From: Phycisphaeraceae bacterium D3-23
GTDB lineage: Bacteria; Planctomycetota; Phycisphaerae; Phycisphaerales; Phycisphaeraceae
Direction of reading: 5' to 3'
Length of the DNA: 64,000 bases
Assembly: GCA_039555135.1 (NCBI GenBank)
Contig: CP114179.1
Location: 4,030,001-4,094,000 of the forward strand
This document shows, piece after piece, positions 1 through 64,000 of the stretch. Under the pieces are notes generated by a model that made no database searches, was not told where the DNA came from, and saw only the letters and a list, made by a program, of their open reading frames with translations. How positions within the stretch are numbered: the stretch's first letter is position 1; each line of letters begins with the position of its first letter. Both the position numbers and the translations under genes were made by a program.

Positions 1-207
1 TTCCTCGACGCCTGCCTCGGCGGCGAAGACAGCAACTCCCCCTTCCACATCACCGGCCCCATGGCCGAGGCCATCCTGCTCGGCACCGTCGCCGTCCGAA
101 ACCCCGGCCAAACGCTCCACTGGGACCCCGACCACCTCGCCATCACCAACAGCGACACCGCCCAGCAGATGCTCGCGCGCGAATACCGCGCGGGGTGGGG
201 CGTTTAG
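1..207 (+). CDS. Gfo/Idh/MocA family oxidoreductase, C-terminal fragment
   Basis: The first 69 codons of the window are open in frame 1 and end at a TAG stop; the gene begins upstream of the window. The visible C-terminus contains GPMAEAILLGTVAVR, then a tail with LHWDPDHLAITN and REYRAGW. This resembles the C-terminal end of NAD(P)-dependent Gfo/Idh/MocA oxidoreductases that are expanded in planctomycetes, where an LxWD segment is followed by a terminal R-x-Y-x-x-G-W motif. Substrate cannot be inferred and the Rossmann domain is not visible. The family call is based on recognition of the tail only. Confidence 0.7.
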   Translation, partial: FLDACLGGEDSNSPFHITGPMAEAILLGTVAVRNPGQTLHWDPDHLAITNSDTAQQMLAREYRAGWGV

Positions 208-435
208 CCAGGCCGACGGCCCCGTGATCCAGGATCAGTTCTTGCGGCTGGATGTGGAGACGAGACGCGATGCGCCGCCCGTGCGTGCCGGTGGCATCAA
301 CCTGCGATTACATGTCTGCAGTGAGGAGGTCGCGGTGTCTTGCGCGATCCTATCCGTGTGACGCCGCCGCAATGCCGCGCCTACAATCGGGCGAATCCAT
401 CGAACCGAATCCTCTTGATTGACCAAGGACCCGCC

Positions 436-1173
436 ATGAACGAGATCAAAGACAAAGTCATCATCATCACCGGCGCCAGCAGCGGCATCGGCGAGGCCTG
501 CGCCCGCGAGCTCGTCGATCGCGGGGCCAAGGTCATGCTCGCCGCCCGCCGCGCCGACCGCCTCGAAAAACTCGCCAACGAGCTCTCCAGCGACGGCAGC
601 GCCGCCGGCTACCACGAGACCGACGTCACGAAGAAAGACCAGCTCGAACAGCTCGCCGCCGCGACGCTCGAGAAGTTCGGCCGCATCGACGTCCTGGTCA
701 ACAACGCCGGGCTCATGCCCCTGTCGCCCCTCGAGAAGCTCAAGCTCGACGAGTGGGAGCAGATGGTGGATGTGAATATCAAGGGCGTGCTCTACGCCTT
801 CGCCGCCGTGCTCCCGAAGATGCTCGACCAGGGCAGCGGGCACATCATCAACGTCTCCTCCGTCGCCGGCCACGTCGTGTTCCCCGGGGCCGCGGTGTAC
901 TGCGCCACCAAGTTCGCCGTCCGCGCCTTCGCCGAGGGCATCCGCCAGGAGTCCAAGGGCCGGCTGCGCAGCACGATCATCTCCCCGGGCGCGGTCGATA
1001 CCGAACTGACCGACCACATCAGCGACGAAGACACCAAGGAAGCGATGGGCGACATCGTTGCGATCGCGATCAAGCCGGACGCCATCGCCCGCGCCGTCGC
1101 CTTCGCCGTCGAGCAGCCGGGCGAGGTGGACATCAACGAGATCATCGTCCGCCCGACCAAGCAGGATCTGTAG
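436..1173 (+). CDS. SDR family NAD(P)-dependent oxidoreductase
   Basis: The protein has 245 residues, the usual length of a classical short-chain dehydrogenase. Visible motifs are the cofactor-binding TGASSGIG (residues 12-19), NNAG (89-92), the catalytic serine region NVSS (139-142) and the active site YCATK with Tyr155 and Lys159. The basic cluster AARRADR after the second beta strand suggests NADP(H) preference, which is an inference. The ATG at 436 is chosen because the glycine motif then sits at the normal distance from the N-terminus; an in-frame upstream extension to 340 lacks SDR character. Substrate unknown. It stands alone between the oxidoreductase fragment and a convergent hypothetical gene. 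Confidence 0.93.
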
Positions 1174-1213
1174 GCCCGCCTGCCACTCGGCTATGCGCTG
1201 CCGGAGACACACC

Positions 1214-1933
1214 TCACGCCGCCTGCCGCTTCCCCACCCGCATCGAGTACACCGGCCCCAGCACGATCGACACCGGCAGCGACATCGGGCCCCGCACACA
1301 CGTCGGGCTTGCAAAACACACCGCCACCTCCACCCGGTCGCCCGGCCGCGCCCACGGCGGGGCAGTCACCTCAGACTCGGTCACCCCCATCACCTGCCAC
1401 CGCCGCCACGCCGACCATTCGCCCGAGCCCGTCGGCTGTATCCGTACATGCACATACACCATCATCGCCCCGCGCGGCATGGCCTTGCGCTGGGGGTGCG
1501 CGGCGTCGCGCACGGTCAGGCGCAGCCCGCCTTGCATCGTGGGCATCAGGAACAGGTGGGGCGGTGCGCTGGGCACACGCAGCCGCGCCCGCGACGGGTT
1601 CACCGGCCGCAGGCCGATCGCCGCCAACCGCTTGGTCCGGTCCCCCGCGTGCTCCGCCGTAATCAGGAACGCCCGCACGAGCTTCACCCGCCGCCGTGTC
1701 TCCTTCACCAGCGCCGCCAACGCCTCGTCCTTCGCCCGCACCGTCACCGCCGTGCGCATCGCCGGCGTCTGACTCACCCGGTACGCGGCCGCCGCCTGCT
1801 CGTAAAGCGTATGGAACGCCTCCGCTTCCGGGGGCGTAACGCCGTACGTTTCTGGCGATGCCAGCAGGTGCTTCGCTAGCTGCGCGGCGAATGCTATACG
1901 TTTACCCTCTTGCCTCGGCAGATAGTCCGGCAT
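1214..1933 (-). CDS. hypothetical protein
   Basis: This 239-residue protein has no signal peptide or membrane segment. The N-terminal half (MPDYLPRQEGKRIAFAAQLA) is helical, with many Ala, Arg and Lys residues. The C-terminal part has beta-like stretches (RLTVRDAA, MMVYVHVRIQ, GDRVEVAVCF, PVSIVLGPVYSM), compatible with a small Ig or fibronectin-like fold. I recall similar hypothetical proteins in planctomycetes but no function. The ATG at 1933 is preferred over the in-frame GTG at 1942 because an AAAGGGG ribosome-binding sequence lies just upstream of it. The gene converges on the SDR gene. Confidence 0.6.
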   Translation of the reverse strand: MPDYLPRQEGKRIAFAAQLAKHLLASPETYGVTPPEAEAFHTLYEQAAAAYRVSQTPAMRTAVTVRAKDEALAALVKETRRRVKLVRAFLITAEHAGDRTKRLAAIGLRPVNPSRARLRVPSAPPHLFLMPTMQGGLRLTVRDAAHPQRKAMPRGAMMVYVHVRIQPTGSGEWSAWRRWQVMGVTESEVTAPPWARPGDRVEVAVCFASPTCVRGPMSLPVSIVLGPVYSMRVGKRQAA

Positions 1934-1982
1934 CCCACACACCCCTTTCTAGAATCAACGCGGGTCCTCCCCCATTATCGAA

Positions 1983-1993
1983 CCCCCCCCCCC
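1983..1993. repeat. homopolymer run of 11 C
   Basis: An uninterrupted C tract lies in the non-coding region just upstream of the hypothetical gene. Such runs are prone to slippage and to sequencing error. It is about 50 bases upstream of the start at 1933 on the minus strand, so a phase-variation role is conceivable but unsupported. Confidence 0.6.
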
Positions 1994-2119
1994 GCCCGCT
2001 GCACGATCGCCACCCCGCCAACTACTCGGACGTTCCCCGCCCGGCAGGGCGGGGCGGGACAGTGCGGGGCCGGTTGCCCGGCATTCCCCCGGTGGGGCGG
2101 GCGTCCCGCGTTCTGTTCC

Positions 2120-2248
2120 GGCTCCCCCTCCCTGCCGGGAGGGAGGGGGCTGGGGGGAGGGTCGGGCGCTGTCGCTTGCGTATCATGGGATGTCGGGTCC
2201 GTCTGCCGACCCTCTCCCCAGCCCTCTCCCTGCGAGGGAGAGGGAGCC
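2120..2248. repeat. large inverted repeat, CCCTCTCCC/GGGAGAGGG type
   Basis: The left arm (2120-2165) and right arm (2206-2248) are near-perfect reverse complements. Each arm is itself a small hairpin: the left pairs CCCTCCC with GGGAGGG, the right pairs CCCTCTCCCT with AGGGAGAGGG. The spacer is about 40 bases. This is the composite architecture of BIME/REP-like dispersed repeats. No coding sequence crosses it. Confidence 0.75.
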
Positions 2249-2280
2249 AGAACACGCAATCTCACAACGTGTTCGGTATG

Positions 2281-2298
2281 ACAGGCAGGAATGCCTGT
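2281..2298. repeat. REP-like hairpin (ACAGGCA/TGCCTGT)
   Basis: A 7-bp stem ACAGGCA/TGCCTGT encloses a GGAA loop. The same core recurs at 4463-4481 and, in GC-rich form, at 4432-4450, so it is a dispersed short palindrome rather than a gene-specific terminator. Confidence 0.65.
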
Positions 2299-2357
2299 CC
2301 TACCAACAACGTTTCACGGCAGGTCGGTCCGTCTCCATCGCATTTCGGGGGTATATC

Positions 2358-2599
2358 GCCGCCAAAAACAAGGCCCGGCCCGCCCGTGCCGCCTTCGGAA
2401 GCGCAAACTACCCGGCACGCGTCGCCCGTGCCTCCTTCTCCACCGCAAAAAACCAGGCACGCCATCCCCGTGCCGCCTTCCGCGCCCCAAAAAAGAAGGC
2501 ACGCCCCGCCCGTCCCCGGTTCTAAGCCGCCCCAAAGAAGGCACGCCAGCCGGGTGCCGGGTCGTGCGCCGCAAAAACGTAAGGATTCGCGGCCCAAAC
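2358..2599. repeat. tandem array of about 42-nt units, each with a GGCACG/CGTGCC hairpin
   Basis: Five units of 41-43 nt and a sixth partial unit lie head to tail, starting near 2358, 2399, 2442, 2484, 2526 and 2568. Each begins with a CCGCAAAAA-like segment, followed by GGCACG, about seven bases, and CGTGCC or a degenerate form. The units are clearly diverged from one another. Because 42 is divisible by three, several frames stay open and yield a Pro/Arg-rich or Gly/Cys-rich repeat, but no ribosome-binding site or convincing protein accompanies them. The rest of the gap between 1934 and 2821 shows no gene. Confidence 0.7.
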
Positions 2600-2821
2600 A
2601 GACAAACCCGCGGGTAACAGGGGGTCGTGCCACAGTCCGCGATACCCCGGAGCGAGTCAATTCAACCTCTCCGCCTGCCCGAGCGGCCTTGCGGGCGATC
2701 AACGTGAAGGGCCCTGTGTTCTGGGGCATTTCCAAGCGGTATTCCATTCCACCTGCCGTCCAGATGCTTCGGCCATGTATGATACTTGCATCTATGTACA
2801 CCTAACACCGGGAGTCCACGA

Positions 2822-3919
2822 ATGAACGATAAAGCTTCACAAAAAGTACACAATTTCAGTAGCTTCTTCGTTGGGAGCAAGCTGCTAGAGCAGTTTGCAA
2901 AACAAATTGAGCACTTCTCTGCCATTGAGATAGATCACTACCTACGCAGCGACCTTCAGACATTTGATTTCAAGGATGCAAAAGACGCATTGACAAGACT
3001 CAAGGCATTTTGCCAAGCGATTGACACCGATTCCCTTGATAAGTGGCCATTCCCAAATCATGAGCAGGTAAAAAATGCTCTGTCAGATGTTGAAGCAAAG
3101 CTCAATCGCATGCTTGCGCACGAGTACAAAGCGGGGGAAGGCGATCCTGTTACTGTGCAAAAGCAGATACTTAGCGGAGTTGAACATGGGGTTAAGGACG
3201 TGATCAGACACATGTACCCAATTGTTTCGTATATGTGCGCGAGAAATCTCAACTGGGCCGATGCTAAAGAACGCGTTGACAATGAAGTAGCTACTGCAGT
3301 CGCGGCAGTTAAGACGGCGCACAATAAGGCAACGGGTGACATTGATGATGAAGTCAATGGCGTCAAGCGAATTTACAAAGAAGCGAATGAGGCACTTTCT
3401 GCAATTCAAGGAAAGATTGCAGAAGAAGCCGCTGAGAAGCAGGCAACACATTTTGACGATCTTGCAGATTCTCATGCTCGGGCCGCCAAGAAGTGGTTGG
3501 GAGGCACGATCTTGTCTGGAGTAATTGTTGTAGCGTTTGCTATTGGTGTTTCTTTCGCTCACAAGCTCGACGTGTTTAATCCAGATGGAGATTATTCATT
3601 AGCTGCACAGATGATTACGGCGAAGATATTGCTGTTCGCCACTCTGACATATTTTTTGTATATGTCTGCACGAAACTACACATCCCACCGTCACAACAGT
3701 GTTGTCAATGCGCATCGTGCAAATGCCCTCAAGACATATCGCGCAATAGTTGAAGCGGCCGGTGATGAGTCGAATAGAAATGCAGTCTTGATTCAAGCTG
3801 CAAGCTGCATATTCTCACCTCAGCCATCAGGCTACGGCGGGAGTGACGCCCATGAAGGCACAACACAGCGAGCAGTAATTGAAATGTTGAGCAAGCAGAC
3901 GCCAAAGCAAGCCGAATAG
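2822..3919 (+). CDS. hypothetical two-TM protein with coiled-coil N-terminal region, AT-rich
   Basis: The predicted protein has 365 residues. Residues 1-220 are soluble, charged and largely helical, with heptad-like Ala/Lys/Glu stretches around 140-225. Two membrane segments follow: one within KKWLGGTILSGVIVVAFAIG (about 225-250), one within AKILLFATLTYFLYM (about 265-285). The tail holds a conserved-looking motif, NAHRANALKTYRAIVEAAGD, and later FSPQPSGYGG. Base composition is visibly more AT-rich than all neighbours, which suggests recent acquisition. I do not recognise a named family. Its lone position in a repeat-rich gap and its two-TM plus coiled-coil layout would suit a membrane effector of an accessory system, but that is speculation. 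The ATG at 2822 is chosen because it opens the hydrophilic N-terminus. Confidence 0.75.
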   Translation: MNDKASQKVHNFSSFFVGSKLLEQFAKQIEHFSAIEIDHYLRSDLQTFDFKDAKDALTRLKAFCQAIDTDSLDKWPFPNHEQVKNALSDVEAKLNRMLAHEYKAGEGDPVTVQKQILSGVEHGVKDVIRHMYPIVSYMCARNLNWADAKERVDNEVATAVAAVKTAHNKATGDIDDEVNGVKRIYKEANEALSAIQGKIAEEAAEKQATHFDDLADSHARAAKKWLGGTILSGVIVVAFAIGVSFAHKLDVFNPDGDYSLAAQMITAKILLFATLTYFLYMSARNYTSHRHNSVVNAHRANALKTYRAIVEAAGDESNRNAVLIQAASCIFSPQPSGYGGSDAHEGTTQRAVIEMLSKQTPKQAE

Positions 3920-3953
3920 GTACTTGTACATCGCATCGCTGGGTTTGGATTAC

Positions 3954-4100
3954 TCAGCCCATCCCCAACAACCTTACCACCTCATCCAGGTCCTTGTCAC
4001 GGCGCCCCGAGAGGTTGACGATGATGGTTTGGTCCGGGGGGAGGGTGGCGGCGAGCATGGTGGCTTGAGCGAGGGCGTGGCTGGACTCGATGGCGGGGGT
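3954..4100 (-). pseudogene. duplicated remnant of the trpB 3' end
   Basis: Read on the minus strand, these bases encode [19 protein letters not shown] and then a segment ending [20 protein letters not shown] before a TGA stop. It matches the last 47 or so codons of the intact trpB at 4489-5727 with only a few substitutions. Similarity ends abruptly near 4100. There is no start codon or N-terminal part, so this is a partial duplication and not a gene. Confidence 0.85.
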
Positions 4101-4121
4101 GGGCATGCGGGGCGGTTGTTC

Positions 4122-4355
4122 TTACGCGGCTTGGCCGGGGAGGGGTTCGAGGGCGGTGATGTTGGTGTAGGCGATCTTGGTGGGTGGGGAGTCGGCGAGC
4201 CCGTCGGGGCCGACGGTGTAGAGGTGTAGCGACACGCGGGTCGGGACGACGAACTCGGGGTGCTCGACGTTGTAGCGCGTGCCGGCGTTGGTGATGATCT
4301 GGAACGGCACGAACGGGGACTCGTGCAGGTGTTCTTTGATGGCGTTGGGGTTCAT
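4122..4355 (-). CDS. small hypothetical protein of the PFxPF type
   Basis: A 77-residue protein starts MNPNAIKEHLHESPFVPFQI and continues with GTRYNVEHPEFVV. The pattern of a short helix, SPF-x-PF, a beta hairpin and V-x-HPEFV is one I recall from small hypothetical proteins that are numerous in planctomycetes; their function is unknown. No membrane segment or cysteine is present. It lies between the trpB remnant and the intact trpB and is read in the same direction. The real start is supported by the conserved N-terminal helix. Confidence 0.65.
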   Translation of the reverse strand: MNPNAIKEHLHESPFVPFQIITNAGTRYNVEHPEFVVPTRVSLHLYTVGPDGLADSPPTKIAYTNITALEPLPGQAA

Positions 4356-4431
4356 GGTGGGGGGCTTTCTGTTCTATATCTTCTGTGTTCGTTCTTGCTT
4401 GGTCAAGGGTTTTTCGCGGCTTCGCCGCGAC

Positions 4432-4481
4432 GGCGGGCAAGATGCCCGCCCCACCTGAAACCCACAGGCAGGATGCCTGTG
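4432..4481. repeat. pair of REP-like hairpins downstream of trpB
   Basis: Two adjacent palindromes: GGCGGGCA-AGA-TGCCCGCC (4432-4450) and CACAGGCA-GGA-TGCCTGTG (4463-4481). Both share the GGCA-loop-TGCC core seen at 2281. They lie a few bases beyond the trpB stop and could terminate its transcript, though no T-run follows on the minus strand. Confidence 0.7.
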
Positions 4482-4488
4482 CCACCGG

Positions 4489-5727
<1,239 letters not shown>

Positions 5728-5815
5728 GGGGGCATGATAGGAGATGTGGGCGCGGCGATCCCGCGGTATTGCTGTCGCAAGACTGCGGGCATAGGGGGTG
5801 TTGTGTGGGTGGGGG

Positions 5816-6790
5816 TTAGCGGCGTCCTGCGCCGGCGGAGGCGCGGCTGCGTAGGCGCATGATCATGCCGTAGAGTTCTTCTTCGGCGGCGTCTTCGTAG
5901 TTTTCGTGGCGGAAGAGTTCGAGGAGCTGGTCGATCTCGTCCAGGGCGTCGTCGTTGGCGCGTTGCTGGTAGAGGGTGTAGGCCCGCTCGTAGCGTTCGA
6001 AGATCAGTGCGGCGAGTTCGTCGAGCACGACTTCGTAGCGCTGCTGGTCTTCGGGCCCGAGGTCCTGGCTGGCGGGGAGGTGGCGGATCGCGGCGCGGTA
6101 GTAGCGGTAGGCGTCGTAGAGGAAGCGGGTGCGGGGCTCGTTGTTGTAGTTGTCTCGGGCGCGGTAGATGTTTTCGTCGTGGCGGTAGTCGTCTGCGGTG
6201 CCGCGCTGGACGGGCCGCTTGAGGATCTGCCGGACGTCGTCGGCGGTCTCGAACTGGACGATCTGGTTGTTGGTTGGGGCGTCGTCGGGCCCGCCCTTTT
6301 CGATGACGGCGAAGAGGATGATGAACAGGCCGATGACCAGGCCGAACCAGATCGCGAGGATGAGCCAGAGCTTGGATCGGCCCCGTGCGCCGGTGCCGGG
6401 CGCGGGCTGGTCGGGCTGCTGGGCGTCGGGCTCGCCGTAGGTATCTTGCGCGGGTGTGGCGGCGTCGGGTGCGGCGGCGTTGTCGGCCTCTCCGGCGTAG
6501 TGGATGCGGAAGACCTCTTCGTCTCCGATGACGATCGATGCGCCGTCGTCGAGTGCGCGTGGTTTTTTGGTGACGCGTTTTCGGCCGACCTTGGTGCCGT
6601 TTTGGGAGAGGTTATAGAGCCACCAGGCGTCGTCCTCGTAGCGCAGCTCGCCGTGGTTGCGTGAGACGGTGGTGAGGTCGAGGACGAGCGTGTTCTCGGG
6701 CGCTCGGCCGAAGGTGGCGGGCGACTGGGTGAGCTGCAGCCGGGTGCCGGCCTGTGGCCCGGCGGTGATGTGGATTTGCAGGGCGATCAA
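5816..6790 (-). CDS. FHA domain membrane protein of the Tad locus
   Basis: The 324-residue protein has an N-terminal forkhead-associated domain (about residues 1-95). It shows the [12 protein letters not shown] and SRNHGEL elements and the NGTKVGRKR loop that bind phosphothreonine. A low-complexity linker leads to one membrane segment near [20 protein letters not shown] (about 145-165). The C-terminal half is helical and rich in Tyr and Arg ([13 protein letters not shown]), with TPR-like character. Start is TTG: TTGATC overlaps the TGA stop of the preceding tadC, so translation is probably coupled. It likely reads phosphorylation by the kinase encoded upstream in the same cluster. Confidence 0.88.
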
Positions 6791-7704
6791 AACCAGCTCC
6801 CGGTGACGAGGTAGTTGATAATCAGGGGCGCGCCGATGACCATGACGACGGCGACGAGGATGAGCATCGAGGGCAGGAGGATCTTGAGCGACGCCGAGGC
6901 GGCGAGTTTTTCGGCGCGGACGCCGCGGTGCATGCGGAGCATCTCGGACTGGAGCTTGAGGATGGAGGAGAGCGGGGTGCCGAGCTTTTCAGCCTGGTTG
7001 ACGGCGCCGACGACGCTGCGGAGCGATTCGAGCGGGATGCGTTCGGCGAGGTTCTGCAGCGAGGCGGCACGGGTCGAGCCGAACTCCATCTCGGAGAGGG
7101 CGTAGCGGAGTTCCTGGTTGAGGTCGTCCTCGGGGTTGTCGCGGATAAGGGTCTCGATGGCTTCGGTGAAGCTCGAGCCGGCGGCCATGACAAGGGAGAC
7201 GAGGTCGAGGGTGTAGGGGAGCTGTTTGCCGATCTTGGCGACGCGTTTCCTTGCGGCGCTGCTGAGCACGAGGATGGGGAGCTCGAATCCGATGGCCATC
7301 ATCATGGGGATGGTGATGAGGAGGTATCGGCCGCCGGTGGTGGCGAATTCGATGACGAGCCCGGCGGTGCCTGCGACGAGCGCGGCGAAGATCGCGAGGG
7401 CGAGGTACTGGTCGACGGTGTAGCCGGAGGGGTTGCCCGAGGCGTTGAGGTCCTGGCGGACCTTCGCGCGGATGGAGGTGATGTTGAGCCGCTTGGCGAC
7501 CTGCATGCACATGTTGAGCAGCGGCGCGAGGAGTGCGTTTTCGAAGATGGTTTCCTGGTCCATGCCCACGGCCTTGGCGATCTGCCGATGCACGGGCGGC
7601 TCGGCGGGCACGGGGAAGCGGAACACCGCGTAGATCGGCAGGAACACGCCCGCGAACACGAAGATGCTGGTGACGAGAGCCAGGATGAAGATGCCGAGGG
7701 TCAT
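6787..7704 (-). CDS. tadC: type II secretion system F family protein, TadC-like
   Basis: An inner-membrane platform protein for assembly of Flp/Tad pili. The 305 residues include an N-terminal membrane segment (IFILALVTSIFVFAGVFLP), a central pair (YLALAIFAALVAGTAGLVI and LITIPMMMAIGFELPILVL) and a C-terminal segment (ILLPSMLILVAVVMVIGAPL). The cytoplasmic T2SSF domain carries LDLVSLVMAAGSSFTEAIE and LGTPLSSILKLQSEMLR. It sits between tadB and the FHA gene, and its stop overlaps the TTG start of the latter. Assignment as TadC rather than TadB follows from gene order; the two are paralogues. Confidence 0.9.
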   Translation of the reverse strand: MTLGIFILALVTSIFVFAGVFLPIYAVFRFPVPAEPPVHRQIAKAVGMDQETIFENALLAPLLNMCMQVAKRLNITSIRAKVRQDLNASGNPSGYTVDQYLALAIFAALVAGTAGLVIEFATTGGRYLLITIPMMMAIGFELPILVLSSAARKRVAKIGKQLPYTLDLVSLVMAAGSSFTEAIETLIRDNPEDDLNQELRYALSEMEFGSTRAASLQNLAERIPLESLRSVVGAVNQAEKLGTPLSSILKLQSEMLRMHRGVRAEKLAASASLKILLPSMLILVAVVMVIGAPLIINYLVTGSWF

Positions 7705-7840
7705 AGTGGCTGGGGGTTTGGGCCTAGGTTGGGGGGACGATCTTGGGGAGTGCTTGCTTGGTGGTGGTTGTGCGTTTGTTCTTTATGGTGTCGTCAAGGT
7801 TTCGCGCTGGTGCCTAAGCCCTAGGCCCTAGCGCCTAAAA

Positions 7841-8710
7841 CTAGATATCCACTCGCATGATGTTTCGGATCCAGACGTAGCCGGTGGCGATCATGACGGC
7901 GACGGCGACGAGCATGAGTCGGCCGTAGGCGTCGGTGAAGAGCAGCGAGGTCTGTGCCGGGAGCAGGAGGAACATGATGATGATGATGGCGATGGGCATG
8001 ATGGCCATGAAGTTGGCCTGTGCCCGGCCCTGTGCGGTGATGGCGTCGAGCTTGCCTTCGAGGCGTTGGATGTCGCGGATGGCGTCGGCGATGCGGTCCA
8101 TGGAGTCGCCCGAGTCGCCGCCGCGGACGCGGTGCATCTCGATCGCGGTGAAGGTCAGGCGGTAGAGCGGGCTGCCGATGCGGTTGCTGGCGATGCGCAT
8201 GGCGTGGTTGAGGTCCATGCCCATCTCGTATTCGCGGAGGATCTGGCCAAACTCCTGCTGGATCGGGCCCTTGAGGTTTTCGACCAGGAGCTGCATCGCC
8301 TGCACGAGGTTGAGCCCGGCACGGACGCCGGAGGCGAGGGTCGTGAGGCCGTCGACGAGCTGGACCTCGAGCTTCTGGCGGCGCTTGGTCTCCATGTGCT
8401 TGATGATGACGTGCGGGATGAAGACCATGATGCCCGCGAGGATGGTGGCCAGCAGCAGGCTTTGGCTGACGAGGAAGCCGAAGACAAACGAGATCGCGAT
8501 CATCGACAGGTTGAGCCAGACAACGGTGCGGGGCGAGACATCCATCAGCAGCTGGCGTCGCAGGACACGGTCGTAGGTTTGTTCTTGCGCGTGGAGCCAG
8601 CGCCGCACCGGGCCGTAGCCGTAGCGGACCGCGATGAAGAACGCGGCCGCGCCCATGAGGGTGTAGAGCAGCCGGAGGCCTGGGTTGAAGAGGATGTCTT
8701 CGGCGATCAA
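7841..8710 (-). CDS. tadB: type II secretion system F family protein, TadB-like
   Basis: A paralogue of the neighbouring TadC and probably its partner in the pilus platform. The 289 residues hold membrane segments near LLYTLMGAAAFFIAVRYG, LNLSMIAISFVFGFLVS, the following LLLATILAGIMVFIPHVII stretch and the C-terminal IMPIAIIIIMFLLLPAQ and LVAVAVMIATGYVW. The T2SSF domain contains LVDGLTTLASGVRAGLNLVQ. Start is TTG (TTGATCGCC) overlapping the TGA of the FHA-TadA gene by four bases. That arrangement is the same as at the tadC/FHA junction, so the two junctions look like a coupling device. Confidence 0.9.
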   Translation of the reverse strand: MIAEDILFNPGLRLLYTLMGAAAFFIAVRYGYGPVRRWLHAQEQTYDRVLRRQLLMDVSPRTVVWLNLSMIAISFVFGFLVSQSLLLATILAGIMVFIPHVIIKHMETKRRQKLEVQLVDGLTTLASGVRAGLNLVQAMQLLVENLKGPIQQEFGQILREYEMGMDLNHAMRIASNRIGSPLYRLTFTAIEMHRVRGGDSGDSMDRIADAIRDIQRLEGKLDAITAQGRAQANFMAIMPIAIIIIMFLLLPAQTSLLFTDAYGRLMLVAVAVMIATGYVWIRNIMRVDI

Positions 8711-10575
8711 AGGAAGACCTCCACGCCGAAGTGTTTCTGGTCGATCATGTCCTGCGTAAACGTCGGCATGTAGCCGGTGTGGCGGAGGTTGGCCTGCTTC
8801 TTGTCGCGCAACGTGAAGATGTTTTCGAGTCGGATCTGGTGCGACTCGGGCTCGATGGTCGTGACCTCGGAGATCGTGGTGACGCGTCGCGTGCCGTCGC
8901 CGAAGCGTGCGACCTGGACGACCATGTCGATCGCGCTGACGATCTGTTCGCGGATCGCGCGGATGGGCATATCGACGGCCATGAGCACGAGGGCTTCGGC
9001 GCGTTTCATGCAGTCGTAGGGCGTGTTCGCGTGGATCGTCGAGAGCGAGCCGTCGTGCCCGGTGTTCATGGCCTGGAGCATGTCCATGGCTTCGGCACCA
9101 CGGACCTCGCCGATGATGATGCGGTCTGGGCGCATACGCAGCGAGTTACGGACAAGGTCGCGGATGGTGTACGCGCCTTTGCCCTCGACGTTCGCGGGGC
9201 GGCCCTCGAGCTTGACGACGTGGGGCTGGGGTAGGCGCAGCTCGGCCGACTCCTCGACCGTAACGATGCGTTCATTGGGGCGGGCGTACGCGGAGAGGAC
9301 GTTGAGCAGGGTCGTCTTGCCCGAGCCCGTGCCGCCTGAGATCAGGATGTTTTTTCGGCCCACGACGCATCCCTGCAGAAACTCGGCGACGGGCCCGCTG
9401 ATCGAGCCGCGCTCGATGAGGTCGTCCATGGTGAACGGCACCCAGCCGAATTTGCGGATCGTGAGGCACGGGCCGACCAGCGACAGCGGGCTGATCACGA
9501 CGTTGACGCGCGAGCCGTCGGGCAGGCGCGCATCGACCAGCGGCGTGCTCGTGTCGACGCGTCGGCCGACGGGCGTCAGGATGCGCTCAATGATCGATAG
9601 CAGGATCTCGTCGCTGAAGAACGTCCGGCTGGTCTCGACGATCGTGCCTTGCTTCTCGGTGTAGATGTGGTCCTTGCCCACGACCATGATCTCCGAGACG
9701 GACGGCATCTCGAGCAGGTCCTGAAGCGGGCCCAGGCCGAACATGATGTCCTGGATGTCTTTGGAGACCGTCTGCCGGACGATGTACCGCTGCACATCGC
9801 GCGGGATCATCGGCAGCTCCATCTCGAAGAGCTCTTCGAATGCGTCGTCGGCGACGGCGAGGTCCTCCTGCACGCTCGTCGGGTCGAACAGCAGCGGCAT
9901 CATGTCCACCAGGTTCGTCACGAGCTGCGAGATCTGCTGCTCTTTGTCGGCGTCGAGCACGCGCGAGTCGGCGGACTTGTAGTCGGTCTGGACCCGGCCC
10001 TCACACTGGCGCACGACCTCGGCCTGGACCAGCCGACGCAGGTGCATCCGCATCGTGTAGTGGAGCACCTGCTTGTCCATCGCCTCGATCCGCGCGTTGA
10101 GCACGGACCCGAGGTGGCTCAGGACTTCGTCGATGAAGCGGTTGTCGTTCTTGTTGAGGTGGCCCGTGACGCGGAGGTTCATCCGCTCGAGCAGCTCGGT
10201 GTGGACCTCGCTCTCCATGTCCATGAGCGAGGCGTGGAGCTCGGCGTCGGTGATGCGTTCTTCAGCGCCGAGCTTACGCTTCTCCTGCCCGACCAGCGCG
10301 AGGGAAAACTGCCCGAGCTGGACCTCGTCACCAAAGTCGATCTTGATCGGGTGATCGGGCAGCACCTCGCGATTGGCGACGCGCGTGCCGGCTCGGGAGA
10401 GCGACTCGACATACATCTGGTTGCCCTTGCGCACGATCTGGCAGTGCCGACGCGCGACGAAAGGGCTCTTGAGGACGAGCGTGTTGCCGTCCTCGCGCCC
10501 GATCGTGATCGGGTCGCCCTCGACTTCGAGCGACTCGCGGGTGTTTCGGCTGTGGTCGTAGAGCCAGAGTTCCAT
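8707..10575 (-). CDS. tadA: TadA/CpaF-type secretion ATPase with N-terminal FHA domain
   Basis: The motor ATPase for Flp pilus extension. The 622-residue protein is far longer than standard TadA because of an added N-terminal FHA domain (about 1-95), with ITIGREDGNTLVL, ARRHCQI and SRAGTRVANRE. The ATPase core has the Walker A motif GGTGSGKTTLLN (about 412-423), IIIGEVRGAEAMDMLQAMNT (Walker B region) and GHDGSLSTIHAN. The FHA fusion implies recruitment by a phosphothreonine protein, consistent with the kinase in the same cluster. A second, FHA-free TadA lies at 16474-17619. ATG at 10575 starts directly at the FHA domain. Confidence 0.95.
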   Translation of the reverse strand: MELWLYDHSRNTRESLEVEGDPITIGREDGNTLVLKSPFVARRHCQIVRKGNQMYVESLSRAGTRVANREVLPDHPIKIDFGDEVQLGQFSLALVGQEKRKLGAEERITDAELHASLMDMESEVHTELLERMNLRVTGHLNKNDNRFIDEVLSHLGSVLNARIEAMDKQVLHYTMRMHLRRLVQAEVVRQCEGRVQTDYKSADSRVLDADKEQQISQLVTNLVDMMPLLFDPTSVQEDLAVADDAFEELFEMELPMIPRDVQRYIVRQTVSKDIQDIMFGLGPLQDLLEMPSVSEIMVVGKDHIYTEKQGTIVETSRTFFSDEILLSIIERILTPVGRRVDTSTPLVDARLPDGSRVNVVISPLSLVGPCLTIRKFGWVPFTMDDLIERGSISGPVAEFLQGCVVGRKNILISGGTGSGKTTLLNVLSAYARPNERIVTVEESAELRLPQPHVVKLEGRPANVEGKGAYTIRDLVRNSLRMRPDRIIIGEVRGAEAMDMLQAMNTGHDGSLSTIHANTPYDCMKRAEALVLMAVDMPIRAIREQIVSAIDMVVQVARFGDGTRRVTTISEVTTIEPESHQIRLENIFTLRDKKQANLRHTGYMPTFTQDMIDQKHFGVEVFL

Positions 10576-10635
10576 AGGGCGGTTCAGCGGGTGGGGGCAG
10601 GGAGCATGTCGCGGCGCTACAAGCGGAAGGCCGGC

Positions 10636-11433
10636 TTAGTCGAGCCCGAGCATTTCCAGGATTTCGTCGCGGACGACGCCTTCTTCCTCGGCACCGTCCA
10701 GGAGCGTGCGGTCGATGCCGGCGCGGACGACGATGAGGAATTCGTTTCCGGCGATGCGGGTCTGCAGGTTGGCGAGCTTGGCGACCTCGTCGCGGGCGAC
10801 CTCGATGGTGATGCTGCCGTACTTGACGTTGCGTGAGCGCGACGAGTCCGCGCCGGATTCGACGACCCGGCTGCCGACCAGGCGGACCTGCACGCGTTCC
10901 ATGACGACGATCGATTCGGTGCCGGTTCTGCGCATGACGTTGGCGTAGATATCGACGTAGTCATCCGGGGCCAGGTTGGGTGGCTGGTTGTCGGTGTTGA
11001 CCGGGAGTGCGACGAGTCGTCGGCCGCGTTCGAGGTCGATGCCCAGGCGGTTGGTGCTTTCTCGGATGAACATGCCGTCGCGGATGACCTCGCCGGCGCG
11101 GGCGGAGACGCTGAAGGTGCGCTTGGCGTAGCCGCCGTTGGGGATGCCAACGGTCGCGGGGTCCTCACGGATGGCGTCGGTGCCGAAGGCGCGGATGTAG
11201 GACTTGGGGATTGCGATCATCTCGACATCGCCGGGCGAGAGCTCGTCGCCGCGGTCGCGGTCGACGGTGAGGCGGAAGAAGTTCTCGGTGTCTTCGGAGT
11301 TCGCCTTGGCGCGTAACTCGACGTAGACGTTCATCAGGATGACGGCGACGACCGCGACGACGCCAGCGATCATGACCAGCTGCGTGCTGCCGCCCCGGGC
11401 GGGCGGGGACTGGGAGGAGGGGATCTGGCTCAT
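10636..11433 (-). CDS. cpaB: Flp pilus assembly protein CpaB/RcpC
   Basis: A 265-residue protein with one N-terminal membrane segment (LVMIAGVVAVVAVILMNVYV, about 19-38) and a periplasmic SAF-type domain, ARAGEVIRDGMFI. A CpaB-like region follows, with GRRLVALPVNTDN, DDYVDIYANV and a long beta-rich tail. CpaB/RcpC is a periplasmic component of the Tad pilus. The ATG at 11433 is chosen because it precedes the membrane anchor; the longer frame upstream overlaps the next gene and is an artefact. The gene follows the kinase and membrane protein and precedes FHA-tadA. The outer-membrane secretin usually next to CpaB is missing from this locus. Confidence 0.88.
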   Translation of the reverse strand: MSQIPSSQSPPARGGSTQLVMIAGVVAVVAVILMNVYVELRAKANSEDTENFFRLTVDRDRGDELSPGDVEMIAIPKSYIRAFGTDAIREDPATVGIPNGGYAKRTFSVSARAGEVIRDGMFIRESTNRLGIDLERGRRLVALPVNTDNQPPNLAPDDYVDIYANVMRRTGTESIVVMERVQVRLVGSRVVESGADSSRSRNVKYGSITIEVARDEVAKLANLQTRIAGNEFLIVVRAGIDRTLLDGAEEEGVVRDEILEMLGLD

Positions 11434-11471
11434 CGGGTTATCCGGGTGGGGGGCTTGGCGGGCGTCGCGTG

Positions 11472-12134
11472 CTAGGGCCGCGAAGCGATAGGGTAACGGA
11501 AGTGCACATCGACGGAGAGCGAAGGCATCTGTGGCGGGGCGGGTCGGAGCGGATTGACGGTGACGGTGAACGTCTCTTCGCCGCGGATGAAGAGCGTGCT
11601 GATGCTGCCGGGCCGGCTCTGGTTGGGCCGGCTTGTATGCACAGTGAAGCCGACGCTCTGTGCGGCGGCGCGGTAGTGGTCCATCACGTCCTGGGGCTGC
11701 GCGCCGATGTCGGTGACGGTGTAGACCGCTTGTTCGTCGTTGTATCGGCCGTCGGGCTTGAGCCGGTGGCAGACGTTGCGCTCCGCGCCGGGGTAAGCGG
11801 GCAGATGCGCGGGGTCGTGGTCGATGGGGGTGTAGCCCTCGGACAGCGCGTCGGAGGCGGAGCCGGGCTGAAGCAGGTCGCCGCCGGCCAGGGGTGAGCT
11901 GCCTTCCTCGTTGAGCGCGAGGGTGCCGGTCGCGGTTGCGTCGGGGGGCGGGTCGAGGCCTTGGGCGAGGTCGTTGAACGCGTAGATGGCGAATACGAGG
12001 AGGCCGATCGAGAGCAGGACGACGACGGCAAAGCGGACCACAAGGAGCCCGCGCCCCGGGGCCGTTGGGGCGGATGCGGGGTCCTTGTCGGCGTCGGTCG
12101 AGGCCGTTTGATCGTCGGGCGGGGGTGGGGTCAA
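11472..12134 (-). CDS. hypothetical single-TM protein in the Tad cluster
   Basis: The 220-residue protein has a Pro/Asp-rich cytoplasmic N-terminus and one membrane segment (LLVVRFAVVVLLSIGLLVFAI, about 31-51). A periplasmic domain contains VCHRLKPDGRYND, QDVMDHYRAAAQSVGFTVHT and FIRGEETFTVTVNP. The last part resembles small domains in which a helix precedes a beta sheet and which bind other envelope proteins, but I do not recognise a named family. The start codon is a TTG at 12134. It is placed 38 bases from cpaB in the same orientation and is likely co-transcribed, so an accessory role in pilus assembly is plausible. Confidence 0.7.
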   Translation of the reverse strand: MTPPPPDDQTASTDADKDPASAPTAPGRGLLVVRFAVVVLLSIGLLVFAIYAFNDLAQGLDPPPDATATGTLALNEEGSSPLAGGDLLQPGSASDALSEGYTPIDHDPAHLPAYPGAERNVCHRLKPDGRYNDEQAVYTVTDIGAQPQDVMDHYRAAAQSVGFTVHTSRPNQSRPGSISTLFIRGEETFTVTVNPLRPAPPQMPSLSVDVHFRYPIASRP

Positions 12135-12209
12135 GGTGAGTGGCGGGGCGCTGGTCGGGGGTGTTGAGGCGAGCGGGTTCGTTCGGGTGTACGACGGATG
12201 TCGATGGCG

Positions 12210-14864
12210 TTACTGCGTGCGGTCCTGGATGGTCTGCCGACGCTCGCGCGTCTGGGCGTTGGTCTTGATCGCCTCGGCACGGGACAGTGCGCTCTCGGCT
12301 TCGTCCCATTGGCTTCGCTGGATGTTGGTGTCGCACAGCTCGAGCCACATCTCGAAGTCGCAGTCGAGGATACTCGCGTTGATGCCGGGGTTCGCGAAGA
12401 TCTCGCGGGCCGCGATGTACTTGCGCTTGGCCGGGCCGTACTCGCCGCGCTCGAAGAAGACGTCGCCCTCGGCGACGAGCGTGCGGTAGTCGCGGAGGTT
12501 TGTAATCGCGCGGGCCAGCGCGAGCACCTGCTCGGTGTTGCCCAGGTTGTTGCGGGCGATTGCGAGCTGGCGTTCGGCGGTCTCGACGTCGCCCTCTTCC
12601 ATCGCCGCAGATGCGGATGCCAGCGCAAGCTGGCCTGTCGACTGCGTGATGATGTCGTTCATCGCGCCGCCGCGCGCGCCGCCCAATTCGATCGCCTCGG
12701 TCGCAAGCTCGATCGCCTGCGAATAGTTGCTGGCGGCGAAGGCACGCTCGGCCTGGCCGACCTTGGCGAGGTAGGCACGTTCGTTGCCGATCCCGGCCAT
12801 GAGCTGCTGGGCTCGGCGGTGGTCCGGGTCGCGGTCCAAAACGCCCTCAAGCAATGTCACAGCACGGTTGAGCTGACCGTCCTCGATATGGCCATCCGCC
12901 AGCTGTGTGTCGCGGTCGTTGATCAAGTTCTCATATCGCGCGACAAACGCTTCGGGCTCGGGGTCACGTTCGATCCGGTCGTAGAGCAGTTCGATCAACT
13001 CTTCCATGTCGTTCCGGCCCTCGGCCAGCGCGATGTCGCGGTCGCTTTCGGTACGGAACACACGCAGCTCCAGCGCCGCGAGCATCGCGGTGTGTTCGGG
13101 CGACGCGGCCTCGGGGTCGTCATCGATCGTGTCTTGGAGCAGTTCGATCGCTTCGTCGAGGTCGCCGACCTCGACCAGTTCGTTGGCTTGCTGTGTGATC
13201 GCGGCGTTCTTCTCGGTGTTGAAGAGCATCCGGTATCGGGCGTGGAGCGCGTCGAGCGTCCCCTGGTCCTCGGCCGCGAGGTTGTCGCCAAGCGTGTCGC
13301 GTTGGATGCGGATGCGTTCGATGGCAGTCTCGAGCTTGCCCTCGTTGAGCAGCGCAGCGATCTCGTTGGCGTTTTCCTGGAACGCGGCCCGACGCCTGTG
13401 GGACTGGACCAGGCGGTCGGCCTCACCCCGCGTCAGATCGGTGTCCGCCAGGCGGGTGGGCCCGTCGCTGATCGCCTGCATCGCCTCGTCGTAGGCGATA
13501 AACGACGCCAGCGCGTCAATGTAGTTGCTGTCGGCGACGTGCAGCTGGCCCTGTGCGCGGTGGACGCCGGCGGCGGAGAGCTGGCCGAGGTTCGTGAACT
13601 CGTCCTTGAAGCTCTCGGGGCTATCTTTGTACTCGTTGGTGAGCGTGGCCTTGAGTTCGTTGAAGGCGTGCAGCGCGTCGGCGTAGTTGTTCTCGCCGAA
13701 GTGCAGGTCGTCGGCCGCCTCGATCTCGCCGGCGAGCGTCGCGATCCGGTCGCGGTATTGCTGCTTGGTCTCCTGGCCTTTGTAGATGAAGTATCCGCCG
13801 ATCGCGAGCAGCCAGAACACAAGCATGCCCACGAGGATCATCGGGATCTTGCTGCGCTTGGGGACCGCTGCGGTCTCGCTGACATCGCCGACGACGGCGG
13901 GCTGCATGGTCTGGTGGGGCTGGGGCGTCGGGATCGCGCCCTGCGCATCGTTGGCGAAGTGCAGTCGGATCGCCTCCATCAATTCGTGCGTGTTCGCGAT
14001 CCGCCGGGCGGGCTCCTTCTCCATCATGCGTGACACGAGGTCGGAGAGCGACTGCGGGATGTCGGGGACGAGCGTGCTGAGCGGCGCGACCTTGGCGCGG
14101 GGGTTGGTGTGCCACTTGACCCAGCGCATCGCCTGGTTGCGCTGGTCGCGCAGGATCGTGCGGAAGGCCTCGTTGAATTTGTCCCGGCCCGCGAGCATCT
14201 CGTAGGCCATGATGCCCATCGCGTAGATGTCGCTGCTGGTCGTGGCCTTGCCGCCTTGCAACAGTTCGGGGGCCATGTAGCGGACCGAGCCCAGGTCCAT
14301 CGCCTGCTGGTCGCTGAGCGCCGCGGCGAGGCCGAAGTCGGAGATCTTCAATCCGCCGCCGCGCGGCATGAGGATGTTGGAGGGCTTGAGGTCGCGGTGG
14401 ACCATGTTGGCGGCGTGGATCGAGGAGAGCCCCTTCGAGGTCGCCGCGATGATGCCCAGCGCCTGGCGCTGCTCCATCGGTGCGGGCTCGGACTGGAGGA
14501 TCCACTCGAGGGTGGGCCCGTCGACAAACTCGCTGATGAGGAACACGCCGCGCGGGTCGTTGACGACGTCGATGAACTGCACGAGCATCGCGCGGTCGGT
14601 GATCGCGACGCCGCGGTGGACCTTGGCTTCCTTGACGGCACGCTGGCGCAGGTCGTCGCCCTCGTCACCGGGCGGGACGATGACCTGCTTGATGGCGACG
14701 GTGCGGTTGAGGATCGCGTCGAAGGCGGCAAAGACCACGCCCGAGCCGCCCGCGCCGACCTGCTGGACGATCTCGAAGTGGTCGACCTTGTCGCCGGGCT
14801 TGAGGGTCAGCGCCGTGAGGCCGGGGGACGTGTTGGCTTCGCCGGGGGTGGCGGGGATATTCAT
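12210..14864 (-). CDS. Ser/Thr protein kinase with TM segment and tetratricopeptide-like region
   Basis: A Hanks-type kinase of 884 residues. The kinase domain (about 25-290) has the glycine loop GAGGSGVVFAAF, AIKQV with the ATP lysine, HRDLKPSN (about 156-163), DFGLAAAL and the APELL activation segment. A membrane segment, MILVGMLVFWLLAIGGYFIY, lies near 340-362. The remaining 500 residues are helical repeats (GQLHVADSNYIDALASF, VTLLEGVLDRDPDHRRAQQL) of TPR type, placed outside the cytoplasm. Two FHA proteins in the same cluster are natural readers of its products. The gene is between prepilin peptidase and pilus genes, so it probably couples an envelope signal to pilus activity. Confidence 0.95.
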   Translation of the reverse strand: MNIPATPGEANTSPGLTALTLKPGDKVDHFEIVQQVGAGGSGVVFAAFDAILNRTVAIKQVIVPPGDEGDDLRQRAVKEAKVHRGVAITDRAMLVQFIDVVNDPRGVFLISEFVDGPTLEWILQSEPAPMEQRQALGIIAATSKGLSSIHAANMVHRDLKPSNILMPRGGGLKISDFGLAAALSDQQAMDLGSVRYMAPELLQGGKATTSSDIYAMGIMAYEMLAGRDKFNEAFRTILRDQRNQAMRWVKWHTNPRAKVAPLSTLVPDIPQSLSDLVSRMMEKEPARRIANTHELMEAIRLHFANDAQGAIPTPQPHQTMQPAVVGDVSETAAVPKRSKIPMILVGMLVFWLLAIGGYFIYKGQETKQQYRDRIATLAGEIEAADDLHFGENNYADALHAFNELKATLTNEYKDSPESFKDEFTNLGQLSAAGVHRAQGQLHVADSNYIDALASFIAYDEAMQAISDGPTRLADTDLTRGEADRLVQSHRRRAAFQENANEIAALLNEGKLETAIERIRIQRDTLGDNLAAEDQGTLDALHARYRMLFNTEKNAAITQQANELVEVGDLDEAIELLQDTIDDDPEAASPEHTAMLAALELRVFRTESDRDIALAEGRNDMEELIELLYDRIERDPEPEAFVARYENLINDRDTQLADGHIEDGQLNRAVTLLEGVLDRDPDHRRAQQLMAGIGNERAYLAKVGQAERAFAASNYSQAIELATEAIELGGARGGAMNDIITQSTGQLALASASAAMEEGDVETAERQLAIARNNLGNTEQVLALARAITNLRDYRTLVAEGDVFFERGEYGPAKRKYIAAREIFANPGINASILDCDFEMWLELCDTNIQRSQWDEAESALSRAEAIKTNAQTRERRQTIQDRTQ

Positions 14865-15027
14865 AGTCGTGGCCTTCCGGTTCGTTCGGCAGCGGTGCAG
14901 CCGAGGGTCTTGACGCTTGCAGCTTCTTTACTTACTTCGGTCCGGTGGGGTGGGTTCCTGTCAATCTAGGCATTCTAAACCACTTACGTCTCGCGTGACG
15001 TTTTTCTTAGGGTTTTGGGCGGTCGCG

Positions 15028-15618
15028 CTAGGGCCAGATCCACGGGTTTTTGGGCCAGAGCCCGACCATCAACTCGGCCCCGGCGAGCCCCGCGCCCACC
15101 GCGATCGCCACGGCAAAGGGCACCGTCGGGGCGCTCTCCGAGTCGTCGGGTTTGATGACCTTGCCCCCGCTCAGCGCGATCCCCAGCAGCCGGTACACCG
15201 TGAGCTTCACCCGGCCGGCAAGGATCATCGTGCACAACCCCATCACCAGCGCGACGACCAGCGCGTAGATCGTGGTCCCGACGACCACCTGCCACTGGCC
15301 GCTGATCGCACCGACCGCGCCCATGAGCTTCGCGTCGCCCATGCCCAGCCCGCCGATGAAGACGAGGACAACGAACGGCACGAGGCCGAGCAGCAGAGCG
15401 ATCCACGCCCCCGACAGGGTGCCGGCCTCTGTGAGCGGGCTGCCCAGCAGGCCGTTACCCATCACCAACCCGATGATCGCCCAGAAGATAAGCCCACCGA
15501 TCATGGCCGGGAACGTGAGGGTATTGCGGATGAGCTTGGTGCGGACATCGGTGACCGACGCGGCCACGCAGACCCCGAGGAGCACGATATAGGCCAGGAT
15601 TTGAATCGCGGTGGGCAT
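15028..15618 (-). CDS. cpaA: prepilin peptidase (A24 family, CpaA/TadV type)
   Basis: An inner-membrane aspartic protease that removes the leader of Flp-type prepilins. The 196-residue protein has about five or six membrane segments and the two catalytic aspartates in TDVRTKLIRN (near residue 24) and GLGMGDAKLMGAVGA. The short length without an N-terminal methylase domain is typical of the CpaA/TadV group rather than PilD. It lies 250 bases downstream of two small pilin genes read in the same direction, its likely substrates. Confidence 0.93.
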   Translation of the reverse strand: MPTAIQILAYIVLLGVCVAASVTDVRTKLIRNTLTFPAMIGGLIFWAIIGLVMGNGLLGSPLTEAGTLSGAWIALLLGLVPFVVLVFIGGLGMGDAKLMGAVGAISGQWQVVVGTTIYALVVALVMGLCTMILAGRVKLTVYRLLGIALSGGKVIKPDDSESAPTVPFAVAIAVGAGLAGAELMVGLWPKNPWIWP

Positions 15619-15669
15619 CGGGAGGGCGATGGTCCGGGGCGTGGGTGTGGGGGTTGCGATGACTCGCTC

Positions 15670-15745
15670 GTTTAGCCGTCGCCCAAGGGGCGGCGTGTCG
15701 GCTTATCGGGTCTATCTCGCGCCGCCCGTTGGGCGACGGCTAAAC
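15670..15745. repeat. inverted repeat with 26-nt arms (TTTAGCCGTCGCCCA type)
   Basis: The left arm 15670-15695 and right arm 15720-15745 are reverse complements with one mismatch; the spacer is 24 bases. The arms start and end with GTTTAGCCGTCGCCCA and its complement. It lies between the pilin terminator and the prepilin peptidase gene and is likely a dispersed REP-like element that could fold into a long hairpin in the transcript. Confidence 0.75.
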
Positions 15746-15778
15746 AAATCGGGGCAGCACGCGCTACGCATGGACGCC

Positions 15779-15807
15779 CAAAAAACAGCCCCGCGCGTGG
15801 CGGGGCT
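15779..15807 (-). terminator. intrinsic terminator after the pilin genes
   Basis: On the minus strand a 7-bp stem (CGGGGCT... complement at 15787-15793 and 15801-15807) with a 7-nt loop is followed directly by GTTTTTTGG. It ends transcription about 60 bases beyond the stop of the 71-residue pilin, so pilin mRNA can be made in excess over the downstream assembly genes. Confidence 0.75.
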
Positions 15808-15867
15808 GGGGTCAGCGTAAGGGTCGATTCAGCGTGACCGGTTCAACCCGCGCTGTGGGGTGTTGGA

Positions 15868-16083
15868 TTAGAACGGGTTGTCGTTACCGTCGTTTTGGTC
15901 AGCATTGCCTTGGACGTTGGTCCATTCATTAGTCACCCATTCACGGATTGCGCCAGAGAAGAACAGCAGCAGGCCCAGCAGCGGCAGGGCGATCGCGGCG
16001 ACGATCAGCAGCTTCTCGAGGGCTTCTGCACCCTTTTCTTCACGGACAATGCGGGTCATGGCGCTTTTAATCATCTTCGTCAT
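15868..16083 (-). CDS. Flp family type IVb pilin-like protein
   Basis: A 71-residue protein with the form of a Flp prepilin: a basic leader (MTKMIKSAMTRIVREEKGAEALE), then a hydrophobic helix (LLIVAAIALPLLGLLLFFSG) and a short polar tail rich in Asn and Asp. The processing site is probably after the glycine in EEKG-AEALE, matching the G/A-x4-E rule for type IV prepilins, with Glu at +5 in the usual Flp GAxALEY-like box. It is followed by an intrinsic terminator. A second pilin-like gene lies just upstream. Confidence 0.85.
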   Translation of the reverse strand: MTKMIKSAMTRIVREEKGAEALEKLLIVAAIALPLLGLLLFFSGAIREWVTNEWTNVQGNADQNDGNDNPF

Positions 16084-16213
16084 GGTCGGTCTCCAGTCGG
16101 GCCTGAGCCCGGTGTGTAGGTATGCTATCTATCGGTTGAGACGCGGCGGGGTTGCAACGCGTTACACGAAAAAGGCGTTCAAAGCCCATCCGGGCGTGTA
16201 TTGGGCCTGCCCA

Positions 16214-16417
16214 TTAGGGGAAGGGCATCTGGTTCATCGTGGTGACGAGCCCGTAGTGCCCCGCAAGGGTCATGAGCCCGTAGATGATGATGCCCAAGGT
16301 GGGGATGCCGATCGCGGCGAGCAGGAGGACCCATTCGAGGGTCGTCGCGCCCCGCTCTTCACGGATAAACCGTGCGAGGGCCCGTTTCCAGATTGCCTTG
16401 GTGCGTCGGTTCAACAT
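16214..16417 (-). CDS. Flp family type IVb pilin-like protein
   Basis: This 67-residue protein has a basic leader ending in FIREERG-ATTLEW, then a hydrophobic segment LLLAAIGIPTLGIIIYGLM and a short tail. The glycine before ATTLEW is the likely cleavage point, and Glu at +5 fits the prepilin peptidase rule. It differs in sequence from the other pilin-like gene 130 bases downstream, so one may be the major and one a minor pilin; which is which cannot be told from sequence. Confidence 0.85.
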   Translation of the reverse strand: MLNRRTKAIWKRALARFIREERGATTLEWVLLLAAIGIPTLGIIIYGLMTLAGHYGLVTTMNQMPFP

Positions 16418-16473
16418 CTGTAAGTCTATGCTTGGTCCCGGGTTCTGTCCAGCGTTGTCTGATTTTTCGCGGG

Positions 16474-17619
16474 CTATTCGCCGGCCTTGGCGGTCTTTTT
16501 CATCGTTTTGAGGTCCATCTCGAAGATCTCGGCCGTTCGCTCGGTGACGAGGTTTTCCATCCCGGCCTTCAGGTGGCCCGCCATGGCAGAACGCTCGCCG
16601 GTCGCCTTCAATTGCATCGCCTGATGGCCTTCATCGTTGGTCCCGGGCTGGAGGTTGAAGATATCGCGGATGGCGTAGTGGCCTTCCTTATCGAGCGGGG
16701 CGACCTCGGCGATTTGAGTGACCTGCCGGTACCCGCCGACCTGGCGGACGAGCTGGACGATGACGTCGATGGCGGAGCTGACCTGGCTGCGCAGCGCGGA
16801 GAGCGGGAGCTTGACCTCGCTCATCAGCGCCATGGTTTCGAGTCGGTTGAGTGCGTCGAAGGCGTTGTTGGCGTGGAGCGTGCCCATCGACCCGCCGTGG
16901 CCGGAGGTCATCGCCTGGATCATGTCCAGGGCCTCCTCGCCGCGGACCTCGCCGATGATGATGCGGTCGGGCCGCAGCCGGAGCGACGAGCGGAAGAGGT
17001 TTCGGATCTTCACCGCGCCGCGGCCGTGGCTGTCGGCGGCCTTGGCTTCGAGCGAGATCACGTGGTCCTGCTGGAGCTGGAGCTCGGCCGAGTCCTCGAT
17101 CACCACGATGCGCTGGCCCGCGGGGATGTAGTGCGACAGCGCGTTGAGCAGCGAGGTCTTGCCCGAGCTCGTGCCGCCGGCGACGAGCATGTTCTGCTCG
17201 TTGTTGATCGCGACCTTCATGTACTCGGCCGCGGCCTCGGACAGCGAGCCGATGTGCACCAGCCAGTCGACATCGAGCATCGTCTTGGCGAACTTCCGGA
17301 TCGTCATCGCCATGCCGAACCGGGCGCAGGGCGCTTTGGCGACGTGGACCCGCGAGCCGTCGGGCAGGCGGGTATCGACGAGGAAATCTTCGTCGTTGAT
17401 GCTTTTGCCGGTGTATTGCAGGATGTTATTGACCGCCGCCTCGTAGGCCTCGACATCCGGGAAGCGTGCTTCGGTCTTGAGGATCTTGCCACCCTTCTCG
17501 ATGTAGACCTCTTCAAAGTTGTTGCACATCACCTCGGCGACCTGGGTGTCCTCCAGGTATGCCGTGATCGGCGCGAGGTAGTGGGCGATCGTCTTCTCGA
17601 AGAGGGCGGTATCAGACAT
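16474..17619 (-). CDS. TadA/CpaF-type secretion ATPase (second copy)
   Basis: The 381-residue ATPase contains an N-terminal domain, then the Walker A motif GGTSSGKTSLLN, the Asp box and IIIGEVRGEEALDMIQAMTS, and GHGGSMGTLHANNAFDALNR. It lacks the FHA domain of the other TadA in this window and is the size of ordinary CpaF/TadA proteins minus their N-terminal extension. The two ATPases are clearly paralogues but not recent copies. It heads the pilin genes, 57 bases upstream. It could be the retraction or alternative motor, or serve another secretion system. Confidence 0.93.
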   Translation of the reverse strand: MSDTALFEKTIAHYLAPITAYLEDTQVAEVMCNNFEEVYIEKGGKILKTEARFPDVEAYEAAVNNILQYTGKSINDEDFLVDTRLPDGSRVHVAKAPCARFGMAMTIRKFAKTMLDVDWLVHIGSLSEAAAEYMKVAINNEQNMLVAGGTSSGKTSLLNALSHYIPAGQRIVVIEDSAELQLQQDHVISLEAKAADSHGRGAVKIRNLFRSSLRLRPDRIIIGEVRGEEALDMIQAMTSGHGGSMGTLHANNAFDALNRLETMALMSEVKLPLSALRSQVSSAIDVIVQLVRQVGGYRQVTQIAEVAPLDKEGHYAIRDIFNLQPGTNDEGHQAMQLKATGERSAMAGHLKAGMENLVTERTAEIFEMDLKTMKKTAKAGE

Positions 17620-17670
17620 AGGCGGATTGTAGCGGGAGATTGCTCTGGGATCGTGGTGTCTTAACCCACA

Positions 17671-17698
17671 AGGCCAAGGGACATAAGTCCCTTGGCCT
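17671..17698. terminator. perfect 12-bp hairpin downstream of the B12-binding gene
   Basis: The arms AGGCCAAGGGAC and GTCCCTTGGCCT enclose an ATAA loop. It lies 27 bases beyond the stop of the B12-binding protein gene (minus strand) and upstream of tadA. No T-run follows, so it could be a terminator of the factor-assisted kind or a REP-like hairpin. Confidence 0.6.
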
Positions 17699-17724
17699 AT
17701 GGGATGCTGAATCAGGTGTCGTTG

Positions 17725-18450
17725 TTACGCCGCCTTGGTCTTGCGGCCGGCCTGGGCCTTGCGGCGGCCGACAGTGCGCTGCTCGGCGGGCTCCATGCGC
17801 TGGGTCGGGTGGTTGTTCATCACCTCGACGAGCTCCAGCGGGTCGTTGGCCCAGAGGTCCGCGCCGATCTCTTCGCTCAAACCGTCGGCCCGGTTGAACA
17901 CGCCGCCGCCGACGATGATCTGGATGTCCGGGCACACGCCGATGTCGTGGAGCCGATCGATGAGCTGCCGGGTCTGCGGCACGGTCGCGGGGATCGCGCC
18001 GAAGACGACGAGCTTATCGGCGGAGATCTGCCCGAGCTGCTCGACGATCTCATCGTTCGCGATCCCGCCGCCGGTGAAGTAGACCTCGTACCCGTCGGCC
18101 TCGAGCAGGTCGGCGGTGAGCTGGCCGGCCAGTTCCTCGGATTCCTCGGCCCCGCACACGACCAGGCACTTGACGCCGCGGGCCTCTTTCTGCTCAAACC
18201 GGAGCTGGAGCTGGTCGGTGATCCCGCGCATCAGGCGGGTCGCGTAGTTGAAGGCCAGCGCGGTGAGCTGGTCGTTGCGCCGCATGGTCTGCAGGTTGTG
18301 GAGGGTGGGCCAGATCAGGTTGCTGGCGATTTTGTCGGCCGGACAGTCGGCCTCGAAGAGCTCGTCCATCACCTGCCGGGCCCCCGGGCGGTCGCCCGAG
18401 ATGAGGCAGGTGTAGAAGCGGTCGAGGATGGCATTGGGTCGGCTGGGCAT
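17725..18450 (-). CDS. cobalamin (B12)-binding domain protein
   Basis: The 241-residue protein has an N-terminal helical region of the B12-binding-2 type (about 1-85: DRFYTCLISGDRPGARQVMD). A Rossmann-like B12-binding fold follows (KCLVVCGAEESEELAGQLTA, GYEVYFTGGG, DKLVVFGAIPATVP, IQIIVGGGVFNR). The usual D-x-H-x-x-G cobalamin-histidine motif is not evident: the matching position reads CGAEESEELAG, so cobalamin may bind base-on or not at all. The ATG at 18450 starts the domain; longer upstream extension is Arg-rich shadow sequence. Such standalone proteins often act as light or B12 sensors next to a regulator, but no regulator is adjacent here. Confidence 0.75.
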   Translation of the reverse strand: MPSRPNAILDRFYTCLISGDRPGARQVMDELFEADCPADKIASNLIWPTLHNLQTMRRNDQLTALAFNYATRLMRGITDQLQLRFEQKEARGVKCLVVCGAEESEELAGQLTADLLEADGYEVYFTGGGIANDEIVEQLGQISADKLVVFGAIPATVPQTRQLIDRLHDIGVCPDIQIIVGGGVFNRADGLSEEIGADLWANDPLELVEVMNNHPTQRMEPAEQRTVGRRKAQAGRKTKAA

Positions 18451-18689
18451 CGGGTGCGTACTCCGCAGTTGGTGGCCGAGTGGCCTTGGCTGGTCTTCCC
18501 TGAGTCGTATGCCAGACGATCTCCCCCTAAGCGGGCGGGCCACATCGGCCCGGTCTTGGCATCGGCGGCGGGCGTCCTGCCGCGCGGCCGTGTACGAGGT
18601 TCATCGGGATCGGGGCCGATCGCCACCACTCGCCGTACATGCGGTGGTGATCGGACCCGGAGCGCGACCGATAGCTGCCGGCGGGTGCC

Positions 18690-18784
18690 GGGGCTCGGGT
18701 TTCGGGTCTGGGGCGTGCTTCCAGTCGTATTCGTGGCGGCAGGACGATCCTCACCCGAAACCCGAGGCCCCGTACCCGAAACCC
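18690..18784. repeat. inverted and direct CGGGTTTCGGGT repeats
   Basis: GGGGCTCGGGTTTCGGGT at 18690-18707 is matched by its reverse complement at 18753-18771 with one extra base, and a third ACCCGAAACCC copy lies at 18774-18784. The 399-base gap between 18451 and 18849 contains this element and no plausible gene. It lies just upstream of the M48 protease gene and may carry its promoter. Confidence 0.6.
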
Positions 18785-18849
18785 AATCATTCTCCCTGCT
18801 AGAATCAGCGCCTGACACTGATTGTTGACGCCCCGCCCGGAGCCCGCCG

Positions 18850-19809
18850 ATGCCACGCCGACGACCCTATTGGACCCTGCTCGCTGTTTTCGTACTGGCG
18901 CTCGCGCCGCTGGTCGGCTGCACGACGAACCCGGCGACGGGGCGGTCACAGTTATTGGCCTTGTCGTGGGAGGAAGAGATCGAGATGGGGGCAGAGGCCG
19001 CGCCGCAGTTCCTCGACCAGTCCGGCGGGCAGGTGGGGGACCAGATCGTGGTCGCGTTTGTATCGCAGCTTGGCCACCAGCTCGCGGCGCAGAGCGAGAA
19101 CCCGGATTTGGAGTGGGAGTTCTTCGTGCTCGACTCGTCGGTGATTAATGCTTTCGCGCTGCCGGGTGGCAAGGTGTTTATCAGCCGAGGGCTGCTGGAA
19201 AAGATGACCAACGAGGCGCAGCTTGCGGGCGTGCTGGGCCACGAGATCGGCCACGTCACGGCGCGGCACGGCAACGAACGGATGACCAAAGCCATCGGCG
19301 TGCAGGTCCTTGCGGCGGGCGTCGCGATCGGCGGTGCGGCGTCGGGCTCGGAGTGGGGCCAGTACCTGGGCCTGGGCACCGCGGCGGGCGGGCAGCTCTA
19401 CCTGTTGAAGTACAGCCGGTCCAACGAGTCCGAGGCCGACCAACTCGGCGTACGCTATATGACGAACCTCGGCTACAACCCGGTGGGGCAGATCCAGGTC
19501 ATGGAGATCCTCCGCGAGGCCGGCGGCGGCGGGGGCGGCCCCGAGTGGCTCGCGACCCACCCCGCGCCCGACACGCGCATCACCGACTTGGAAAACCTCA
19601 TTACCGAGGAGTATCCCGAGTACGACGCGGCCCCGCCGGTGTACCGCTTCGGCGCTGCAACCTTCAAAGACAACGTGCTCAACCGCCTGGCCCAGCTACC
19701 CCCCGCGTCGCACGGCAACGCCGCATTCATCCAGCCCGAAGAGCTCTATCAGATGGCGGGTGTCGCGTGGGAAGAGGTGCAGGATGCAGGATGCAGCTGT
19801 GAGCACTGA
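18850..19809 (+). CDS. M48 family zinc metalloprotease, lipoprotein
   Basis: The 319-residue protein starts with a lipoprotein signal (LLAVFVLALAPLVGC, lipid-modified Cys near residue 25). The zinc motif HEIGH is at residues 131-135 and is followed by ESEADQLGVRYM, which supplies the third ligand. The protein is therefore a periplasmic BepA/LoiP-like peptidase, probably in quality control of outer-membrane proteins. The C-terminus ends in a Cys-containing QDAGCSCEH. Its 3' end overlaps the start of the following methyltransferase gene, so the two are probably translated in concert. Confidence 0.93.
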   Translation: MPRRRPYWTLLAVFVLALAPLVGCTTNPATGRSQLLALSWEEEIEMGAEAAPQFLDQSGGQVGDQIVVAFVSQLGHQLAAQSENPDLEWEFFVLDSSVINAFALPGGKVFISRGLLEKMTNEAQLAGVLGHEIGHVTARHGNERMTKAIGVQVLAAGVAIGGAASGSEWGQYLGLGTAAGGQLYLLKYSRSNESEADQLGVRYMTNLGYNPVGQIQVMEILREAGGGGGGPEWLATHPAPDTRITDLENLITEEYPEYDAAPPVYRFGAATFKDNVLNRLAQLPPASHGNAAFIQPEELYQMAGVAWEEVQDAGCSCEH

Positions 19810-20557
19810 CACGCCCGCATGGTCGGATGATGACCTGTCGCACAACCCGCACGCCGCGGCGGACAAGGCCAAGCGGGTCGAGCAGATGTTCGCCGCGATC
19901 GCGCCCAGCTACGACCTCAACAACCGGCTGCACTCGCTGTGGCGCGACCAGGCCTGGCGACGCGCGGCGGTGAAGATGGCCAAGCTCCAGCCGGACGACG
20001 TGGTGGCGGATATCGCGTGCGGGACGGGCGATTTATCGATGGCGTTCCAAAAGGGCGGCGCGGCCCGCGTCGTCGGCATCGACTTCACGGTCCCAATGCT
20101 CGGTGTCGCCGATGAGAAACACAACAAAAACCCGGGCGATGCGCCCCTGACTTACCAGGCCGGTGACGCGATGCGGCTGCCCCTTGCGGACCAGACTGCG
20201 GACGTCGTCTCTATCGCCTTCGGCATCCGCAACGTCGCCGACCCGGCCAAGGCGATGGCCGAGTTCGTCCGCGTCTTGCGCCCCGGCGGGCGCGTGATCG
20301 TGCTCGAGTTCTCGCTGCCCAAGAATTCCATCCTGCGTGGGGGCTACAACTTCTACTTCAAGCACATCCTTCCGCGCACCGCGTCACTGATCGCGCGCGA
20401 CAAGAGCGGGGCGTACAAGTACCTGCCCAAGAGCGTCAACACGTTCATCGACCGCGCCGGGATGACCGCGATGATGGAGGATGCCGGGCTCACAGACATC
20501 GCCGTCAAGCCGCTGACCTGCGGCATCGCCGTGTGCTACCGCGGCACAAAGACGTAG
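19784..20557 (+). CDS. ubiE: ubiquinone/menaquinone biosynthesis C-methyltransferase
   Basis: UbiE/MenG methylates demethylmenaquinone (and in some bacteria the ubiquinone precursor) with S-adenosylmethionine. The 257-residue protein has the typical entry RVEQMFAAIAPSYDLNNRLHS, the SAM motif DIACGTGDLSMAF, the GDAMRLPLAD region, and FGIRNVADPAKAMAEFVRVLRPGGR. In this lineage menaquinone is the likely product. The ATG at 19784 is preferred: it has a GAGG-type site upstream and overlaps the M48 gene by 26 bases. No other quinone genes are adjacent. Confidence 0.95.
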   Translation: MQDAAVSTDTPAWSDDDLSHNPHAAADKAKRVEQMFAAIAPSYDLNNRLHSLWRDQAWRRAAVKMAKLQPDDVVADIACGTGDLSMAFQKGGAARVVGIDFTVPMLGVADEKHNKNPGDAPLTYQAGDAMRLPLADQTADVVSIAFGIRNVADPAKAMAEFVRVLRPGGRVIVLEFSLPKNSILRGGYNFYFKHILPRTASLIARDKSGAYKYLPKSVNTFIDRAGMTAMMEDAGLTDIAVKPLTCGIAVCYRGTKT

Positions 20558-20580
20558 CGCAAAGACAACCACACATCACC

Positions 20581-20629
20581 AATCGAAGCCCACGGATTCC
20601 ATCCGTGGGTCTGTCTTAGTTCTTCGATT
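20581..20629. terminator. nested hairpin between convergent genes
   Basis: A perfect 9-bp stem CCCACGGAT/ATCCGTGGG with loop TCC (20589-20609) sits inside an outer pair AATCGAAG/CTTCGATT (20581-20588, 20622-20629). It lies between the ubiE stop and the stop of the convergent membrane-protein gene, so it can serve as a bidirectional terminator. Confidence 0.65.
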
Positions 20630-20644
20630 GATACCCCGACCCAC

Positions 20645-21310
20645 TCACTCAATCGGCAACCCAAAAAACCGCACGGGCTCATCCGGCGTAGGTTCGGTCT
20701 CTCGCGCCTGAACGTCCGCATCGCCGCCGTCTTCGTCGCCGTCTGTCGTATCGCCGGGCGACTGTGCCTCCGCCGCGCGTTCGCGCCACGACTCGGGCAG
20801 CTCGGCCTCCATATCGATCGCCACCTCATACGCCATCTGCGTCGTGCGCTGATACGCGAGCACCAGCGACAGCGCGTACACCGAGGCCCCGGCCCCGAGC
20901 ACGACCGAGAGCAGCAGCGCCGCCGTCCGCGCACCGGCCGACTTCGGCGCGGCCGCGAGCAGCACCAACACGACGGCCGGGAGCGGCGCGGCCCACGCCC
21001 ACGTCAGCAACGTCTTGAGGTGCGCGATCTTGTCGTGCGTCGCCGCGTCGAGGTCCTGCCTGACGGCAAAGCTGAGGTCGTCGTTCGCGATCACCAGCGC
21101 CCCGCCCGCCGCGAGCGCGACCAGCCCCCAGACCGCCACGGCCGCCCAGCGCGTCGCCGATCGGCCCGTCAGCGGCAGCAGGTGTGCAAGAGTCAGCAGC
21201 AGCGCCGCCGCAGACATCAACGCCACGCCGTAGGTCAGCACCGGGAACAGGAAGCCCCCGTCGGTCAGCGCGAACACGGCGTCTTTGGCGAGATCGACAT
21301 AGTCCATCAT
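20645..21310 (-). CDS. hypothetical membrane protein
   Basis: The product of about 221 residues has four predicted membrane segments: near GGFLFPVLTYGVALMSAAAL, WAAVAVWGLVALAAGGALV, LTWAWAAPLPAVVLVLLAA and TAALLLSVVLGAGASVYALS. A polar, acidic C-terminal tail with PGDTTDGDEDGGDADVQ follows. This layout resembles the CcmC/cytochrome-c-assembly-like or PsiE-type small membrane proteins, but no diagnostic residues are seen. The start at 21310 (ATGATG) has GGAG eight bases upstream. I do not recognise a family. It is divergent from the tRNA gene. Confidence 0.6.
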   Translation of the reverse strand: MMDYVDLAKDAVFALTDGGFLFPVLTYGVALMSAAALLLTLAHLLPLTGRSATRWAAVAVWGLVALAAGGALVIANDDLSFAVRQDLDAATHDKIAHLKTLLTWAWAAPLPAVVLVLLAAAPKSAGARTAALLLSVVLGAGASVYALSLVLAYQRTTQMAYEVAIDMEAELPESWRERAAEAQSPGDTTDGDEDGGDADVQARETEPTPDEPVRFFGLPIE

Positions 21311-21435
21311 GATCTGGGCTCCGTGGTAGGGGTGCGGTAGACGGTCGGCGGGGGCCCGGCAGGAATCTACATGATACCGCACGATGCACGTTTGCCCGAC
21401 CCCGCGACCCCGGCTAGACTACGCTGCTCAAAGCA

Positions 21436-21509
21436 CGGGGCGTGGCGCAGCTTGGTAGCGCGCTACACTGGGGGTGTAGAGGTCGCAGGTTCAAGTCCTG
21501 TCGCCCCGA
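21436..21509 (+). tRNA. tRNA-Pro(GGG)
   Basis: A complete cloverleaf is visible: acceptor stem CGGGGCG/CGCCCCG, D-arm GCGC/GCGC, anticodon stem CTACA/TGTAG with the seven-base loop CTGGGGG giving anticodon GGG, and T-arm GCAGG/CCTGT around TTCAAGT. The discriminator base is A and the 3' CCA is not encoded. It is followed by an intrinsic terminator. It marks the left edge of the metal-resistance region. Confidence 0.95.
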
Positions 21510-21520
21510 TGATTCAACCA

Positions 21521-21560
21521 AACAGCCCGCCGCACATCATGCAGCGGGCTGTTTCTGTTT
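21521..21560 (+). terminator. intrinsic terminator of tRNA-Pro
   Basis: A 10-bp stem AACAGCCCGC/GCGGGCTGTT (21521-21530, 21544-21553) is followed by TCTGTTT. A similar hairpin AGCCCGCCGC/GCGGCGGGCT is found at 48594-48620. Confidence 0.85.
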
Positions 21561-21828
21561 GCTACGAATGGGCTTAGCGTATCTATCGTTGATTTCGTCA
21601 GAGTTCACACCAATCAACGATACTTGCCCGTGGGTGCCTTTGTCTGCCACAATTCCATAGTTTACAGCAGCTTAGAGAGTTCAAATCCGGCTAACTGTCT
21701 ATGAGATTTTGTGTCGGCTAAGTTCGTTTCATGTTGCATCTCAATGACACCTATGTTGATTTTGTTTGCCAGTATTACTGAAAGACAAAAGCAAGGGTTG
21801 GTCGCTGTTGGACTAAAACTACGAATGG

Positions 21829-22539
21829 CTAAGGTTGGTTCGGGCTCCAGCGTTCGATACCTGCCGCAACATCAGCTAAGGCCTGCACTTCTACGTCACC
21901 CATCACGCACATCCACAAGTCGCCGGAGTTGCGCATCACCATGGGCATGCCAGCGTGCTCGTGTCCTTGCAGTGGTACGCCCGAGGGGTGCTCGATGGGG
22001 GCCATGGGATGGGCGAAGCCCTCTCCCTGGGCGACAACAATCGTGATGGGGCCCTCGGGGTGATCGACGACGAGCGCCGCACGCAGGGGGAACTGACCCT
22101 CGACCAGGCAGCAGGATTCGACCTGCGTCCCATCGACGATAGGTAGTGCAAGCTTGCCGGTGAGTTGGTCATCCAAGATCTTCTGGGCCTGTTCAACTGA
22201 GTCCGCACGGTACGTTGCCTGCGGGTCGTCGAGCAGGTGCTGGTGAAGCTCGGCGACGGTCATCGTTTGTGCGAAGGCTGCTGGCGGATCGACCTGGAAG
22301 AAGGCGAAGTACGCCCCCGTACCGATTCCGGCGAAGAGCAGGACTGCGGCAGCGACGCGCAGCCAACCTGTCGAGCGATGGCGAGCTGAGAGCGGTAGCG
22401 ATTGGGGTTGTTGCGATTCGGCGGGGTGCATGGCCTCGGCCATCCGGCGTTCGAGGCGGGACACGTCTACGGGCATCGACGCGAGCTTACCGAGCCGCTC
22501 GCTGGTGGCCTGGTCGAGTTGATTGTTTTGATCGTTCAT
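21829..22539 (-). CDS. putative metal-sensing anti-sigma factor
   Basis: The 236-residue protein has a cytoplasmic N-terminus of 58 residues with LGKLASMPVDVSRLERRM, one membrane segment (WLRVAAAVLLFAGIGTGAYF, 59-78) and a periplasmic domain. That domain carries a Cys pair at 143-144 and a His/Met cluster at 177-202 (HPMAPIEHPSGVP, GHEHAGMPMVM) plus Cys211. The start overlaps the stop of the ECF sigma gene by four bases, the standard arrangement for anti-sigma factors. The zinc-binding HxxxCxxC motif of classical anti-sigmas is missing. Copper or a related soft metal is the likely ligand given the adjacent Cus-type genes; this is an inference. Confidence 0.65.
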   Translation of the reverse strand: MNDQNNQLDQATSERLGKLASMPVDVSRLERRMAEAMHPAESQQPQSLPLSARHRSTGWLRVAAAVLLFAGIGTGAYFAFFQVDPPAAFAQTMTVAELHQHLLDDPQATYRADSVEQAQKILDDQLTGKLALPIVDGTQVESCCLVEGQFPLRAALVVDHPEGPITIVVAQGEGFAHPMAPIEHPSGVPLQGHEHAGMPMVMRNSGDLWMCVMGDVEVQALADVAAGIERWSPNQP

Positions 22540-23201
22540 ACCCTCTTCTCCAAAGGATGCGGGGCGTGCGATTGGACCCAGCCGCGGTCTTTGGCAAAGT
22601 CATGAAGTCGGTCACGCAGCATCCCTCTGCCGCGATGTAGCCGACTCTTCACCGTCCCGGGCGCAACCTCCAGCACGTCGGCGGCCTCCTCAATCGACAT
22701 CGACTGCACATCGACCAGCAACAAAGCCCAGCGGTTGCCCTCGGGCAGCAGCCGTAAGGCATCGATGACCTCCTGGTCGCCGAAACGTTGCAGGAGGGAT
22801 TCGGGATCAGACCATTCAGCGTCGTGCTGACCCGCGTCTTCGGGGATCTCGGGCTCAGGTGCGTGATCCAGCCCCACGGCCTCGCCATCGGGTCGTCGTG
22901 TACGTTTGCGCCAGAGGTCGATCCATGTGCGGCGGAGCATCGTGAGCAACCAGGCCTTGGGATAGCTGCCAGGTTTGAGCTGATCTAGTGCCTTAAAGGC
23001 CTTGAGCAGGGTGTCCTGAACGAGGTCCTCGGCCTCGGCGGCGTCATGGGACATCGAGATGGCGGTTCGCATCAGCATCGGGGCCTCGGGCCAAATCTCT
23101 CGGTAGAACCGCTCCTGCCTTGCGGCGTCGGGGGGCGGGTCGGATTCTGCCTGATTCTGCTTCATCTGTGTAAACGTCGGCCGGTCGCGATCGGGTTCCA
23201 T
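22536..23201 (-). CDS. ECF-type RNA polymerase sigma factor
   Basis: The 221-residue protein has sigma region 2 (EAEDLVQDTLLKAFKALDQL and PKAWLLTMLRRTWIDLWRK) and region 4 (LRLLPEGNRWALLLVDVQSM, ADVLEVAPGTVKSRLHRGR), with an acidic linker of about 40 residues between them. The ATG at 23201 is the most likely start; an in-frame TTG lies three codons upstream. Its stop overlaps the anti-sigma gene start. It is divergent from a copper-type lipoprotein operon, whose upstream region holds an ECF-like promoter, so it probably controls the metal genes. Confidence 0.92.
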   Translation of the reverse strand: MEPDRDRPTFTQMKQNQAESDPPPDAARQERFYREIWPEAPMLMRTAISMSHDAAEAEDLVQDTLLKAFKALDQLKPGSYPKAWLLTMLRRTWIDLWRKRTRRPDGEAVGLDHAPEPEIPEDAGQHDAEWSDPESLLQRFGDQEVIDALRLLPEGNRWALLLVDVQSMSIEEAADVLEVAPGTVKSRLHRGRGMLRDRLHDFAKDRGWVQSHAPHPLEKRV

Positions 23202-23285
23202 GGGATCCAATAATTAAGGATCGCACCGTGCATCCTATCCGAAGGCCATCGCATCAGGCTCGGCTTAGGAAAATCGATAGCCCAT

Positions 23286-23314
23286 GGAACCGGCACCCGG
23301 CTGGGAGGCGTTTA
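23286..23314 (+). promoter_or_regulatory. candidate ECF-sigma promoter
   Basis: GGAACC (23286-23291) and CGTTTA (23309-23314) are separated by 17 bases, the usual spacing of ECF-dependent promoters. They lie about 43 bases upstream of the lipoprotein start at 23357. The sequence is compatible with, not proof of, recognition by the sigma factor encoded divergently. Confidence 0.4.
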
Positions 23315-23356
23315 CGTCAATAACCGAGACCCTAAACCCAGCTATGGAGACACATC

Positions 23357-24097
23357 ATGCCCCGAGGACTGAGCCTGTTAGTAGCCGTTTGTTTCACGTT
23401 TGTCCTGATGGGCTGTAGCCAAGGCGGCGGCGATTCAGCGAGCGAATCCCCGACGGATGAACACGCGGGCCATGGCATGGCCGACCAATACAGTGACGCT
23501 GGGGATGCGCCTGCGGCGGAACTGTCGAACTACGTCCCGGCGTCTTACCCGCTGGAGACCTGTGTGGTCGGCGGCGGCGACCTCGATGGCATGGGCGGTG
23601 CGGTCTCGTTTGAGCACGAGGGCCGAACGGTCTGGTTCTGCTGCGATGGCTGCGAAGCGGATTTCAAGGCCGACCCGGATACCTACCTGAAGATGGTGGA
23701 CGATGCGGTAGTCGCGCAGCAGTCGGCAACGTATCCCCTGGATACCTGCCTGATCAGCGGCGACGAGCTTGGCGATGAGCCCATCGACTACGTCTATGAG
23801 AACCGGCTCGTGCGGTTGTGCTGCGAGATGTGCATCGGTTCGTTCCTGAAGAACCCCGACGCCTATCTTGCGAAGCTCAACGAGGCGGTGATCGCCGAGC
23901 AGATGGCTGATTATCCGATCTCGACCTGCCCGATCGCTGGCGGTCCGCTGGGCGGGATGGGCAAGCCGGTGGACATGGTGGTTGGCGACCGTTTGGTCCG
24001 GCTGTGCTGCGCGGGCTGCGAAGACGCGGTGCGTGAGGACCCTGCCGGGACCTTGGCGAAGGTCTATGAACCTGAAGAAGCGCCTGCGGATGAGTAA
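23357..24097 (+). CDS. lipoprotein with three tandem Cys-rich (TRASH/YHS-like) metal-binding repeats
   Basis: The 246-residue protein starts with a lipoprotein signal (lipobox LMGC, Cys20), then a His/Asp-rich stretch (DEHAGHGMAD). Three homologous repeats of about 50 residues follow, at 64-113, 126-174 and 186-236. Each has YPL-x-TC at its start and a CC-x2-C core: Cys69/95/96/99, Cys131/155/156/159 and Cys191/217/218/221. The layout resembles TRASH or YHS heavy-metal-binding domains. It probably binds copper or another soft metal at the outer face of a membrane. The next gene is a second metal lipoprotein, then the TolC-CusB-CusA operon. Confidence 0.78.
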   Translation: MPRGLSLLVAVCFTFVLMGCSQGGGDSASESPTDEHAGHGMADQYSDAGDAPAAELSNYVPASYPLETCVVGGGDLDGMGGAVSFEHEGRTVWFCCDGCEADFKADPDTYLKMVDDAVVAQQSATYPLDTCLISGDELGDEPIDYVYENRLVRLCCEMCIGSFLKNPDAYLAKLNEAVIAEQMADYPISTCPIAGGPLGGMGKPVDMVVGDRLVRLCCAGCEDAVREDPAGTLAKVYEPEEAPADE

Positions 24098-24150
24098 TCG
24101 ACCTGATCGGCTGGGACCCATTCCACCACTAACTCCAAGGAATACCAATC

Positions 24151-24549
24151 ATGAAAGCCCTCCTTGCCATGTGCTTGGTTGCCTGTGCGCCCTTCTGGCT
24201 CAGCGGCTGCGGCGCTAACACCGCTCCCGAGTCAAATGATGAATCAAGTGAGTCACATGCCCAGGCCATGGAAGTGGGCTTCGGCTGCGCCACCTGTATC
24301 TACGACATGGAGGGTGTGACAGGTTGTGTCCTCGCGGTCGAGATCGAGGGCGAGTATTACCTCGTGGATGGCGTTGATATCGACGACCTCGGGGATGCGC
24401 ATGCGGCCGATGGACTGTGCCTGGTGGAACGGCAAGGCACAATCACCGGGGCAATGGAGGGCGACCGATTCGTCGCGACATCAGCCAGCTTGTTGCCCCT
24501 GAACCCCGAGCGCCATGAGGGCAATGATGCATCCGACCACCAGCACTAA
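24151..24549 (+). CDS. small lipoprotein, DUF6370-like
   Basis: The 132-residue protein has a lipoprotein signal (LLAMCLVACAPFWLSGC). A compact domain follows with GCATCIYDMEGVTGC, VEIEGEYYLVDGVDIDDLGD and AHAADGLCLVERQG; this pattern of a Cys-x2-Cys pair, VDG and HAADG matches what I recall of the DUF6370 family. The C-terminus ends in a His-rich SDHQH. Its function is unknown, but the Cys-x2-Cys and its location between metal-binding lipoprotein and efflux genes suggest metal trafficking. The stop overlaps the start of the TolC-like gene. Confidence 0.75.
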   Translation: MKALLAMCLVACAPFWLSGCGANTAPESNDESSESHAQAMEVGFGCATCIYDMEGVTGCVLAVEIEGEYYLVDGVDIDDLGDAHAADGLCLVERQGTITGAMEGDRFVATSASLLPLNPERHEGNDASDHQH

Positions 24550-25972
24550 GCGTCATTGTCAAATTTTCTGGCTAACTCCACGGCTTTTCTTTGGCGGGTT
24601 GCTACTGGTCGCTGCGGGGTGTCAGACGACAGATCCATTTGTGTCGTGGGATGACCCAGTCCTGGCCCAGAGGTTGGCGGAAGTCCGTGACGGCGGGCTT
24701 GCGTCGGATTCGCGCCGGGTCGTGCAGGACGCCGCGATCATTGAGGGCTCATTGGAAGAGCTGATCGAGGTCGCGCTTGCGAGTAACCCCGAGGTGGCCG
24801 CAGGACGACGCAAGGTCGAGCGATTGAGTGAAAGGCCTGCGCAGTTGTCTGCACTCGACGACCCCGTGCTCGCACTAACGGTCGGCGAACTGGCGGAGAC
24901 CGCGGCGGGTCAGGTGGACTACATCGTCTCGCTGACCCAGGCGCTGCCCTACCCGGGCACACTGGACGCCCGCGCTTCTGTCGCGGAACAGGAGGTCCTG
25001 ACGGCGTCGGCGGAGCTGCTGGAGCGTATTGAGCGTGTCGCCGGTGAAGTCCGCCGAGTCTATTGGCGGCGGTATGCGGTCGCCCGTGCGATCGAGGTGA
25101 CGGAGCAGGACAGGGAGGTCCTGGGTCAGATCAGCGGCATTATCGACGCCCGGGCCCGGGTGGGTGAAGCCGAGCAGGCGGACCAGCTCCGCGTCTCGCT
25201 TCGGACGGCAGACCTGGACCAGCGGCTGGACCGGCTGCACCAAGAGATGCGCTCGCTCGATGCCATGCTCAACCGCCTGCTAAACCGCAATGTGTCTGCC
25301 GATTTGCCCGTGCCTGACGCAATGGACTGGCAGTCGATCGAGATTGAACGGGACGCCATGATCGAACAGGCCGAGCGCGAGAACCCGGCGGTGCATGTAC
25401 AGCGTCGGCGGGTCGAGGCGTTCCGTCACCGGTTAAAGCTGGCGCAGGCCGAGCGTCGCCCTGATTTCCGGATTGGCGTGCAGTACGCCGTGGTGGGCAG
25501 CGATGGGCTTGCCGGGTCGGCCAACGGTCACGACCAGTTCGCGGTCACCGGGTCGATGTCGCTTCCGTTCTGGTCGCCCCGGTACGACGCGATGGAGCGC
25601 GAGGCGCTGCGCGGGATCGGCGAGGCGTTGGCAGAGTTGGACGCCGCACAGGGACGGGCCGCGAACCTTGCGGAGGACGCATTAGCCCGGATGGAGGCGG
25701 AGCGGTCGATCCTCACCCGGCTCAACGAGCAGATGTTGCCCGACAGCCGCCGGGCCTTTGAGCTGGCGATGACGGGTTACGGGGCGGGTACGGTCAGTTT
25801 CATCCAGATGATGGACGACTGGCAGCGAACATTGGATCTTGAACTCGCGGCGCACCGCGCCCATGCAAGGTACGAGCAGGCACAAGCGGACCTGGCGGCG
25901 GCGTTGGGCGAGGTCTCCGGACGGTTGACCGAGTCGGCGACGCATGAATCGACGGAGGCCGACCATGAATAA
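24527..25972 (+). CDS. TolC family outer-membrane efflux lipoprotein (CusC-like)
   Basis: The product of about 481 residues begins with a lipoprotein signal (FFGGLLLVAAGC) and carries the outer-membrane-factor repeats (ELIEVALASNPEVAAGRRKV and PAVHVQRRRVEAFRHRLKLA) with long amphipathic helices. It provides the outer-membrane channel of the tripartite copper/silver efflux system. The ATG at 24527 gives the best spacing to a GAGG sequence; ATGs at 24515 and 24524 are alternatives. The gene overlaps the DUF6370-like gene before it and the adaptor gene after it, so the three are one operon. Confidence 0.88.
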   Translation: MHPTTSTKRHCQIFWLTPRLFFGGLLLVAAGCQTTDPFVSWDDPVLAQRLAEVRDGGLASDSRRVVQDAAIIEGSLEELIEVALASNPEVAAGRRKVERLSERPAQLSALDDPVLALTVGELAETAAGQVDYIVSLTQALPYPGTLDARASVAEQEVLTASAELLERIERVAGEVRRVYWRRYAVARAIEVTEQDREVLGQISGIIDARARVGEAEQADQLRVSLRTADLDQRLDRLHQEMRSLDAMLNRLLNRNVSADLPVPDAMDWQSIEIERDAMIEQAERENPAVHVQRRRVEAFRHRLKLAQAERRPDFRIGVQYAVVGSDGLAGSANGHDQFAVTGSMSLPFWSPRYDAMEREALRGIGEALAELDAAQGRAANLAEDALARMEAERSILTRLNEQMLPDSRRAFELAMTGYGAGTVSFIQMMDDWQRTLDLELAAHRAHARYEQAQADLAAALGEVSGRLTESATHESTEADHE

Positions 25973-27848
25973 GGTGCTCAGTAAAACCGGTCAGTTCCTC
26001 AAGGTCGTCTGGCGGCGCGGCGGGGATCTCGTGGTCGTCGTCTTGATCGTGCTGGCGATCGGCCTGGGCTTTGTGCTCCGTGGCGGCGACGGGTCGGGCG
26101 GCGCATCCGCGACGAGCGGCGAGGAGCAGTGGTACACCTGCTCGATGCACCCGGATGTCCGCCTGCCCAACCCCGACGACCTGTGCCCGATCTGCAATAT
26201 GGCGCTGATCCCGGTTGGCGCAGACGCCTCGGCAGCGCTCGGCCCACGCGAAGTCTCGCTCACACCCGAAGCCGCGGCACTCATCAATGTCGAGATGCTG
26301 CCGGTCCAGCGGCGGTTCCTCGAACGCCCCGTCCGCATGGTCGGACGGATCGCGGTGGACGAGACGCGCCTGTCCTATATCACGGCCTACATGCCAGGTC
26401 GGCTTGATCGCCTGTATGTCGATTACACCGGGGTTCGGGTCCGCGAAGGCGACCACCTCGCCGAGATCTACAGCCCCGAACTGCTTGTCGCGCAGCAGGA
26501 ACTGATCAATGCTCATGCCGCCGTCGAATCGCTACGGCCCGATGCGCCGGAGGCCGTCCGCCGCACGAACACGCTTCTGTTACGCACGGCCCGAGACAAG
26601 CTGCGGCTGCTTGGCCTGACCCGCGAGCAGATCGACGCGATCGCACAGAGCGGCGAATCTACTGACCACATCACGCTCTATGCACCCAATAGCGGCATCG
26701 TGACCGAACGCTCCGTCTCCGAGGGCAGCTACGTCAAGGAGGGAGACCGGCTGTACACCCTGGCCGACCTCTCCCGCGTCTGGCTGATGCTTGATGCCTA
26801 CGAATCCGACCTGGCCTGGCTGCGTTATGGTCAATCGGTTTCGTTCACCGTCGAGCCGTTTGGCGACGAGGCCTTCACCGGTCAGGTCGCGTTTATCAGC
26901 CCGGTCTTGGATGAACAGACGCGGACCGTCCGGGTCCGGGTCAATGTCGAGAACCCCCGTGGTCGGCTGCGCCCGGGCATGTTCGCGCGGGGCGAGGTCG
27001 ATGCCCTGGTCGCCGATGGCGGTCGGGTCGTCGCGCCCGAACTCGCGGGCAAATGGATCTCTCCGATGCACCCGGAGATCGTGAAAGACGGGCCGGGGAC
27101 CTGCGACATCTGCGGGATGCCGCTGGTGCGGGTCGAGGACCTGGGTTACGAGCCGATCGAGGCGGACGCGGTCGAGCCGCCGCTGGTTGTTCCCCAGAGC
27201 GCGGTCCTGCGCACGGGGGAACGCGGTGTGGTGTATGTGCAGACCGGGACGCGCGACGAACCGAAGTTTGAGGGCCGTGTGGTTCAGTTGGGCCCATCCG
27301 GCGATGGGTATCTGATCGTGACCGAAGGGCTGGCGGAGGGCGAACTTGTCGCGGTACGGGGCAACTTCCTGATCGACAGCGCGCTGCAGATCCAGGCCAA
27401 GCCCAGCATGATGAACCAGGACGGGACCCCCGGAGGCGGCGGCGATATGGCAGGCGGTCATGCGGGCCATGCGATGCCAAGCATGGGGGCTGGTGCGGCC
27501 GATGCGTCGGGTTACTACGTCCCGCCCATGCCGACGGCCTCGATGCGTGAAGGGCTTCCACGCCTGCTTTCGCAGTACGAACAGGCGAAGCAGGCGGTGT
27601 GGGGCAGCGACCTGACCGAGGCCCGCAACGCGATGCGTGACCTGCGCAAAGCGTTCACCGCGATGCCCGAGTCCGCACCGGCTGACGACCCGCTGGCAGA
27701 GACCTGGGGCACGGTACGCCCGGGCATCGAATCGGGCCTGCGTGAATCATTAGCTGCACGCGACCTGGCGGCGCTGCGTTCCGCATTCGAGACGATCCGT
27801 GACCACGTCACCCCGCTCATCGAAACAGACGGGGGCAGCGGTGAGTGA
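25965..27848 (+). CDS. cusB: RND efflux periplasmic adaptor with two heavy-metal-binding domains (CusB-like)
   Basis: The 627-residue membrane fusion protein has one N-terminal membrane segment (VVVVLIVLAIGLGFVLRGG). It contains two copies of a zinc-ribbon-like metal-binding domain: YTCSMHPDVRLPNPDDLCPI (about 57-85) and, in the middle of the protein, WISPMHPEIVKDGPGTCDIC (about 363-395). Between them are the barrel-sandwich hybrid (TAYMPGRLDRLYVDYTGVRV) and an RND-adaptor beta barrel. A Met/His-rich tail (HAGHAMPSMGAG) precedes a helical C-terminal domain. The middle second metal domain is unusual. Its start overlaps the TolC gene and its stop overlaps the GTG start of cusA. Confidence 0.92.
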   Translation: MNKVLSKTGQFLKVVWRRGGDLVVVVLIVLAIGLGFVLRGGDGSGGASATSGEEQWYTCSMHPDVRLPNPDDLCPICNMALIPVGADASAALGPREVSLTPEAAALINVEMLPVQRRFLERPVRMVGRIAVDETRLSYITAYMPGRLDRLYVDYTGVRVREGDHLAEIYSPELLVAQQELINAHAAVESLRPDAPEAVRRTNTLLLRTARDKLRLLGLTREQIDAIAQSGESTDHITLYAPNSGIVTERSVSEGSYVKEGDRLYTLADLSRVWLMLDAYESDLAWLRYGQSVSFTVEPFGDEAFTGQVAFISPVLDEQTRTVRVRVNVENPRGRLRPGMFARGEVDALVADGGRVVAPELAGKWISPMHPEIVKDGPGTCDICGMPLVRVEDLGYEPIEADAVEPPLVVPQSAVLRTGERGVVYVQTGTRDEPKFEGRVVQLGPSGDGYLIVTEGLAEGELVAVRGNFLIDSALQIQAKPSMMNQDGTPGGGGDMAGGHAGHAMPSMGAGAADASGYYVPPMPTASMREGLPRLLSQYEQAKQAVWGSDLTEARNAMRDLRKAFTAMPESAPADDPLAETWGTVRPGIESGLRESLAARDLAALRSAFETIRDHVTPLIETDGGSGE

Positions 27849-30800
27849 CCCCACACACTCGATCGTCGGTCGGCTCATCGGGTTCTGCCTCCATCAGAAG
27901 CTGGTCGTCCTGTTGGCCGCGGTGCTCCTGGTCGGCTGGGGGGTCCTCGTCGCGCCATTCGACTGGGACATCTCGGGCGTGGACCGAGACCCCGTGCCGG
28001 TCGATGCGATCCCCGACCTTGGCGAGAACCAGCAGATCGTCTTCACCCCCTGGCCCGGGCACAGCCCGCAGGATATCGAGGACCAAGTCACCTTCCCCCT
28101 GACGACGGCACTCCAGGGCGTGCCTGGCGTCAAGAGCATCCGCAGCTACTCGTACTTTGGCTTTTCGTCGATCTATGTCATCTTCGAAGAGGACATCGAC
28201 TTCTACTGGTCGCGCAGCCGACTGCTCGAAAAACTCGCATCCCTCCCTGCCGGGACACTGCCGCCGGACATCAAGCCGACGCTCGGCCCCGATGCGACCG
28301 GGCTGGGCCAGGTCTTCTGGTACACGCTCGAAGGCCGTGACCCGGATGGCAACCCGGCGGGCGGCTGGGACCCGGCGGAGCTGCGGTCGATCCAGGACTT
28401 CTACCTGCGTTACGCGCTCGCCGCCGCCGAAGGCGTCTCCGAGGCCGCGTCGGTCGGGGGGTTTGTCCGCGAGTACCAGGTCGATGTCGATCCCGACGCG
28501 ATGCACGCCTACGGCGTCTCGCTGGATGATGTCTACCGCGCGATCGCCAACGCCAACCTCGATGTCTCGGCGGGCACGATCGAGGACAACGGCGTCGAGT
28601 ACATGATCCGTGGACTTGGCTTTATCGACTCGACGGAGGAGTTGTCGCAGGCGGTGGTCAAGGCCAGCGACGGCGCGCCGATCACCGTCGCCGATGTCGG
28701 CGTCGTGACGCTGGGCCCCGCCGAACGCCGGGGCGTGCTTGACAAGAACGGTGCCGAAGCCGTTGGCGGTGTCGTCACTGCACGCTATGGCGAGAACCCG
28801 CTGAAGACATTGATCAGCATCCATGAAACGCTCGATGAGGTCGCGCCAGGTCTGCCGCGCAAGCCCGTCATCGACTGGCAGCAGGTCACGCCCGATGAAG
28901 TCCGCGCTTTTGCCCGTGAGAACGGGATCGACCCCTTCGCGGACGACGGCCTGACGCTCAACCACGCTGCCTGGCTGGCCTGGTTGGATATGCATAACCC
29001 CGAGCACTGGCCCGAATGGATCACGACAAGCCAGGTCACGGTTGTCCCGTTCTACGACCGCTCTTCGCTGATCTTCGAGACACTCGATACGCTCAACAAC
29101 GCGCTGCTCCAGCAAGTGCTGGTCACGATCATCGTCGTGTTGGTGATGGTCTTCCACCTCCGCAGCAGCCTGCTTATCAGTCTGATGCTGCCGACGACCG
29201 TGCTCTTCACCTTCATCGCGATGAAGGTGTTCGGGGTGGATGCGAATGTCGTCGCCCTCGCGGGTATCGCTATCGCCATTGGCACAGTTGTGGACATGGG
29301 GATCGTCCTAACCGAGAACATCCTCAACCACCTCAAGGAAGCCGACGCAGACGAACGCAGTATCGACGTCATCCACCGCGCCTCGGCCGAGGTCGGCTCG
29401 GCTGTGCTGACTGCGGTGATGACGACAGTCGTCGGGTTCCTCCCGGTCTTCGCGATGGTCGGGGCCGAGGGCAAACTGTTCAAGCCGCTTGCGTTCACTA
29501 AGACCTTCGCACTGGTGGCGTCGATCATCATCGCGCTGACCATTCTCCCGCCACTGGCGCACCTGATCTTGGGCTATCGGCCGAAGCTGAAGCTGCCCGA
29601 GCGATGGATGCGTGTCGGTCGGATCGGGTCGAGCATCCTGGCGGCGGCGTTCGTGGCCGTGCTGCTTGCCGGGGAGTGGGAGCCGTTGGGGCCGCAGCAC
29701 GGCATGGGGCGTAACCTACTTTTTGTGCTGCTTGCGATCGGTGGACTCTTGCTCTTGTTCCGCCTGTTCATCCTCGCCTACGGGCCGATCCTCGGCTGGT
29801 GTCTCCGGCATAAGCTTGTTTTCCTGACCATGCCCGCGCTGCTGCTGGTGATGGGCGCATTCATCTGGTTGGGGGCCGACCGGCTGCTGGGCTGGACGCC
29901 GCAGACGGTGCGCGAATCCCAGAGCTACGCCGCCCTGGACAACCAGTTTCCTGGGCTCGGCAGAGAGTTCATGCCCGCGCTGGACGAGGGCTCGTTCCTC
30001 TACATGCCGACCACCATGCCGCACGCCTCGATCGGTGAGGCAAGCGATGCGCTCCAGAAACTCGACGCCGCGATCGCCGCCGTGCCGGAGGTCGAGCTGG
30101 TGGTCGGCAAGATCGGACGTGCCGAGACCCCGCTCGACCCCGCGCCGATCTCGATGGTCGAGACCGTCATCCACTACATCCCCGAATACGAACTGGATGA
30201 CAACGGCCGACGGGTCACCTATCGCTACGACCGAGAGGACGACCGCTTTGAGCGCGACGCAGCGGGCAACCTGATCCCGGACCCTGATGGCCGACCCTTC
30301 CGTCAATGGCGAGACCACATCCAGACCCCCGACGACATCTGGACCGAGATCCAGGACGCCGCACAGCTCACCGGCGTCACCAGCGCCCCCAAGCTTCAGC
30401 CCATCGAGACCCGGCAGGTCATGCTCCAGACCGGCATGCGCGCCCCGTTCGGCGTCAAGGTCTACGGCCCGGACCTGGACACCATCGAGCGGGTCGGTTT
30501 CGAGATCGAACGTATCCTCCGCGAAACCGAGGGCGTCAATAGCGCCACCGTCAACGCCGACCGCATCGTCGGCACGCCCTACCTGGAAATCATCCCCGAC
30601 CGCGAAGCAATCGCTCGGTACAACCTCAATATCGCCGACGTGCAGCGCGTGATCCAGGTCGCCATCGGCGGCCGAACCGTGACAACCAGTGTTGAGGGCA
30701 GGGAACGCTACGCCATCCGCGTCCGCTACATGCGCGAGCTTCGCGACCGGTTGGAGCGTTTTGAAGAGATTCTTGTACCCACCCCAATGGGGGCGCAGAT

Positions 30801-31629
30801 CCCGCTCACACAACTCGCCGAGGTCCAGTATGTCCAAGGGCCTCGGATGATTAAGAGCGAGGACACGGCCTTGGTCGGCTACGTCACTTTTGGTCCTGCC
30901 GAGGGATATGCAGAAGCCGATGTCGCCGATCGCGTCACCGAGGCCATCAGCGGCATCAGCGAGCCGGGCGTCCGCCTCAAACTCGCGGGCAACTTCGAGA
31001 ACCAGGCCCGCGCCGCCAGGACGCTCATGATCGTTCTCCCGGTCTCCCTTGTCCTGATCTTCATCATCCTGCACCTCCAGTTCAGAAAAATCACGACCTC
31101 CGCGCTGATCTTCACGGGGATCGCTGTCGCCTGGGCGGGCGGGTTCCTGCTGATCTGGCTATACGGGCAGCCCTGGTTCCTCGATGTCGAGGTCTTCGGC
31201 ACCAACCTCCGCGAGGTCTTCCAAGTCCGCCCGATCGCGCTGAGCATCGCCGTTTGGGTCGGCTTCCTCGCACTCTTCGGCATCGCCACCGACGACGGCG
31301 TCGTCATGGCGACCTACCTCAAGCAAAAGTTTGAGCAGGATAAGCCCGCGACCGTTGAAGAGATCCGCCAAGCAACACTCGAAGCTGGCATGCGCCGCGT
31401 GCGTCCGTGCCTGATGACGACCGCGACAACGATCCTCGCTCTACTGCCGGTCCTCACCGCAACAGGCCGCGGGGCCGACATCATGCTCCCCATGGCCCTG
31501 CCCAGCATCGGGGGGATGCTTATCGAGGTCGTCACGATGTTCCTGGTCCCGGTGCTGTACTGCACGCGCGAGGAATGGGTGCGTCCGCGCGGTGCATCCA
31601 ACACGGTCAAGTCTGAAAGCAAGTCCTAG
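27841..31629 (+). CDS. cusA: heavy-metal RND efflux permease, CusA type
   Basis: The proton-driven pump of 1262 residues starts at a GTG overlapping the cusB stop by eight bases. The TM4 motif AIAIGTVVDMGIVLTENI belongs to the Cu/Ag subgroup (HME4) rather than the DFG-x3-D form of CzcA. The Met-rich MLQTGMRAPFGVKV segment lines up with the copper-binding region of CusA. It is about 200 residues longer than CusA of enterobacteria because of two insertions: about 343-398 (with RENGIDPFADDGLTLNHAAW) and about 780-835 (with a charged YRYDREDDRFERDAAGNL). Twelve TM segments are otherwise present. Confidence 0.94.
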   Translation: MSDPTHSIVGRLIGFCLHQKLVVLLAAVLLVGWGVLVAPFDWDISGVDRDPVPVDAIPDLGENQQIVFTPWPGHSPQDIEDQVTFPLTTALQGVPGVKSIRSYSYFGFSSIYVIFEEDIDFYWSRSRLLEKLASLPAGTLPPDIKPTLGPDATGLGQVFWYTLEGRDPDGNPAGGWDPAELRSIQDFYLRYALAAAEGVSEAASVGGFVREYQVDVDPDAMHAYGVSLDDVYRAIANANLDVSAGTIEDNGVEYMIRGLGFIDSTEELSQAVVKASDGAPITVADVGVVTLGPAERRGVLDKNGAEAVGGVVTARYGENPLKTLISIHETLDEVAPGLPRKPVIDWQQVTPDEVRAFARENGIDPFADDGLTLNHAAWLAWLDMHNPEHWPEWITTSQVTVVPFYDRSSLIFETLDTLNNALLQQVLVTIIVVLVMVFHLRSSLLISLMLPTTVLFTFIAMKVFGVDANVVALAGIAIAIGTVVDMGIVLTENILNHLKEADADERSIDVIHRASAEVGSAVLTAVMTTVVGFLPVFAMVGAEGKLFKPLAFTKTFALVASIIIALTILPPLAHLILGYRPKLKLPERWMRVGRIGSSILAAAFVAVLLAGEWEPLGPQHGMGRNLLFVLLAIGGLLLLFRLFILAYGPILGWCLRHKLVFLTMPALLLVMGAFIWLGADRLLGWTPQTVRESQSYAALDNQFPGLGREFMPALDEGSFLYMPTTMPHASIGEASDALQKLDAAIAAVPEVELVVGKIGRAETPLDPAPISMVETVIHYIPEYELDDNGRRVTYRYDREDDRFERDAAGNLIPDPDGRPFRQWRDHIQTPDDIWTEIQDAAQLTGVTSAPKLQPIETRQVMLQTGMRAPFGVKVYGPDLDTIERVGFEIERILRETEGVNSATVNADRIVGTPYLEIIPDREAIARYNLNIADVQRVIQVAIGGRTVTTSVEGRERYAIRVRYMRELRDRLERFEEILVPTPMGAQIPLTQLAEVQYVQGPRMIKSEDTALVGYVTFGPAEGYAEADVADRVTEAISGISEPGVRLKLAGNFENQARAARTLMIVLPVSLVLIFIILHLQFRKITTSALIFTGIAVAWAGGFLLIWLYGQPWFLDVEVFGTNLREVFQVRPIALSIAVWVGFLALFGIATDDGVVMATYLKQKFEQDKPATVEEIRQATLEAGMRRVRPCLMTTATTILALLPVLTATGRGADIMLPMALPSIGGMLIEVVTMFLVPVLYCTREEWVRPRGASNTVKSESKS

Positions 31630-31643
31630 CAGCGGTAGCAGCC

Positions 31644-33134
31644 ATGAGGTCTATCAAGACAACCCTACTGCTCGCCGTCAACCTACCACTCATGGTTGGT
31701 TTCGCGGGGCTGCTGACGCTGGATTACCAACGCGAAGTCCACGACGGGCTGTCCACTAAGCAGACCGCATTGGCGGAGGAGGCGAAAATCCTGCTGCCCG
31801 CGGTCCTGGCCTTGGAACACCATGGGGGCCAGGAGGTCCAGCGGCTGGTCGATGACGCATGCCGACGCATGAGCGAGGAAGAATCTCCCGGCCACCATAT
31901 TGCAATACGACTCGGCGACCGGGTCTACCAGGCCCACTCCCATGGGCGGGGTTCGGAAGCGATGGTCGCAGCGATGGACCGTGCCGCAGACTCCGAAAGC
32001 CATACCAGCCAGATGGGAGAGCGCAGCATCGTGGTAGGTATGGAAAACGAGCAAGACGCAACCGTCTATGTCTCAGAGTTCACCGACGTGATCATGCGGG
32101 AGGCGAGACAGCGGCTCGTCAAGCGGTTCTTGAGTATCTCTGCGATCGGCGTACTGATCGCGGTGCTGATCAACTACTTTCTGGTACGGCTAGTAACCCG
32201 CCCCGCAGCTTCTCTCTCCCAAACGGTACATCGGATTGCCGGGGGTGAAGTCGGTCTAACGGCGGAGCAATACGGAACTCGTGAGTTCAGTGCGGTATCG
32301 AGTGAGTTATCTGCAATGAGTACCGCACTCGCGAAAGCCGACCGGCAACGTCAGGCCCAGTTGGCACTGGCACGCAGGATTCAGCAGAAACTGCTTCCGG
32401 ATATCTCTTCGCTTGACCTCATCGATGTTAACTATGTTCATCGCCAAGCCGAGGAGGTCGGTGGCGACTTCTTCGACATCCTTCCGATGGGTGAGGGCCG
32501 ATTCCTCATGTGCCTGGCGGATACGACTGGGCACGGCATCCCCGCCGCGATGAGCGCGGCGATGCTGAAAGTGCTGATCCAGACCGCAGCCAAGAGCGGG
32601 GAAACGCCCGAGAGGATGCTGACGCGCATCAACCGCGGCTTCTATGAGGTCACGCCCGACGAGGTCTTTGCCACTATGGCTCTCTGTGTGATTGATACCA
32701 GTCGGCAAGGTCTCTTCTATACCAGTGCTGGACACGAATCCAGCTATCTGTTGAAGCCAGACGGCGGCATGACCGTTCTCGAATCGACAGGCATACTGCT
32801 TGGAGTCGATCAATCAGCGAACTGGTCAGTCAGTCGGTATCCGTTTGCTCCGGGTGATCAACTCATGCTTGTTACGGATGGTGTAACCGAGGCGATGAGC
32901 CGGGAGGGTTCCCTGTATGGGCGGGAGGCCTTGCGGCAAACGGCACTTCGTTCTTGCGGCATCACCGGCTCGGGGCTCGTCAATGCCATCATGGCCGACG
33001 TGCAAACCCATCTGGATGGCGAGGTGCTCACCGACGACCTCACCCTGGTCGTGGTTGGGATCAAGCCGAGTAAACAAGCAACAGCAGAACGGGCCCCCTC
33101 ACATCGTCCAACGGAGCAGCCCCATGGCCACTGA
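31644..33134 (+). CDS. SpoIIE-type serine phosphatase with periplasmic sensor and HAMP
   Basis: The 496-residue protein has a TM segment near the start ([19 protein letters not shown]), a periplasmic region of about 120 residues and a second TM segment ([19 protein letters not shown], about 148-166). A HAMP domain follows, then a PP2C-like SpoIIE phosphatase domain with [24 protein letters not shown] (metal-binding Asp and DxxGHG) and LVTDGVTEA. Such enzymes reset anti-anti-sigma factors in partner-switching. The gene starts 14 bases after cusA and its stop overlaps the start of the copper ATPase gene, so it is embedded in the resistance operon. The target is unknown. Confidence 0.92.
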
Positions 33135-35424
33135 CCCGGTCTGCGGTATGACGGTAGACCCACAGAAGAGCGCGTACCCCCTTCAACACGCGGGCACGAC
33201 CTATCACTTCTGTAGTGCAAGCTGTCACGGGCGTTTCCTGGACGACCCAGGTCGCTATATCAATGCTGATCCCGCTTCAATGCCCGAGCCCCCGCCATCG
33301 CCCGGTACGCAATACACCTGCCCGATGCACCCCGAGATTGTCCGGGAAGGCCCAGGCGATTGCCCGATCTGCGGCATGGCGCTCGAGCCCATGACCTTCT
33401 CCGCGTCGGACGAGCCGGACGACACCGAACTGCGGAGCATGACGCGGCGGTTCTGGTGGTGCGCCGTGCTGACGCTCCCGGTCCTGGTGGTCGCGATGGG
33501 CCGACATCTCCCCGGCTCTCCACTGGACGGGTTGAGTCACGGGGGCTTGGACTGGATCGAGTTGCTCTTCTCGACCCCGGTCGTGCTTTGGGGTGGCTGG
33601 CCGTTCTTCACCAAGGGATACCGTTCCATCCTCACCGTGAAGCTCAACATGTTTACGCTGATCTCGATCGGGGTCGCCGCCGCATGTGGGTACAGCGTGG
33701 TCGCGGTACTCTTCCCTGGCCTATTCCCCGACTCGTTCCGAGGGGATTCGGGCAGTGTTGGCGTCTACTTCGAGGCCGCCGCGGTGATCGTGACGCTCGT
33801 CCTGCTCGGGCAGGTCCTGGAACTCCGCGCCCGCCGGGCAACGAGCGGCGCGATCCGGGCCCTTCTGGACCTGGCGGCGAATACCGCAACGCGGGTCGGC
33901 GCGGACGGGAGCGTAGAAGTGGTCTCCCTCGACGCCGTCCAGATCGGTGACATTCTCCGCGTCCGCCCCGGTGAAAAGGTGCCCGTGGATGGGACTGTGG
34001 TGGAAGGCAAGAGCAGTATCGACGAGTCGATGATCACCGGCGAGCCCATGCCTGTCACCAAGCAGACGGGCGACGCCGTGACGGGTGCGACGGTGAACCA
34101 GACCGGAAGTTTCGTGATGAAGGCCCAGCGGGTCGGCGGGGAAACCCTGCTTTCGCAGATCGTGCAGATGGTCTCGCAGGCCCAGCGCAGCCGGGCACCG
34201 ATCCAAGGCGTCGCCGACCTGATGGCGGGCTACTTTGTCCCGGTTGTTCTACTGGTTGCAGCCGTGACCTTTGTTGTCTGGGCGGCTTGGGGGCCTGAGC
34301 CAGCCATGGCTTATGCCGTCGTCAACGCGGTCGCCGTGCTGATCATCGCCTGCCCGTGTGCCCTTGGCCTGGCGACGCCGATGTCGATCATGGTCGGAGT
34401 AGGCCGCGGAGCGCAGGCCGGGATCCTCGTCAAGAATGCCGAAGTGCTCGAGCTGATGGAGAAGGTAGACGTGTTGGTCGTCGATAAGACCGGCACGCTC
34501 ACGGAAGGCAAGCCCAAGCTGGTGAGCGTCGAGCCCAACGCCGGTTTCGACGAGTCAACGCTGCTGCGGCTCGCCGCGACGCTTGAACGCAACAGCGAAC
34601 ACCCGCTGGCTGAGGCAATCGTCCGTGGCGCGGAGCAGCGCGGCACCGAACTCGCCAGGGTCGAGGATTTCGAGTCTGTTACGGGCAAGGGGGTCCGAGG
34701 GCGAGTAGCAGGACACGATGTCGCGCTGGGCAACCAAGCCATGATGAAAGTGCTATCCGTGGATGTTGGCGCGTTGGTAACCCGAAGCGAATCATTGCGC
34801 GCCGAGGGACAGACGGTGATGTTCGTCGCGATCGACGGCCGATCTGCGGGCTTGCTGGGCGTGGCGGACCCGATCAAGGCCACGACGAAGGAGGCGATTC
34901 GTATGCTGCACGACAGTGGGATCAAGATCACCATGCTGACGGGTGACAGCAAGACCACCGCCCAGGCCGTCGCGAGGCAGCTTGGGATCGACAGCGTCCA
35001 GGCCGATGTCCTGCCCGACCAGAAGGCCGAGGCCGTCCGCAAGTTGCAGGCCCAGGGCAAGCGCGTTGCGATGGCGGGTGACGGAATCAACGATGCGCCA
35101 GCACTGGCACAGGCCGATGTCGGGATCGCCATGGGGACCGGGACCGATGTGGCCATCGAATCTGCGGGAGTGACGCTGGTCAAGGGCGACCTCCTGGGCA
35201 TCGCCAAGTGCCGGTCCCTCAGCCGAACGACGATGCGGAACATCCGGCAGAACCTGTTCTTCGCGTTCCTCTACAACATCGCGGGCGTCCCGATCGCGGC
35301 CGGTGTGCTCTACCCGCTCTTCGGCCTGCTCCTGTCGCCGATGATCGCCGCCGCCGCCATGACACTGAGCAGCGTCTCGGTGGTCGGCAACGCCCTGCGC
35401 CTGCGTCGGGCCCGGCTTGCGTAG
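33124..35424 (+). CDS. copA: copper-type P1B ATPase with YHS and heavy-metal-binding N-terminal domains
   Basis: The 766-residue ATPase has a YHS domain (DPVCGMTVD, about 4-46), then a heavy-metal-binding ribbon ([20 protein letters not shown], about 63-90). The core includes the CPC transport motif at residues 410-412, the phosphorylated DKTGT at Asp454 and [21 protein letters not shown] classic HMA domain is absent. CPC places it with Cu+/Ag+ exporters. Its start lies within the last codons of the SpoIIE gene (overlap 11 bases). A second, CcoI-type copper ATPase occurs at 60663-63197. Confidence 0.95.
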
Positions 35425-35447
35425 CCAATGATCAAGGAGATGAACCG

Positions 35448-35906
35448 ATGCCGCTCACAATCGCGATGAGTATCGCCCTGGTACTCCTGACCACGGGGAT
35501 CCACCTTGTCTTCTTCTCGACGATTGCGCGTGCCGGTAACCCGCGCGCCCAAATCTCTGACCTGCGGTTCTACTACCTCATGCTCGGGATATTCGGGGTC
35601 CACCTGATCGACATCGCTCTCTACGCCTTCGCCTACTATCTGGCCTCCGATGTGTTTGGGATCGGGGCGCTGGAGGGATCGCCATCGGAAGGGGCACTTG
35701 GCCATTTCTACGCCTCCGCCGTGATCTACACGACGCTGGGCTTTGGGGATGTCTTGCCACAGGGACACATGCGATGCCTCGTCGCCACCGAATCGCTCAA
35801 CGGGCTCTTGTTTATCGCATGGTCGGCGTCCTTCATGTTCGCGGCGATGGGGCGGACCTTACAGCAGCCAGAAGCCGAACCCCGTCGCCCCGCCCGAGAG
35901 TCCTGA
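35448..35906 (+). CDS. two-TM ion channel family protein
   Basis: A 152-residue protein with AAGGAGATG-type Shine-Dalgarno upstream of the ATG at 35448. It has hydrophobic segments (IAMSIALVLLTTGIHLVFF, YYLMLGIFGVHLIDIALYAF and LLFIAWSASFMFAAMG) and a pore-like loop YTTLGFGDVLPQGHMR between the last two. TLGFGD is a variant of the TxGYGD potassium filter, as in Ion_trans_2 family channels. It sits between copA and an APC permease in the same direction. A membrane potential or K+ role during metal stress is a guess. Confidence 0.7.
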   Translation: MPLTIAMSIALVLLTTGIHLVFFSTIARAGNPRAQISDLRFYYLMLGIFGVHLIDIALYAFAYYLASDVFGIGALEGSPSEGALGHFYASAVIYTTLGFGDVLPQGHMRCLVATESLNGLLFIAWSASFMFAAMGRTLQQPEAEPRRPARES

Positions 35907-35946
35907 CGGGCCTCGAATACTACAGAGAATCACGAGCCCTCCAGAT

Positions 35947-37260
35947 ATGAAACAAGAACACCACCACGACGACTACCAGCAAAACTCACTCTCTCTGCTC
36001 GGTGCTGTCTCCATGGGCACCGGCGTGATGATCGGGGCGGGGATTTTCGCGCTCACCGGGCAGCTCGCCGAGCACGCCGGGGGGCTGTTCCCGCTGGCTT
36101 TTCTCGCCGCCGCAGTCGTCACGGGCTTCAGCGCCTACAGCTACGTCAAGGTCTGCCGGGTTGCCCCCTCCGCGGGCGGGGTCGCAATGATCCTGAAGAA
36201 GTGCTACGGGCCGGGCACGATCACGGCGGGCTGCTCGCTGCTCATGTACTTCTCGATGGTCATCAACGAGAGCTTGGTCGCCCGCACCTTCGGCACCTAC
36301 ACCCTCCAGCTATTCGATGCCAAGGGCCAGGACTGGCTAGTCCCCGCGCTGGGCGTCGGCCTGCTCGTCGTTGCGTTCCTGGTCAACATCGCGGGGAACA
36401 AGGTCATCGGGAATCTCTCGAAATTCACCGCCGCCGTGAAGGTCGGCGGGATTGCACTGCTTGCTGCCGTTGGGCTCTGGGCCTCAGGCCTGTCGTTTGA
36501 GGCCGACCCAACGGCCCCTGCCCAATCGATGCCAGTCATCGGGTTCCTTACGGCCACGGCTCTGGGCATCCTGGCCTACAAGGGATTCACCACAATCACC
36601 AACAGCGGCGCGGAGCTGGTCGAGCCCAAGAAGAACGTCGGGCGAGCGATCATCATCTCGATCGCGATCTGTGTAGTGCTTTACTTGTTGATCTCGCTGG
36701 CCGTGGCCGGTTCACTGACGGTCCAGGAGATCATCGGCGCTCGGGACTATGCATTGGCCGAAGCGGCACGCCCGGTCTTCGGCAAAGCGGGGGTCGGCTT
36801 CACGGTTGGGCTCGCGATCGTCGCGACAGTCTCGGGCGTCATTGCGAGTGTCTTCGCCGTTTCGCGGATGCTTGCCATGCTGACCGACATGGACCTGGTC
36901 CCCCACCGCCACTTCGGAATGCCTGGCCGTATCCAGAAACACACGTTGGTCTACACCATCGTGCTGGCCATGCTCCTAACGATCTTCCTGGACCTCTCCC
37001 GGATCGCCACGATCGGGGCCATCTTCTACATCGTCATGGATATGGCGATCCACTGGGGTATCCTCCGGAAAATCCGGGAGGAAGTCGAGGCCAGTGCCTG
37101 GGTGTTGATTACGGCGCTGTCGCTGGACGCCGCCGTCTTGGCTGCGCTACTGTTGACCCAGGCCCGCAACGATCCGCTGGTCCTCGGGATCGCGGGCGCA
37201 GGTTTCATCTTGATCTTCGGGGGCGAAACGCTTTATCTACGAAAGAAGGAAACCGAATAA
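35947..37260 (+). CDS. APC family permease
   Basis: A 437-residue integral membrane protein with about twelve TM segments. The first contains the conserved MGTGVMIGAGIFALTGQLAE glycine-rich unwound helix of amino acid-polyamine-organocation transporters. KGFTTITNSGAELVEPKKNV resembles the TM6 region, where substrate binds. The N-terminus has a small His cluster (KQEHHHDDY), unusual in this family and perhaps metal-responsive. Its stop overlaps the start of the HMA-MauE gene by one base, so it is part of the same operon. Substrate not deducible. Confidence 0.88.
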   Translation: MKQEHHHDDYQQNSLSLLGAVSMGTGVMIGAGIFALTGQLAEHAGGLFPLAFLAAAVVTGFSAYSYVKVCRVAPSAGGVAMILKKCYGPGTITAGCSLLMYFSMVINESLVARTFGTYTLQLFDAKGQDWLVPALGVGLLVVAFLVNIAGNKVIGNLSKFTAAVKVGGIALLAAVGLWASGLSFEADPTAPAQSMPVIGFLTATALGILAYKGFTTITNSGAELVEPKKNVGRAIIISIAICVVLYLLISLAVAGSLTVQEIIGARDYALAEAARPVFGKAGVGFTVGLAIVATVSGVIASVFAVSRMLAMLTDMDLVPHRHFGMPGRIQKHTLVYTIVLAMLLTIFLDLSRIATIGAIFYIVMDMAIHWGILRKIREEVEASAWVLITALSLDAAVLAALLLTQARNDPLVLGIAGAGFILIFGGETLYLRKKETE

Positions 37261-38006
37261 TGAAGCACGAATACAAGATCACCGGGATGCACTGTGGGGC
37301 GTGCGTCGAGAAAGTCCGGTCTGCGTTGGAATCCGTGGAAGGCGTCGAAGAAGCCGAGGTCACACTCAAGCCACCGCGCGCCTCGGTCACGATGGCTCAA
37401 CACATCGAAACCGAGAAGCTCACGCAGGCGGTGGCCGCGAAAGGCAGCTACGGGCTGGAAGAGCCAGATCGGGGACAAGAGCATGACGCTAACACTGATG
37501 ATGACGGCGAAGGCCGTGAGCAGGACGACGAAAGTCTCTACCCGCTATTCCTGATCGTCGGGTACATCGCCGGAGCCGTGCTGCTGGTCGGGTATGCGAC
37601 TGACCAGTGGGGCCCGATGGTCATGATGCGGCACTTCATGGCCGGGTTCTTCTTGGTCTTCTCGTTCTTCAAGCTGCTGGACCCCGCTGGTTTTGTCTCC
37701 GCCTATCGCGGCTACGACCTGATCGCGCGCCGCTCAGCCACCTATGCCCGGACGTACCCGTTCATCGAGCTGGCCTTGGGCATCGTCTACCTGATCAACG
37801 TGCTGCCCATCGTGGTCAATATCGTGACGCTCGTCCTGATGCTGGTCGGCGCGGCAGGTGTCCTCAAAGCACTGCTCGACAAACGCGCCATCCGCTGCGC
37901 CTGCCTGGGCACCGCCCTCAACCTGCCGATGACCAAGGTGACCCTCGTCGAGGATTTGACCATGGCAGGGATGGCGGCTGTGATGCTCATCATTTACGTT
38001 TTGTAG
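37260..38006 (+). CDS. HMA domain fused to a MauE/DoxX-like membrane domain
   Basis: The 248-residue protein has an N-terminal heavy-metal-associated domain (residues 1-70) with the Cys12-x2-Cys15 motif in GMHCGAC. An acidic linker (DANTDDDGEGREQDDE) and four TM segments of the MauE/DoxX type follow, with FKLLDPAGFVSAYRGYD and the cysteine pair in CACLGTALNLP. I recall such HMA-MauE proteins in copper loci of several phyla. Function is unproven; redox chemistry or copper delivery at the membrane is plausible. The acidic linker separates the two domains. Confidence 0.83.
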   Translation: MKHEYKITGMHCGACVEKVRSALESVEGVEEAEVTLKPPRASVTMAQHIETEKLTQAVAAKGSYGLEEPDRGQEHDANTDDDGEGREQDDESLYPLFLIVGYIAGAVLLVGYATDQWGPMVMMRHFMAGFFLVFSFFKLLDPAGFVSAYRGYDLIARRSATYARTYPFIELALGIVYLINVLPIVVNIVTLVLMLVGAAGVLKALLDKRAIRCACLGTALNLPMTKVTLVEDLTMAGMAAVMLIIYVL

Positions 38007-38240
38007 CGTCACCTGCCCCATCCAAGATTGCGTGCGCACCGCATTCACGACAACGCGCCTTCGGGGCGTTAGAAACAATAGTTGTTCGAAAACTCGGCAG
38101 AGTACCAAGCGAAGTTGTAACAGCACTGCTTTAACTCGTAGCAGGTGGCGACACAGATTCCTGTCGAGCTGCCGATCATGAGCCGAGGGAGTTGAAAATG
38201 CGTGGTGTAATGATTAGCGGGGTAATGCGCGCTAATGCCC

Positions 38241-38828
38241 TCAATCACGGGAAGTGCGGAGGATTTTTACGCCGCCACGGAGAACCACCACGCTGATGAT
38301 TCCACCGATGATGAGGTCGGGGATCCTGCTCCCAAGCATCAGCACCAGGCCGCCGGAGAGAATCACCCCGAGGTTTGCAATCACGTCGTTGGTTGAGAAA
38401 ATCCAAGACGCCCGCATGTGGGCCCCGTTGTTACGGTGCTTGGCGAGGATAGCGAGACAGGCGGTGTTGGCGACGAGGGCAACGCTACCGACGACCATCA
38501 TCGCAACGCTCACCGGCTCGCTTCCGTACAAGTACCGCCGCATCACCTCGACGAACACCCCCAGCCCCAATGCGATTTGAAGGATGCCGCTCGTGCCTGC
38601 GGCGGTGGATTGAAGCCGCGACGAACGGCCGACCGCTAGAAGGGCGATCGCGTACACACAAGCGTCGGCCAGCATGTCCAAGGAGTCGGCGAGCAGCGCG
38701 GTCGATTCGCTCAGCCAGCCGACCACGGCCTCACCGAAAAACATCACCCCGTTGATGCCTAGCAACCAGAATAGCGCCCGCCGTTCGAGGGAAGCCGCAT
38801 CCGCCGATCCACATCCACACCCGGACAT
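38241..38828 (-). CDS. short CDF-type cation transporter, membrane domain only
   Basis: The 195-residue protein starts with a Cys cluster (MSGCGCGSAD) and contains the cation-diffusion-facilitator signature FFGEAVVGWLSESTALLADS, LDMLADACVYAIAL and SWIFSTNDVIANLG, with about six TM segments. The cytoplasmic C-terminal domain of ordinary CDF proteins is absent. This short form is common enough to be a real family rather than a truncation. The start overlaps the stop of the ArsR-type regulator by one base; the two form an operon. Confidence 0.85.
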   Translation of the reverse strand: MSGCGCGSADAASLERRALFWLLGINGVMFFGEAVVGWLSESTALLADSLDMLADACVYAIALLAVGRSSRLQSTAAGTSGILQIALGLGVFVEVMRRYLYGSEPVSVAMMVVGSVALVANTACLAILAKHRNNGAHMRASWIFSTNDVIANLGVILSGGLVLMLGSRIPDLIIGGIISVVVLRGGVKILRTSRD

Positions 38829-39211
38829 CAGGCCGACGCTCGCGTGCCGCCTGCCGCCGCATCTGATGGCGAGCCGGGGTACTCCTCGACGTGGCACCAG
38901 CCGCGCTCGATCAGGACCGGCACACAAGGGTCCACCACGCGGTAGAAGGCCTGCACGCCCACGCGCTCGCAGCCAACCACACCCGACTCGGTCAGGCGTT
39001 GGAGCTGATTGGAGACGGCCTGAACCGTCATGCCGATGCGTGTCGCAAGGTCGCTAACACTAAGCGGGTCCTCCCGGATCAGGGCGTGCAGAATCCGAAG
39101 ACGAGTCGGTTGGGAAAGGCTCTTAAAGAGCAAGCCCACGCGTTCGGCGTCCTGACCATGCATCAGGGCTCGGTCCGGCAGGGGGAGTTTGGGGCGGCAG
39201 GTATTTTTCAT
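38828..39211 (-). CDS. ArsR/SmtB family metal-responsive repressor
   Basis: The 127-residue protein has the winged helix-turn-helix SQPTRLRILHALIREDPLSV, ATRIGMTVQAVSNQLQRL. It carries cysteines and histidines at both ends: Cys5, His18, Cys97 and Cys112 with His113 in RGWCHVEEYPG. The C-terminal placement suggests an alpha5-type zinc/cadmium site. It is divergent from the CzcCBA operon, so it probably represses both directions and responds to zinc, cadmium or a related metal. Confidence 0.88.
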   Translation of the reverse strand: MKNTCRPKLPLPDRALMHGQDAERVGLLFKSLSQPTRLRILHALIREDPLSVSDLATRIGMTVQAVSNQLQRLTESGVVGCERVGVQAFYRVVDPCVPVLIERGWCHVEEYPGSPSDAAAGGTRASA

Positions 39212-39254
39212 GATCCGGCTCGGTAGTCAGGAATATTCATTGGACACTTGCATG

Positions 39255-39272
39255 TTACACGGTCCTGTGTAA
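39255..39272. promoter_or_regulatory. candidate ArsR operator between arsR-like and czc genes
   Basis: A perfect inverted repeat TTACAC-GGTCCT-GTGTAA lies between the divergent start codons at 39211 and 39314. It is followed by the AT-rich AATATACAAT, a plausible -10 for the rightward promoter. This is where an ArsR-family dimer would be expected to bind; binding is inferred. Confidence 0.45.
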
Positions 39273-39313
39273 TATACAATAGCCGAGATTGTCCACTACG
39301 GCAGATTTCAAAG

Positions 39314-39760
39314 ATGTGCCTCCACCCGATCATCTCGATTGTTCTCGCCGCCGCGCTGGCGGTAGGGGGGGTCATGCCCCCACGCTACGCCTGCGCGTGC
39401 GCGGATGGGACGCAATCGATCGAGGTCGGCCGTCCGTTCTGTGAGGAGTCGGACCGGTGCACGGCGAGCGGCTCGGTGTTCCAGGACGAATTGTACGTGC
39501 CTGACTGCACGCAGCCCCATTGCTCGTCTCAAGACTGCCGATCCACACTGCTTTCTACCGATCCGGCGGTGGTAAGCGAGCCCACCAAGGGTGACGCCCA
39601 CGGCGAACTCGGCGTGCTGCCCGTGATGGCCCATCCCAGCGTAATCCCGGATGGCTGGGAACATCGCCTGGCGACAGACGCTCCGCCTAGTTCCATGTCT
39701 CACCCTCGCCGTCCAGGCGACGGTCTCTTTCAGCTTTGCTTCGTGGTTCTACTCATCTAA
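39314..39760 (+). CDS. Cys-rich exported hypothetical protein, first gene of czc operon
   Basis: A 148-residue protein with a signal-like N-terminus (IISIVLAAALAVGGVM). It has at least eight cysteines in the mature part (YACACAD, FCEESDRC, DCTQPHCSSQDC) and a short hydrophobic C-terminus (LFQLCFVVLLI). No family is recognised. The gene is first in the czcCBA operon, directly downstream of the ArsR operator, so a metal-binding periplasmic role is plausible. The ATG at 39314 is preferred over an in-frame one at 39248 because the latter would lie in the operator. Confidence 0.6.
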   Translation: MCLHPIISIVLAAALAVGGVMPPRYACACADGTQSIEVGRPFCEESDRCTASGSVFQDELYVPDCTQPHCSSQDCRSTLLSTDPAVVSEPTKGDAHGELGVLPVMAHPSVIPDGWEHRLATDAPPSSMSHPRRPGDGLFQLCFVVLLI

Positions 39761-39853
39761 GGCCCGACCCGAACGCCAGCCGTCTGTTCACGGCGGTTGT
39801 TGCGGGTCTGATGTCGATGCGCATCGACTGCCTTTTTCTACCGAGTAGACACC

Positions 39854-41269
39854 ATGCTATCGCGTTCCATTGCTTATAAAACACTCAAGATTTCGTGCGT
39901 GCTCTTGCTTGCGATCACGGGCTGCACGCCGTCACCTTTTGACTTGGACTTGCCCGAGACCCGGCCGCTGATCCGCGACCTGCCCCGGCACGCCGCGCCC
40001 GCCGACCCCAAACGCCAACACCACGACGGGACAGGGCCCGCTGTATCGGGCGAGCTGTCGTTGCGGGATGCGCTCGCGGCGGCGCTGCTCCACAACCCGC
40101 GGCTACACGCCTCGGCCTGGGGGCCACGCGTTGAAGAAGCCAACCGGCTCCAGGCGGGGCTGCGGCCCAACCCCGAGGCCGAGATCGAGTTCGAGAACTT
40201 CGCGGGGTCGGGCGAGCTGAGCGGGGCCGAAGCCCTTGAAACCACGCTCATGCTCAGCCAACTGATCGAGCTCGGCGGCAAGCGAGATTCACGCGTCCGC
40301 GTGGCGGAAGAAGCCTGGCGGGTGTCCGCCTTCGATTACGAGGCCGATCGTCTCGCGGTCCTGACGGAGACCGCAACGCGATTTGTGCGGGTGCTGGAAA
40401 TCCAGCAGCGGGTTCAGCTCGCCGAACGGACACGTGATTTAGCCGAAGAAAGCCGCCGGGTCATCGACCGGCGGGTGCAGGCCGGGGATGTCTCGCCGAT
40501 CGACGAAATCAGGGCCCGGCTCGAAAGCGAGTCGGCCCGCATCACCGCAGACCGGTTGAATCGTGACCTGGACGCGGCCCGTCGCGACCTGAGCGCTATG
40601 TGGGATCAGGACGAGCCGACCTACACGGCCCTGATCGGTTCGCTTGACCAGCTCGGCCCGAATCCGTCGCTGGCCGACCTGTCCATACAGATCGACGCTC
40701 ACCCCGACGTTCGGCGTTGGGCGGCGGAAGCGGACCGCTTGGCGGCCGCGGTTGAGCTGGAGCGGGCCAGGGGCGTGCCGGATGTCAATGCGGGGCTGGG
40801 GGTCCGCTATGAGAACGAGATCAGCGACGCGGCCTTGGTAGCGGGGGTGTCGGTGCCGCTGCCGATTGTTGATCGGAACCAGGGCAACATCCTTGCTGCC
40901 CGATTGCGTGCGGCCCAGGCGATTGATGAGGGCCGGGCGGTCCGCCGCGAGCTGGCGACGCGACTTGGTCGAGCGCACGCCCGGATGTCGGCCGCATACC
41001 ACGAAGCCCAAGCGATCACCGATGTGCTGCTGCCCGCGTCGCGCGACGCCTATGAGGCGACCCGCCGCGGCTACGAAGAGGGCAAAGTTCCCTACCTCAG
41101 CGTGCTCGACGCGCAGCGCACGCTATTCGATACCGAGGCCCAGCGGCTCGAAGCCCTGGCCGAATACCACACCGCACTGGTCGAAGTCGAGGGGTTGATC
41201 GCAACCCCGCTCGACGCCGTTGATTCAGGAATGACTCCACCACCCCCAACCCCAGGAGACCAACCATGA
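39854..41269 (+). CDS. czcC: TolC family outer-membrane lipoprotein (CzcC-like)
   Basis: The 471-residue protein begins with a lipoprotein signal (LLLAITGC). The two outer-membrane-factor repeats (LRDALAAALLHNPRLHASAW and DAHPDVRRWAAEADRLAAAV region) and coiled-coil helices fit CzcC-type channels. It precedes the adaptor and the CzcA-type pump with overlapping or close starts, giving a complete divalent-metal efflux operon. Confidence 0.9.
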   Translation: MLSRSIAYKTLKISCVLLLAITGCTPSPFDLDLPETRPLIRDLPRHAAPADPKRQHHDGTGPAVSGELSLRDALAAALLHNPRLHASAWGPRVEEANRLQAGLRPNPEAEIEFENFAGSGELSGAEALETTLMLSQLIELGGKRDSRVRVAEEAWRVSAFDYEADRLAVLTETATRFVRVLEIQQRVQLAERTRDLAEESRRVIDRRVQAGDVSPIDEIRARLESESARITADRLNRDLDAARRDLSAMWDQDEPTYTALIGSLDQLGPNPSLADLSIQIDAHPDVRRWAAEADRLAAAVELERARGVPDVNAGLGVRYENEISDAALVAGVSVPLPIVDRNQGNILAARLRAAQAIDEGRAVRRELATRLGRAHARMSAAYHEAQAITDVLLPASRDAYEATRRGYEEGKVPYLSVLDAQRTLFDTEAQRLEALAEYHTALVEVEGLIATPLDAVDSGMTPPPPTPGDQP

Positions 41270-42819
41270 GTCCCGTTACCCACCCCTGGCTCAGAGGCCT
41301 CGCGGCCACCAGCCTTATCGCCGCATTGGCCTTGCTGTCCGCTTGCGGAGGCGAGGACACCAGTTCCGTGGAATCGGATGAAGACGCCGCCGCGCCGGTC
41401 GCGCACACGCACGCAGATGGCAGCACCTGTTACATCTGCGACGCCGATCAACGTGAGGCCGGACGCCTGTGGTGCACCGAACACGGCCGCTACGAAGACC
41501 GGTGCTGGCTGTGCCAGCCTCAGCTCGAAGACCCGGACCGGCCGTATTGCAAAGAGCATTTCCTGTACGAAGACGAGTGCCACCTGTGCAACCCCGCGCT
41601 GCGGGAGGGCGGTTCTTCGCCCTCCGGCGACGCCGGGGCGGCCGCCCCAAGCGCGACACCCGCATTGTTTTGTAACGAACACGGGGTGCCCGAGCTGGAG
41701 TGCGGCATCTGCCAGCCCCAGCTCGCGGGCACGCTGGCCCCCGGCGAGTCCCTCAGTATTAGGATGCCTTCCGCCCGCTCGGCCGAGTTGGCTGGCCTTA
41801 CGGTCGAACGACCGGGACACGGCTCGGCCACCGCGTCCCTCCAACTGCTGGGCGAGGTGCGCTACAACGAGAACCGCCGCGCTTCGGTCACACCGCTCGC
41901 CGCGGGTGTGTTGACCGATATCCGGGTCGATGTCGGTGAATCGGTCGAGGCGGGGCAGGTCCTGGCGGTCCTGAACTCGGCCACTGCGGCCGAGGCCAAG
42001 TCGGCCTACCTCTCGGCTTTAGCGGAACTCGACGTGAAGACGGCCGCCTACGAGCGTGAGCAACGCCTGGCGGAGGAAAACATCGCCGCCCGCCGCGACT
42101 TGCAGGAGGCCGAGGGGGCGCACCGCCTCGCGGTCCTGGCGGTCAATCAAACCCGCCAGCGTCTCTTCAACCTGGGCTTTACCGAGAAGGACGTGCAGTC
42201 GATCGAGGACACGCAGTCGGCCAGCTCGGACTTGTTGATCCGTGCCCCGTTCGCAGGGACCGTGATCGAACGTAGCGCCGCGCTCGGTGAGGCGGTCGAC
42301 TCTGAGGCGATCTTCGCCATCGCCGACCTGTCTACGATGTGGATCGATCTGGCGATCCCCGAAGACCAAGCCATCCACCTGGCGAAGGGCGGGGCGGTGT
42401 CCGCCCACGTCCGAGCGCGGCCGGGACAACCCGTCGCTGGTGAAATCATCTGGATCAGCCCGCAGATTGACGAACAGACCCGCATGGTCCGCGGCCGAGC
42501 ACTGGTGCCCAATGACGACGGCACCCTGCGGCACGGCATGTTTACCGAGGTAACGGCGGTCGTCGGCACCCCAACGGAATCGTTGCAGGTTCCGGCCGAT
42601 GCGGTCCACCAACTCGACGGCGGGACATTCCTCTTCGTGCGTAACGAAGCGGACCTCTACGCGCTGCGGCGGGTCGAAGTCGGCCCGCGATCTGCATCGG
42701 GCGCGGCCTCGATTTTGGCTGGCCTGGACCCGAGCGAGAGCGTGGTCACCGGCGGGAGCTTCACGATGCGGACCGAGTTCCTCAAGTCCCGGCTGGGTGC
42801 CGGTTGCGTTGACGACTAA
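41266..42819 (+). CDS. czcB: RND efflux adaptor (CzcB-like) with N-terminal Cys/His repeats
   Basis: The 517-residue protein has a lipoprotein signal (lipobox LSAC, Cys27). An N-terminal region holds one Cys-x2-Cys (55-58) and three repeated units Cys-x-Glu-His plus Cys-x2-Cys: 70-83, 95-108 and 136-149. From about 170 a standard membrane-fusion protein follows (ASVTPLAAGVLTDIRVDVGE, LLIRAPFAGTVIERSAALGE, MWIDLAIPEDQAIHLA). The repeats resemble small zinc-ribbon modules and probably bind metal in the periplasm. Overlap with czcC is four bases. Confidence 0.93.
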   Translation: MSPVTHPWLRGLAATSLIAALALLSACGGEDTSSVESDEDAAAPVAHTHADGSTCYICDADQREAGRLWCTEHGRYEDRCWLCQPQLEDPDRPYCKEHFLYEDECHLCNPALREGGSSPSGDAGAAAPSATPALFCNEHGVPELECGICQPQLAGTLAPGESLSIRMPSARSAELAGLTVERPGHGSATASLQLLGEVRYNENRRASVTPLAAGVLTDIRVDVGESVEAGQVLAVLNSATAAEAKSAYLSALAELDVKTAAYEREQRLAEENIAARRDLQEAEGAHRLAVLAVNQTRQRLFNLGFTEKDVQSIEDTQSASSDLLIRAPFAGTVIERSAALGEAVDSEAIFAIADLSTMWIDLAIPEDQAIHLAKGGAVSAHVRARPGQPVAGEIIWISPQIDEQTRMVRGRALVPNDDGTLRHGMFTEVTAVVGTPTESLQVPADAVHQLDGGTFLFVRNEADLYALRRVEVGPRSASGAASILAGLDPSESVVTGGSFTMRTEFLKSRLGAGCVDD

Positions 42820-42830
42820 TTGGAGTTTGT

Positions 42831-45800
42831 ATGCTCGCCCGACTCATCGAGTTTTCACTTAAGAACCGCATCCTGGTGATGCTGCTGTTCGCGATCGCCT
42901 GCGCCGCCGGGATTTACCGGCTGGTGCAGCTCCCGGTCGATGCCTTCCCCGACACCACGCCGGTGCAGGTGCAGATCAACACCATCGCCCCGGCGCTCAG
43001 CCCCGAAGAGATCGAGCAGCAGATCACGCTGCCGGTGGAGCTGTCGATCGGCGGTCTGCCCGGCCTGCAAAATGTTCGATCGGTCTCCAAGTTCGGCTTC
43101 TCGCAGGTGGTCGCCACTTTCGACGACGACACCGAGATCATCGACGCCCGGCAGTACGTCACCGAGCGGCTCTCGACCGTCGAGCTGCCCGAGGGGGTCG
43201 GACGCCCCGAGTTGGGGCCGATCGCGACCGGTCTGGGGGAGGTCTTCCACTACACCATCAGCTCCGATGACCCCGACCGCTCGATCGAGGAGCTGCGGAC
43301 GATCCACGATTGGGTGATCAAGCCGGAGTTGCGGAAGGTCCCCGGCGTGGCGGAGGTCAACTCCTGGGGCGGGCACGAGCGGCAGTACCACGTCGTCATC
43401 AATCCCGAAGCCCTCATCAAGTACGGCTTCACGATGGACCAAGTGCTTGAAGCCCTGCGCCGCAACAACGCGAACGTCGGCGGCGGCCAGCTCGTCACGT
43501 CGGGCGAGGCCCGGATCGTGCGAGGCGTCGGCCGGGTTTCGAGTATCGAGCAGATAGAGAACATCGTCGTGGCCTCAAACGACGGCACGCCGGTGCTGAT
43601 CCGCGACGTGGCGAGCGTCGAGATCGGCAGCGAAATCCGCCGCGGGGCGGTCTCGGCATCCGGCGAGGGCGAAGTGGTGCTCGGCCTGGCGTTCATGCTG
43701 ATGGGCGAGAACAGTCAGGAGGTCACCGAGCAGCTCCGGGAGCGGCTCGATTCACTCGAACCGTCGCTACCCGACGACGTGAAGGTCGAGGTCGTCTACG
43801 ACCGCACCACACTCGTGGACAAGGTGATCGAGACGGTTAAGCACAACCTGGTCATCGGAGCGGCGTTGGTGGTGCTCACGCTGCTGTTCTTGCTGGGCAA
43901 CATCCGGGCGGGGATTCTGGTCGCCGTGGCGATCCCGATCTCGGCGCTGTTTGCCGTCCAGGGCATGCACGAATTCGCCATTGCCGCGAGCCTGCTCAGC
44001 CTGGGCGCGATCGACTTCGGCATCCTCGTCGACGGGTCGGTGGTGATGACCGAGGCCAACCTCCGGGGCCTCAAAAAGCGGCAGCGCGAGCTGGGACGCA
44101 AGCTCACGAGCGACGAACGTCTCCAGTCGATCGCCGAGTCGAGCGCCCATGTGGTCCGGCCCATCGTTTTCGGGATGGCGATCATCGCGTTGGTCTTCGT
44201 GCCCGTACTCACCCTGGAGGGCACCGAGGGCAAGCTGTTTCGGCCGATGGCCTGGACGTTCATCTTTGCCCTGGCGGGCGCACTGCTGATCGCGGTCTTC
44301 CTGTCGCCGGTACTGTCGTACTACTTTCTGCCGAGGCGGACCAAGCCCAAAGAAGGACCGATCAGCCGGGCGATGAGCGGCTCCTACGGGTGGCTCGTCG
44401 GCAAGGCCCTGCGCCTTCGGTGGCTCATACTGATCCTGGTCGTCGGCCTGCTCAGCGTCGCGGGCTACCGCAGCACCCAGATGGGCGGCGAGTTTGTCCC
44501 GAAACTGAGCGAGGGGTCGATCACGATCAACACCATCCGCCTGGCGGGCGTCTCGATCGAGGAATCGGTCCGCTACAACACACGCATCGAGCAGGTCCTC
44601 TTGGAGGAGTTCCCCGACGAGATCGAGCACGTCTGGAGCCGGATCGGCACGGCCGAGGTGGCGACCGATCCGATGGGGATCGAGCTGACCGACATTTTCA
44701 TGACCCTCAAGCCGCGTTCGGAGTGGACCCGCGCGACCACGCAAGCCGGGCTAACCGCCGAGATGGAGAAGATCATCTCGCAGTTCCCCGGCGTGAACAT
44801 GATCTTCACCCAGCCGATCGAGATGCGGATGAACGAGATGGAGTCCGGCATCCGCTCAGATATCGGCATCAAAATCTACGGCGACGATTTCGATGAGCTG
44901 CTCCGCCTGGCCGACGAGGTGCAACGCATCCTCCTCGACGTGGAAGGGGTCTCGGATATCTCGGTGGACCAGATCACCGGCCAGCCCGAGCTGGACATCA
45001 CGGTCGATCAGGCCCGCACCGCCCGCTACGGCGTCGCGTCACGCGAGGTGCTCGATTTTGTCGAGGCGATCGGTGGGATTCGGGTAGGCGAGGTGTTTGA
45101 GGGGCAGCGGGTTTTCCCGTTGGTCGTGCGCCTCCCGGAGACCTTCCGGCAGGATGTGTCGGCCATCGAATCGGTCCGCGTTCCGACGGAAGGCGGCGTG
45201 GCGGTGCCGCTCTCGGCGATGGCTTCGGTGGACCAGACCGAGGGCGCGTCCACCATCAACCGGGAGTGGGGGCGACGCCTGATCCGGGTGCAGTGCAACG
45301 TCGTCGGCCGCGACCCCGCCTCGTTCGTTGCCGAAGCCCAGGAAGCGATCAACACCAGTGTGGCGTTGCCCGAGGGCTACGTCATCGAGTGGGGCGGCCA
45401 GTTCGAGAACCTGGAGCGGGCCAAGCTCCGCCTGGCCATCGTGGTGCCGGCCGTGCTGCTGCTGATCTTCTTCATGCTGTATTTCAGCATGAAGAACCTG
45501 CGGGACGTGCTCATCATCTACACCGGCATCCCGTTTGCGGCGGTGGGTGCGATTTTCGCATTGTGGTTACGTGACATCCCATTCAGCGTCAGCGCCGCCG
45601 TGGGTTTCATCGCCCTGTCAGGTATCGCGGTGCTCAATGGCCAGATCCTGATTGAGGCCATCCGTGAGAATCGACGGCAGGGTTTCGACAAACAGAGCTC
45701 AATCATTGAAGCCGCCAAGACCCGACTCCGCCCGGTTCTGGCTACGGCTATCACCGACGCGGCCGGCTTCATCCCAATGGCAGTTTCAACCGGGGTCGGC

Positions 45801-45947
45801 AGCGAGGTGCAACGCCCGCTCGCTACAGTGGTCATTGGCGGTATCATCACTTCGACCTTGCTCACGCTTCTAGTACTCCCGACAATGAGCTACCTGTTGA
45901 CGGGACCTGATAGCAAGGCTCAAGTAAGAAGCAACGATGACGCATGA
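42831..45947 (+). CDS. czcA: heavy-metal RND efflux permease, CzcA type
   Basis: The 1038-residue pump has the TM4 proton-relay motif [20 protein letters not shown], the DFG-x3-D...E form that marks the Zn/Co/Cd/Ni subgroups (HME1-3). It also has [20 protein letters not shown] and [19 protein letters not shown], the periplasmic cleft residues of CzcA rather than the Met-rich CusA version. Length is standard. It starts 11 bases after czcB with a GGAG site. Its last codons overlap the start of a CDF gene. Together with CusA this gives two pumps of different metal class in one region. Confidence 0.96.
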
Positions 45948-46857
45948 CCATAGCCACCACTCCACCGAAGGGGTCAGCGATACTCGTCTGCTCTGGTCCT
46001 TCGTCATCAACCAACTGCTGACCGTTGCCCAGGTCGTCGCCGGCTTCCTGTCCGGCAGCGTCGCCTTGCTCTCTGACGCCGCCCACAACTTCAACGACGC
46101 CAACGCGCTGCTCATCGCATACATCGCCCGACGGGTGTCCCGCAAGGACGCGGACCACCGCTACACCTTCGGCTACCGCCGTGCCGAACTCATCGGGGCG
46201 CTGATCAACCTCACCACGCTCGGCGTGATCGGGCTCGCTCTGGTCTATCAGGCGGTCATGCGCTTCTTCGAGCCGGTCGAAATCATCGGCTGGCTCATGG
46301 CCGCCGCCGCCGGGTTAGCGATCGTGGTCGACCTGGGCACCGCGCTGTTGCTGTGGTCCATGAGCCGCGGCTCCCTCAACGTCCGCGCCGCCTTCGTCCA
46401 CAACCTTGTCGATGCGCTCGGCTCGGTCGCGGTCCTCCTCGCCGCCGGCCTCATCATCTGGCTCGACTGGAACTGGGTCGATCCAGTCCTCACCCTCGTC
46501 ATCGCCGGGTATGTCCTCTGGCAGGTCTTCAAGATGATGCCCCAAGCCGTCCGCATCCTCATGGAAGGCACGCCCCCCGACCTCGACCTCGACCAACTCG
46601 CCGAGCAGGTCGAACGCATCCCCGGCGTCGAAACCATCCACCACCTCCACGTCTGGCAACTCGACGAGGAACACCGCGCACTCGAAGCACACGTCGTCAC
46701 ACCCGACGGGGCCGATGCGCAGTGGACACAGACAAAGCAGCAGATCAAAGACCTGCTGCAAGAAGAGTTTGATATCCACCACTCAACACTGGAACACGAG
46801 CCCCAAACACCGATCGACAAAGACTGCGAGAACGCGGGCCTGATCACCCCGCATTAG
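45937..46857 (+). CDS. czcD: cation diffusion facilitator (CzcD-like)
   Basis: The 306-residue CDF transporter has six TM segments, the metal-site pairs [11 protein letters not shown] (TM2) and [10 protein letters not shown] (TM5), a His-rich N-terminus (MTHDHSHHS) and the cytoplasmic C-terminal domain ([20 protein letters not shown]). It exports zinc or similar divalent ions from the cytoplasm. It overlaps czcA by 11 bases. A hairpin GTTCCC/GGGAAC at 46901-46917 follows the stop and may end the operon. Confidence 0.95.
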
Positions 46858-46900
46858 GGCTACCCTCAGCGTTCCGCGCGGGATGCTACAACGTCAAGAT

Positions 46901-46917
46901 GTTCCCGTGTGGGGAAC
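46901..46917 (+). terminator. hairpin after czcD
   Basis: Stem GTTCCC/GGGAAC with a five-base loop, followed by AAA rather than T-rich sequence. It is a weak terminator candidate. No gene is seen in the gap from 46858 to 47035. Confidence 0.4.
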
Positions 46918-47035
46918 AAAGCGCGTGGGGAAGCGTCCGAGGTTGTGGACGGTTACTCACCATGGCTTAATGTGATGGGATAGGAGTCTCCATGATGGCC
47001 AGCGATCCTCACATCTACACAGCGGAGACGGTGGC

Positions 47036-47419
47036 ATGAAGTATTGCGTTGCGGCGGTCTTGCTCGTGATTGTCTTCACGCTCATGCTGTATTCATGCAG
47101 TTCGGTGGCGTATCAGCCAGACACGTTCTGGGAAGACCTTAGGTCACTGATCGAGAAGGAGCAGCACCGAAGAGCGATCAAGTTGCTGGATCGTGCTGAT
47201 ATTCAGGAACAGTTAGCGCATGACGGGCAGGGCTATGTGTTGATTGCGGAAGACTTGATCTACCGGCCGGGCGTGCCCGACGCATCATCTGACCCGGAGG
47301 ACGGCGACTGGGAAATCCCGGGCACCTCCGATACCAACACACACCGGGCGTGGCAGGAGGCGGCTAAATCGTTCGCTGCGCAATACAACGCGGCGCGCTG
47401 GGCTTTGGATCATCCGTGA
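47036..47419 (+). CDS. small hypothetical lipoprotein-like protein
   Basis: The 127-residue protein has an N-terminal hydrophobic signal (YCVAAVLLVIVFTLMLYSCSS), possibly a lipobox with Cys21. A short helical domain follows, with WEDLRSLIEKEQHRRAIKLL, GYVLIAEDLIYRPGVPD and YNAARWALDHP. No family is recognised. It lies between czcD and merR, read in the same direction, with no apparent promoter of its own class. Confidence 0.6.
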   Translation: MKYCVAAVLLVIVFTLMLYSCSSVAYQPDTFWEDLRSLIEKEQHRRAIKLLDRADIQEQLAHDGQGYVLIAEDLIYRPGVPDASSDPEDGDWEIPGTSDTNTHRAWQEAAKSFAAQYNAARWALDHP

Positions 47420-47489
47420 TCGTCAACATTACGACGATACCCGGGCTCGACAGCAGCACGCTGGCGGCGGCGTGGTTTATCATGTTGGG

Positions 47490-47918
47490 ATGGAGACGAC
47501 GTGGACGATTGGGAATCTGGCGAAGGCGGCGGGGCTGCCGGTCTCGACGCTGCGGTACTACGAGCGGATCGGGCTGCTCGTGCCGGGGCATCGGTCCAAG
47601 GGGAACTACCGACTGTACGGGGCGGGGGATGTCGAGCGGTTGGGGTTCATTAAAGAAGCGCAGTCGATCGGGTTCTCGCTGGACGATATCCGCGTGCTGC
47701 TGGGGCTGGAGCGGGGGACGACGGCGGTGTGTGGCGAGGTGGTGGGGATGCTGGAGGGTCGGCTGGCGGAGGTGTCGGAGCAGATGCGTCGGCTGCGGCG
47801 CGTGCAGAAGGTGCTGCGGTCGTCGCTGGAGCTTTGCGAGACGAGCGGCGACGCGGGCAGGTGCCTGCTGATCGCGAAGCTGGACTCGTCGGCGAAAAAA
47901 ATAGAATCCGGGGCTTGA
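47490..47918 (+). CDS. merR: MerR family regulator with Hg(II)-type cysteine spacing
   Basis: The 142-residue protein has the MerR helix-turn-helix (WTIGNLAKAAGLPVSTLRYY, ERIGLL, GNYRLYGAGDVERL), a long dimerisation helix and cysteines at residues 81, 116 and 125. The spacing 35 then 9 is the same as Cys82, Cys117 and Cys126 of Tn501 MerR, which bind Hg(II) in trigonal geometry. Zinc, copper and cadmium MerR proteins differ. The ATG at 47490 is preferred over the ATG at 47472. The stop codon overlaps the -35 box of the promoter of the next gene. No merA or merT is visible. Confidence 0.9.
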   Translation: METTWTIGNLAKAAGLPVSTLRYYERIGLLVPGHRSKGNYRLYGAGDVERLGFIKEAQSIGFSLDDIRVLLGLERGTTAVCGEVVGMLEGRLAEVSEQMRRLRRVQKVLRSSLELCETSGDAGRCLLIAKLDSSAKKIESGA

Positions 47919-47946
47919 CCTTGCACCCGGGTTCAGCCCTTAGTAT
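47915..47946 (+). promoter_or_regulatory. MerR-type promoter with 20-bp spacer
   Basis: TTGACC (47915-47920) and TAGTAT (47941-47946) are separated by 20 bases, the over-long spacing diagnostic of promoters twisted open by MerR proteins. A central CCCGGG lies inside a partial dyad (TTGCACCCGGGTTCAG). The -35 overlaps the merR stop codon at 47916-47918. The target is the selenoprotein gene at 47971. Confidence 0.7.
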
Positions 47947-47970
47947 GCCTATACACAGGAGCTCTTCATC

Positions 47971-48408
47971 ATGGAAACGACACTTTTTTCTATCCCGACG
48001 TTTGCCTTCATGGCCTTGGCATTGGCCGCGTGTTCCAGCTCGCATCATATTGCGGGAGATGCGGCCGATGGCCACGGGACGGAGGCGGAACACGTGGTCA
48101 CCATCCTTCAGGAGGACGGCTGAGCGAACACCCCCAAGGCGGTCGCCTTGATTGAAGAGTTCGCCGAAGAAAACGATGTCGATATCCGGTTTGAGACGAT
48201 CGTGGTTAGAAACGAACTGGATGTGCAGGCCTACCGCTACCTCGGCAGCCCGTCCGTGCGGATCAACGGCTTGGATGTCGATCCCCGGGCACGTTCAAGC
48301 AGACAGTACGGCTTCGGCTGACGCCTGATGTACTGGACGCAGGGTGCGTCCCAAACCGAGACGATGCTCCGCAACGCCTTTGTCGAGGCGGGATGGTTGG
48401 CGGAATAA
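47971..48408 (+). CDS. putative two-selenocysteine thioredoxin-like lipoprotein
   Basis: From the ATG at 47971, preceded by AGGAG nine bases upstream, a 145-codon frame runs to TAA at 48406-48408 with TGA at codon 51 (48121-48123) and codon 117 (48319-48321). Reading TGA as selenocysteine gives a lipoprotein signal (ALALAAC), a linker, then a thioredoxin-like domain: EDG-Sec-ANTPKAVALIEEFAE, LGSPSVRINGLDVD, QYGFG-Sec-RLMYW and a C-terminal helix. As I recall, cytosolic relatives read DGCPN and GCRLY at the same two positions. Each TGA is followed by a hairpin like the E. coli SECIS. The signal peptide lacks a basic N-terminus. The selenocysteine machinery is not in this window. A pseudogene is the main alternative, but frame, ends and motifs are intact. 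Confidence 0.85.
48135..48150 (+). other. SECIS-like hairpin after the first TGA
   Basis: A 6-bp stem CAAGGC/GCCTTG encloses loop GGTC (48141-48144). Seventeen bases separate it from the TGA at 48121-48123. The GGUC loop and distance match the fdhF SECIS of E. coli closely (GGUC after 18 bases), where SelB contacts the G and U of the loop. Confidence 0.7.
48335..48351 (+). other. SECIS-like hairpin after the second TGA
   Basis: A 7-bp stem GGACGCA/TGCGTCC encloses loop GGG (48342-48344). Twenty bases separate it from the TGA at 48319-48321. A GGG loop, or AGGGT if the last pair opens, satisfies the guanine-in-apical-loop rule for bacterial SECIS elements. Confidence 0.65.
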
Positions 48409-48539
48409 ACCAAGTGGATTTCCGATTTAGAAAGTCAGTTGGCTAGTAACTACCTGATCTTGCATGTCGCTAGCCGGGGAGGGTACTGAGCAGTATCAAG
48501 CCCGAGAGCAAGAAGGCTGTCAAAGTTCGATTCCGGCCA

Positions 48540-48760
48540 CTGAGGCCAGAAAAAGTTCAACTGGTGTCCGGTTGCTTCGATGTTCAGACGAGCAGCCCGC
48601 CGCTTCATATGCGGCGGGCTGTTTTTGTCTTCTGGTCAGGGCTTACGTCTGATTCGCTTGACCTGATAAGGTTCAAGTGGATCGCAGCGATTCTGGGCAA
48701 ATTGATCTGGCCGCGATAAAGCCAATAGAGAAGCTTAGTTAGCAAGTTCAAATCCGGTTG
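48540..48760. repeat. right copy of a diverged tRNA-Pro-flank repeat
   Basis: This stretch matches 21495-21695 in order: TTGCTTCGATG-TTCA, a CAGCCCGCCGC hairpin (48594-48620, loop TTCATAT) followed by GTTTTTG, GGGCTTACGT, GTTCAAGT, ATCGCAGCGAT and AGCTTAG...AGTTCAAATCCGG. The distance from the hairpin end to AGCTTAG is 112 bases here and 116 in the left copy. No tRNA fold is complete here. The gap 48409-48931 has no gene. Confidence 0.45.
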
Positions 48761-48931
48761 CAACGGCAGCTGAGTCTAGGCGACCTTGGTATAAAACGAA
48801 GCCGTGCTAAAGCTCGATCAGAATACTGTCAATATCGGTACGGGTACAGATTCGATGTCGTGCTTGAGCGGGTAAATTCTCGGGCTCGTCTGGCCCGCTA
48901 CTGGTCGGGCATGTTTGTCTCTTCCAGGGTA

Positions 48932-49261
48932 TCAATGACTCACTCGCAGCAGGTGGTATTCGCCTTGTTGGCGTGTGATCGTGTCGATCCACTGCTCCCC
49001 GCGGTAGGTGTAACGGAGTTGAAGGGCGTTGATATGGGGCTGGTCGAGGAGCAAGCGTCCCTTCACGAGATCGACCGGTATGGGGACCGCCGTGGATTGG
49101 TTCACCGAGTCCTTGATCGCAATGTGTTGGATTATTGTGCAAGCTGCGAGGTCGCGAAATAGGTCGTCCAGATCCGAGGTGGATAGTGTCGCCTCGACCG
49201 ATAGCGGTGCTCCGGTGATGGGCTGAGAAGTCGTCTCGGCTTGGGGGTCGTGGTCAGACAT
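48932..49261 (-). CDS. small hypothetical protein at the end of the nap operon
   Basis: A 109-residue soluble protein without cysteines. It contains SDLDDLFRDLAACTIIQHIA, followed by beta-like DLVKGRLLLDQPHINALQLRY. I recall no family. Its start overlaps the stop of the NapF-like gene by eight bases, so it is the last gene of the nap operon. A chaperone-like role for nitrate reductase is possible from position only. Confidence 0.65.
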   Translation of the reverse strand: MSDHDPQAETTSQPITGAPLSVEATLSTSDLDDLFRDLAACTIIQHIAIKDSVNQSTAVPIPVDLVKGRLLLDQPHINALQLRYTYRGEQWIDTITRQQGEYHLLRVSH

Positions 49262-49895
49262 CGTCGGGACCGCCTTTCGGGGTCGGCCGTCTCTCGAGCG
49301 GCATGATGGCGATCGCGTTCGTGGGTGCGGGGCAGGCGTAGTGGCAGACGCCGCAGCCGGTGCAGTGGTCGAGGTGGACCGTCGGTCTGCCCTGGTCGAG
49401 TGTGATCGCGCCGGGGGCGGGGCACTGCTCGTGGCAGACGGTGCAGAACGAGCCCTGATGCGCGAGGCAGTTGTAGTCGAGCAGGCGTGCGGAGGCGATC
49501 GGGCCGAGCACTTCGAGCATCAGCGCGTCCTCGGGGCAGGCGCTGATGCACGGGTAGTCGCTGCACATCAGGCAGGGCGACTGCGCGGGGTCGATCATCG
49601 GCGTACCCGCCGCGCCGCGGAATCGGATCGGGGCGTGTGTGACCGCGTCGTGCGGGCAGGCCTCGACGCATTGGTCGCACTTGGTACAGCCCTTCAGGAA
49701 CGCGGGCTCATCCACCGCGCCCGGCGGACGGACGACGGGGAAGACTCGGCCACCTGCCCGGCCCGAAGCAACCGGTCCGCTGGATGTCGCCACCAGAGGC
49801 CGTGTCGGGGCGGCGTTTTCCGGCGGTGGAACGATCCCCTTGGGCAGCCGGCCGCGCAGGAGTTGGCGGCGCGAGATGTTTCCGGGGTCACTCAT
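49254..49895 (-). CDS. napF: NapF-like ferredoxin-type protein
   Basis: The 213-residue protein has an N-terminal RRQLLRGR (a twin-arginine-like sequence also typical for cytoplasmic NapF). Four Cys clusters for [4Fe-4S] centres follow: CTKCDQCVEAC, CLMCSDYPCISACP, CTVCHEQCPAP and CTGCGVCHYACP. NapF helps insert iron-sulfur clusters or couples electron flow in periplasmic nitrate reduction. The ATG at 49895 overlaps the stop of napB; the long ORF reading upstream through napB in another frame is an artefact. Confidence 0.88.
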   Translation of the reverse strand: MSDPGNISRRQLLRGRLPKGIVPPPENAAPTRPLVATSSGPVASGRAGGRVFPVVRPPGAVDEPAFLKGCTKCDQCVEACPHDAVTHAPIRFRGAAGTPMIDPAQSPCLMCSDYPCISACPEDALMLEVLGPIASARLLDYNCLAHQGSFCTVCHEQCPAPGAITLDQGRPTVHLDHCTGCGVCHYACPAPTNAIAIMPLERRPTPKGGPDDV

Positions 49896-50739
49896 GGCCT
49901 GCCTGGTCTGGGCCTGGGAGGAAGAAGGAGTCGGGGTCGAACGCGCCGGGCTGGCGGTCGAGTTCTGCCGAGGGGGCGTGGCACTGCGTGCAACTTGTGC
50001 GCCAGGGGTGGCTGGATTGCAGGCCGCTCGCGCCGTTGGGGCCGTGGCAGGCGATGCAGTTGCTGCGCATGTGAGTGGTGTGCGGGATGGTGGGGGGCGC
50101 ACCTTGCCAGGCGCGTTCGCCGTGGGTCGGCGCGGGCAGGCCCTGGAAATCGTTGTCGAGCCAGGGGAGTTCGTCGGGTGCCAGCGTATTCTGCGGGACG
50201 TGGCACTGCGTACAGCTGGCGTAGGGGGCGTGGGGCATCGGCCGGGCCACCACATCGCCGACGCGCATGCCCTGTGGGCCGTGGCAGGCGGTGCAGCCGG
50301 TGACATCGACGGGGTCGATGCGGTGGGGGATGGTCGGCGGCGCGCCGTTAAACGCGCGGCGCTCTTCCCTGGCGGCGAGGTCGCGCTGCTTGTCCTGTTC
50401 GGTCCCGGGCTGGACCAGCGCCCACTGTTCTTCGAGCGAAAGCCCCGCGGTGAGCCGGGTGTGCCAGTCGGCGTTCGGGCCAAGACTGCCCGACGCGATG
50501 TCGGTGTAGCGCGTCGCGGGGTGCACCCCGGTCGTGAGGTGCGGTTGGCCCTCCGCTGTTTGCGGGGTTGCGGGGGTGTCGCGTGGCGATGTCGGCTCAT
50601 ACCGGATGCCGAAGTAGAGCCCGACGACTGTTGCGGCGATCGCGCAGATGTAGACGATGTGCATCGCGCGCCCGGTGGGTACGCCGTGCGGCTCGGCCGG
50701 TTCGACCTTCTCAGTTTCTTCGGATGCTTCTTCGTGCAT
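49888..50739 (-). CDS. napB: NapB-like tetraheme cytochrome c
   Basis: The 283-residue protein has a single membrane anchor near IVYICAIAATVVGLYFGI (28-45) and a periplasmic part with four CxxCH sites: 149-153, 176-180, 228-232 and 250-254. Two homologous units start at GAPPTIPHRID and at GAPPTIPHTTH, so a standard diheme NapB domain has been duplicated. NapB passes electrons to NapA. A duplicated, membrane-anchored NapB could also bind quinol-oxidising partners. The ATG at 50739 excludes an N-terminal shadow extension. It follows napA by 25 bases. Confidence 0.88.
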   Translation of the reverse strand: MHEEASEETEKVEPAEPHGVPTGRAMHIVYICAIAATVVGLYFGIRYEPTSPRDTPATPQTAEGQPHLTTGVHPATRYTDIASGSLGPNADWHTRLTAGLSLEEQWALVQPGTEQDKQRDLAAREERRAFNGAPPTIPHRIDPVDVTGCTACHGPQGMRVGDVVARPMPHAPYASCTQCHVPQNTLAPDELPWLDNDFQGLPAPTHGERAWQGAPPTIPHTTHMRSNCIACHGPNGASGLQSSHPWRTSCTQCHAPSAELDRQPGAFDPDSFFLPGPDQAGHE

Positions 50740-50764
50740 ACGTTCTATCCCCGATCCGCGGGCA

Positions 50765-53212
50765 TCAGCGTGGCGTACTGACAAGCCGGACCGCACACTT
50801 TTTGTAGTCGGGTTCTTTCGAGATCGGACAGTGCGCGTCGAGTGTCACCTCGTTGATGAGCTTGGTCTCGTCGAAGAACGGGACAAAGACGCTGCCGCGC
50901 GGCGGGCGGCCCCGCCCGTTGATCCAGACCGGCAGGTCGATACGCCCACGGCGGGACTCGACGCCGACACGATCGCCGTTGCCCACGCCCAGCTCTGCGG
51001 CGTCGTCGGGGTGCAGTTCGACGTAGGCCCGCGGCATCGCGCGAGACAGCTGTGGGACGCGGCGCGTCATTGTGCCGGTGTGCCAGTGCTCCAGGACCCG
51101 CCCGGTGCACAGCCAGAACGGGTATGCATCGTCAGGCATCTCCGGCGGGTCGACGTAGGGAAAAAACCAGATCTGCGCCCTGCCGTCGTGCGTGTTGGAG
51201 TGGTAGAAATCAAACGCCTTGGGCTCGCCCGATGCGGTCTTGCCGACGTAGGGGTCGTCGAAACCGGAGAAGCGGAACTTCGTCTCGCGCCAGCTGCCGT
51301 CGGGCTGCTCGACGACAGGCCAGCGCAGGCCGCGTGCCTTGACGTACTCGTCGTAGGGCGCGAGGTCTTTGTGCTTGAGCCGGGTGAATCTGCGGTACTG
51401 CTCGAAGAGGCGTTTATCGACGTTGACTTTGCCGTAGTAGCTGTCCCATTCCCAGATCGGGACTTCGTTGCCCCCGTCATCTTCGGTGTGGAAGAGGAAC
51501 TTGCCGTCGGTCTGTTTCATGCCCGCGTGGCCGCGGTCGAAGAGGCGCTTGGCGACGGCGATGGTCTGCCAGCAGTCGTCGCGTGCATCCCCGGGCGGCT
51601 CGACCTGCTTGAACCACTGCTGCGTGCGCCGCTCGGAGTTGCCGAACACACCGTTCTTCTCGACCCACAGCGCGCTGGGGAGGATGAGGTCGGCCAGCTG
51701 CGTCGTCGCGGTAGGGTAGACCTCCGAAACGATGAGGAACTTGTCTTCGAGGTCGTCCTTGGCGTTGAAGAGCTTGTGCAGGTTGGGCAGGGATTGGCCG
51801 GGGTTGGTGACCTGGACCCAGATGGTGTCGATGTCGCCGCCCTGGTCGGTGGGGGTGCAGAACTGCTCGAACATCTTGACGGTGTGGTAGCCGGGGGCGG
51901 GGTTGATCCGGCCGCGGTCGACGTTCCAGAGGTCTTCGCACTGGTTGCGGTGTTCTTCGTTGGCGACAACGCGGCCGCCGGGCAGGGCGTGGGCGAGCGT
52001 GCCGACCTCGCGTGCCGTGCCGCAGGCGGAGGGCTGGCCGGTGAGTGAGGTCGGCGCATCGCCTGGCCTTCCGAAGTGTCCCGAGAGCAGGTGGACGGCG
52101 TGGACCAGGTTGTTGATCTGCGTGCCCTGGGTGTGCTGGTTCATCCCCATGCACCACAAGCTCGTGATGCGGATGTCGCGCCGGCCGAACAACTCGCCAA
52201 GCATACGGATGTCCGCCGCCGGCACACCCGAGATCTCCTCAACGCGCTCGGGTGTGTACTCGGCGACGAACGACTTGTACTCCTCAAAGGTCGAGGCCAC
52301 GCCCTTCAGCGTCGGCGCGAGCGGGTCGTCGTGCTTGCGGAAGTTGCAGTAGTTTTCGACGAACGATTGGTCGTAGGTTTCGTTGGCGATGAGCTGATGC
52401 GCGATGCCGTTGGCGATGGCGAGGTCGGACTGCGGGTTGCACTCGAGGTAGTGCTGGCAGTGCTCGGTGGTTCGGGTTCGGCGGGTGCCGATGTCGATGA
52501 GGGTGACTTCCTCGCCGCGCGACCGGCGGTCGATGACGCGGGAGAAGAGGACCGGGTGCATCTCGGCGGGGTTGTTGCCCCACATGATGAGGACGTCGCA
52601 TTCGTCGAGGTCCTGGTAGCAGCCCGCAGGCTCATCGACGCCGTAGGTGCCGATGAAAGAGGTTACCGCCGAGGCCATGCACAGCCGGGCGTTGGGGTCG
52701 ATGTGGTTGCACGCGAGCCCGGCCTTCATGAAGGTCTGGGCGGCGAAGCCCTCGGGGATGGTCCACTGCCCCGAGCCGTAGAACGCGAAGCGGTCGGGGG
52801 CGGCTTGGGCGCAGTCGGCGACGATGTCGATCGCGCGGTCCCAAGAGATCGCGTCGTAGCCGCCGTCGGTATTTTTTAGCAGCGGCCGGGTCAGGCGGTC
52901 GTGGCCGTAGAGGATCGACCCGACGTGGTAGCCCTTGACGCAGAGCAGCCCCTTGTTGACGTCGGCCTGGTTATCGCCGGCGACCGCGACGACCTTGCCG
53001 TCCTTCGTGCCGACCTGCACGTGGCAGCCGGTGCCGCAGAAGCGGCAGGGGGCCTTGTCCCAGCGCACGCCGTCGATCGCGGGCGGGTCGTCGACGACGG
53101 GGAGTGAGATTGTGGCGTCCTCGGCCGGCTGCGCGAACGAGCGGTGCGCCGCAGCGGTCGCGGTGGCCATCGCGATCGACTTGAGGAATGTGCGTCGGCT
53201 GGTGGTTACCAC
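50765..53212 (-). CDS. napA: periplasmic nitrate reductase catalytic subunit
   Basis: The molybdenum enzyme that reduces nitrate to nitrite. The 815-residue precursor has a Tat signal ([20 protein letters not shown]), a [4Fe-4S] site with Cys56, Cys59, Cys63 and Cys91, and the molybdenum-binding Cys178 in [16 protein letters not shown]. The molybdopterin-dinucleotide region follows. The NapA-type motif CRFCGTGC distinguishes it from assimilatory Nas. Start is GTG at 53212, overlapping napD. Confidence 0.96.
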
Positions 53213-53532
53213 GGCCGGCTCCTTGCGTGAGGCGTTGTTTCCGGGGTTGGCAATTGTCGCACCTCCATGTTGCCGGGGGTCTCTTCATCCTCTTCTTCAA
53301 AGAAGACACACGCGACATCGACAAAGGCGATACCGGGGTGGTTCTGCATCTGCTCCCAGAGTCGCTTGTCTTCCGCGCAGTCGTCGGTGTCGAGCGTGAT
53401 GGGTAGCCGGCGAGGTGCGACGGGCTCGGGTTCACCGAGCGAGAAGCGAGCGTCGTCATGCATCCAAGCGATCGCCTGCTCGGCATCCGGGCCGGGCGGG
53501 GCGAGAGTCACGACAAGTCCGCTGATGGGCAT
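53206..53532 (-). CDS. napD: NapD-like chaperone
   Basis: The 108-residue protein starts [11 protein letters not shown], the ferredoxin-like beta strand of NapD. It continues through [14 protein letters not shown] and the C-terminal helix-beta pair around [19 protein letters not shown]. NapD binds the Tat signal of NapA and holds it until the cofactor is inserted. It overlaps the napA start by seven bases and heads the minus-strand nap operon. Confidence 0.85.
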
Positions 53533-53579
53533 GGAGTACTCGGGGGTTATGGATGCAGGAGTTCAGGTTGCATAACAGA

Positions 53580-53601
53580 AGATAAAAGGATAATATTATC
53601 T
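53580..53601. promoter_or_regulatory. AT-rich palindrome in the divergent nap promoter region
   Basis: GATAATATTATC (53589-53600) is a perfect 12-bp palindrome nested in AGATAA...TTATCT (53580-53601). It lies between the divergent napD and cytochrome c starts, in an AT-rich stretch unlike its surroundings. A regulator dimer site is likely. Confidence 0.4.
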
Positions 53602-53658
53602 AAGATTAAACGCAAGCCCGCTCGGCCCGCAACTACCCCCAGGCGCATCTACACGCCC

Positions 53659-54342
53659 ATGGCCCACCCCCGACCCGAACGTAAGTGGACCCTGCTCGCG
53701 ACCCTCTCGGTCGTCGGCATTCTGGTGTTCTGGCTCGGCTTCTCCATCGTCCACAGCATTCGGCAGGCGGCCGTCGAAAACGACGCGCCCCAGCCGCCCT
53801 ACACCCTGGCCGGCAAAGACCTCCACCCCGTCGTCATCCACACGCCCGACGGCCCGCCGGTCGCGATCGTCGGCACGCACCCCGACACCGGACAACCGCT
53901 CACCGCCTCGTGCACCACCTGCCACGCTACACGGCCGCCCAACCCGGCGCACGGCTTTGGCAACACACCCGACGAGTTCCACCAAGACCTTACCTTCAAC
54001 CACGGCAGCGGCGCGCTCTCCTGTATCAGCTGCCACAACCCCGACGACTACGACACCCTCCGCGCCGCCAACGGGGACACCATCACCTACCCCAACGTAA
54101 TCTCACTCTGTGCCCAATGCCACAGCGACCAACACACCGACTACCAGCACGGCGCGCACGGCGGGATGAACGGTTACTGGGACCTCTCGCAGGGCCCGCG
54201 CACCCGGCATAGCTGCATCGACTGCCACGACCCGCACGCCCCGGCCTTCCCGATGATGCGGCCCACGTTCAAGCCGATCGACCCCGGGCTCGATCCGCCA
54301 CACCCGCACAACGCAACCGAAACGGGGCATGCCCGTGAGTGA
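53659..54342 (+). CDS. tetraheme c-type cytochrome
   Basis: The 227-residue protein has an N-terminal membrane anchor (LLATLSVVGILVFWLGFSIV, 12-31) and four CxxCH motifs: 85-89, 122-126, 151-155 and 186-190. It has extra His residues in HPVVIHT and EFHQDLTFNH. A single anchor plus four hemes resembles NapC/NrfH, but its sequence is nearer to the cytochromes found with ferredoxin-NrfD sets. It overlaps the ferredoxin gene by 14 bases; both read away from the nap operon. Confidence 0.85.
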   Translation: MAHPRPERKWTLLATLSVVGILVFWLGFSIVHSIRQAAVENDAPQPPYTLAGKDLHPVVIHTPDGPPVAIVGTHPDTGQPLTASCTTCHATRPPNPAHGFGNTPDEFHQDLTFNHGSGALSCISCHNPDDYDTLRAANGDTITYPNVISLCAQCHSDQHTDYQHGAHGGMNGYWDLSQGPRTRHSCIDCHDPHAPAFPMMRPTFKPIDPGLDPPHPHNATETGHARE

Positions 54343-55273
54343 TACGCAAACGAAATCCGTCTCGCTCCCCGTGCTCGGTCAGGTCACCCGCCGCACCGCG
54401 ATGAAGGGCCTCGGCGCGACGCTCGGGCTCGGCGCATTCGCCGCCGCGATATCACCGCTCGCGCGCAAGGCCAAGGACATCTCGGCCGAGGAACTCCTCC
54501 AAAAGCACTACAAAGACCTCGACGGCGACGCCCGCGCAAAAGTGATCGCCCGCCTTGAACAAGATGCCAAAGATCAGTACGGCAAGAACGTCACGATCCA
54601 CGACCCGCTACCCATCCCCGGCACGAAGTTCGGCTACGCCATCAACCTCAGCGTCTGCAACGGCAACGGCAAGTGCGTCGAGGCCTGCCACGAAGAAAAC
54701 AACCACGACCGCGGCTCGAACCAGTCCTACATCCGCGTGCTCGAGATGGAACGCGGGTCGATGGACATGGAGAAGGGCAACACGACCTACACCCACGCCG
54801 TGCCCGCGGAGGACAAGTTCTACTTGCCGGTGCAGTGCCAGCAGTGCGACGAGCCGCCGTGCGTCGATGTCTGCCCGGTGGAGGCGACGTGGAAGGAGTC
54901 GGACGGCATCGTTGTCGTGGACTACAACTGGTGCATCGGCTGCCGGTACTGCGAGGCGGCGTGCCCGTACCACGCGAGGCGGTTCAACTGGAAAGCCCCG
55001 AACGTCCCGGCCGAAGACATCAACCCCGAGCAGGGCTACCTCTCCAACCGCGTCCGGCCGCAGGGCGTGATGGAGAAGTGCCACTTCTGCCTGCACCGGA
55101 CGCGTGAGGGCCGGATGCCCGCGTGTCTGGAAGCGTGCCCGACTGGCGCACGCATCTTCGGGAACCTGCTCGACCCCGACTCGGAGATCCGCTGGGTCCT
55201 GAAGAACAAGAACGTGTTCGTGCTGAAAGAGGAACTGGGCACGGTGCCGAGCTTCTTCTACTTCTTCGATTAG
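54329..55273 (+). CDS. 4Fe-4S dicluster ferredoxin, NrfC/DmsB-like
   Basis: The 314-residue protein has a Tat-type N-terminus (TRRTAMKGLGATLGLGAFA). It carries the four-cluster Cys array NLSVCNGNGKCVEACHEEN, CQQCDEPPCVDVCP, CIGCRYCEAACP and CHFCLHRTREGRMPACLEAC. It transfers electrons between the NrfD-like membrane subunit and a partner. It is the second gene of a cytochrome-ferredoxin-NrfD set. Confidence 0.92.
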   Translation: MPVSDTQTKSVSLPVLGQVTRRTAMKGLGATLGLGAFAAAISPLARKAKDISAEELLQKHYKDLDGDARAKVIARLEQDAKDQYGKNVTIHDPLPIPGTKFGYAINLSVCNGNGKCVEACHEENNHDRGSNQSYIRVLEMERGSMDMEKGNTTYTHAVPAEDKFYLPVQCQQCDEPPCVDVCPVEATWKESDGIVVVDYNWCIGCRYCEAACPYHARRFNWKAPNVPAEDINPEQGYLSNRVRPQGVMEKCHFCLHRTREGRMPACLEACPTGARIFGNLLDPDSEIRWVLKNKNVFVLKEELGTVPSFFYFFD

Positions 55274-55283
55274 GAACGGAACT

Positions 55284-55462
55284 AACCACAGAGACACGGA
55301 GAAGAGTTTTAACGCCAAGAAGCCAAGGATGGCCAAGTTAGCCAAGGCGTCAGAAGTCGTGCCGCAACAATCCGCTCCGCTCTCTTGGCCCACCTTGGCT
55401 TCTTGGCGTTTAGTTCCCTCCCCCGTCCCCCCGTCCTCCGTGCCCTCCGTGTCTCTGTGGTT
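55284..55462. repeat. 179-bp composite inverted repeat
   Basis: Outer arms AACCACAGAGACACGGAG (55284-55301) and CTCCGTGTCTCTGTGGTT (55445-55462) and inner arms AACGCCAAGAAGCCAAGG (55311-55328) and CCTTGGCTTCTTGGCGTT (55393-55410) are perfect reverse complements. The element lies between the ferredoxin and NrfD-like genes of one operon. Such ACAGAGACACGGAG palindromes occur in many environmental genomes; the element is probably dispersed. Confidence 0.85.
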
Positions 55463-55479
55463 CAAAGCGATCGCTCCCC

Positions 55480-56808
55480 ATGCAAGACGCCCCCACCCAT
55501 TCCGCCGAGCTGCTCGAAGGCGCGAAGCACCGCCACCTGGTGACGTACCCGCACTTCCTCTGGCGACTGTTCGTGTTGGCCACCGAGGGCGGGGTGGCCT
55601 ACTACGTCTGGATGGTCGTACTCACGGCCGTCGCGCTCGTGGGCGCGAACGCATGGGCGAACCAAGCGGCCGACGGCATGATCGTCACCGGCATGACCGA
55701 CCACGTGAGCTGGGGGCTCTACATCGCCAACTTCACCTTTATCGTCGGGCTCGCGGCCGGGGGCGTGATGATGGTGATCCCCGCGTACCTCTACCACCAG
55801 CGCAAGATGCACGACGTCGTGATCGTCGGCGAGCTGCTCGCCATCGCCGCGATCGTCATGTGCCTGCTGTTTGTCACCGTCGACCTGGGACGACCCGAAC
55901 GCTTCTGGCACATGATGCCCGGGCTGGGCCGGTTTAACTGGCCGATCTCGATGCTGACATGGGACGTCATCGTCCTCAACGGCTACCTGCTCATCAACCT
56001 GCACATCTGCGGCTACCTGCTCTACACCCGCTTCCAGGGGCGCACGCCCAACCCGCGCTTCTACCTGCCGATCGTGTTCCTCTCGGTGTTCTGGGCGATC
56101 TCGATCCACACCGTCACTGCATTCCTCTACAGCGGGCTGGGGGGTCGGCCGTTCTGGAACAGCGCGCTGCTCGCGCCGCGTTTCCTCGCGTCGGCCTTCG
56201 TCGCGGGGCCGGCGTTCATCATCGTCACGATGTACCTGCTCCGCCGACTGACCGACCTGCCCATCAGCACCCAGGCGATCAAGACGCTGGTCCAGGTCGT
56301 CCGCGTCACCATCCTCATCAACCTGCTTATGGTCGTGTCCGAACTCTTCACCGAGTTCTACACCGGCGGGTCGCACATCGCCTCGGCCCGATACCTGTTC
56401 TTCGGGCTCCACGGCAAGAGCGGGCTGGTCCCCTGGATCTGGACCGCGATCGCGCTCAACGTCGTCGCCGCCGTCATGTTCCTGCACCCCCGCGTCATGG
56501 ACCACAGCCACCTCATCAAGCTCGCCTGCCTCTTCGCCTTCGTCGGCGTCTGGATCGAGAAGGGCATGGGGCTGATCGTCCCCGGCTTCATCCCCTCGAC
56601 GCTGCACGAGATCGTCGAGTACGCGCCGACCCTGGTCGAGTGGAAGATCACGGCCGGTATCTGGGCGTTCGGCATCCTCATCTTCACCGCGATGCTCAAG
56701 GCCGCGATCCCGATCCTCAAGGGCCGGGTCGCCGAGGTCCACCTGCCGATCACCACGATGAACCCGCCCACCGACTCCGCCGAAGTCACGGCCGAGCCGA
56801 ACGGCTAA
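55480..56808 (+). CDS. NrfD/PsrC-like quinol-interacting membrane protein
   Basis: The 442-residue protein has about ten TM segments and SWGLYIANFTFIVGLAAGGV, typical of NrfD/PsrC. It contains HDVVIVGELLAIAAIVMC and VTVDLGRPERFWHMMPG. Quinol oxidation or proton-coupled electron transfer to the ferredoxin is its family role. It is third in the cytochrome-ferredoxin-NrfD set and is followed after 28 bases by a porin gene. The 206-base gap before it holds the composite repeat. Confidence 0.93.
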   Translation: MQDAPTHSAELLEGAKHRHLVTYPHFLWRLFVLATEGGVAYYVWMVVLTAVALVGANAWANQAADGMIVTGMTDHVSWGLYIANFTFIVGLAAGGVMMVIPAYLYHQRKMHDVVIVGELLAIAAIVMCLLFVTVDLGRPERFWHMMPGLGRFNWPISMLTWDVIVLNGYLLINLHICGYLLYTRFQGRTPNPRFYLPIVFLSVFWAISIHTVTAFLYSGLGGRPFWNSALLAPRFLASAFVAGPAFIIVTMYLLRRLTDLPISTQAIKTLVQVVRVTILINLLMVVSELFTEFYTGGSHIASARYLFFGLHGKSGLVPWIWTAIALNVVAAVMFLHPRVMDHSHLIKLACLFAFVGVWIEKGMGLIVPGFIPSTLHEIVEYAPTLVEWKITAGIWAFGILIFTAMLKAAIPILKGRVAEVHLPITTMNPPTDSAEVTAEPNG

Positions 56809-56836
56809 ACGACTCACATCCCAAGGAGACCGAGTC

Positions 56837-58282
56837 ATGACCGCCTGCCTCAGCGTCCTCGCCGCCCTCACACTCAGCGCCGCCACGGCGCCCGCGCTCG
56901 CGCAAGGCGACGCCACGACGCCGCGGTCGCAGCGCCCCGGCTTCAACCTCTCCAACCGCCACGCCGAGGACTGGTCGAACTTCGATGCCTCGGCCGAGGA
57001 CACCGGCCGGCTCTACGACACGCTCGACGACTTCAAGCACATCGACCTCACCGACGACGCAAACACCTGGCTCAGCCTCGGCGGGTCGGCCCGGCTGCGT
57101 TACGAGCACTTCGAGAACTTCGGCTTCGGCCCCGCCAACGACGACGGCTTCCTCCTCACCCGCGTCCGCCTCCACGGCGACCTCCACGTGGGCGATCACT
57201 TCCGCGTGTTCGTCGAGGGTAAGTCCGCCTTCTCCACCGACCGTAACCTCCCCGGCATGCAGCGCACGCTCGACAACGATGAGCTCGCGCTGCAGCAGGC
57301 ATTCGCCGACTTCACCCTCGACTGGGGTGAGGAGGGCACGATCACCCTCCGCGCGGGTCGTCAACAACTCCTCTTTGGAAAGCAGCGTCTGGTCAGCCCG
57401 CTGGTCTGGTCCAACACGATGCGCGCGTGGGACGGCGTCAGCGCGATCATTCATACCGGGGGTTGGACCTACCACGCCTTCTGGACCCAGTTCGCCGCCG
57501 TCCGCAAGTACGACGCGAACCAGAGCGACCGCCATACCCAGTTTTTTGGCATGTACGCGACGGGCCTGCTCTGCGAAGACTGCGGGATGAACGCCGACTT
57601 CTACTTCCTCGGGCTGGACCGAGACGACCCGACCAACACCTACAACGGCACGGCCGGGGCCGAGCGCCGCTACACCGTCGGCGGGCGGGTGTTCGGCAAG
57701 ATCAAGGACACCGGCTGGGACTACGACGCCGAGGCGGCTTACCAGTTCGGCGATGTCGGCAGCGCCGATATCAATGCCTGGATGTTCGCCGGCGAACTGG
57801 GCTACGCCTACGGCGACGACTGGAAGACCCGCGCGTTCATCGGCTTCGATTACGCGAGTGGTGATGATACCGCCGGTGACGGGGACGTCGAGACCTTCAA
57901 CCAGCTCTTCCCCCTGGGCCATGCCTACTTGGGCTACATCGATGTGGTCGGCCGACAGAACATCATGGACTTCAGCATTGGGGCGAGCGCCCAGCCGATG
58001 GACATGCTGACCCTCCGCGCGGCGCTGCACGTCTTCTGGCGGGCGAGCGACAATGATGCGCTCTACAACGCCGGCGGCGGGGTGGTGCGTGGCGGTGGGC
58101 TGGCCAGCAGCCGCTACGTCGGTACCGAGTTTGACCTCACTGCCAAGTACAAGATCGATGCCCACACGACGCTGCTTCTGGGCTATAGCCACTTCTTCGC
58201 AGGCGACTTCATCGAAGACGCGACGCCCGCGGCCGACGACGATATCGACTACTTCTACGCGCAGGTGCAGTGGTTGTTTTAG
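56837..58282 (+). CDS. outer-membrane porin, alginate-export-like
   Basis: The 481-residue protein has a signal peptide (SVLAALTLSAATAPALAQG) and a beta-strand-rich body, with alternating hydrophobic residues, many Tyr/Trp/Asp, and a C-terminal aromatic residue (FYAQVQWLF). It resembles alginate-export family outer-membrane channels: GSARLRYEHFENFGFG and LRAGRQQLLFGKQRLVSPLV. It is part of the nitrate-associated operon, so it may admit nitrate or related anions; substrate unknown. Confidence 0.85.
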   Translation: MTACLSVLAALTLSAATAPALAQGDATTPRSQRPGFNLSNRHAEDWSNFDASAEDTGRLYDTLDDFKHIDLTDDANTWLSLGGSARLRYEHFENFGFGPANDDGFLLTRVRLHGDLHVGDHFRVFVEGKSAFSTDRNLPGMQRTLDNDELALQQAFADFTLDWGEEGTITLRAGRQQLLFGKQRLVSPLVWSNTMRAWDGVSAIIHTGGWTYHAFWTQFAAVRKYDANQSDRHTQFFGMYATGLLCEDCGMNADFYFLGLDRDDPTNTYNGTAGAERRYTVGGRVFGKIKDTGWDYDAEAAYQFGDVGSADINAWMFAGELGYAYGDDWKTRAFIGFDYASGDDTAGDGDVETFNQLFPLGHAYLGYIDVVGRQNIMDFSIGASAQPMDMLTLRAALHVFWRASDNDALYNAGGGVVRGGGLASSRYVGTEFDLTAKYKIDAHTTLLLGYSHFFAGDFIEDATPAADDDIDYFYAQVQWLF

Positions 58283-58286
58283 TTCG

Positions 58287-58757
58287 TCAGCGGAGCCGGT
58301 GTATGACCGGGTGTGTCAGCCCGGCGGCAGGGTGCATGTACTCGACCGTCTCGACAGTGGTTTCGAGCCCGACAAACCAGAGGTTCTCCGGCTCGCTGAG
58401 CAGGTTCATCGCGTAGAGCCGCGCCGCGGGTTCAAGCCGACGCCAGACCGGCTCGACGCGCGACTGGTCCTCGATGATCGAAACAGTCCCGGTCAGGGTG
58501 ACCACCTCGTCGTCGTGCGCATCGGAGAACAGCCAGCAGACGCGCGGGTTGTCGGCGAGTTGATCGAGCTTTCGGCTGCCGCGCGCCGTTACCGACAGAA
58601 GGCGGGACAGCCCCTCGCCGATCGCGACGCCGGCCATCCATCGGGTGTGGGGCTGGCCCGCGGCGTCGCAGGTCGACATCGCGCCGACCACCCGTCGCTG
58701 GACGAGGCGGCGTGCGGCACGGAGGACTTCGTCGTAGCCCAATTCCGGAGTGGTCAT
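58287..58757 (-). CDS. pyridoxamine 5'-phosphate oxidase-fold protein
   Basis: A 156-residue protein of the split-barrel flavin-binding fold: VVGAMSTCDAAGQPHTRWMA, LSVTARGSRKLDQLADNPRV and VVTLTGTVSIIEDQS. Such proteins bind FMN or F420; general stress or reductase roles are known in the family. The ATG at 58757 is preferred over longer frames that read into the promoter. It converges on the porin gene and shares its upstream region with the outer-membrane protein at 58918. Confidence 0.8.
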   Translation of the reverse strand: MTTPELGYDEVLRAARRLVQRRVVGAMSTCDAAGQPHTRWMAGVAIGEGLSRLLSVTARGSRKLDQLADNPRVCWLFSDAHDDEVVTLTGTVSIIEDQSRVEPVWRRLEPAARLYAMNLLSEPENLWFVGLETTVETVEYMHPAAGLTHPVIHRLR

Positions 58758-58804
58758 GGCTTGGTCTCGGTGGATGGCGATGATGCTTGCTCTATAAAAA
58801 GATA

Positions 58805-58824
58805 TCAAGATCATTTTATCTTGA
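58805..58824. promoter_or_regulatory. candidate operator TCAAGAT-CATTTT-ATCTTGA
   Basis: A perfect 7-bp inverted repeat with a six-base spacer lies between the divergent starts at 58757 and 58918. The AAGAT/ATCTT core resembles the outer parts of NsrR sites. An Rrf2 regulator is encoded 1.1 kb downstream. Confidence 0.45.
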
Positions 58825-58917
58825 CAATAGCTTTTTGACGCGATAAGCTGGGAATCGAAGGGGTTCAGGCCCGCATGGGGTGGGTCGATTCGCACGCTTC
58901 AATCCAAAGGAACTGTT

Positions 58918-59811
58918 ATGCCACGCTTCACTACGTTCTCTGCGGTCGCGGTTACTGCAGCCGCCTTGGCCCTGCCCGCCGCCGCCCAGCACGCCGACTT
59001 CGTCCTCTTCGGCGAGCCCGACGCCGAGGCCGCCGACGTCCCCGAGAACCAGCAATTCGTCCACCCGATCACCTCGCCGTACTACCACGAAAACTCGTTC
59101 GTGACGACGGACGTCCGGGCCTGGTACCTCTACCACGACTTCCCCAACAGTGTCTTGGGCGGGGACGTGCAGGTCGCTGCGGTTCAGGTCCGGCTGGCGT
59201 TGACCGACAGGTTGCAGCTCGTGGCGTATAAGGACGGCTACGCGTGGTTCGACGACACGGTCGTCAACGACCACGGCCTGATGGATATCGCGGCGGGGCT
59301 CAAGTGGAATTTCTACCGCGACTCGGCCGAACAGCTCAGCATGGCCGTCGGAGTCGGGTATGAGATCTCCTCGGGCGACGACCACGTGCTGCAAGACGAC
59401 GACGAGCTTCGCCTGTGGTTCTCAGTCGACAAAGGGTTTGACGATTTCCATGTCGGGTTCACGTTCAACTACTTCTACCCGACCGGCGGCGAAGACCCGC
59501 TGGGCGATGCAGAGCGCATTTCGTGGCACGTGCATCTGGACTACTACGTCAACGAATGGTTCAGCCCGGTGGTCGAGTTCAACGGCTACCACACGATCGA
59601 TGCCAGCAGCACGGCGCCGCTGCCCTTCACCGGGGTCGATGTCACCAACCTCGGGGGAGGCGAGTCGCAGGATGTTGTGACGATGGGGATCGGCGGCGCG
59701 TTTCGTCTTGATAGCGACATCTCGTTGCGTATCGGTTACGAGTTCCCGCTGACCGACGACATCGACTTGTTTGGCGACCGTTGGACGGCGTCACTGGTAT
59801 GGGAGTTCTAA
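58918..59811 (+). CDS. outer-membrane beta-barrel protein
   Basis: The 297-residue protein has a signal peptide (FSAVAVTAAALALPAAAQ) and a beta-barrel-like body with strands such as VRAWYLYHDFPNSVLGGD, FSVDKGFDDFHVGFTFNYFY and a terminal ASLVWEF, the canonical aromatic end of Bam-assembled barrels. No specific family is recognised. It is expressed divergently from the PNPOx-fold gene across the putative operator and precedes the Rrf2 regulator. Confidence 0.75.
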   Translation: MPRFTTFSAVAVTAAALALPAAAQHADFVLFGEPDAEAADVPENQQFVHPITSPYYHENSFVTTDVRAWYLYHDFPNSVLGGDVQVAAVQVRLALTDRLQLVAYKDGYAWFDDTVVNDHGLMDIAAGLKWNFYRDSAEQLSMAVGVGYEISSGDDHVLQDDDELRLWFSVDKGFDDFHVGFTFNYFYPTGGEDPLGDAERISWHVHLDYYVNEWFSPVVEFNGYHTIDASSTAPLPFTGVDVTNLGGGESQDVVTMGIGGAFRLDSDISLRIGYEFPLTDDIDLFGDRWTASLVWEF

Positions 59812-59962
59812 GGGGTCACTCAAAGGCGCGGCCCAGGCCAGGGGGGGCCGTGCCGGTTTTTGGATCAGACGAGGATTTGGTCGCTTGATCGTGTATCATG
59901 GCCGAGCCACGCCGCAGGGTGTGGGAACCTGTAGCCGAAATGGCCTGTTCAGGACGCTGTCT

Positions 59963-60418
59963 ATGATGTATTCCACGACCTGTTCCTACTCGATCCGGGC
60001 TTTGTGTCGACTGACCATCATTAGCCCCGAAGGGTACGTCCGGATCCAGGACATCTGCGAGGGCAGCGAGTTGCCCAGCCACTTCATCGCCAAGATATTC
60101 CGCGACCTGGTCCGTGCCGGGCTGCTGGTCAGCGCGAAGGGCCGTGGCGGCGGTTATGCGCTCGCACGGCCGGCCAAAGACATCCGGTTGTACGACATCG
60201 TTGAGGCGATCGATGGGATCGCTACCTACCAGCAATGCGTCGTCGGTCTGGCACAGTGCAATGACAAGCAGCCCTGCCCGCAGCACGAACAGTTCAAGGC
60301 GATCCGCCAGCGGATGTTGAGTTTTTTGAATAGCACCACGCTCGCGGACATGAGCAAGGCGCTCAATCGAAAGCTGGACCTGCTGGGCCTTACCCTTCCG
60401 ACGGCCGAGGGGCGGTAG
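59963..60418 (+). CDS. Rrf2 family transcriptional regulator with three cysteines
   Basis: The 151-residue protein has a winged helix (YSIRALCRLTIISPEGYVRI, SELPSHFIAKIFRDLVRAG, GRGGGYALARPAKDI) and a Cys triad in CVVGLAQCNDKQPCP (C-x6-C-x5-C), typical of iron-sulfur sensors IscR and NsrR. Its place next to nitrate reduction genes suggests a nitric oxide or redox sensor, NsrR-like; this is an inference. The ATG at 59963 is chosen over longer in-frame starts. A GC-rich hairpin with T-run lies upstream, after the barrel gene. Confidence 0.88.
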   Translation: MMYSTTCSYSIRALCRLTIISPEGYVRIQDICEGSELPSHFIAKIFRDLVRAGLLVSAKGRGGGYALARPAKDIRLYDIVEAIDGIATYQQCVVGLAQCNDKQPCPQHEQFKAIRQRMLSFLNSTTLADMSKALNRKLDLLGLTLPTAEGR

Positions 60419-60487
60419 GCCGAGGAAGTTGGTTCGTCGTGTAAGCGGCCTGTGTGAATCACGTTCCGAATCAGACGCGCAGATTCG

Positions 60488-60661
60488 TCAGGGCGTGGCA
60501 TCGTCTTGATGGGGCGCTGAATCATCATCGTCAAACAGCATGCGCACGGCCGGTGTGTCGAGGTCATCAAACTGCCCTTTGCGGACGGCCCACAAGAATG
60601 CGGCGAGCCCGGTACCTGCGAGGACCAGCGCGATCGGGATGACGATGTAGAGCACGGCCAT
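60488..60661 (-). CDS. ccoS: cbb3-type cytochrome oxidase assembly protein CcoS
   Basis: A 57-residue protein with one TM segment (MAVLYIVIPIALVLAGTGLA) followed by the conserved FLWAVRKGQFDDLDTPAVRM motif of CcoS, then an acidic tail. It is required for cofactor insertion into cbb3 oxidase. The ATG at 60661 lies two bases after the ccoI stop, so the two are translated together. Confidence 0.9.
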   Translation of the reverse strand: MAVLYIVIPIALVLAGTGLAAFLWAVRKGQFDDLDTPAVRMLFDDDDSAPHQDDATP

Positions 60662-60662
60662 A

Positions 60663-63197
60663 TCAGTCTCGTGTGGCGGTCGTGCGCTGTCGGCCGACGC
60701 CGAGCGCGAGGGTGAGTACGAGAGCACTGCTAACCGGCATCAGAACGGCGGCGAGGAGAGGTGTAATCAGCCCGGCGGCGGCGATCGCGATTGCAATGGC
60801 GTTGTATCCCAGCGAGAGCGCGAGGTTGCGTTTTACAGTGCGCATGGTTTGGCGCGAGAGAGAGAAGAGTTCGATCAGCGGGCCGAGGCCCGGCCGGGCA
60901 AGGTAGACATCCGCCGCGGCGAGGGAGGTCTCGGCACCCGCGCTAACGGCGATGCCCAGGTCGGCCGCGGCGAGCGCGGCGGCGTCGTTCACGCCGTCGC
61001 CGACCATGACAACGGGTCCTCGTGATCCTGTTGCATGTTGAGCCGCTCGGACCAGGGCCAGTTTATCTTCCGGGGTGACGTCGCCGTGTGTCTGCCCGGG
61101 CTCCAGCCCGACCGCCGCGCCGACTCGGCGTGCGATGGCGGGTCGGTCGCCGGAGACGATCTGTGCCTGCCAGCCAAGCTGTTTTGCTTGCTCAATCGCG
61201 ATCGCTGCGTCGGGTTGTAGGCCATCGCCTATCTGAGCCAACGCGGCGATGACGCCGTCGCATGCGATGAAGACCGGGGAGTGGCCCGCTTCCTCGGCCT
61301 GGTTTGCTTGTGTCATCCAGTCGCGCGGCAAAGGGATTCCTTGCCGTAACATCATCGTGGCTGAGCCGATACAGAGCCGGCCGATCGGCAGGTCGGCCTC
61401 GACTCCGTCGGGGTAGTGGGTGACGTGTTCGAGTTCGATTGTGACGTTAGCACTTGCATCCGCGAGATCGTTGGCCAGCGCCGCAGCGACCGGGTGTGTG
61501 GACTCGGCTTCGACGCAGGCGACCCAGGGTTTTAGGTTTGCATCGCCTTGCCAGTCGAGGACTTGCATCCGCCCGGTGGTGATCGTGCCGGTCTTGTCGA
61601 GGATGAGCTGGCCAGTGGACGCGGCGTGCTCCAGTGCGCTGGCGGACTTGATGAGTATGTCGCGTCGTGCCGCCCGGCCCAGCGCGACAGCGATTGTCAG
61701 CGGCGTGGCTAGCCCCAGTGCACACGGACAGGCGACGATCAGCAGCGCGACCGTGTGGTCAATCGCACTGCCGATATCAAACATGCTCCATACGCCGAAC
61801 ACCGCCATCGCGATCAATGAGACACCGACCACAAACCAGCCGGCGACACGGTCGGCCTTCTGCACAACCGGGGGTTTCGTGGCGACCCCCGACTCGACCA
61901 GGGCCATGAGACGTCCTGCGCGCGTCTGCTCGCCGATCCGTGTGACCTGCAACACGATCGCACGGCCGACGACTTGCGTCCCAGCGTAGGCCGTATCGCC
62001 CGGCTCGACCGGCTGCGGTGCCGACTCGCCCGTGAGCATTGAGCTGATGACCGACGCCTCCCCGGATTGCACTTCGCCATCGGCGGGGACGACGCAGCCA
62101 GGTATGACCTTAACTCGGTCGCCGATCGCGAGCGCTTCGATCGGCACGGTTTCGATTTCACCCTCGGGCCCGAGACGCTGGCAGTCGCCGGGGGTGAGCG
62201 AGGCCATGAGCGATACGGCGTCATCGGCCATGCGCTGCTGGCGGTACTGGATGTACCGGCCGACGAGCAGGAGAAAGACGAGCACCGCCAGCGAGTCGAA
62301 GTAGATGTCGCCGCGCCCCAAGACGACATTGACCGCGCCGGCAAGCCCGCCGACACCGAGGGCCAGTGCGATCGGCAGGTCGAGATGTGGGCTACGGGCG
62401 CGCAGCGCACTGAGTGCGCCACGGAAGAAGACTCGACCCGGGCCTATCAGCGCGATCATCCCGAGCCCCGCGCCCAGCCAGCGGAAGAGCTGGTCGTATT
62501 GCCGCTCCATCCCGCCCCAGAGCCCGGCGTACTGCGCCGCGGCGAGCAGCATGATGTTGCCCGCGAGCGCCCCGGCCAGGCCGATGTTCATGAGCTGCCT
62601 GCGTTCTTCGCGACGGCGCACCGCCTGTTTCGAAAGACCCTTTGCCGGATGAGGTCGGTATCCCAGCGTGCTGAGCGCGCGTGCGATCGCCGACAACTCG
62701 ACACGTGTCGGGTCCCAGACGATGCGCACGGTCGCCTGCCGCATTGAGAGCCGAGCCTCGACGACGCCTTCGCGTGCGTCGCTTCCCTGGGCGGCGCGGA
62801 CGATGCGCGGGAGCTTTTCGATCAGCCATACACACGCCGCACAATGCACACCCTCAAGACGAAGGTCCACGGCGCATAGTCCGCTGGCAAGCGGTTGGAC
62901 ATGGAGCTTGTGGAAGGCCTCGGTGTCGTAGGACGAGAACCCGCTCGGCGCGGCCTCCGGTGTGCGTGCGTGCGCATCGCCGGCAGTGGCGTCGCGCAGC
63001 CGGTAGTAGTCGGCGAGCCCGCAGCCGCGGATCACCTCGTAGGCCGCGCGGCAGCCGGCACAGCAGAACTGCGCGTCGGTGCCGGGCTCGATCAGCCCGC
63101 GCGGGACCGGCAAGTCGCAGTGTGTGCAACACACATCGACACACGCGTTGGCTTGCGTCCCCGCGCGGATGGCCGAGATGGCGGGGTTCATGCTCAT
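60663..63197 (-). CDS. ccoI: cation-transporting P1B ATPase, CcoI/FixI type
   Basis: The 844-residue copper transporter needed for cbb3 oxidase assembly. It has an N-terminal Cys-rich zinc domain (CTHCDLPVPRG, FCCAGC), an HMA domain (EGVHCAACVWLIEKLPRI), the CPC motif in [24 protein letters not shown] and GDGVNDAAALAAADLGIAVS. The Cys-rich N-terminus plus HMA distinguishes it from the CopA of the resistance island. It is between TauE/SafE-like and ccoS genes in the usual cbb3 maturation order. Confidence 0.95.
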   Translation of the reverse strand: MSMNPAISAIRAGTQANACVDVCCTHCDLPVPRGLIEPGTDAQFCCAGCRAAYEVIRGCGLADYYRLRDATAGDAHARTPEAAPSGFSSYDTEAFHKLHVQPLASGLCAVDLRLEGVHCAACVWLIEKLPRIVRAAQGSDAREGVVEARLSMRQATVRIVWDPTRVELSAIARALSTLGYRPHPAKGLSKQAVRRREERRQLMNIGLAGALAGNIMLLAAAQYAGLWGGMERQYDQLFRWLGAGLGMIALIGPGRVFFRGALSALRARSPHLDLPIALALGVGGLAGAVNVVLGRGDIYFDSLAVLVFLLLVGRYIQYRQQRMADDAVSLMASLTPGDCQRLGPEGEIETVPIEALAIGDRVKVIPGCVVPADGEVQSGEASVISSMLTGESAPQPVEPGDTAYAGTQVVGRAIVLQVTRIGEQTRAGRLMALVESGVATKPPVVQKADRVAGWFVVGVSLIAMAVFGVWSMFDIGSAIDHTVALLIVACPCALGLATPLTIAVALGRAARRDILIKSASALEHAASTGQLILDKTGTITTGRMQVLDWQGDANLKPWVACVEAESTHPVAAALANDLADASANVTIELEHVTHYPDGVEADLPIGRLCIGSATMMLRQGIPLPRDWMTQANQAEEAGHSPVFIACDGVIAALAQIGDGLQPDAAIAIEQAKQLGWQAQIVSGDRPAIARRVGAAVGLEPGQTHGDVTPEDKLALVRAAQHATGSRGPVVMVGDGVNDAAALAAADLGIAVSAGAETSLAAADVYLARPGLGPLIELFSLSRQTMRTVKRNLALSLGYNAIAIAIAAAGLITPLLAAVLMPVSSALVLTLALGVGRQRTTATRD

Positions 63198-64000
63198 GGC
63201 GTGCAGCAGGCGGGGGCCTGCTCATGAAGCTGTTGGACGCGATCGATCGCCGTTTCGGTAGGGGCGGCGTTGACATCGGGCCCGGTTTCAGGGGTATCGG
63301 CGTGTGCCTGTGTTTCCAGGATCGCCTGGGCATCAAGCCCCGCCCGGCCCGCGAGGGTCCAGAGCCCGACGACGATGACGGCCAAGGCGGTCACGACCGG
63401 GAGCTGTCGGCCGACCGTGCCCGTTAGTTTTTGAACGCATGCGCCAAGCGAGACCATGACCGGCAAGGTGCCCAGCCAGAACACCGCCATCGTGACCGCG
63501 CCCCAGGACGGGCTCGCGGTGCCCGCCGCGGTGATCGCGAAGGCGTAGAGCCAGCCGCACGGCAGCAGGGTAGTGAGTAGGCCGATGACGACTGCGCGTC
63601 GGGTCGGGGTGAGTTTCATCGCGAAGGTTTGTCCCGCCATCATCGCGCGTTGCATGAAGGCGGGGACAGGCCAGCGCATCGTGGACTTGCCCATCGCGTG
63701 GGTCAGCGCGACCACACCGAAGCCGACCATCATCACACCCGCGATTACGGCGGCGACCCGGCTGAGCCCGGCCAGCGCGCCGCCCAGGTCCAGCAGCGCG
63801 CCGATCGATCCGGCCGCTGCGCCCAACAGCATGTACGTCACCAGCCGACCGCCGTTGTACGCCGCGTGTAATCGGGCGCGTTTGCCCGCCGGGGCGTCCA
63901 TCCCGCCGACCGCGAAGGCGACGAACGCGCCGCACATCCCGGCGCAGTGCAGCGAGCCGAGCACGCTAGCGATAAAGACGGCGGCGATCAGCGCGGTCAT
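63194..64000 (-). CDS. TauE/SafE (CcoI-linked) family membrane protein
   Basis: The 268-residue frame starts with ATG at the window edge (63998-64000). It has about six TM segments (LIAAVFIASVLGSLHCAGMC, GAAAGSIGALLDLGGALAGL, RAVVIGLLTTLLPCGWLYAF) and a hydrophilic C-terminus. The HCAGMCG and LPCGW motifs are typical of the sulfite-exporter-like proteins found beside ccoI, probably in copper handling or cbb3 maturation. Its stop overlaps the ccoI start by four bases. The protein could extend beyond the window only if an upstream start is used. Confidence 0.85.
   Translation of the reverse strand: MTALIAAVFIASVLGSLHCAGMCGAFVAFAVGGMDAPAGKRARLHAAYNGGRLVTYMLLGAAAGSIGALLDLGGALAGLSRVAAVIAGVMMVGFGVVALTHAMGKSTMRWPVPAFMQRAMMAGQTFAMKLTPTRRAVVIGLLTTLLPCGWLYAFAITAAGTASPSWGAVTMAVFWLGTLPVMVSLGACVQKLTGTVGRQLPVVTALAVIVVGLWTLAGRAGLDAQAILETQAHADTPETGPDVNAAPTETAIDRVQQLHEQAPACCTP

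Follow-up and report, generated by a model that had tools for sequence, protein, structure and literature searches.

The closest described relative of the gene reported here is the DF family of (seleno)proteins. It is listed as 'Hypothetical protein DF' with one selenocysteine (Sec) in a review (PMC13188914), and the deep-Sep source paper knew 'hypothetical protein DF' from Desulfosediminicola flagellatus alone, with no TGA-bearing homologue elsewhere, no conserved domain and no assigned function (PMC12013277). While the DF family itself is already known, the two-Sec lipoprotein form predicted in the genome of Phycisphaeraceae bacterium D3-23 appears to be new. Likewise, no earlier description was found for the breadth of Sec use in this family and for its place in mer operons, a prior mention of the mer link being possible.

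The gene lies in a 64,000-nucleotide stretch of this genome, here called the window, in which it carries the following features:

47957 to 47961, plus strand: ribosome-binding site AGGAG (direct reading)
47971 to 48408, plus strand: DF-family gene of 145 codons, predicted selenoprotein with two Sec (U51, U117; NF049942 88.7 bits, cut-off 70)
48022 to 48033, plus strand: lipobox LAAC with putatively lipidated Cys21 (direct reading)
48121 to 48123, plus strand: TGA codon 51, predicted Sec, Cys in homologues within a DGCPN motif (translation, alignments)
48319 to 48321, plus strand: TGA codon 117, predicted Sec, Cys in homologues within a GCRxY motif (translation, alignments)

With TGA read as U, the frame from 47971 to 48405 is free of further stops and is closed by TAA at 48406 to 48408, giving the translation METTLFSIPTFAFMALALAACSSSHH...QEDG-U51-ANTPK...YLGSPSVRINGLDVDP...YGFG-U117-RLMYW...GWLAE. 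The intact 145-codon frame interrupted by TGA at codons 51 and 117, from which the original prediction had started, is thereby recovered, as is its ribosome-binding site, located 9 nt before the ATG. TGA also serves as an ordinary stop in D3-23, the upstream MerR gene ending in TGA (47916-47918). The proposed signal peptide and lipoprotein nature hold in part: the N-terminus offers a hydrophobic stretch and the lipobox LAAC with C21, a lipobox also occurring in DF relatives L060, L065 and L067, but the n-region has no K or R. Since no basic residue precedes the lipobox, lipidation is likely, though short of sure, and the protein is probably lipid-anchored.

Assignment to the family was made with profile NF049942, "DF family (seleno)protein", whose score of 88.7 bits was obtained with C at both TGAs and which also exceeds its curated cut-off of 70 in a six-frame search (74.4 bits). 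Alignments further reveal the GSPT-x-G-x-D core and the two thiol positions (Cys or Sec) typical of DF proteins. Relatives were taken from family-wise genome searches and from 80 loci of a genome collection; among the latter, UU forms (Sec at both sites) are under-sampled because one of the two search patterns demanded Cys at site 1. As stated in the original prediction, most relatives carry Cys at both columns, the distinct rows with both sites readable comprising 104 CC, 9 CU and 6 UU. The UU rows belong to the D3-23 window, G131 (a second species of the genus), G257, G627, G321 and G307 (L020, L030, L031, L065, L067 and L075), hence four further genomes of the same phylum beyond D3-23 and its sister species. 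CU rows were found in G508, in Chloroflexota (L117, L127, L137) and in Myxococcota and Thermodesulfobacteriota (L140, L144, L146, L150, L152), and neither TAA nor TAG stands at either site in any relative's row. Close relatives in viral contigs were not found. The two residues had been called catalytic cysteines; both are indeed conserved thiol positions, whereas their catalytic role is an interpretation. In a phylogenetic tree, 14 Sec rows cluster with a support of 80/94, a grouping that is not firm with few columns and many open forks, and G307 (L075, UU) falls in a separate clade of MerC-linked Cys-type DF proteins. Judging from these sequences, Sec probably replaced both Cys of DF at least twice independently. 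Single-Sec and double-Sec forms thus span several phyla, as against a record of one bacterium, and two-TGA genes of this kind are easily missed in annotation because the TGAs cut them into fragments too short for calling. Two loci show additional particularities. A MerC-like match lies just downstream of the UU-type DF gene of G307 (L075 / L169). In G508, two extra TGAs (GFG-U-GAVAGLG-U-GS) occur in the same frame behind the CU-type DF lipoprotein (L170, 6721-7620), and an HMA-like stretch, LEQIPGVVEARVDWSG, comes after them; this region may be another domain with Sec for metal binding, either as a fusion or on its own.

The D3-23 genome (4.62 Mb, single contig, 98% complete) was probed for the Sec machinery by family searches. 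Of the selA, selB, selC and selD genes that the original prediction had proposed to look for, selA (522 bits), selB (360.6 bits) and selD (361 bits) were all found above their cut-offs, as was a tRNA-Sec at 3629527 (65.3 bits; ARAGORN tRNA-SeC, anticodon tca), and all four are clustered within 9 kb (3621-3630 kb). The selD gene has an in-frame TGA of its own (CGGU). Among the searched genomes of the taxonomic family, a tRNA-Sec of at least 64 bits occurs only in D3-23 and G131, and the DF gene is likewise confined to these two. Overall, six of the seven searched genomes having TGA at DF sites contain a tRNA-Sec of at least 64 bits. It was not detected in the G257 assembly despite a UU-type DF gene (L031 / L175) on contig C366; since this contig measures only 3.3 kb and the assembly is without a strong tRNA-Sec, the contig may be a binning stray, and the case is probably one of a stray contig or of a missing tRNA. 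As the TGAs fall on two Cys columns, recurring in the sister species and in other lineages, and as the Sec machinery is present, the gene very probably encodes a two-Sec selenoprotein, in agreement with the original reading, none of whose refuting conditions held, and Sec is predicted to be inserted at U51 and U117.

A bacterial SECIS element is a hairpin just past the TGA with G at the start of its loop, that of E. coli fdhF having a GGUC loop. Evidence for such elements comes from our own hairpin scan, in which the 60 nt after each site were searched for stems of at least 5 pairs enclosing a loop of 3-14 nt that starts 16-37 nt past the codon and has G within its first two bases. Both sites gave a SECIS-like candidate:

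48135 to 48150, plus strand: SECIS-like hairpin of codon 51, CAAGGC-GGTC-GCCTTG, loop 17 nt past TGA (hairpin scan)
48335 to 48351, plus strand: SECIS-like hairpin of codon 117, GGACGCA-GGG-TGCGTCC, loop 20 nt past TGA (hairpin scan)

Hairpins of -7 kcal/mol or lower follow site 1 in 6/6 TGA genes compared with 24/123 Cys genes (Fisher p 1e-4, uncorrected for kinship) and site 2 in 11/15 compared with 30/111 (Fisher p 7e-4, equally uncorrected). Moreover, four of the six genes with TGA at site 1, those of the window, G131, G627 and G321, have a GGTC loop exactly at +17. Plain folding energy after codon 51 is low (z -2.6, 45 nt), that of the whole stretch after codon 117 is not unusual (z -0.3 to -0.5), and an Rfam search returned no matching family near the DF gene.

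Upstream of the gene, the window holds a regulator with its promoter and, farther away, two exporter genes:

42831 to 45947, plus strand: CusA/CzcA heavy-metal RND efflux transporter, neighbour (profile search)
45937 to 46857, plus strand: CDF-family cation efflux transporter, neighbour (profile search)
47036 to 47419, plus strand: small predicted lipoprotein without family match, common to G131 (open reading frames, profiles)
47490 to 47918, plus strand: MerR-family metal regulator, with cysteines at all three metal-ligand positions of Tn501 MerR (profiles, alignment)
47915 to 47946, plus strand: MerR-type promoter TTGACC-N20-TAGTAT, its -35 overlapping the merR stop codon (sequence, promoter scan)

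Metal-bound MerR proteins untwist their promoter, and a spacer of 20 bp is also typical of Zn/Cd MerR promoters. Upstream of DF genes, such a promoter with 20-bp spacer was found in 13 of 135 loci, where shuffling predicts 0.05, while every other spacer length occurs there 0-1 times; the examples from Planctomycetota and Myxococcota have a common inner dyad, TTG(C/A)ACC...GGT.CA. A MerR gene lies at most 1.5 kb upstream of DF in 26 of the 36 loci with full flanks and at no other position to 6 kb, the other Sec-type DF genes being mostly without a detectable MerR nearby. Because of this conserved promoter architecture, MerR control of DF can be regarded as a family trait beyond a chance neighbourhood, and the predicted MerR control of the D3-23 gene is supported by gene order and promoter alike. 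Its description as an Hg-type MerR is only partly sustained. The Hg-MerR model TIGR02051 is the best of the metal-MerR models, with ZntR and CadR close behind, but its 106.1 bits remain under the curated cut-off of 150.85; three cysteines align with Tn501 C82, C117 and C126 (vs 5crl, 4ua1), which are not Hg-specific since CadR has cysteines there too.

The link to mercury emerges from the family at large. Within 3 kb of DF, the 135 distinct loci contain MerR in 56 cases, MerT in 53, HMA (MerP-like) in 36, MerC in 15 and MerB in 11, and in the 36 full-flank loci MerT follows at most 1.5 kb downstream in 22 and MerB downstream in 5. DF is even fused to MerT and HMA (L022, L025, L048), to a MerC-like domain (L026, L032, L033, L071) and, in Streptomyces, to MerB (L163, DF part 68 bits and thus slightly below the cut-off). 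L080 has the order MerR, DF and a MerB-MerT-HMA fusion, whose start coincides, by the listed frames, with the final base of DF; Pseudonocardia has MerR, MerB and DF in this order. DF is hence shown to be a widespread component of mercury-resistance operons, so that a testable function can now be assigned to the family; a role of the DF protein in handling Hg or organomercury is likely on these comparisons. As regards annotation, actinobacterial plasmids encode stand-alone DF proteins that are labelled 'alkylmercury lyase' (e.g. L164, NZ_CP113801.1 123461-123769) although their genes count only about 100 codons and match the DF domain; this label was likely carried over from DF-MerB fusions.

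In the D3-23 genome itself, no MerA was found above cut-off, the inspected sub-cut-off matches reading as dihydrolipoamide dehydrogenases, and a family search did not find MerT; MerB gave no match, a weak negative as the search controls were also silent. The mercury detoxification role originally proposed is supported at family level by the mer association and stays a prediction for the D3-23 gene, whose genome yielded no MerA, MerT or MerB. Instead, the MerR-DF pair stands behind the CusA/CzcA and CDF exporter genes. Two further observations concern the surroundings: the small predicted lipoprotein (47036-47419) sits between CDF and MerR, and the minus strand from 48932 to 53212 encodes the periplasmic nitrate reductase NapA (50765-53212) besides adjoining ferredoxin-like and cytochrome-like frames.

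The following course of events would account best for these findings. Metal would bind the adjacent MerR, whereupon the 20-bp-spacer promoter would be untwisted and the DF gene induced. SelB would decode the two UGA codons as Sec with the help of the two hairpins, and the DF protein would be exported and lipid-anchored so as to act outside the cytoplasm. There, Hg(II), organomercury or a comparable soft metal could be captured by its two selenols, with trapping, hand-over or reduction as possible outcomes. The stand-alone DF protein would, in this way, do the job done within mer operons by fusions of DF with MerT-MerP, MerC or MerB. MerR induction and Sec decoding are the steps for which the sequence gives strong support, whereas metal uptake by the exported protein, the identity of the metal, and binding or hand-over as opposed to reduction are inferred from the family. 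Taken together, a MerR-induced exported two-selenolate DF protein that captures mercury, as Hg(II) or in organic form, or else a similar soft metal is, in our estimate, reasonably probable. More tentatively, and with somewhat greater doubt than confidence, a MerR-induced, membrane-anchored bis-selenolate Hg trap may be proposed that works without MerA and MerT and whose double Cys-to-Sec exchange took place at least twice independently. If true, such a trap would constitute a selenium-based mercury defence outside the cell. Hg(II) binds selenolate more tightly than thiolate, and the gene raises the question of whether Sec improves Hg(II) capture.

Other metals come into view with the gene neighbourhood. 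Both species of the genus have the CusA/CzcA and CDF genes immediately upstream in the same orientation, a CDF-like gene also precedes the DF lipoprotein of G249, the MerR scores near ZntR and CadR, and a mer transporter or reductase was not found in the D3-23 genome; all this would suit a two-Sec periplasmic protein that binds Zn, Cd, Pb, Cu or As and hands it over, in company with the CusA and CDF exporters. We nevertheless consider this unlikely, given that the family-wide partners are MerT, MerP, MerC and MerB, with CusA or CDF being rare, and that ligation by two thiols or selenols, by established chemistry, fits Hg best.

Structural models bear on a second alternative. The mature-domain model (pLDDT 89.8, pTM 0.82) and the full-length model both display a thioredoxin-like order of elements, the latter matching thioredoxins and KaiB weakly (Foldseek best E 2.6e-3, Z at most 8); Pfam Thioredoxin_3 scores 17.3 bits, below its cut-off of 24.8, and a PDB search by sequence with the DF protein returned nothing relevant. 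The only isolated bridge residues in both models are 93, preceding cis-Pro94, and 117. The cis-Pro loop of thioredoxin folds faces the position taken here by U51. If residues 93 and 117 do pair, U117 would come to lie beside the cis-Pro loop; according to the models, this is probably its place, with U51 following the first strand. Such proximity of U117 to the U51 site, as suggested by the bridge residues, together with the thioredoxin-like order of elements, would be compatible with a chiefly redox function. In that case the protein would be an exported thioredoxin-like reductase or isomerase of UxxT type, with its first Sec resolved by the second, and would shield the envelope during stress from metals or oxidants. 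However, the CxxC or UxxC motif of thioredoxins is absent, the D3-23 protein having U51-A-N-T, and DF is repeatedly found in fusions with domains of metal transporters and of organomercury lyase, which makes this explanation rather improbable.

The sister species G131, assembled separately, retains both TGAs, and its DF gene differs from that of D3-23 by 5 substitutions in 438 bases, four non-synonymous and one synonymous. A pseudogene or sequencing error with the TGAs as plain stops is very improbable: a ratio of four non-synonymous to one synonymous change gives by itself no sign of purifying selection, yet both TGAs persist in the separate assembly of G131, unrelated lineages also have TGA, and never TAA or TAG, at these two columns, the Sec machinery is complete and SECIS-like hairpins are present. 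A recent transfer of MerR and DF as a block, conceivable from the identical MerR in G131, was rejected, as identity between the two species runs at 97.8% over the entire 12 kb. Synteny with G131 ends 39 bases past the DF stop codon (window 48447; L174 from 11984), and beyond this breakpoint, up to the contig end, inspection of G131 by eye suggests that an IS5-type transposase begins there (MATPRSELTDEQW).

Compared with known systems, the predicted two-Sec protein of D3-23 shares the domain of the NF049942 DF proteins, above cut-off, with Sec in place of the conserved Cys. Unlike D. flagellatus DF with its one Sec, the D3-23 gene has two predicted Sec, a putative lipoprotein export signal and a MerR promoter, and in contrast to the published description of DF, the relatives found here include many with TGA, and the context is that of mer operons. 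With the thioredoxin superfamily (Thioredoxin_3) it has in common, judging by the models, the order of elements, the cis-Pro region and the first thiol position, but it differs in being without CxxC and in the C-terminal location of its second thiol position. Among mer operons, with their MerR, MerT, MerP, MerC and MerB, DF relatives are fused to or stand beside such genes; against a complete mer operon, D3-23 has the MerR-DF pair, with MerA, MerT and MerB not found. Sec in the handling of mercury or soft metals is also known from the putative mercuric transport protein PF02411 (C/SxxU), the UxxU metal-binding protein NF041115 and the MerT/CopZ fusion selenoprotein NF045683, and some described mercury-linked selenoproteins have two Sec, as predicted for DF in D3-23. 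The models of these proteins match parts of the DF-MerT-HMA fusions and not the D3-23 DF protein: while the described mercury-linked selenoproteins are of the MerT or HMA type, the protein of D3-23 is built on the DF domain, which is probably thioredoxin-like.
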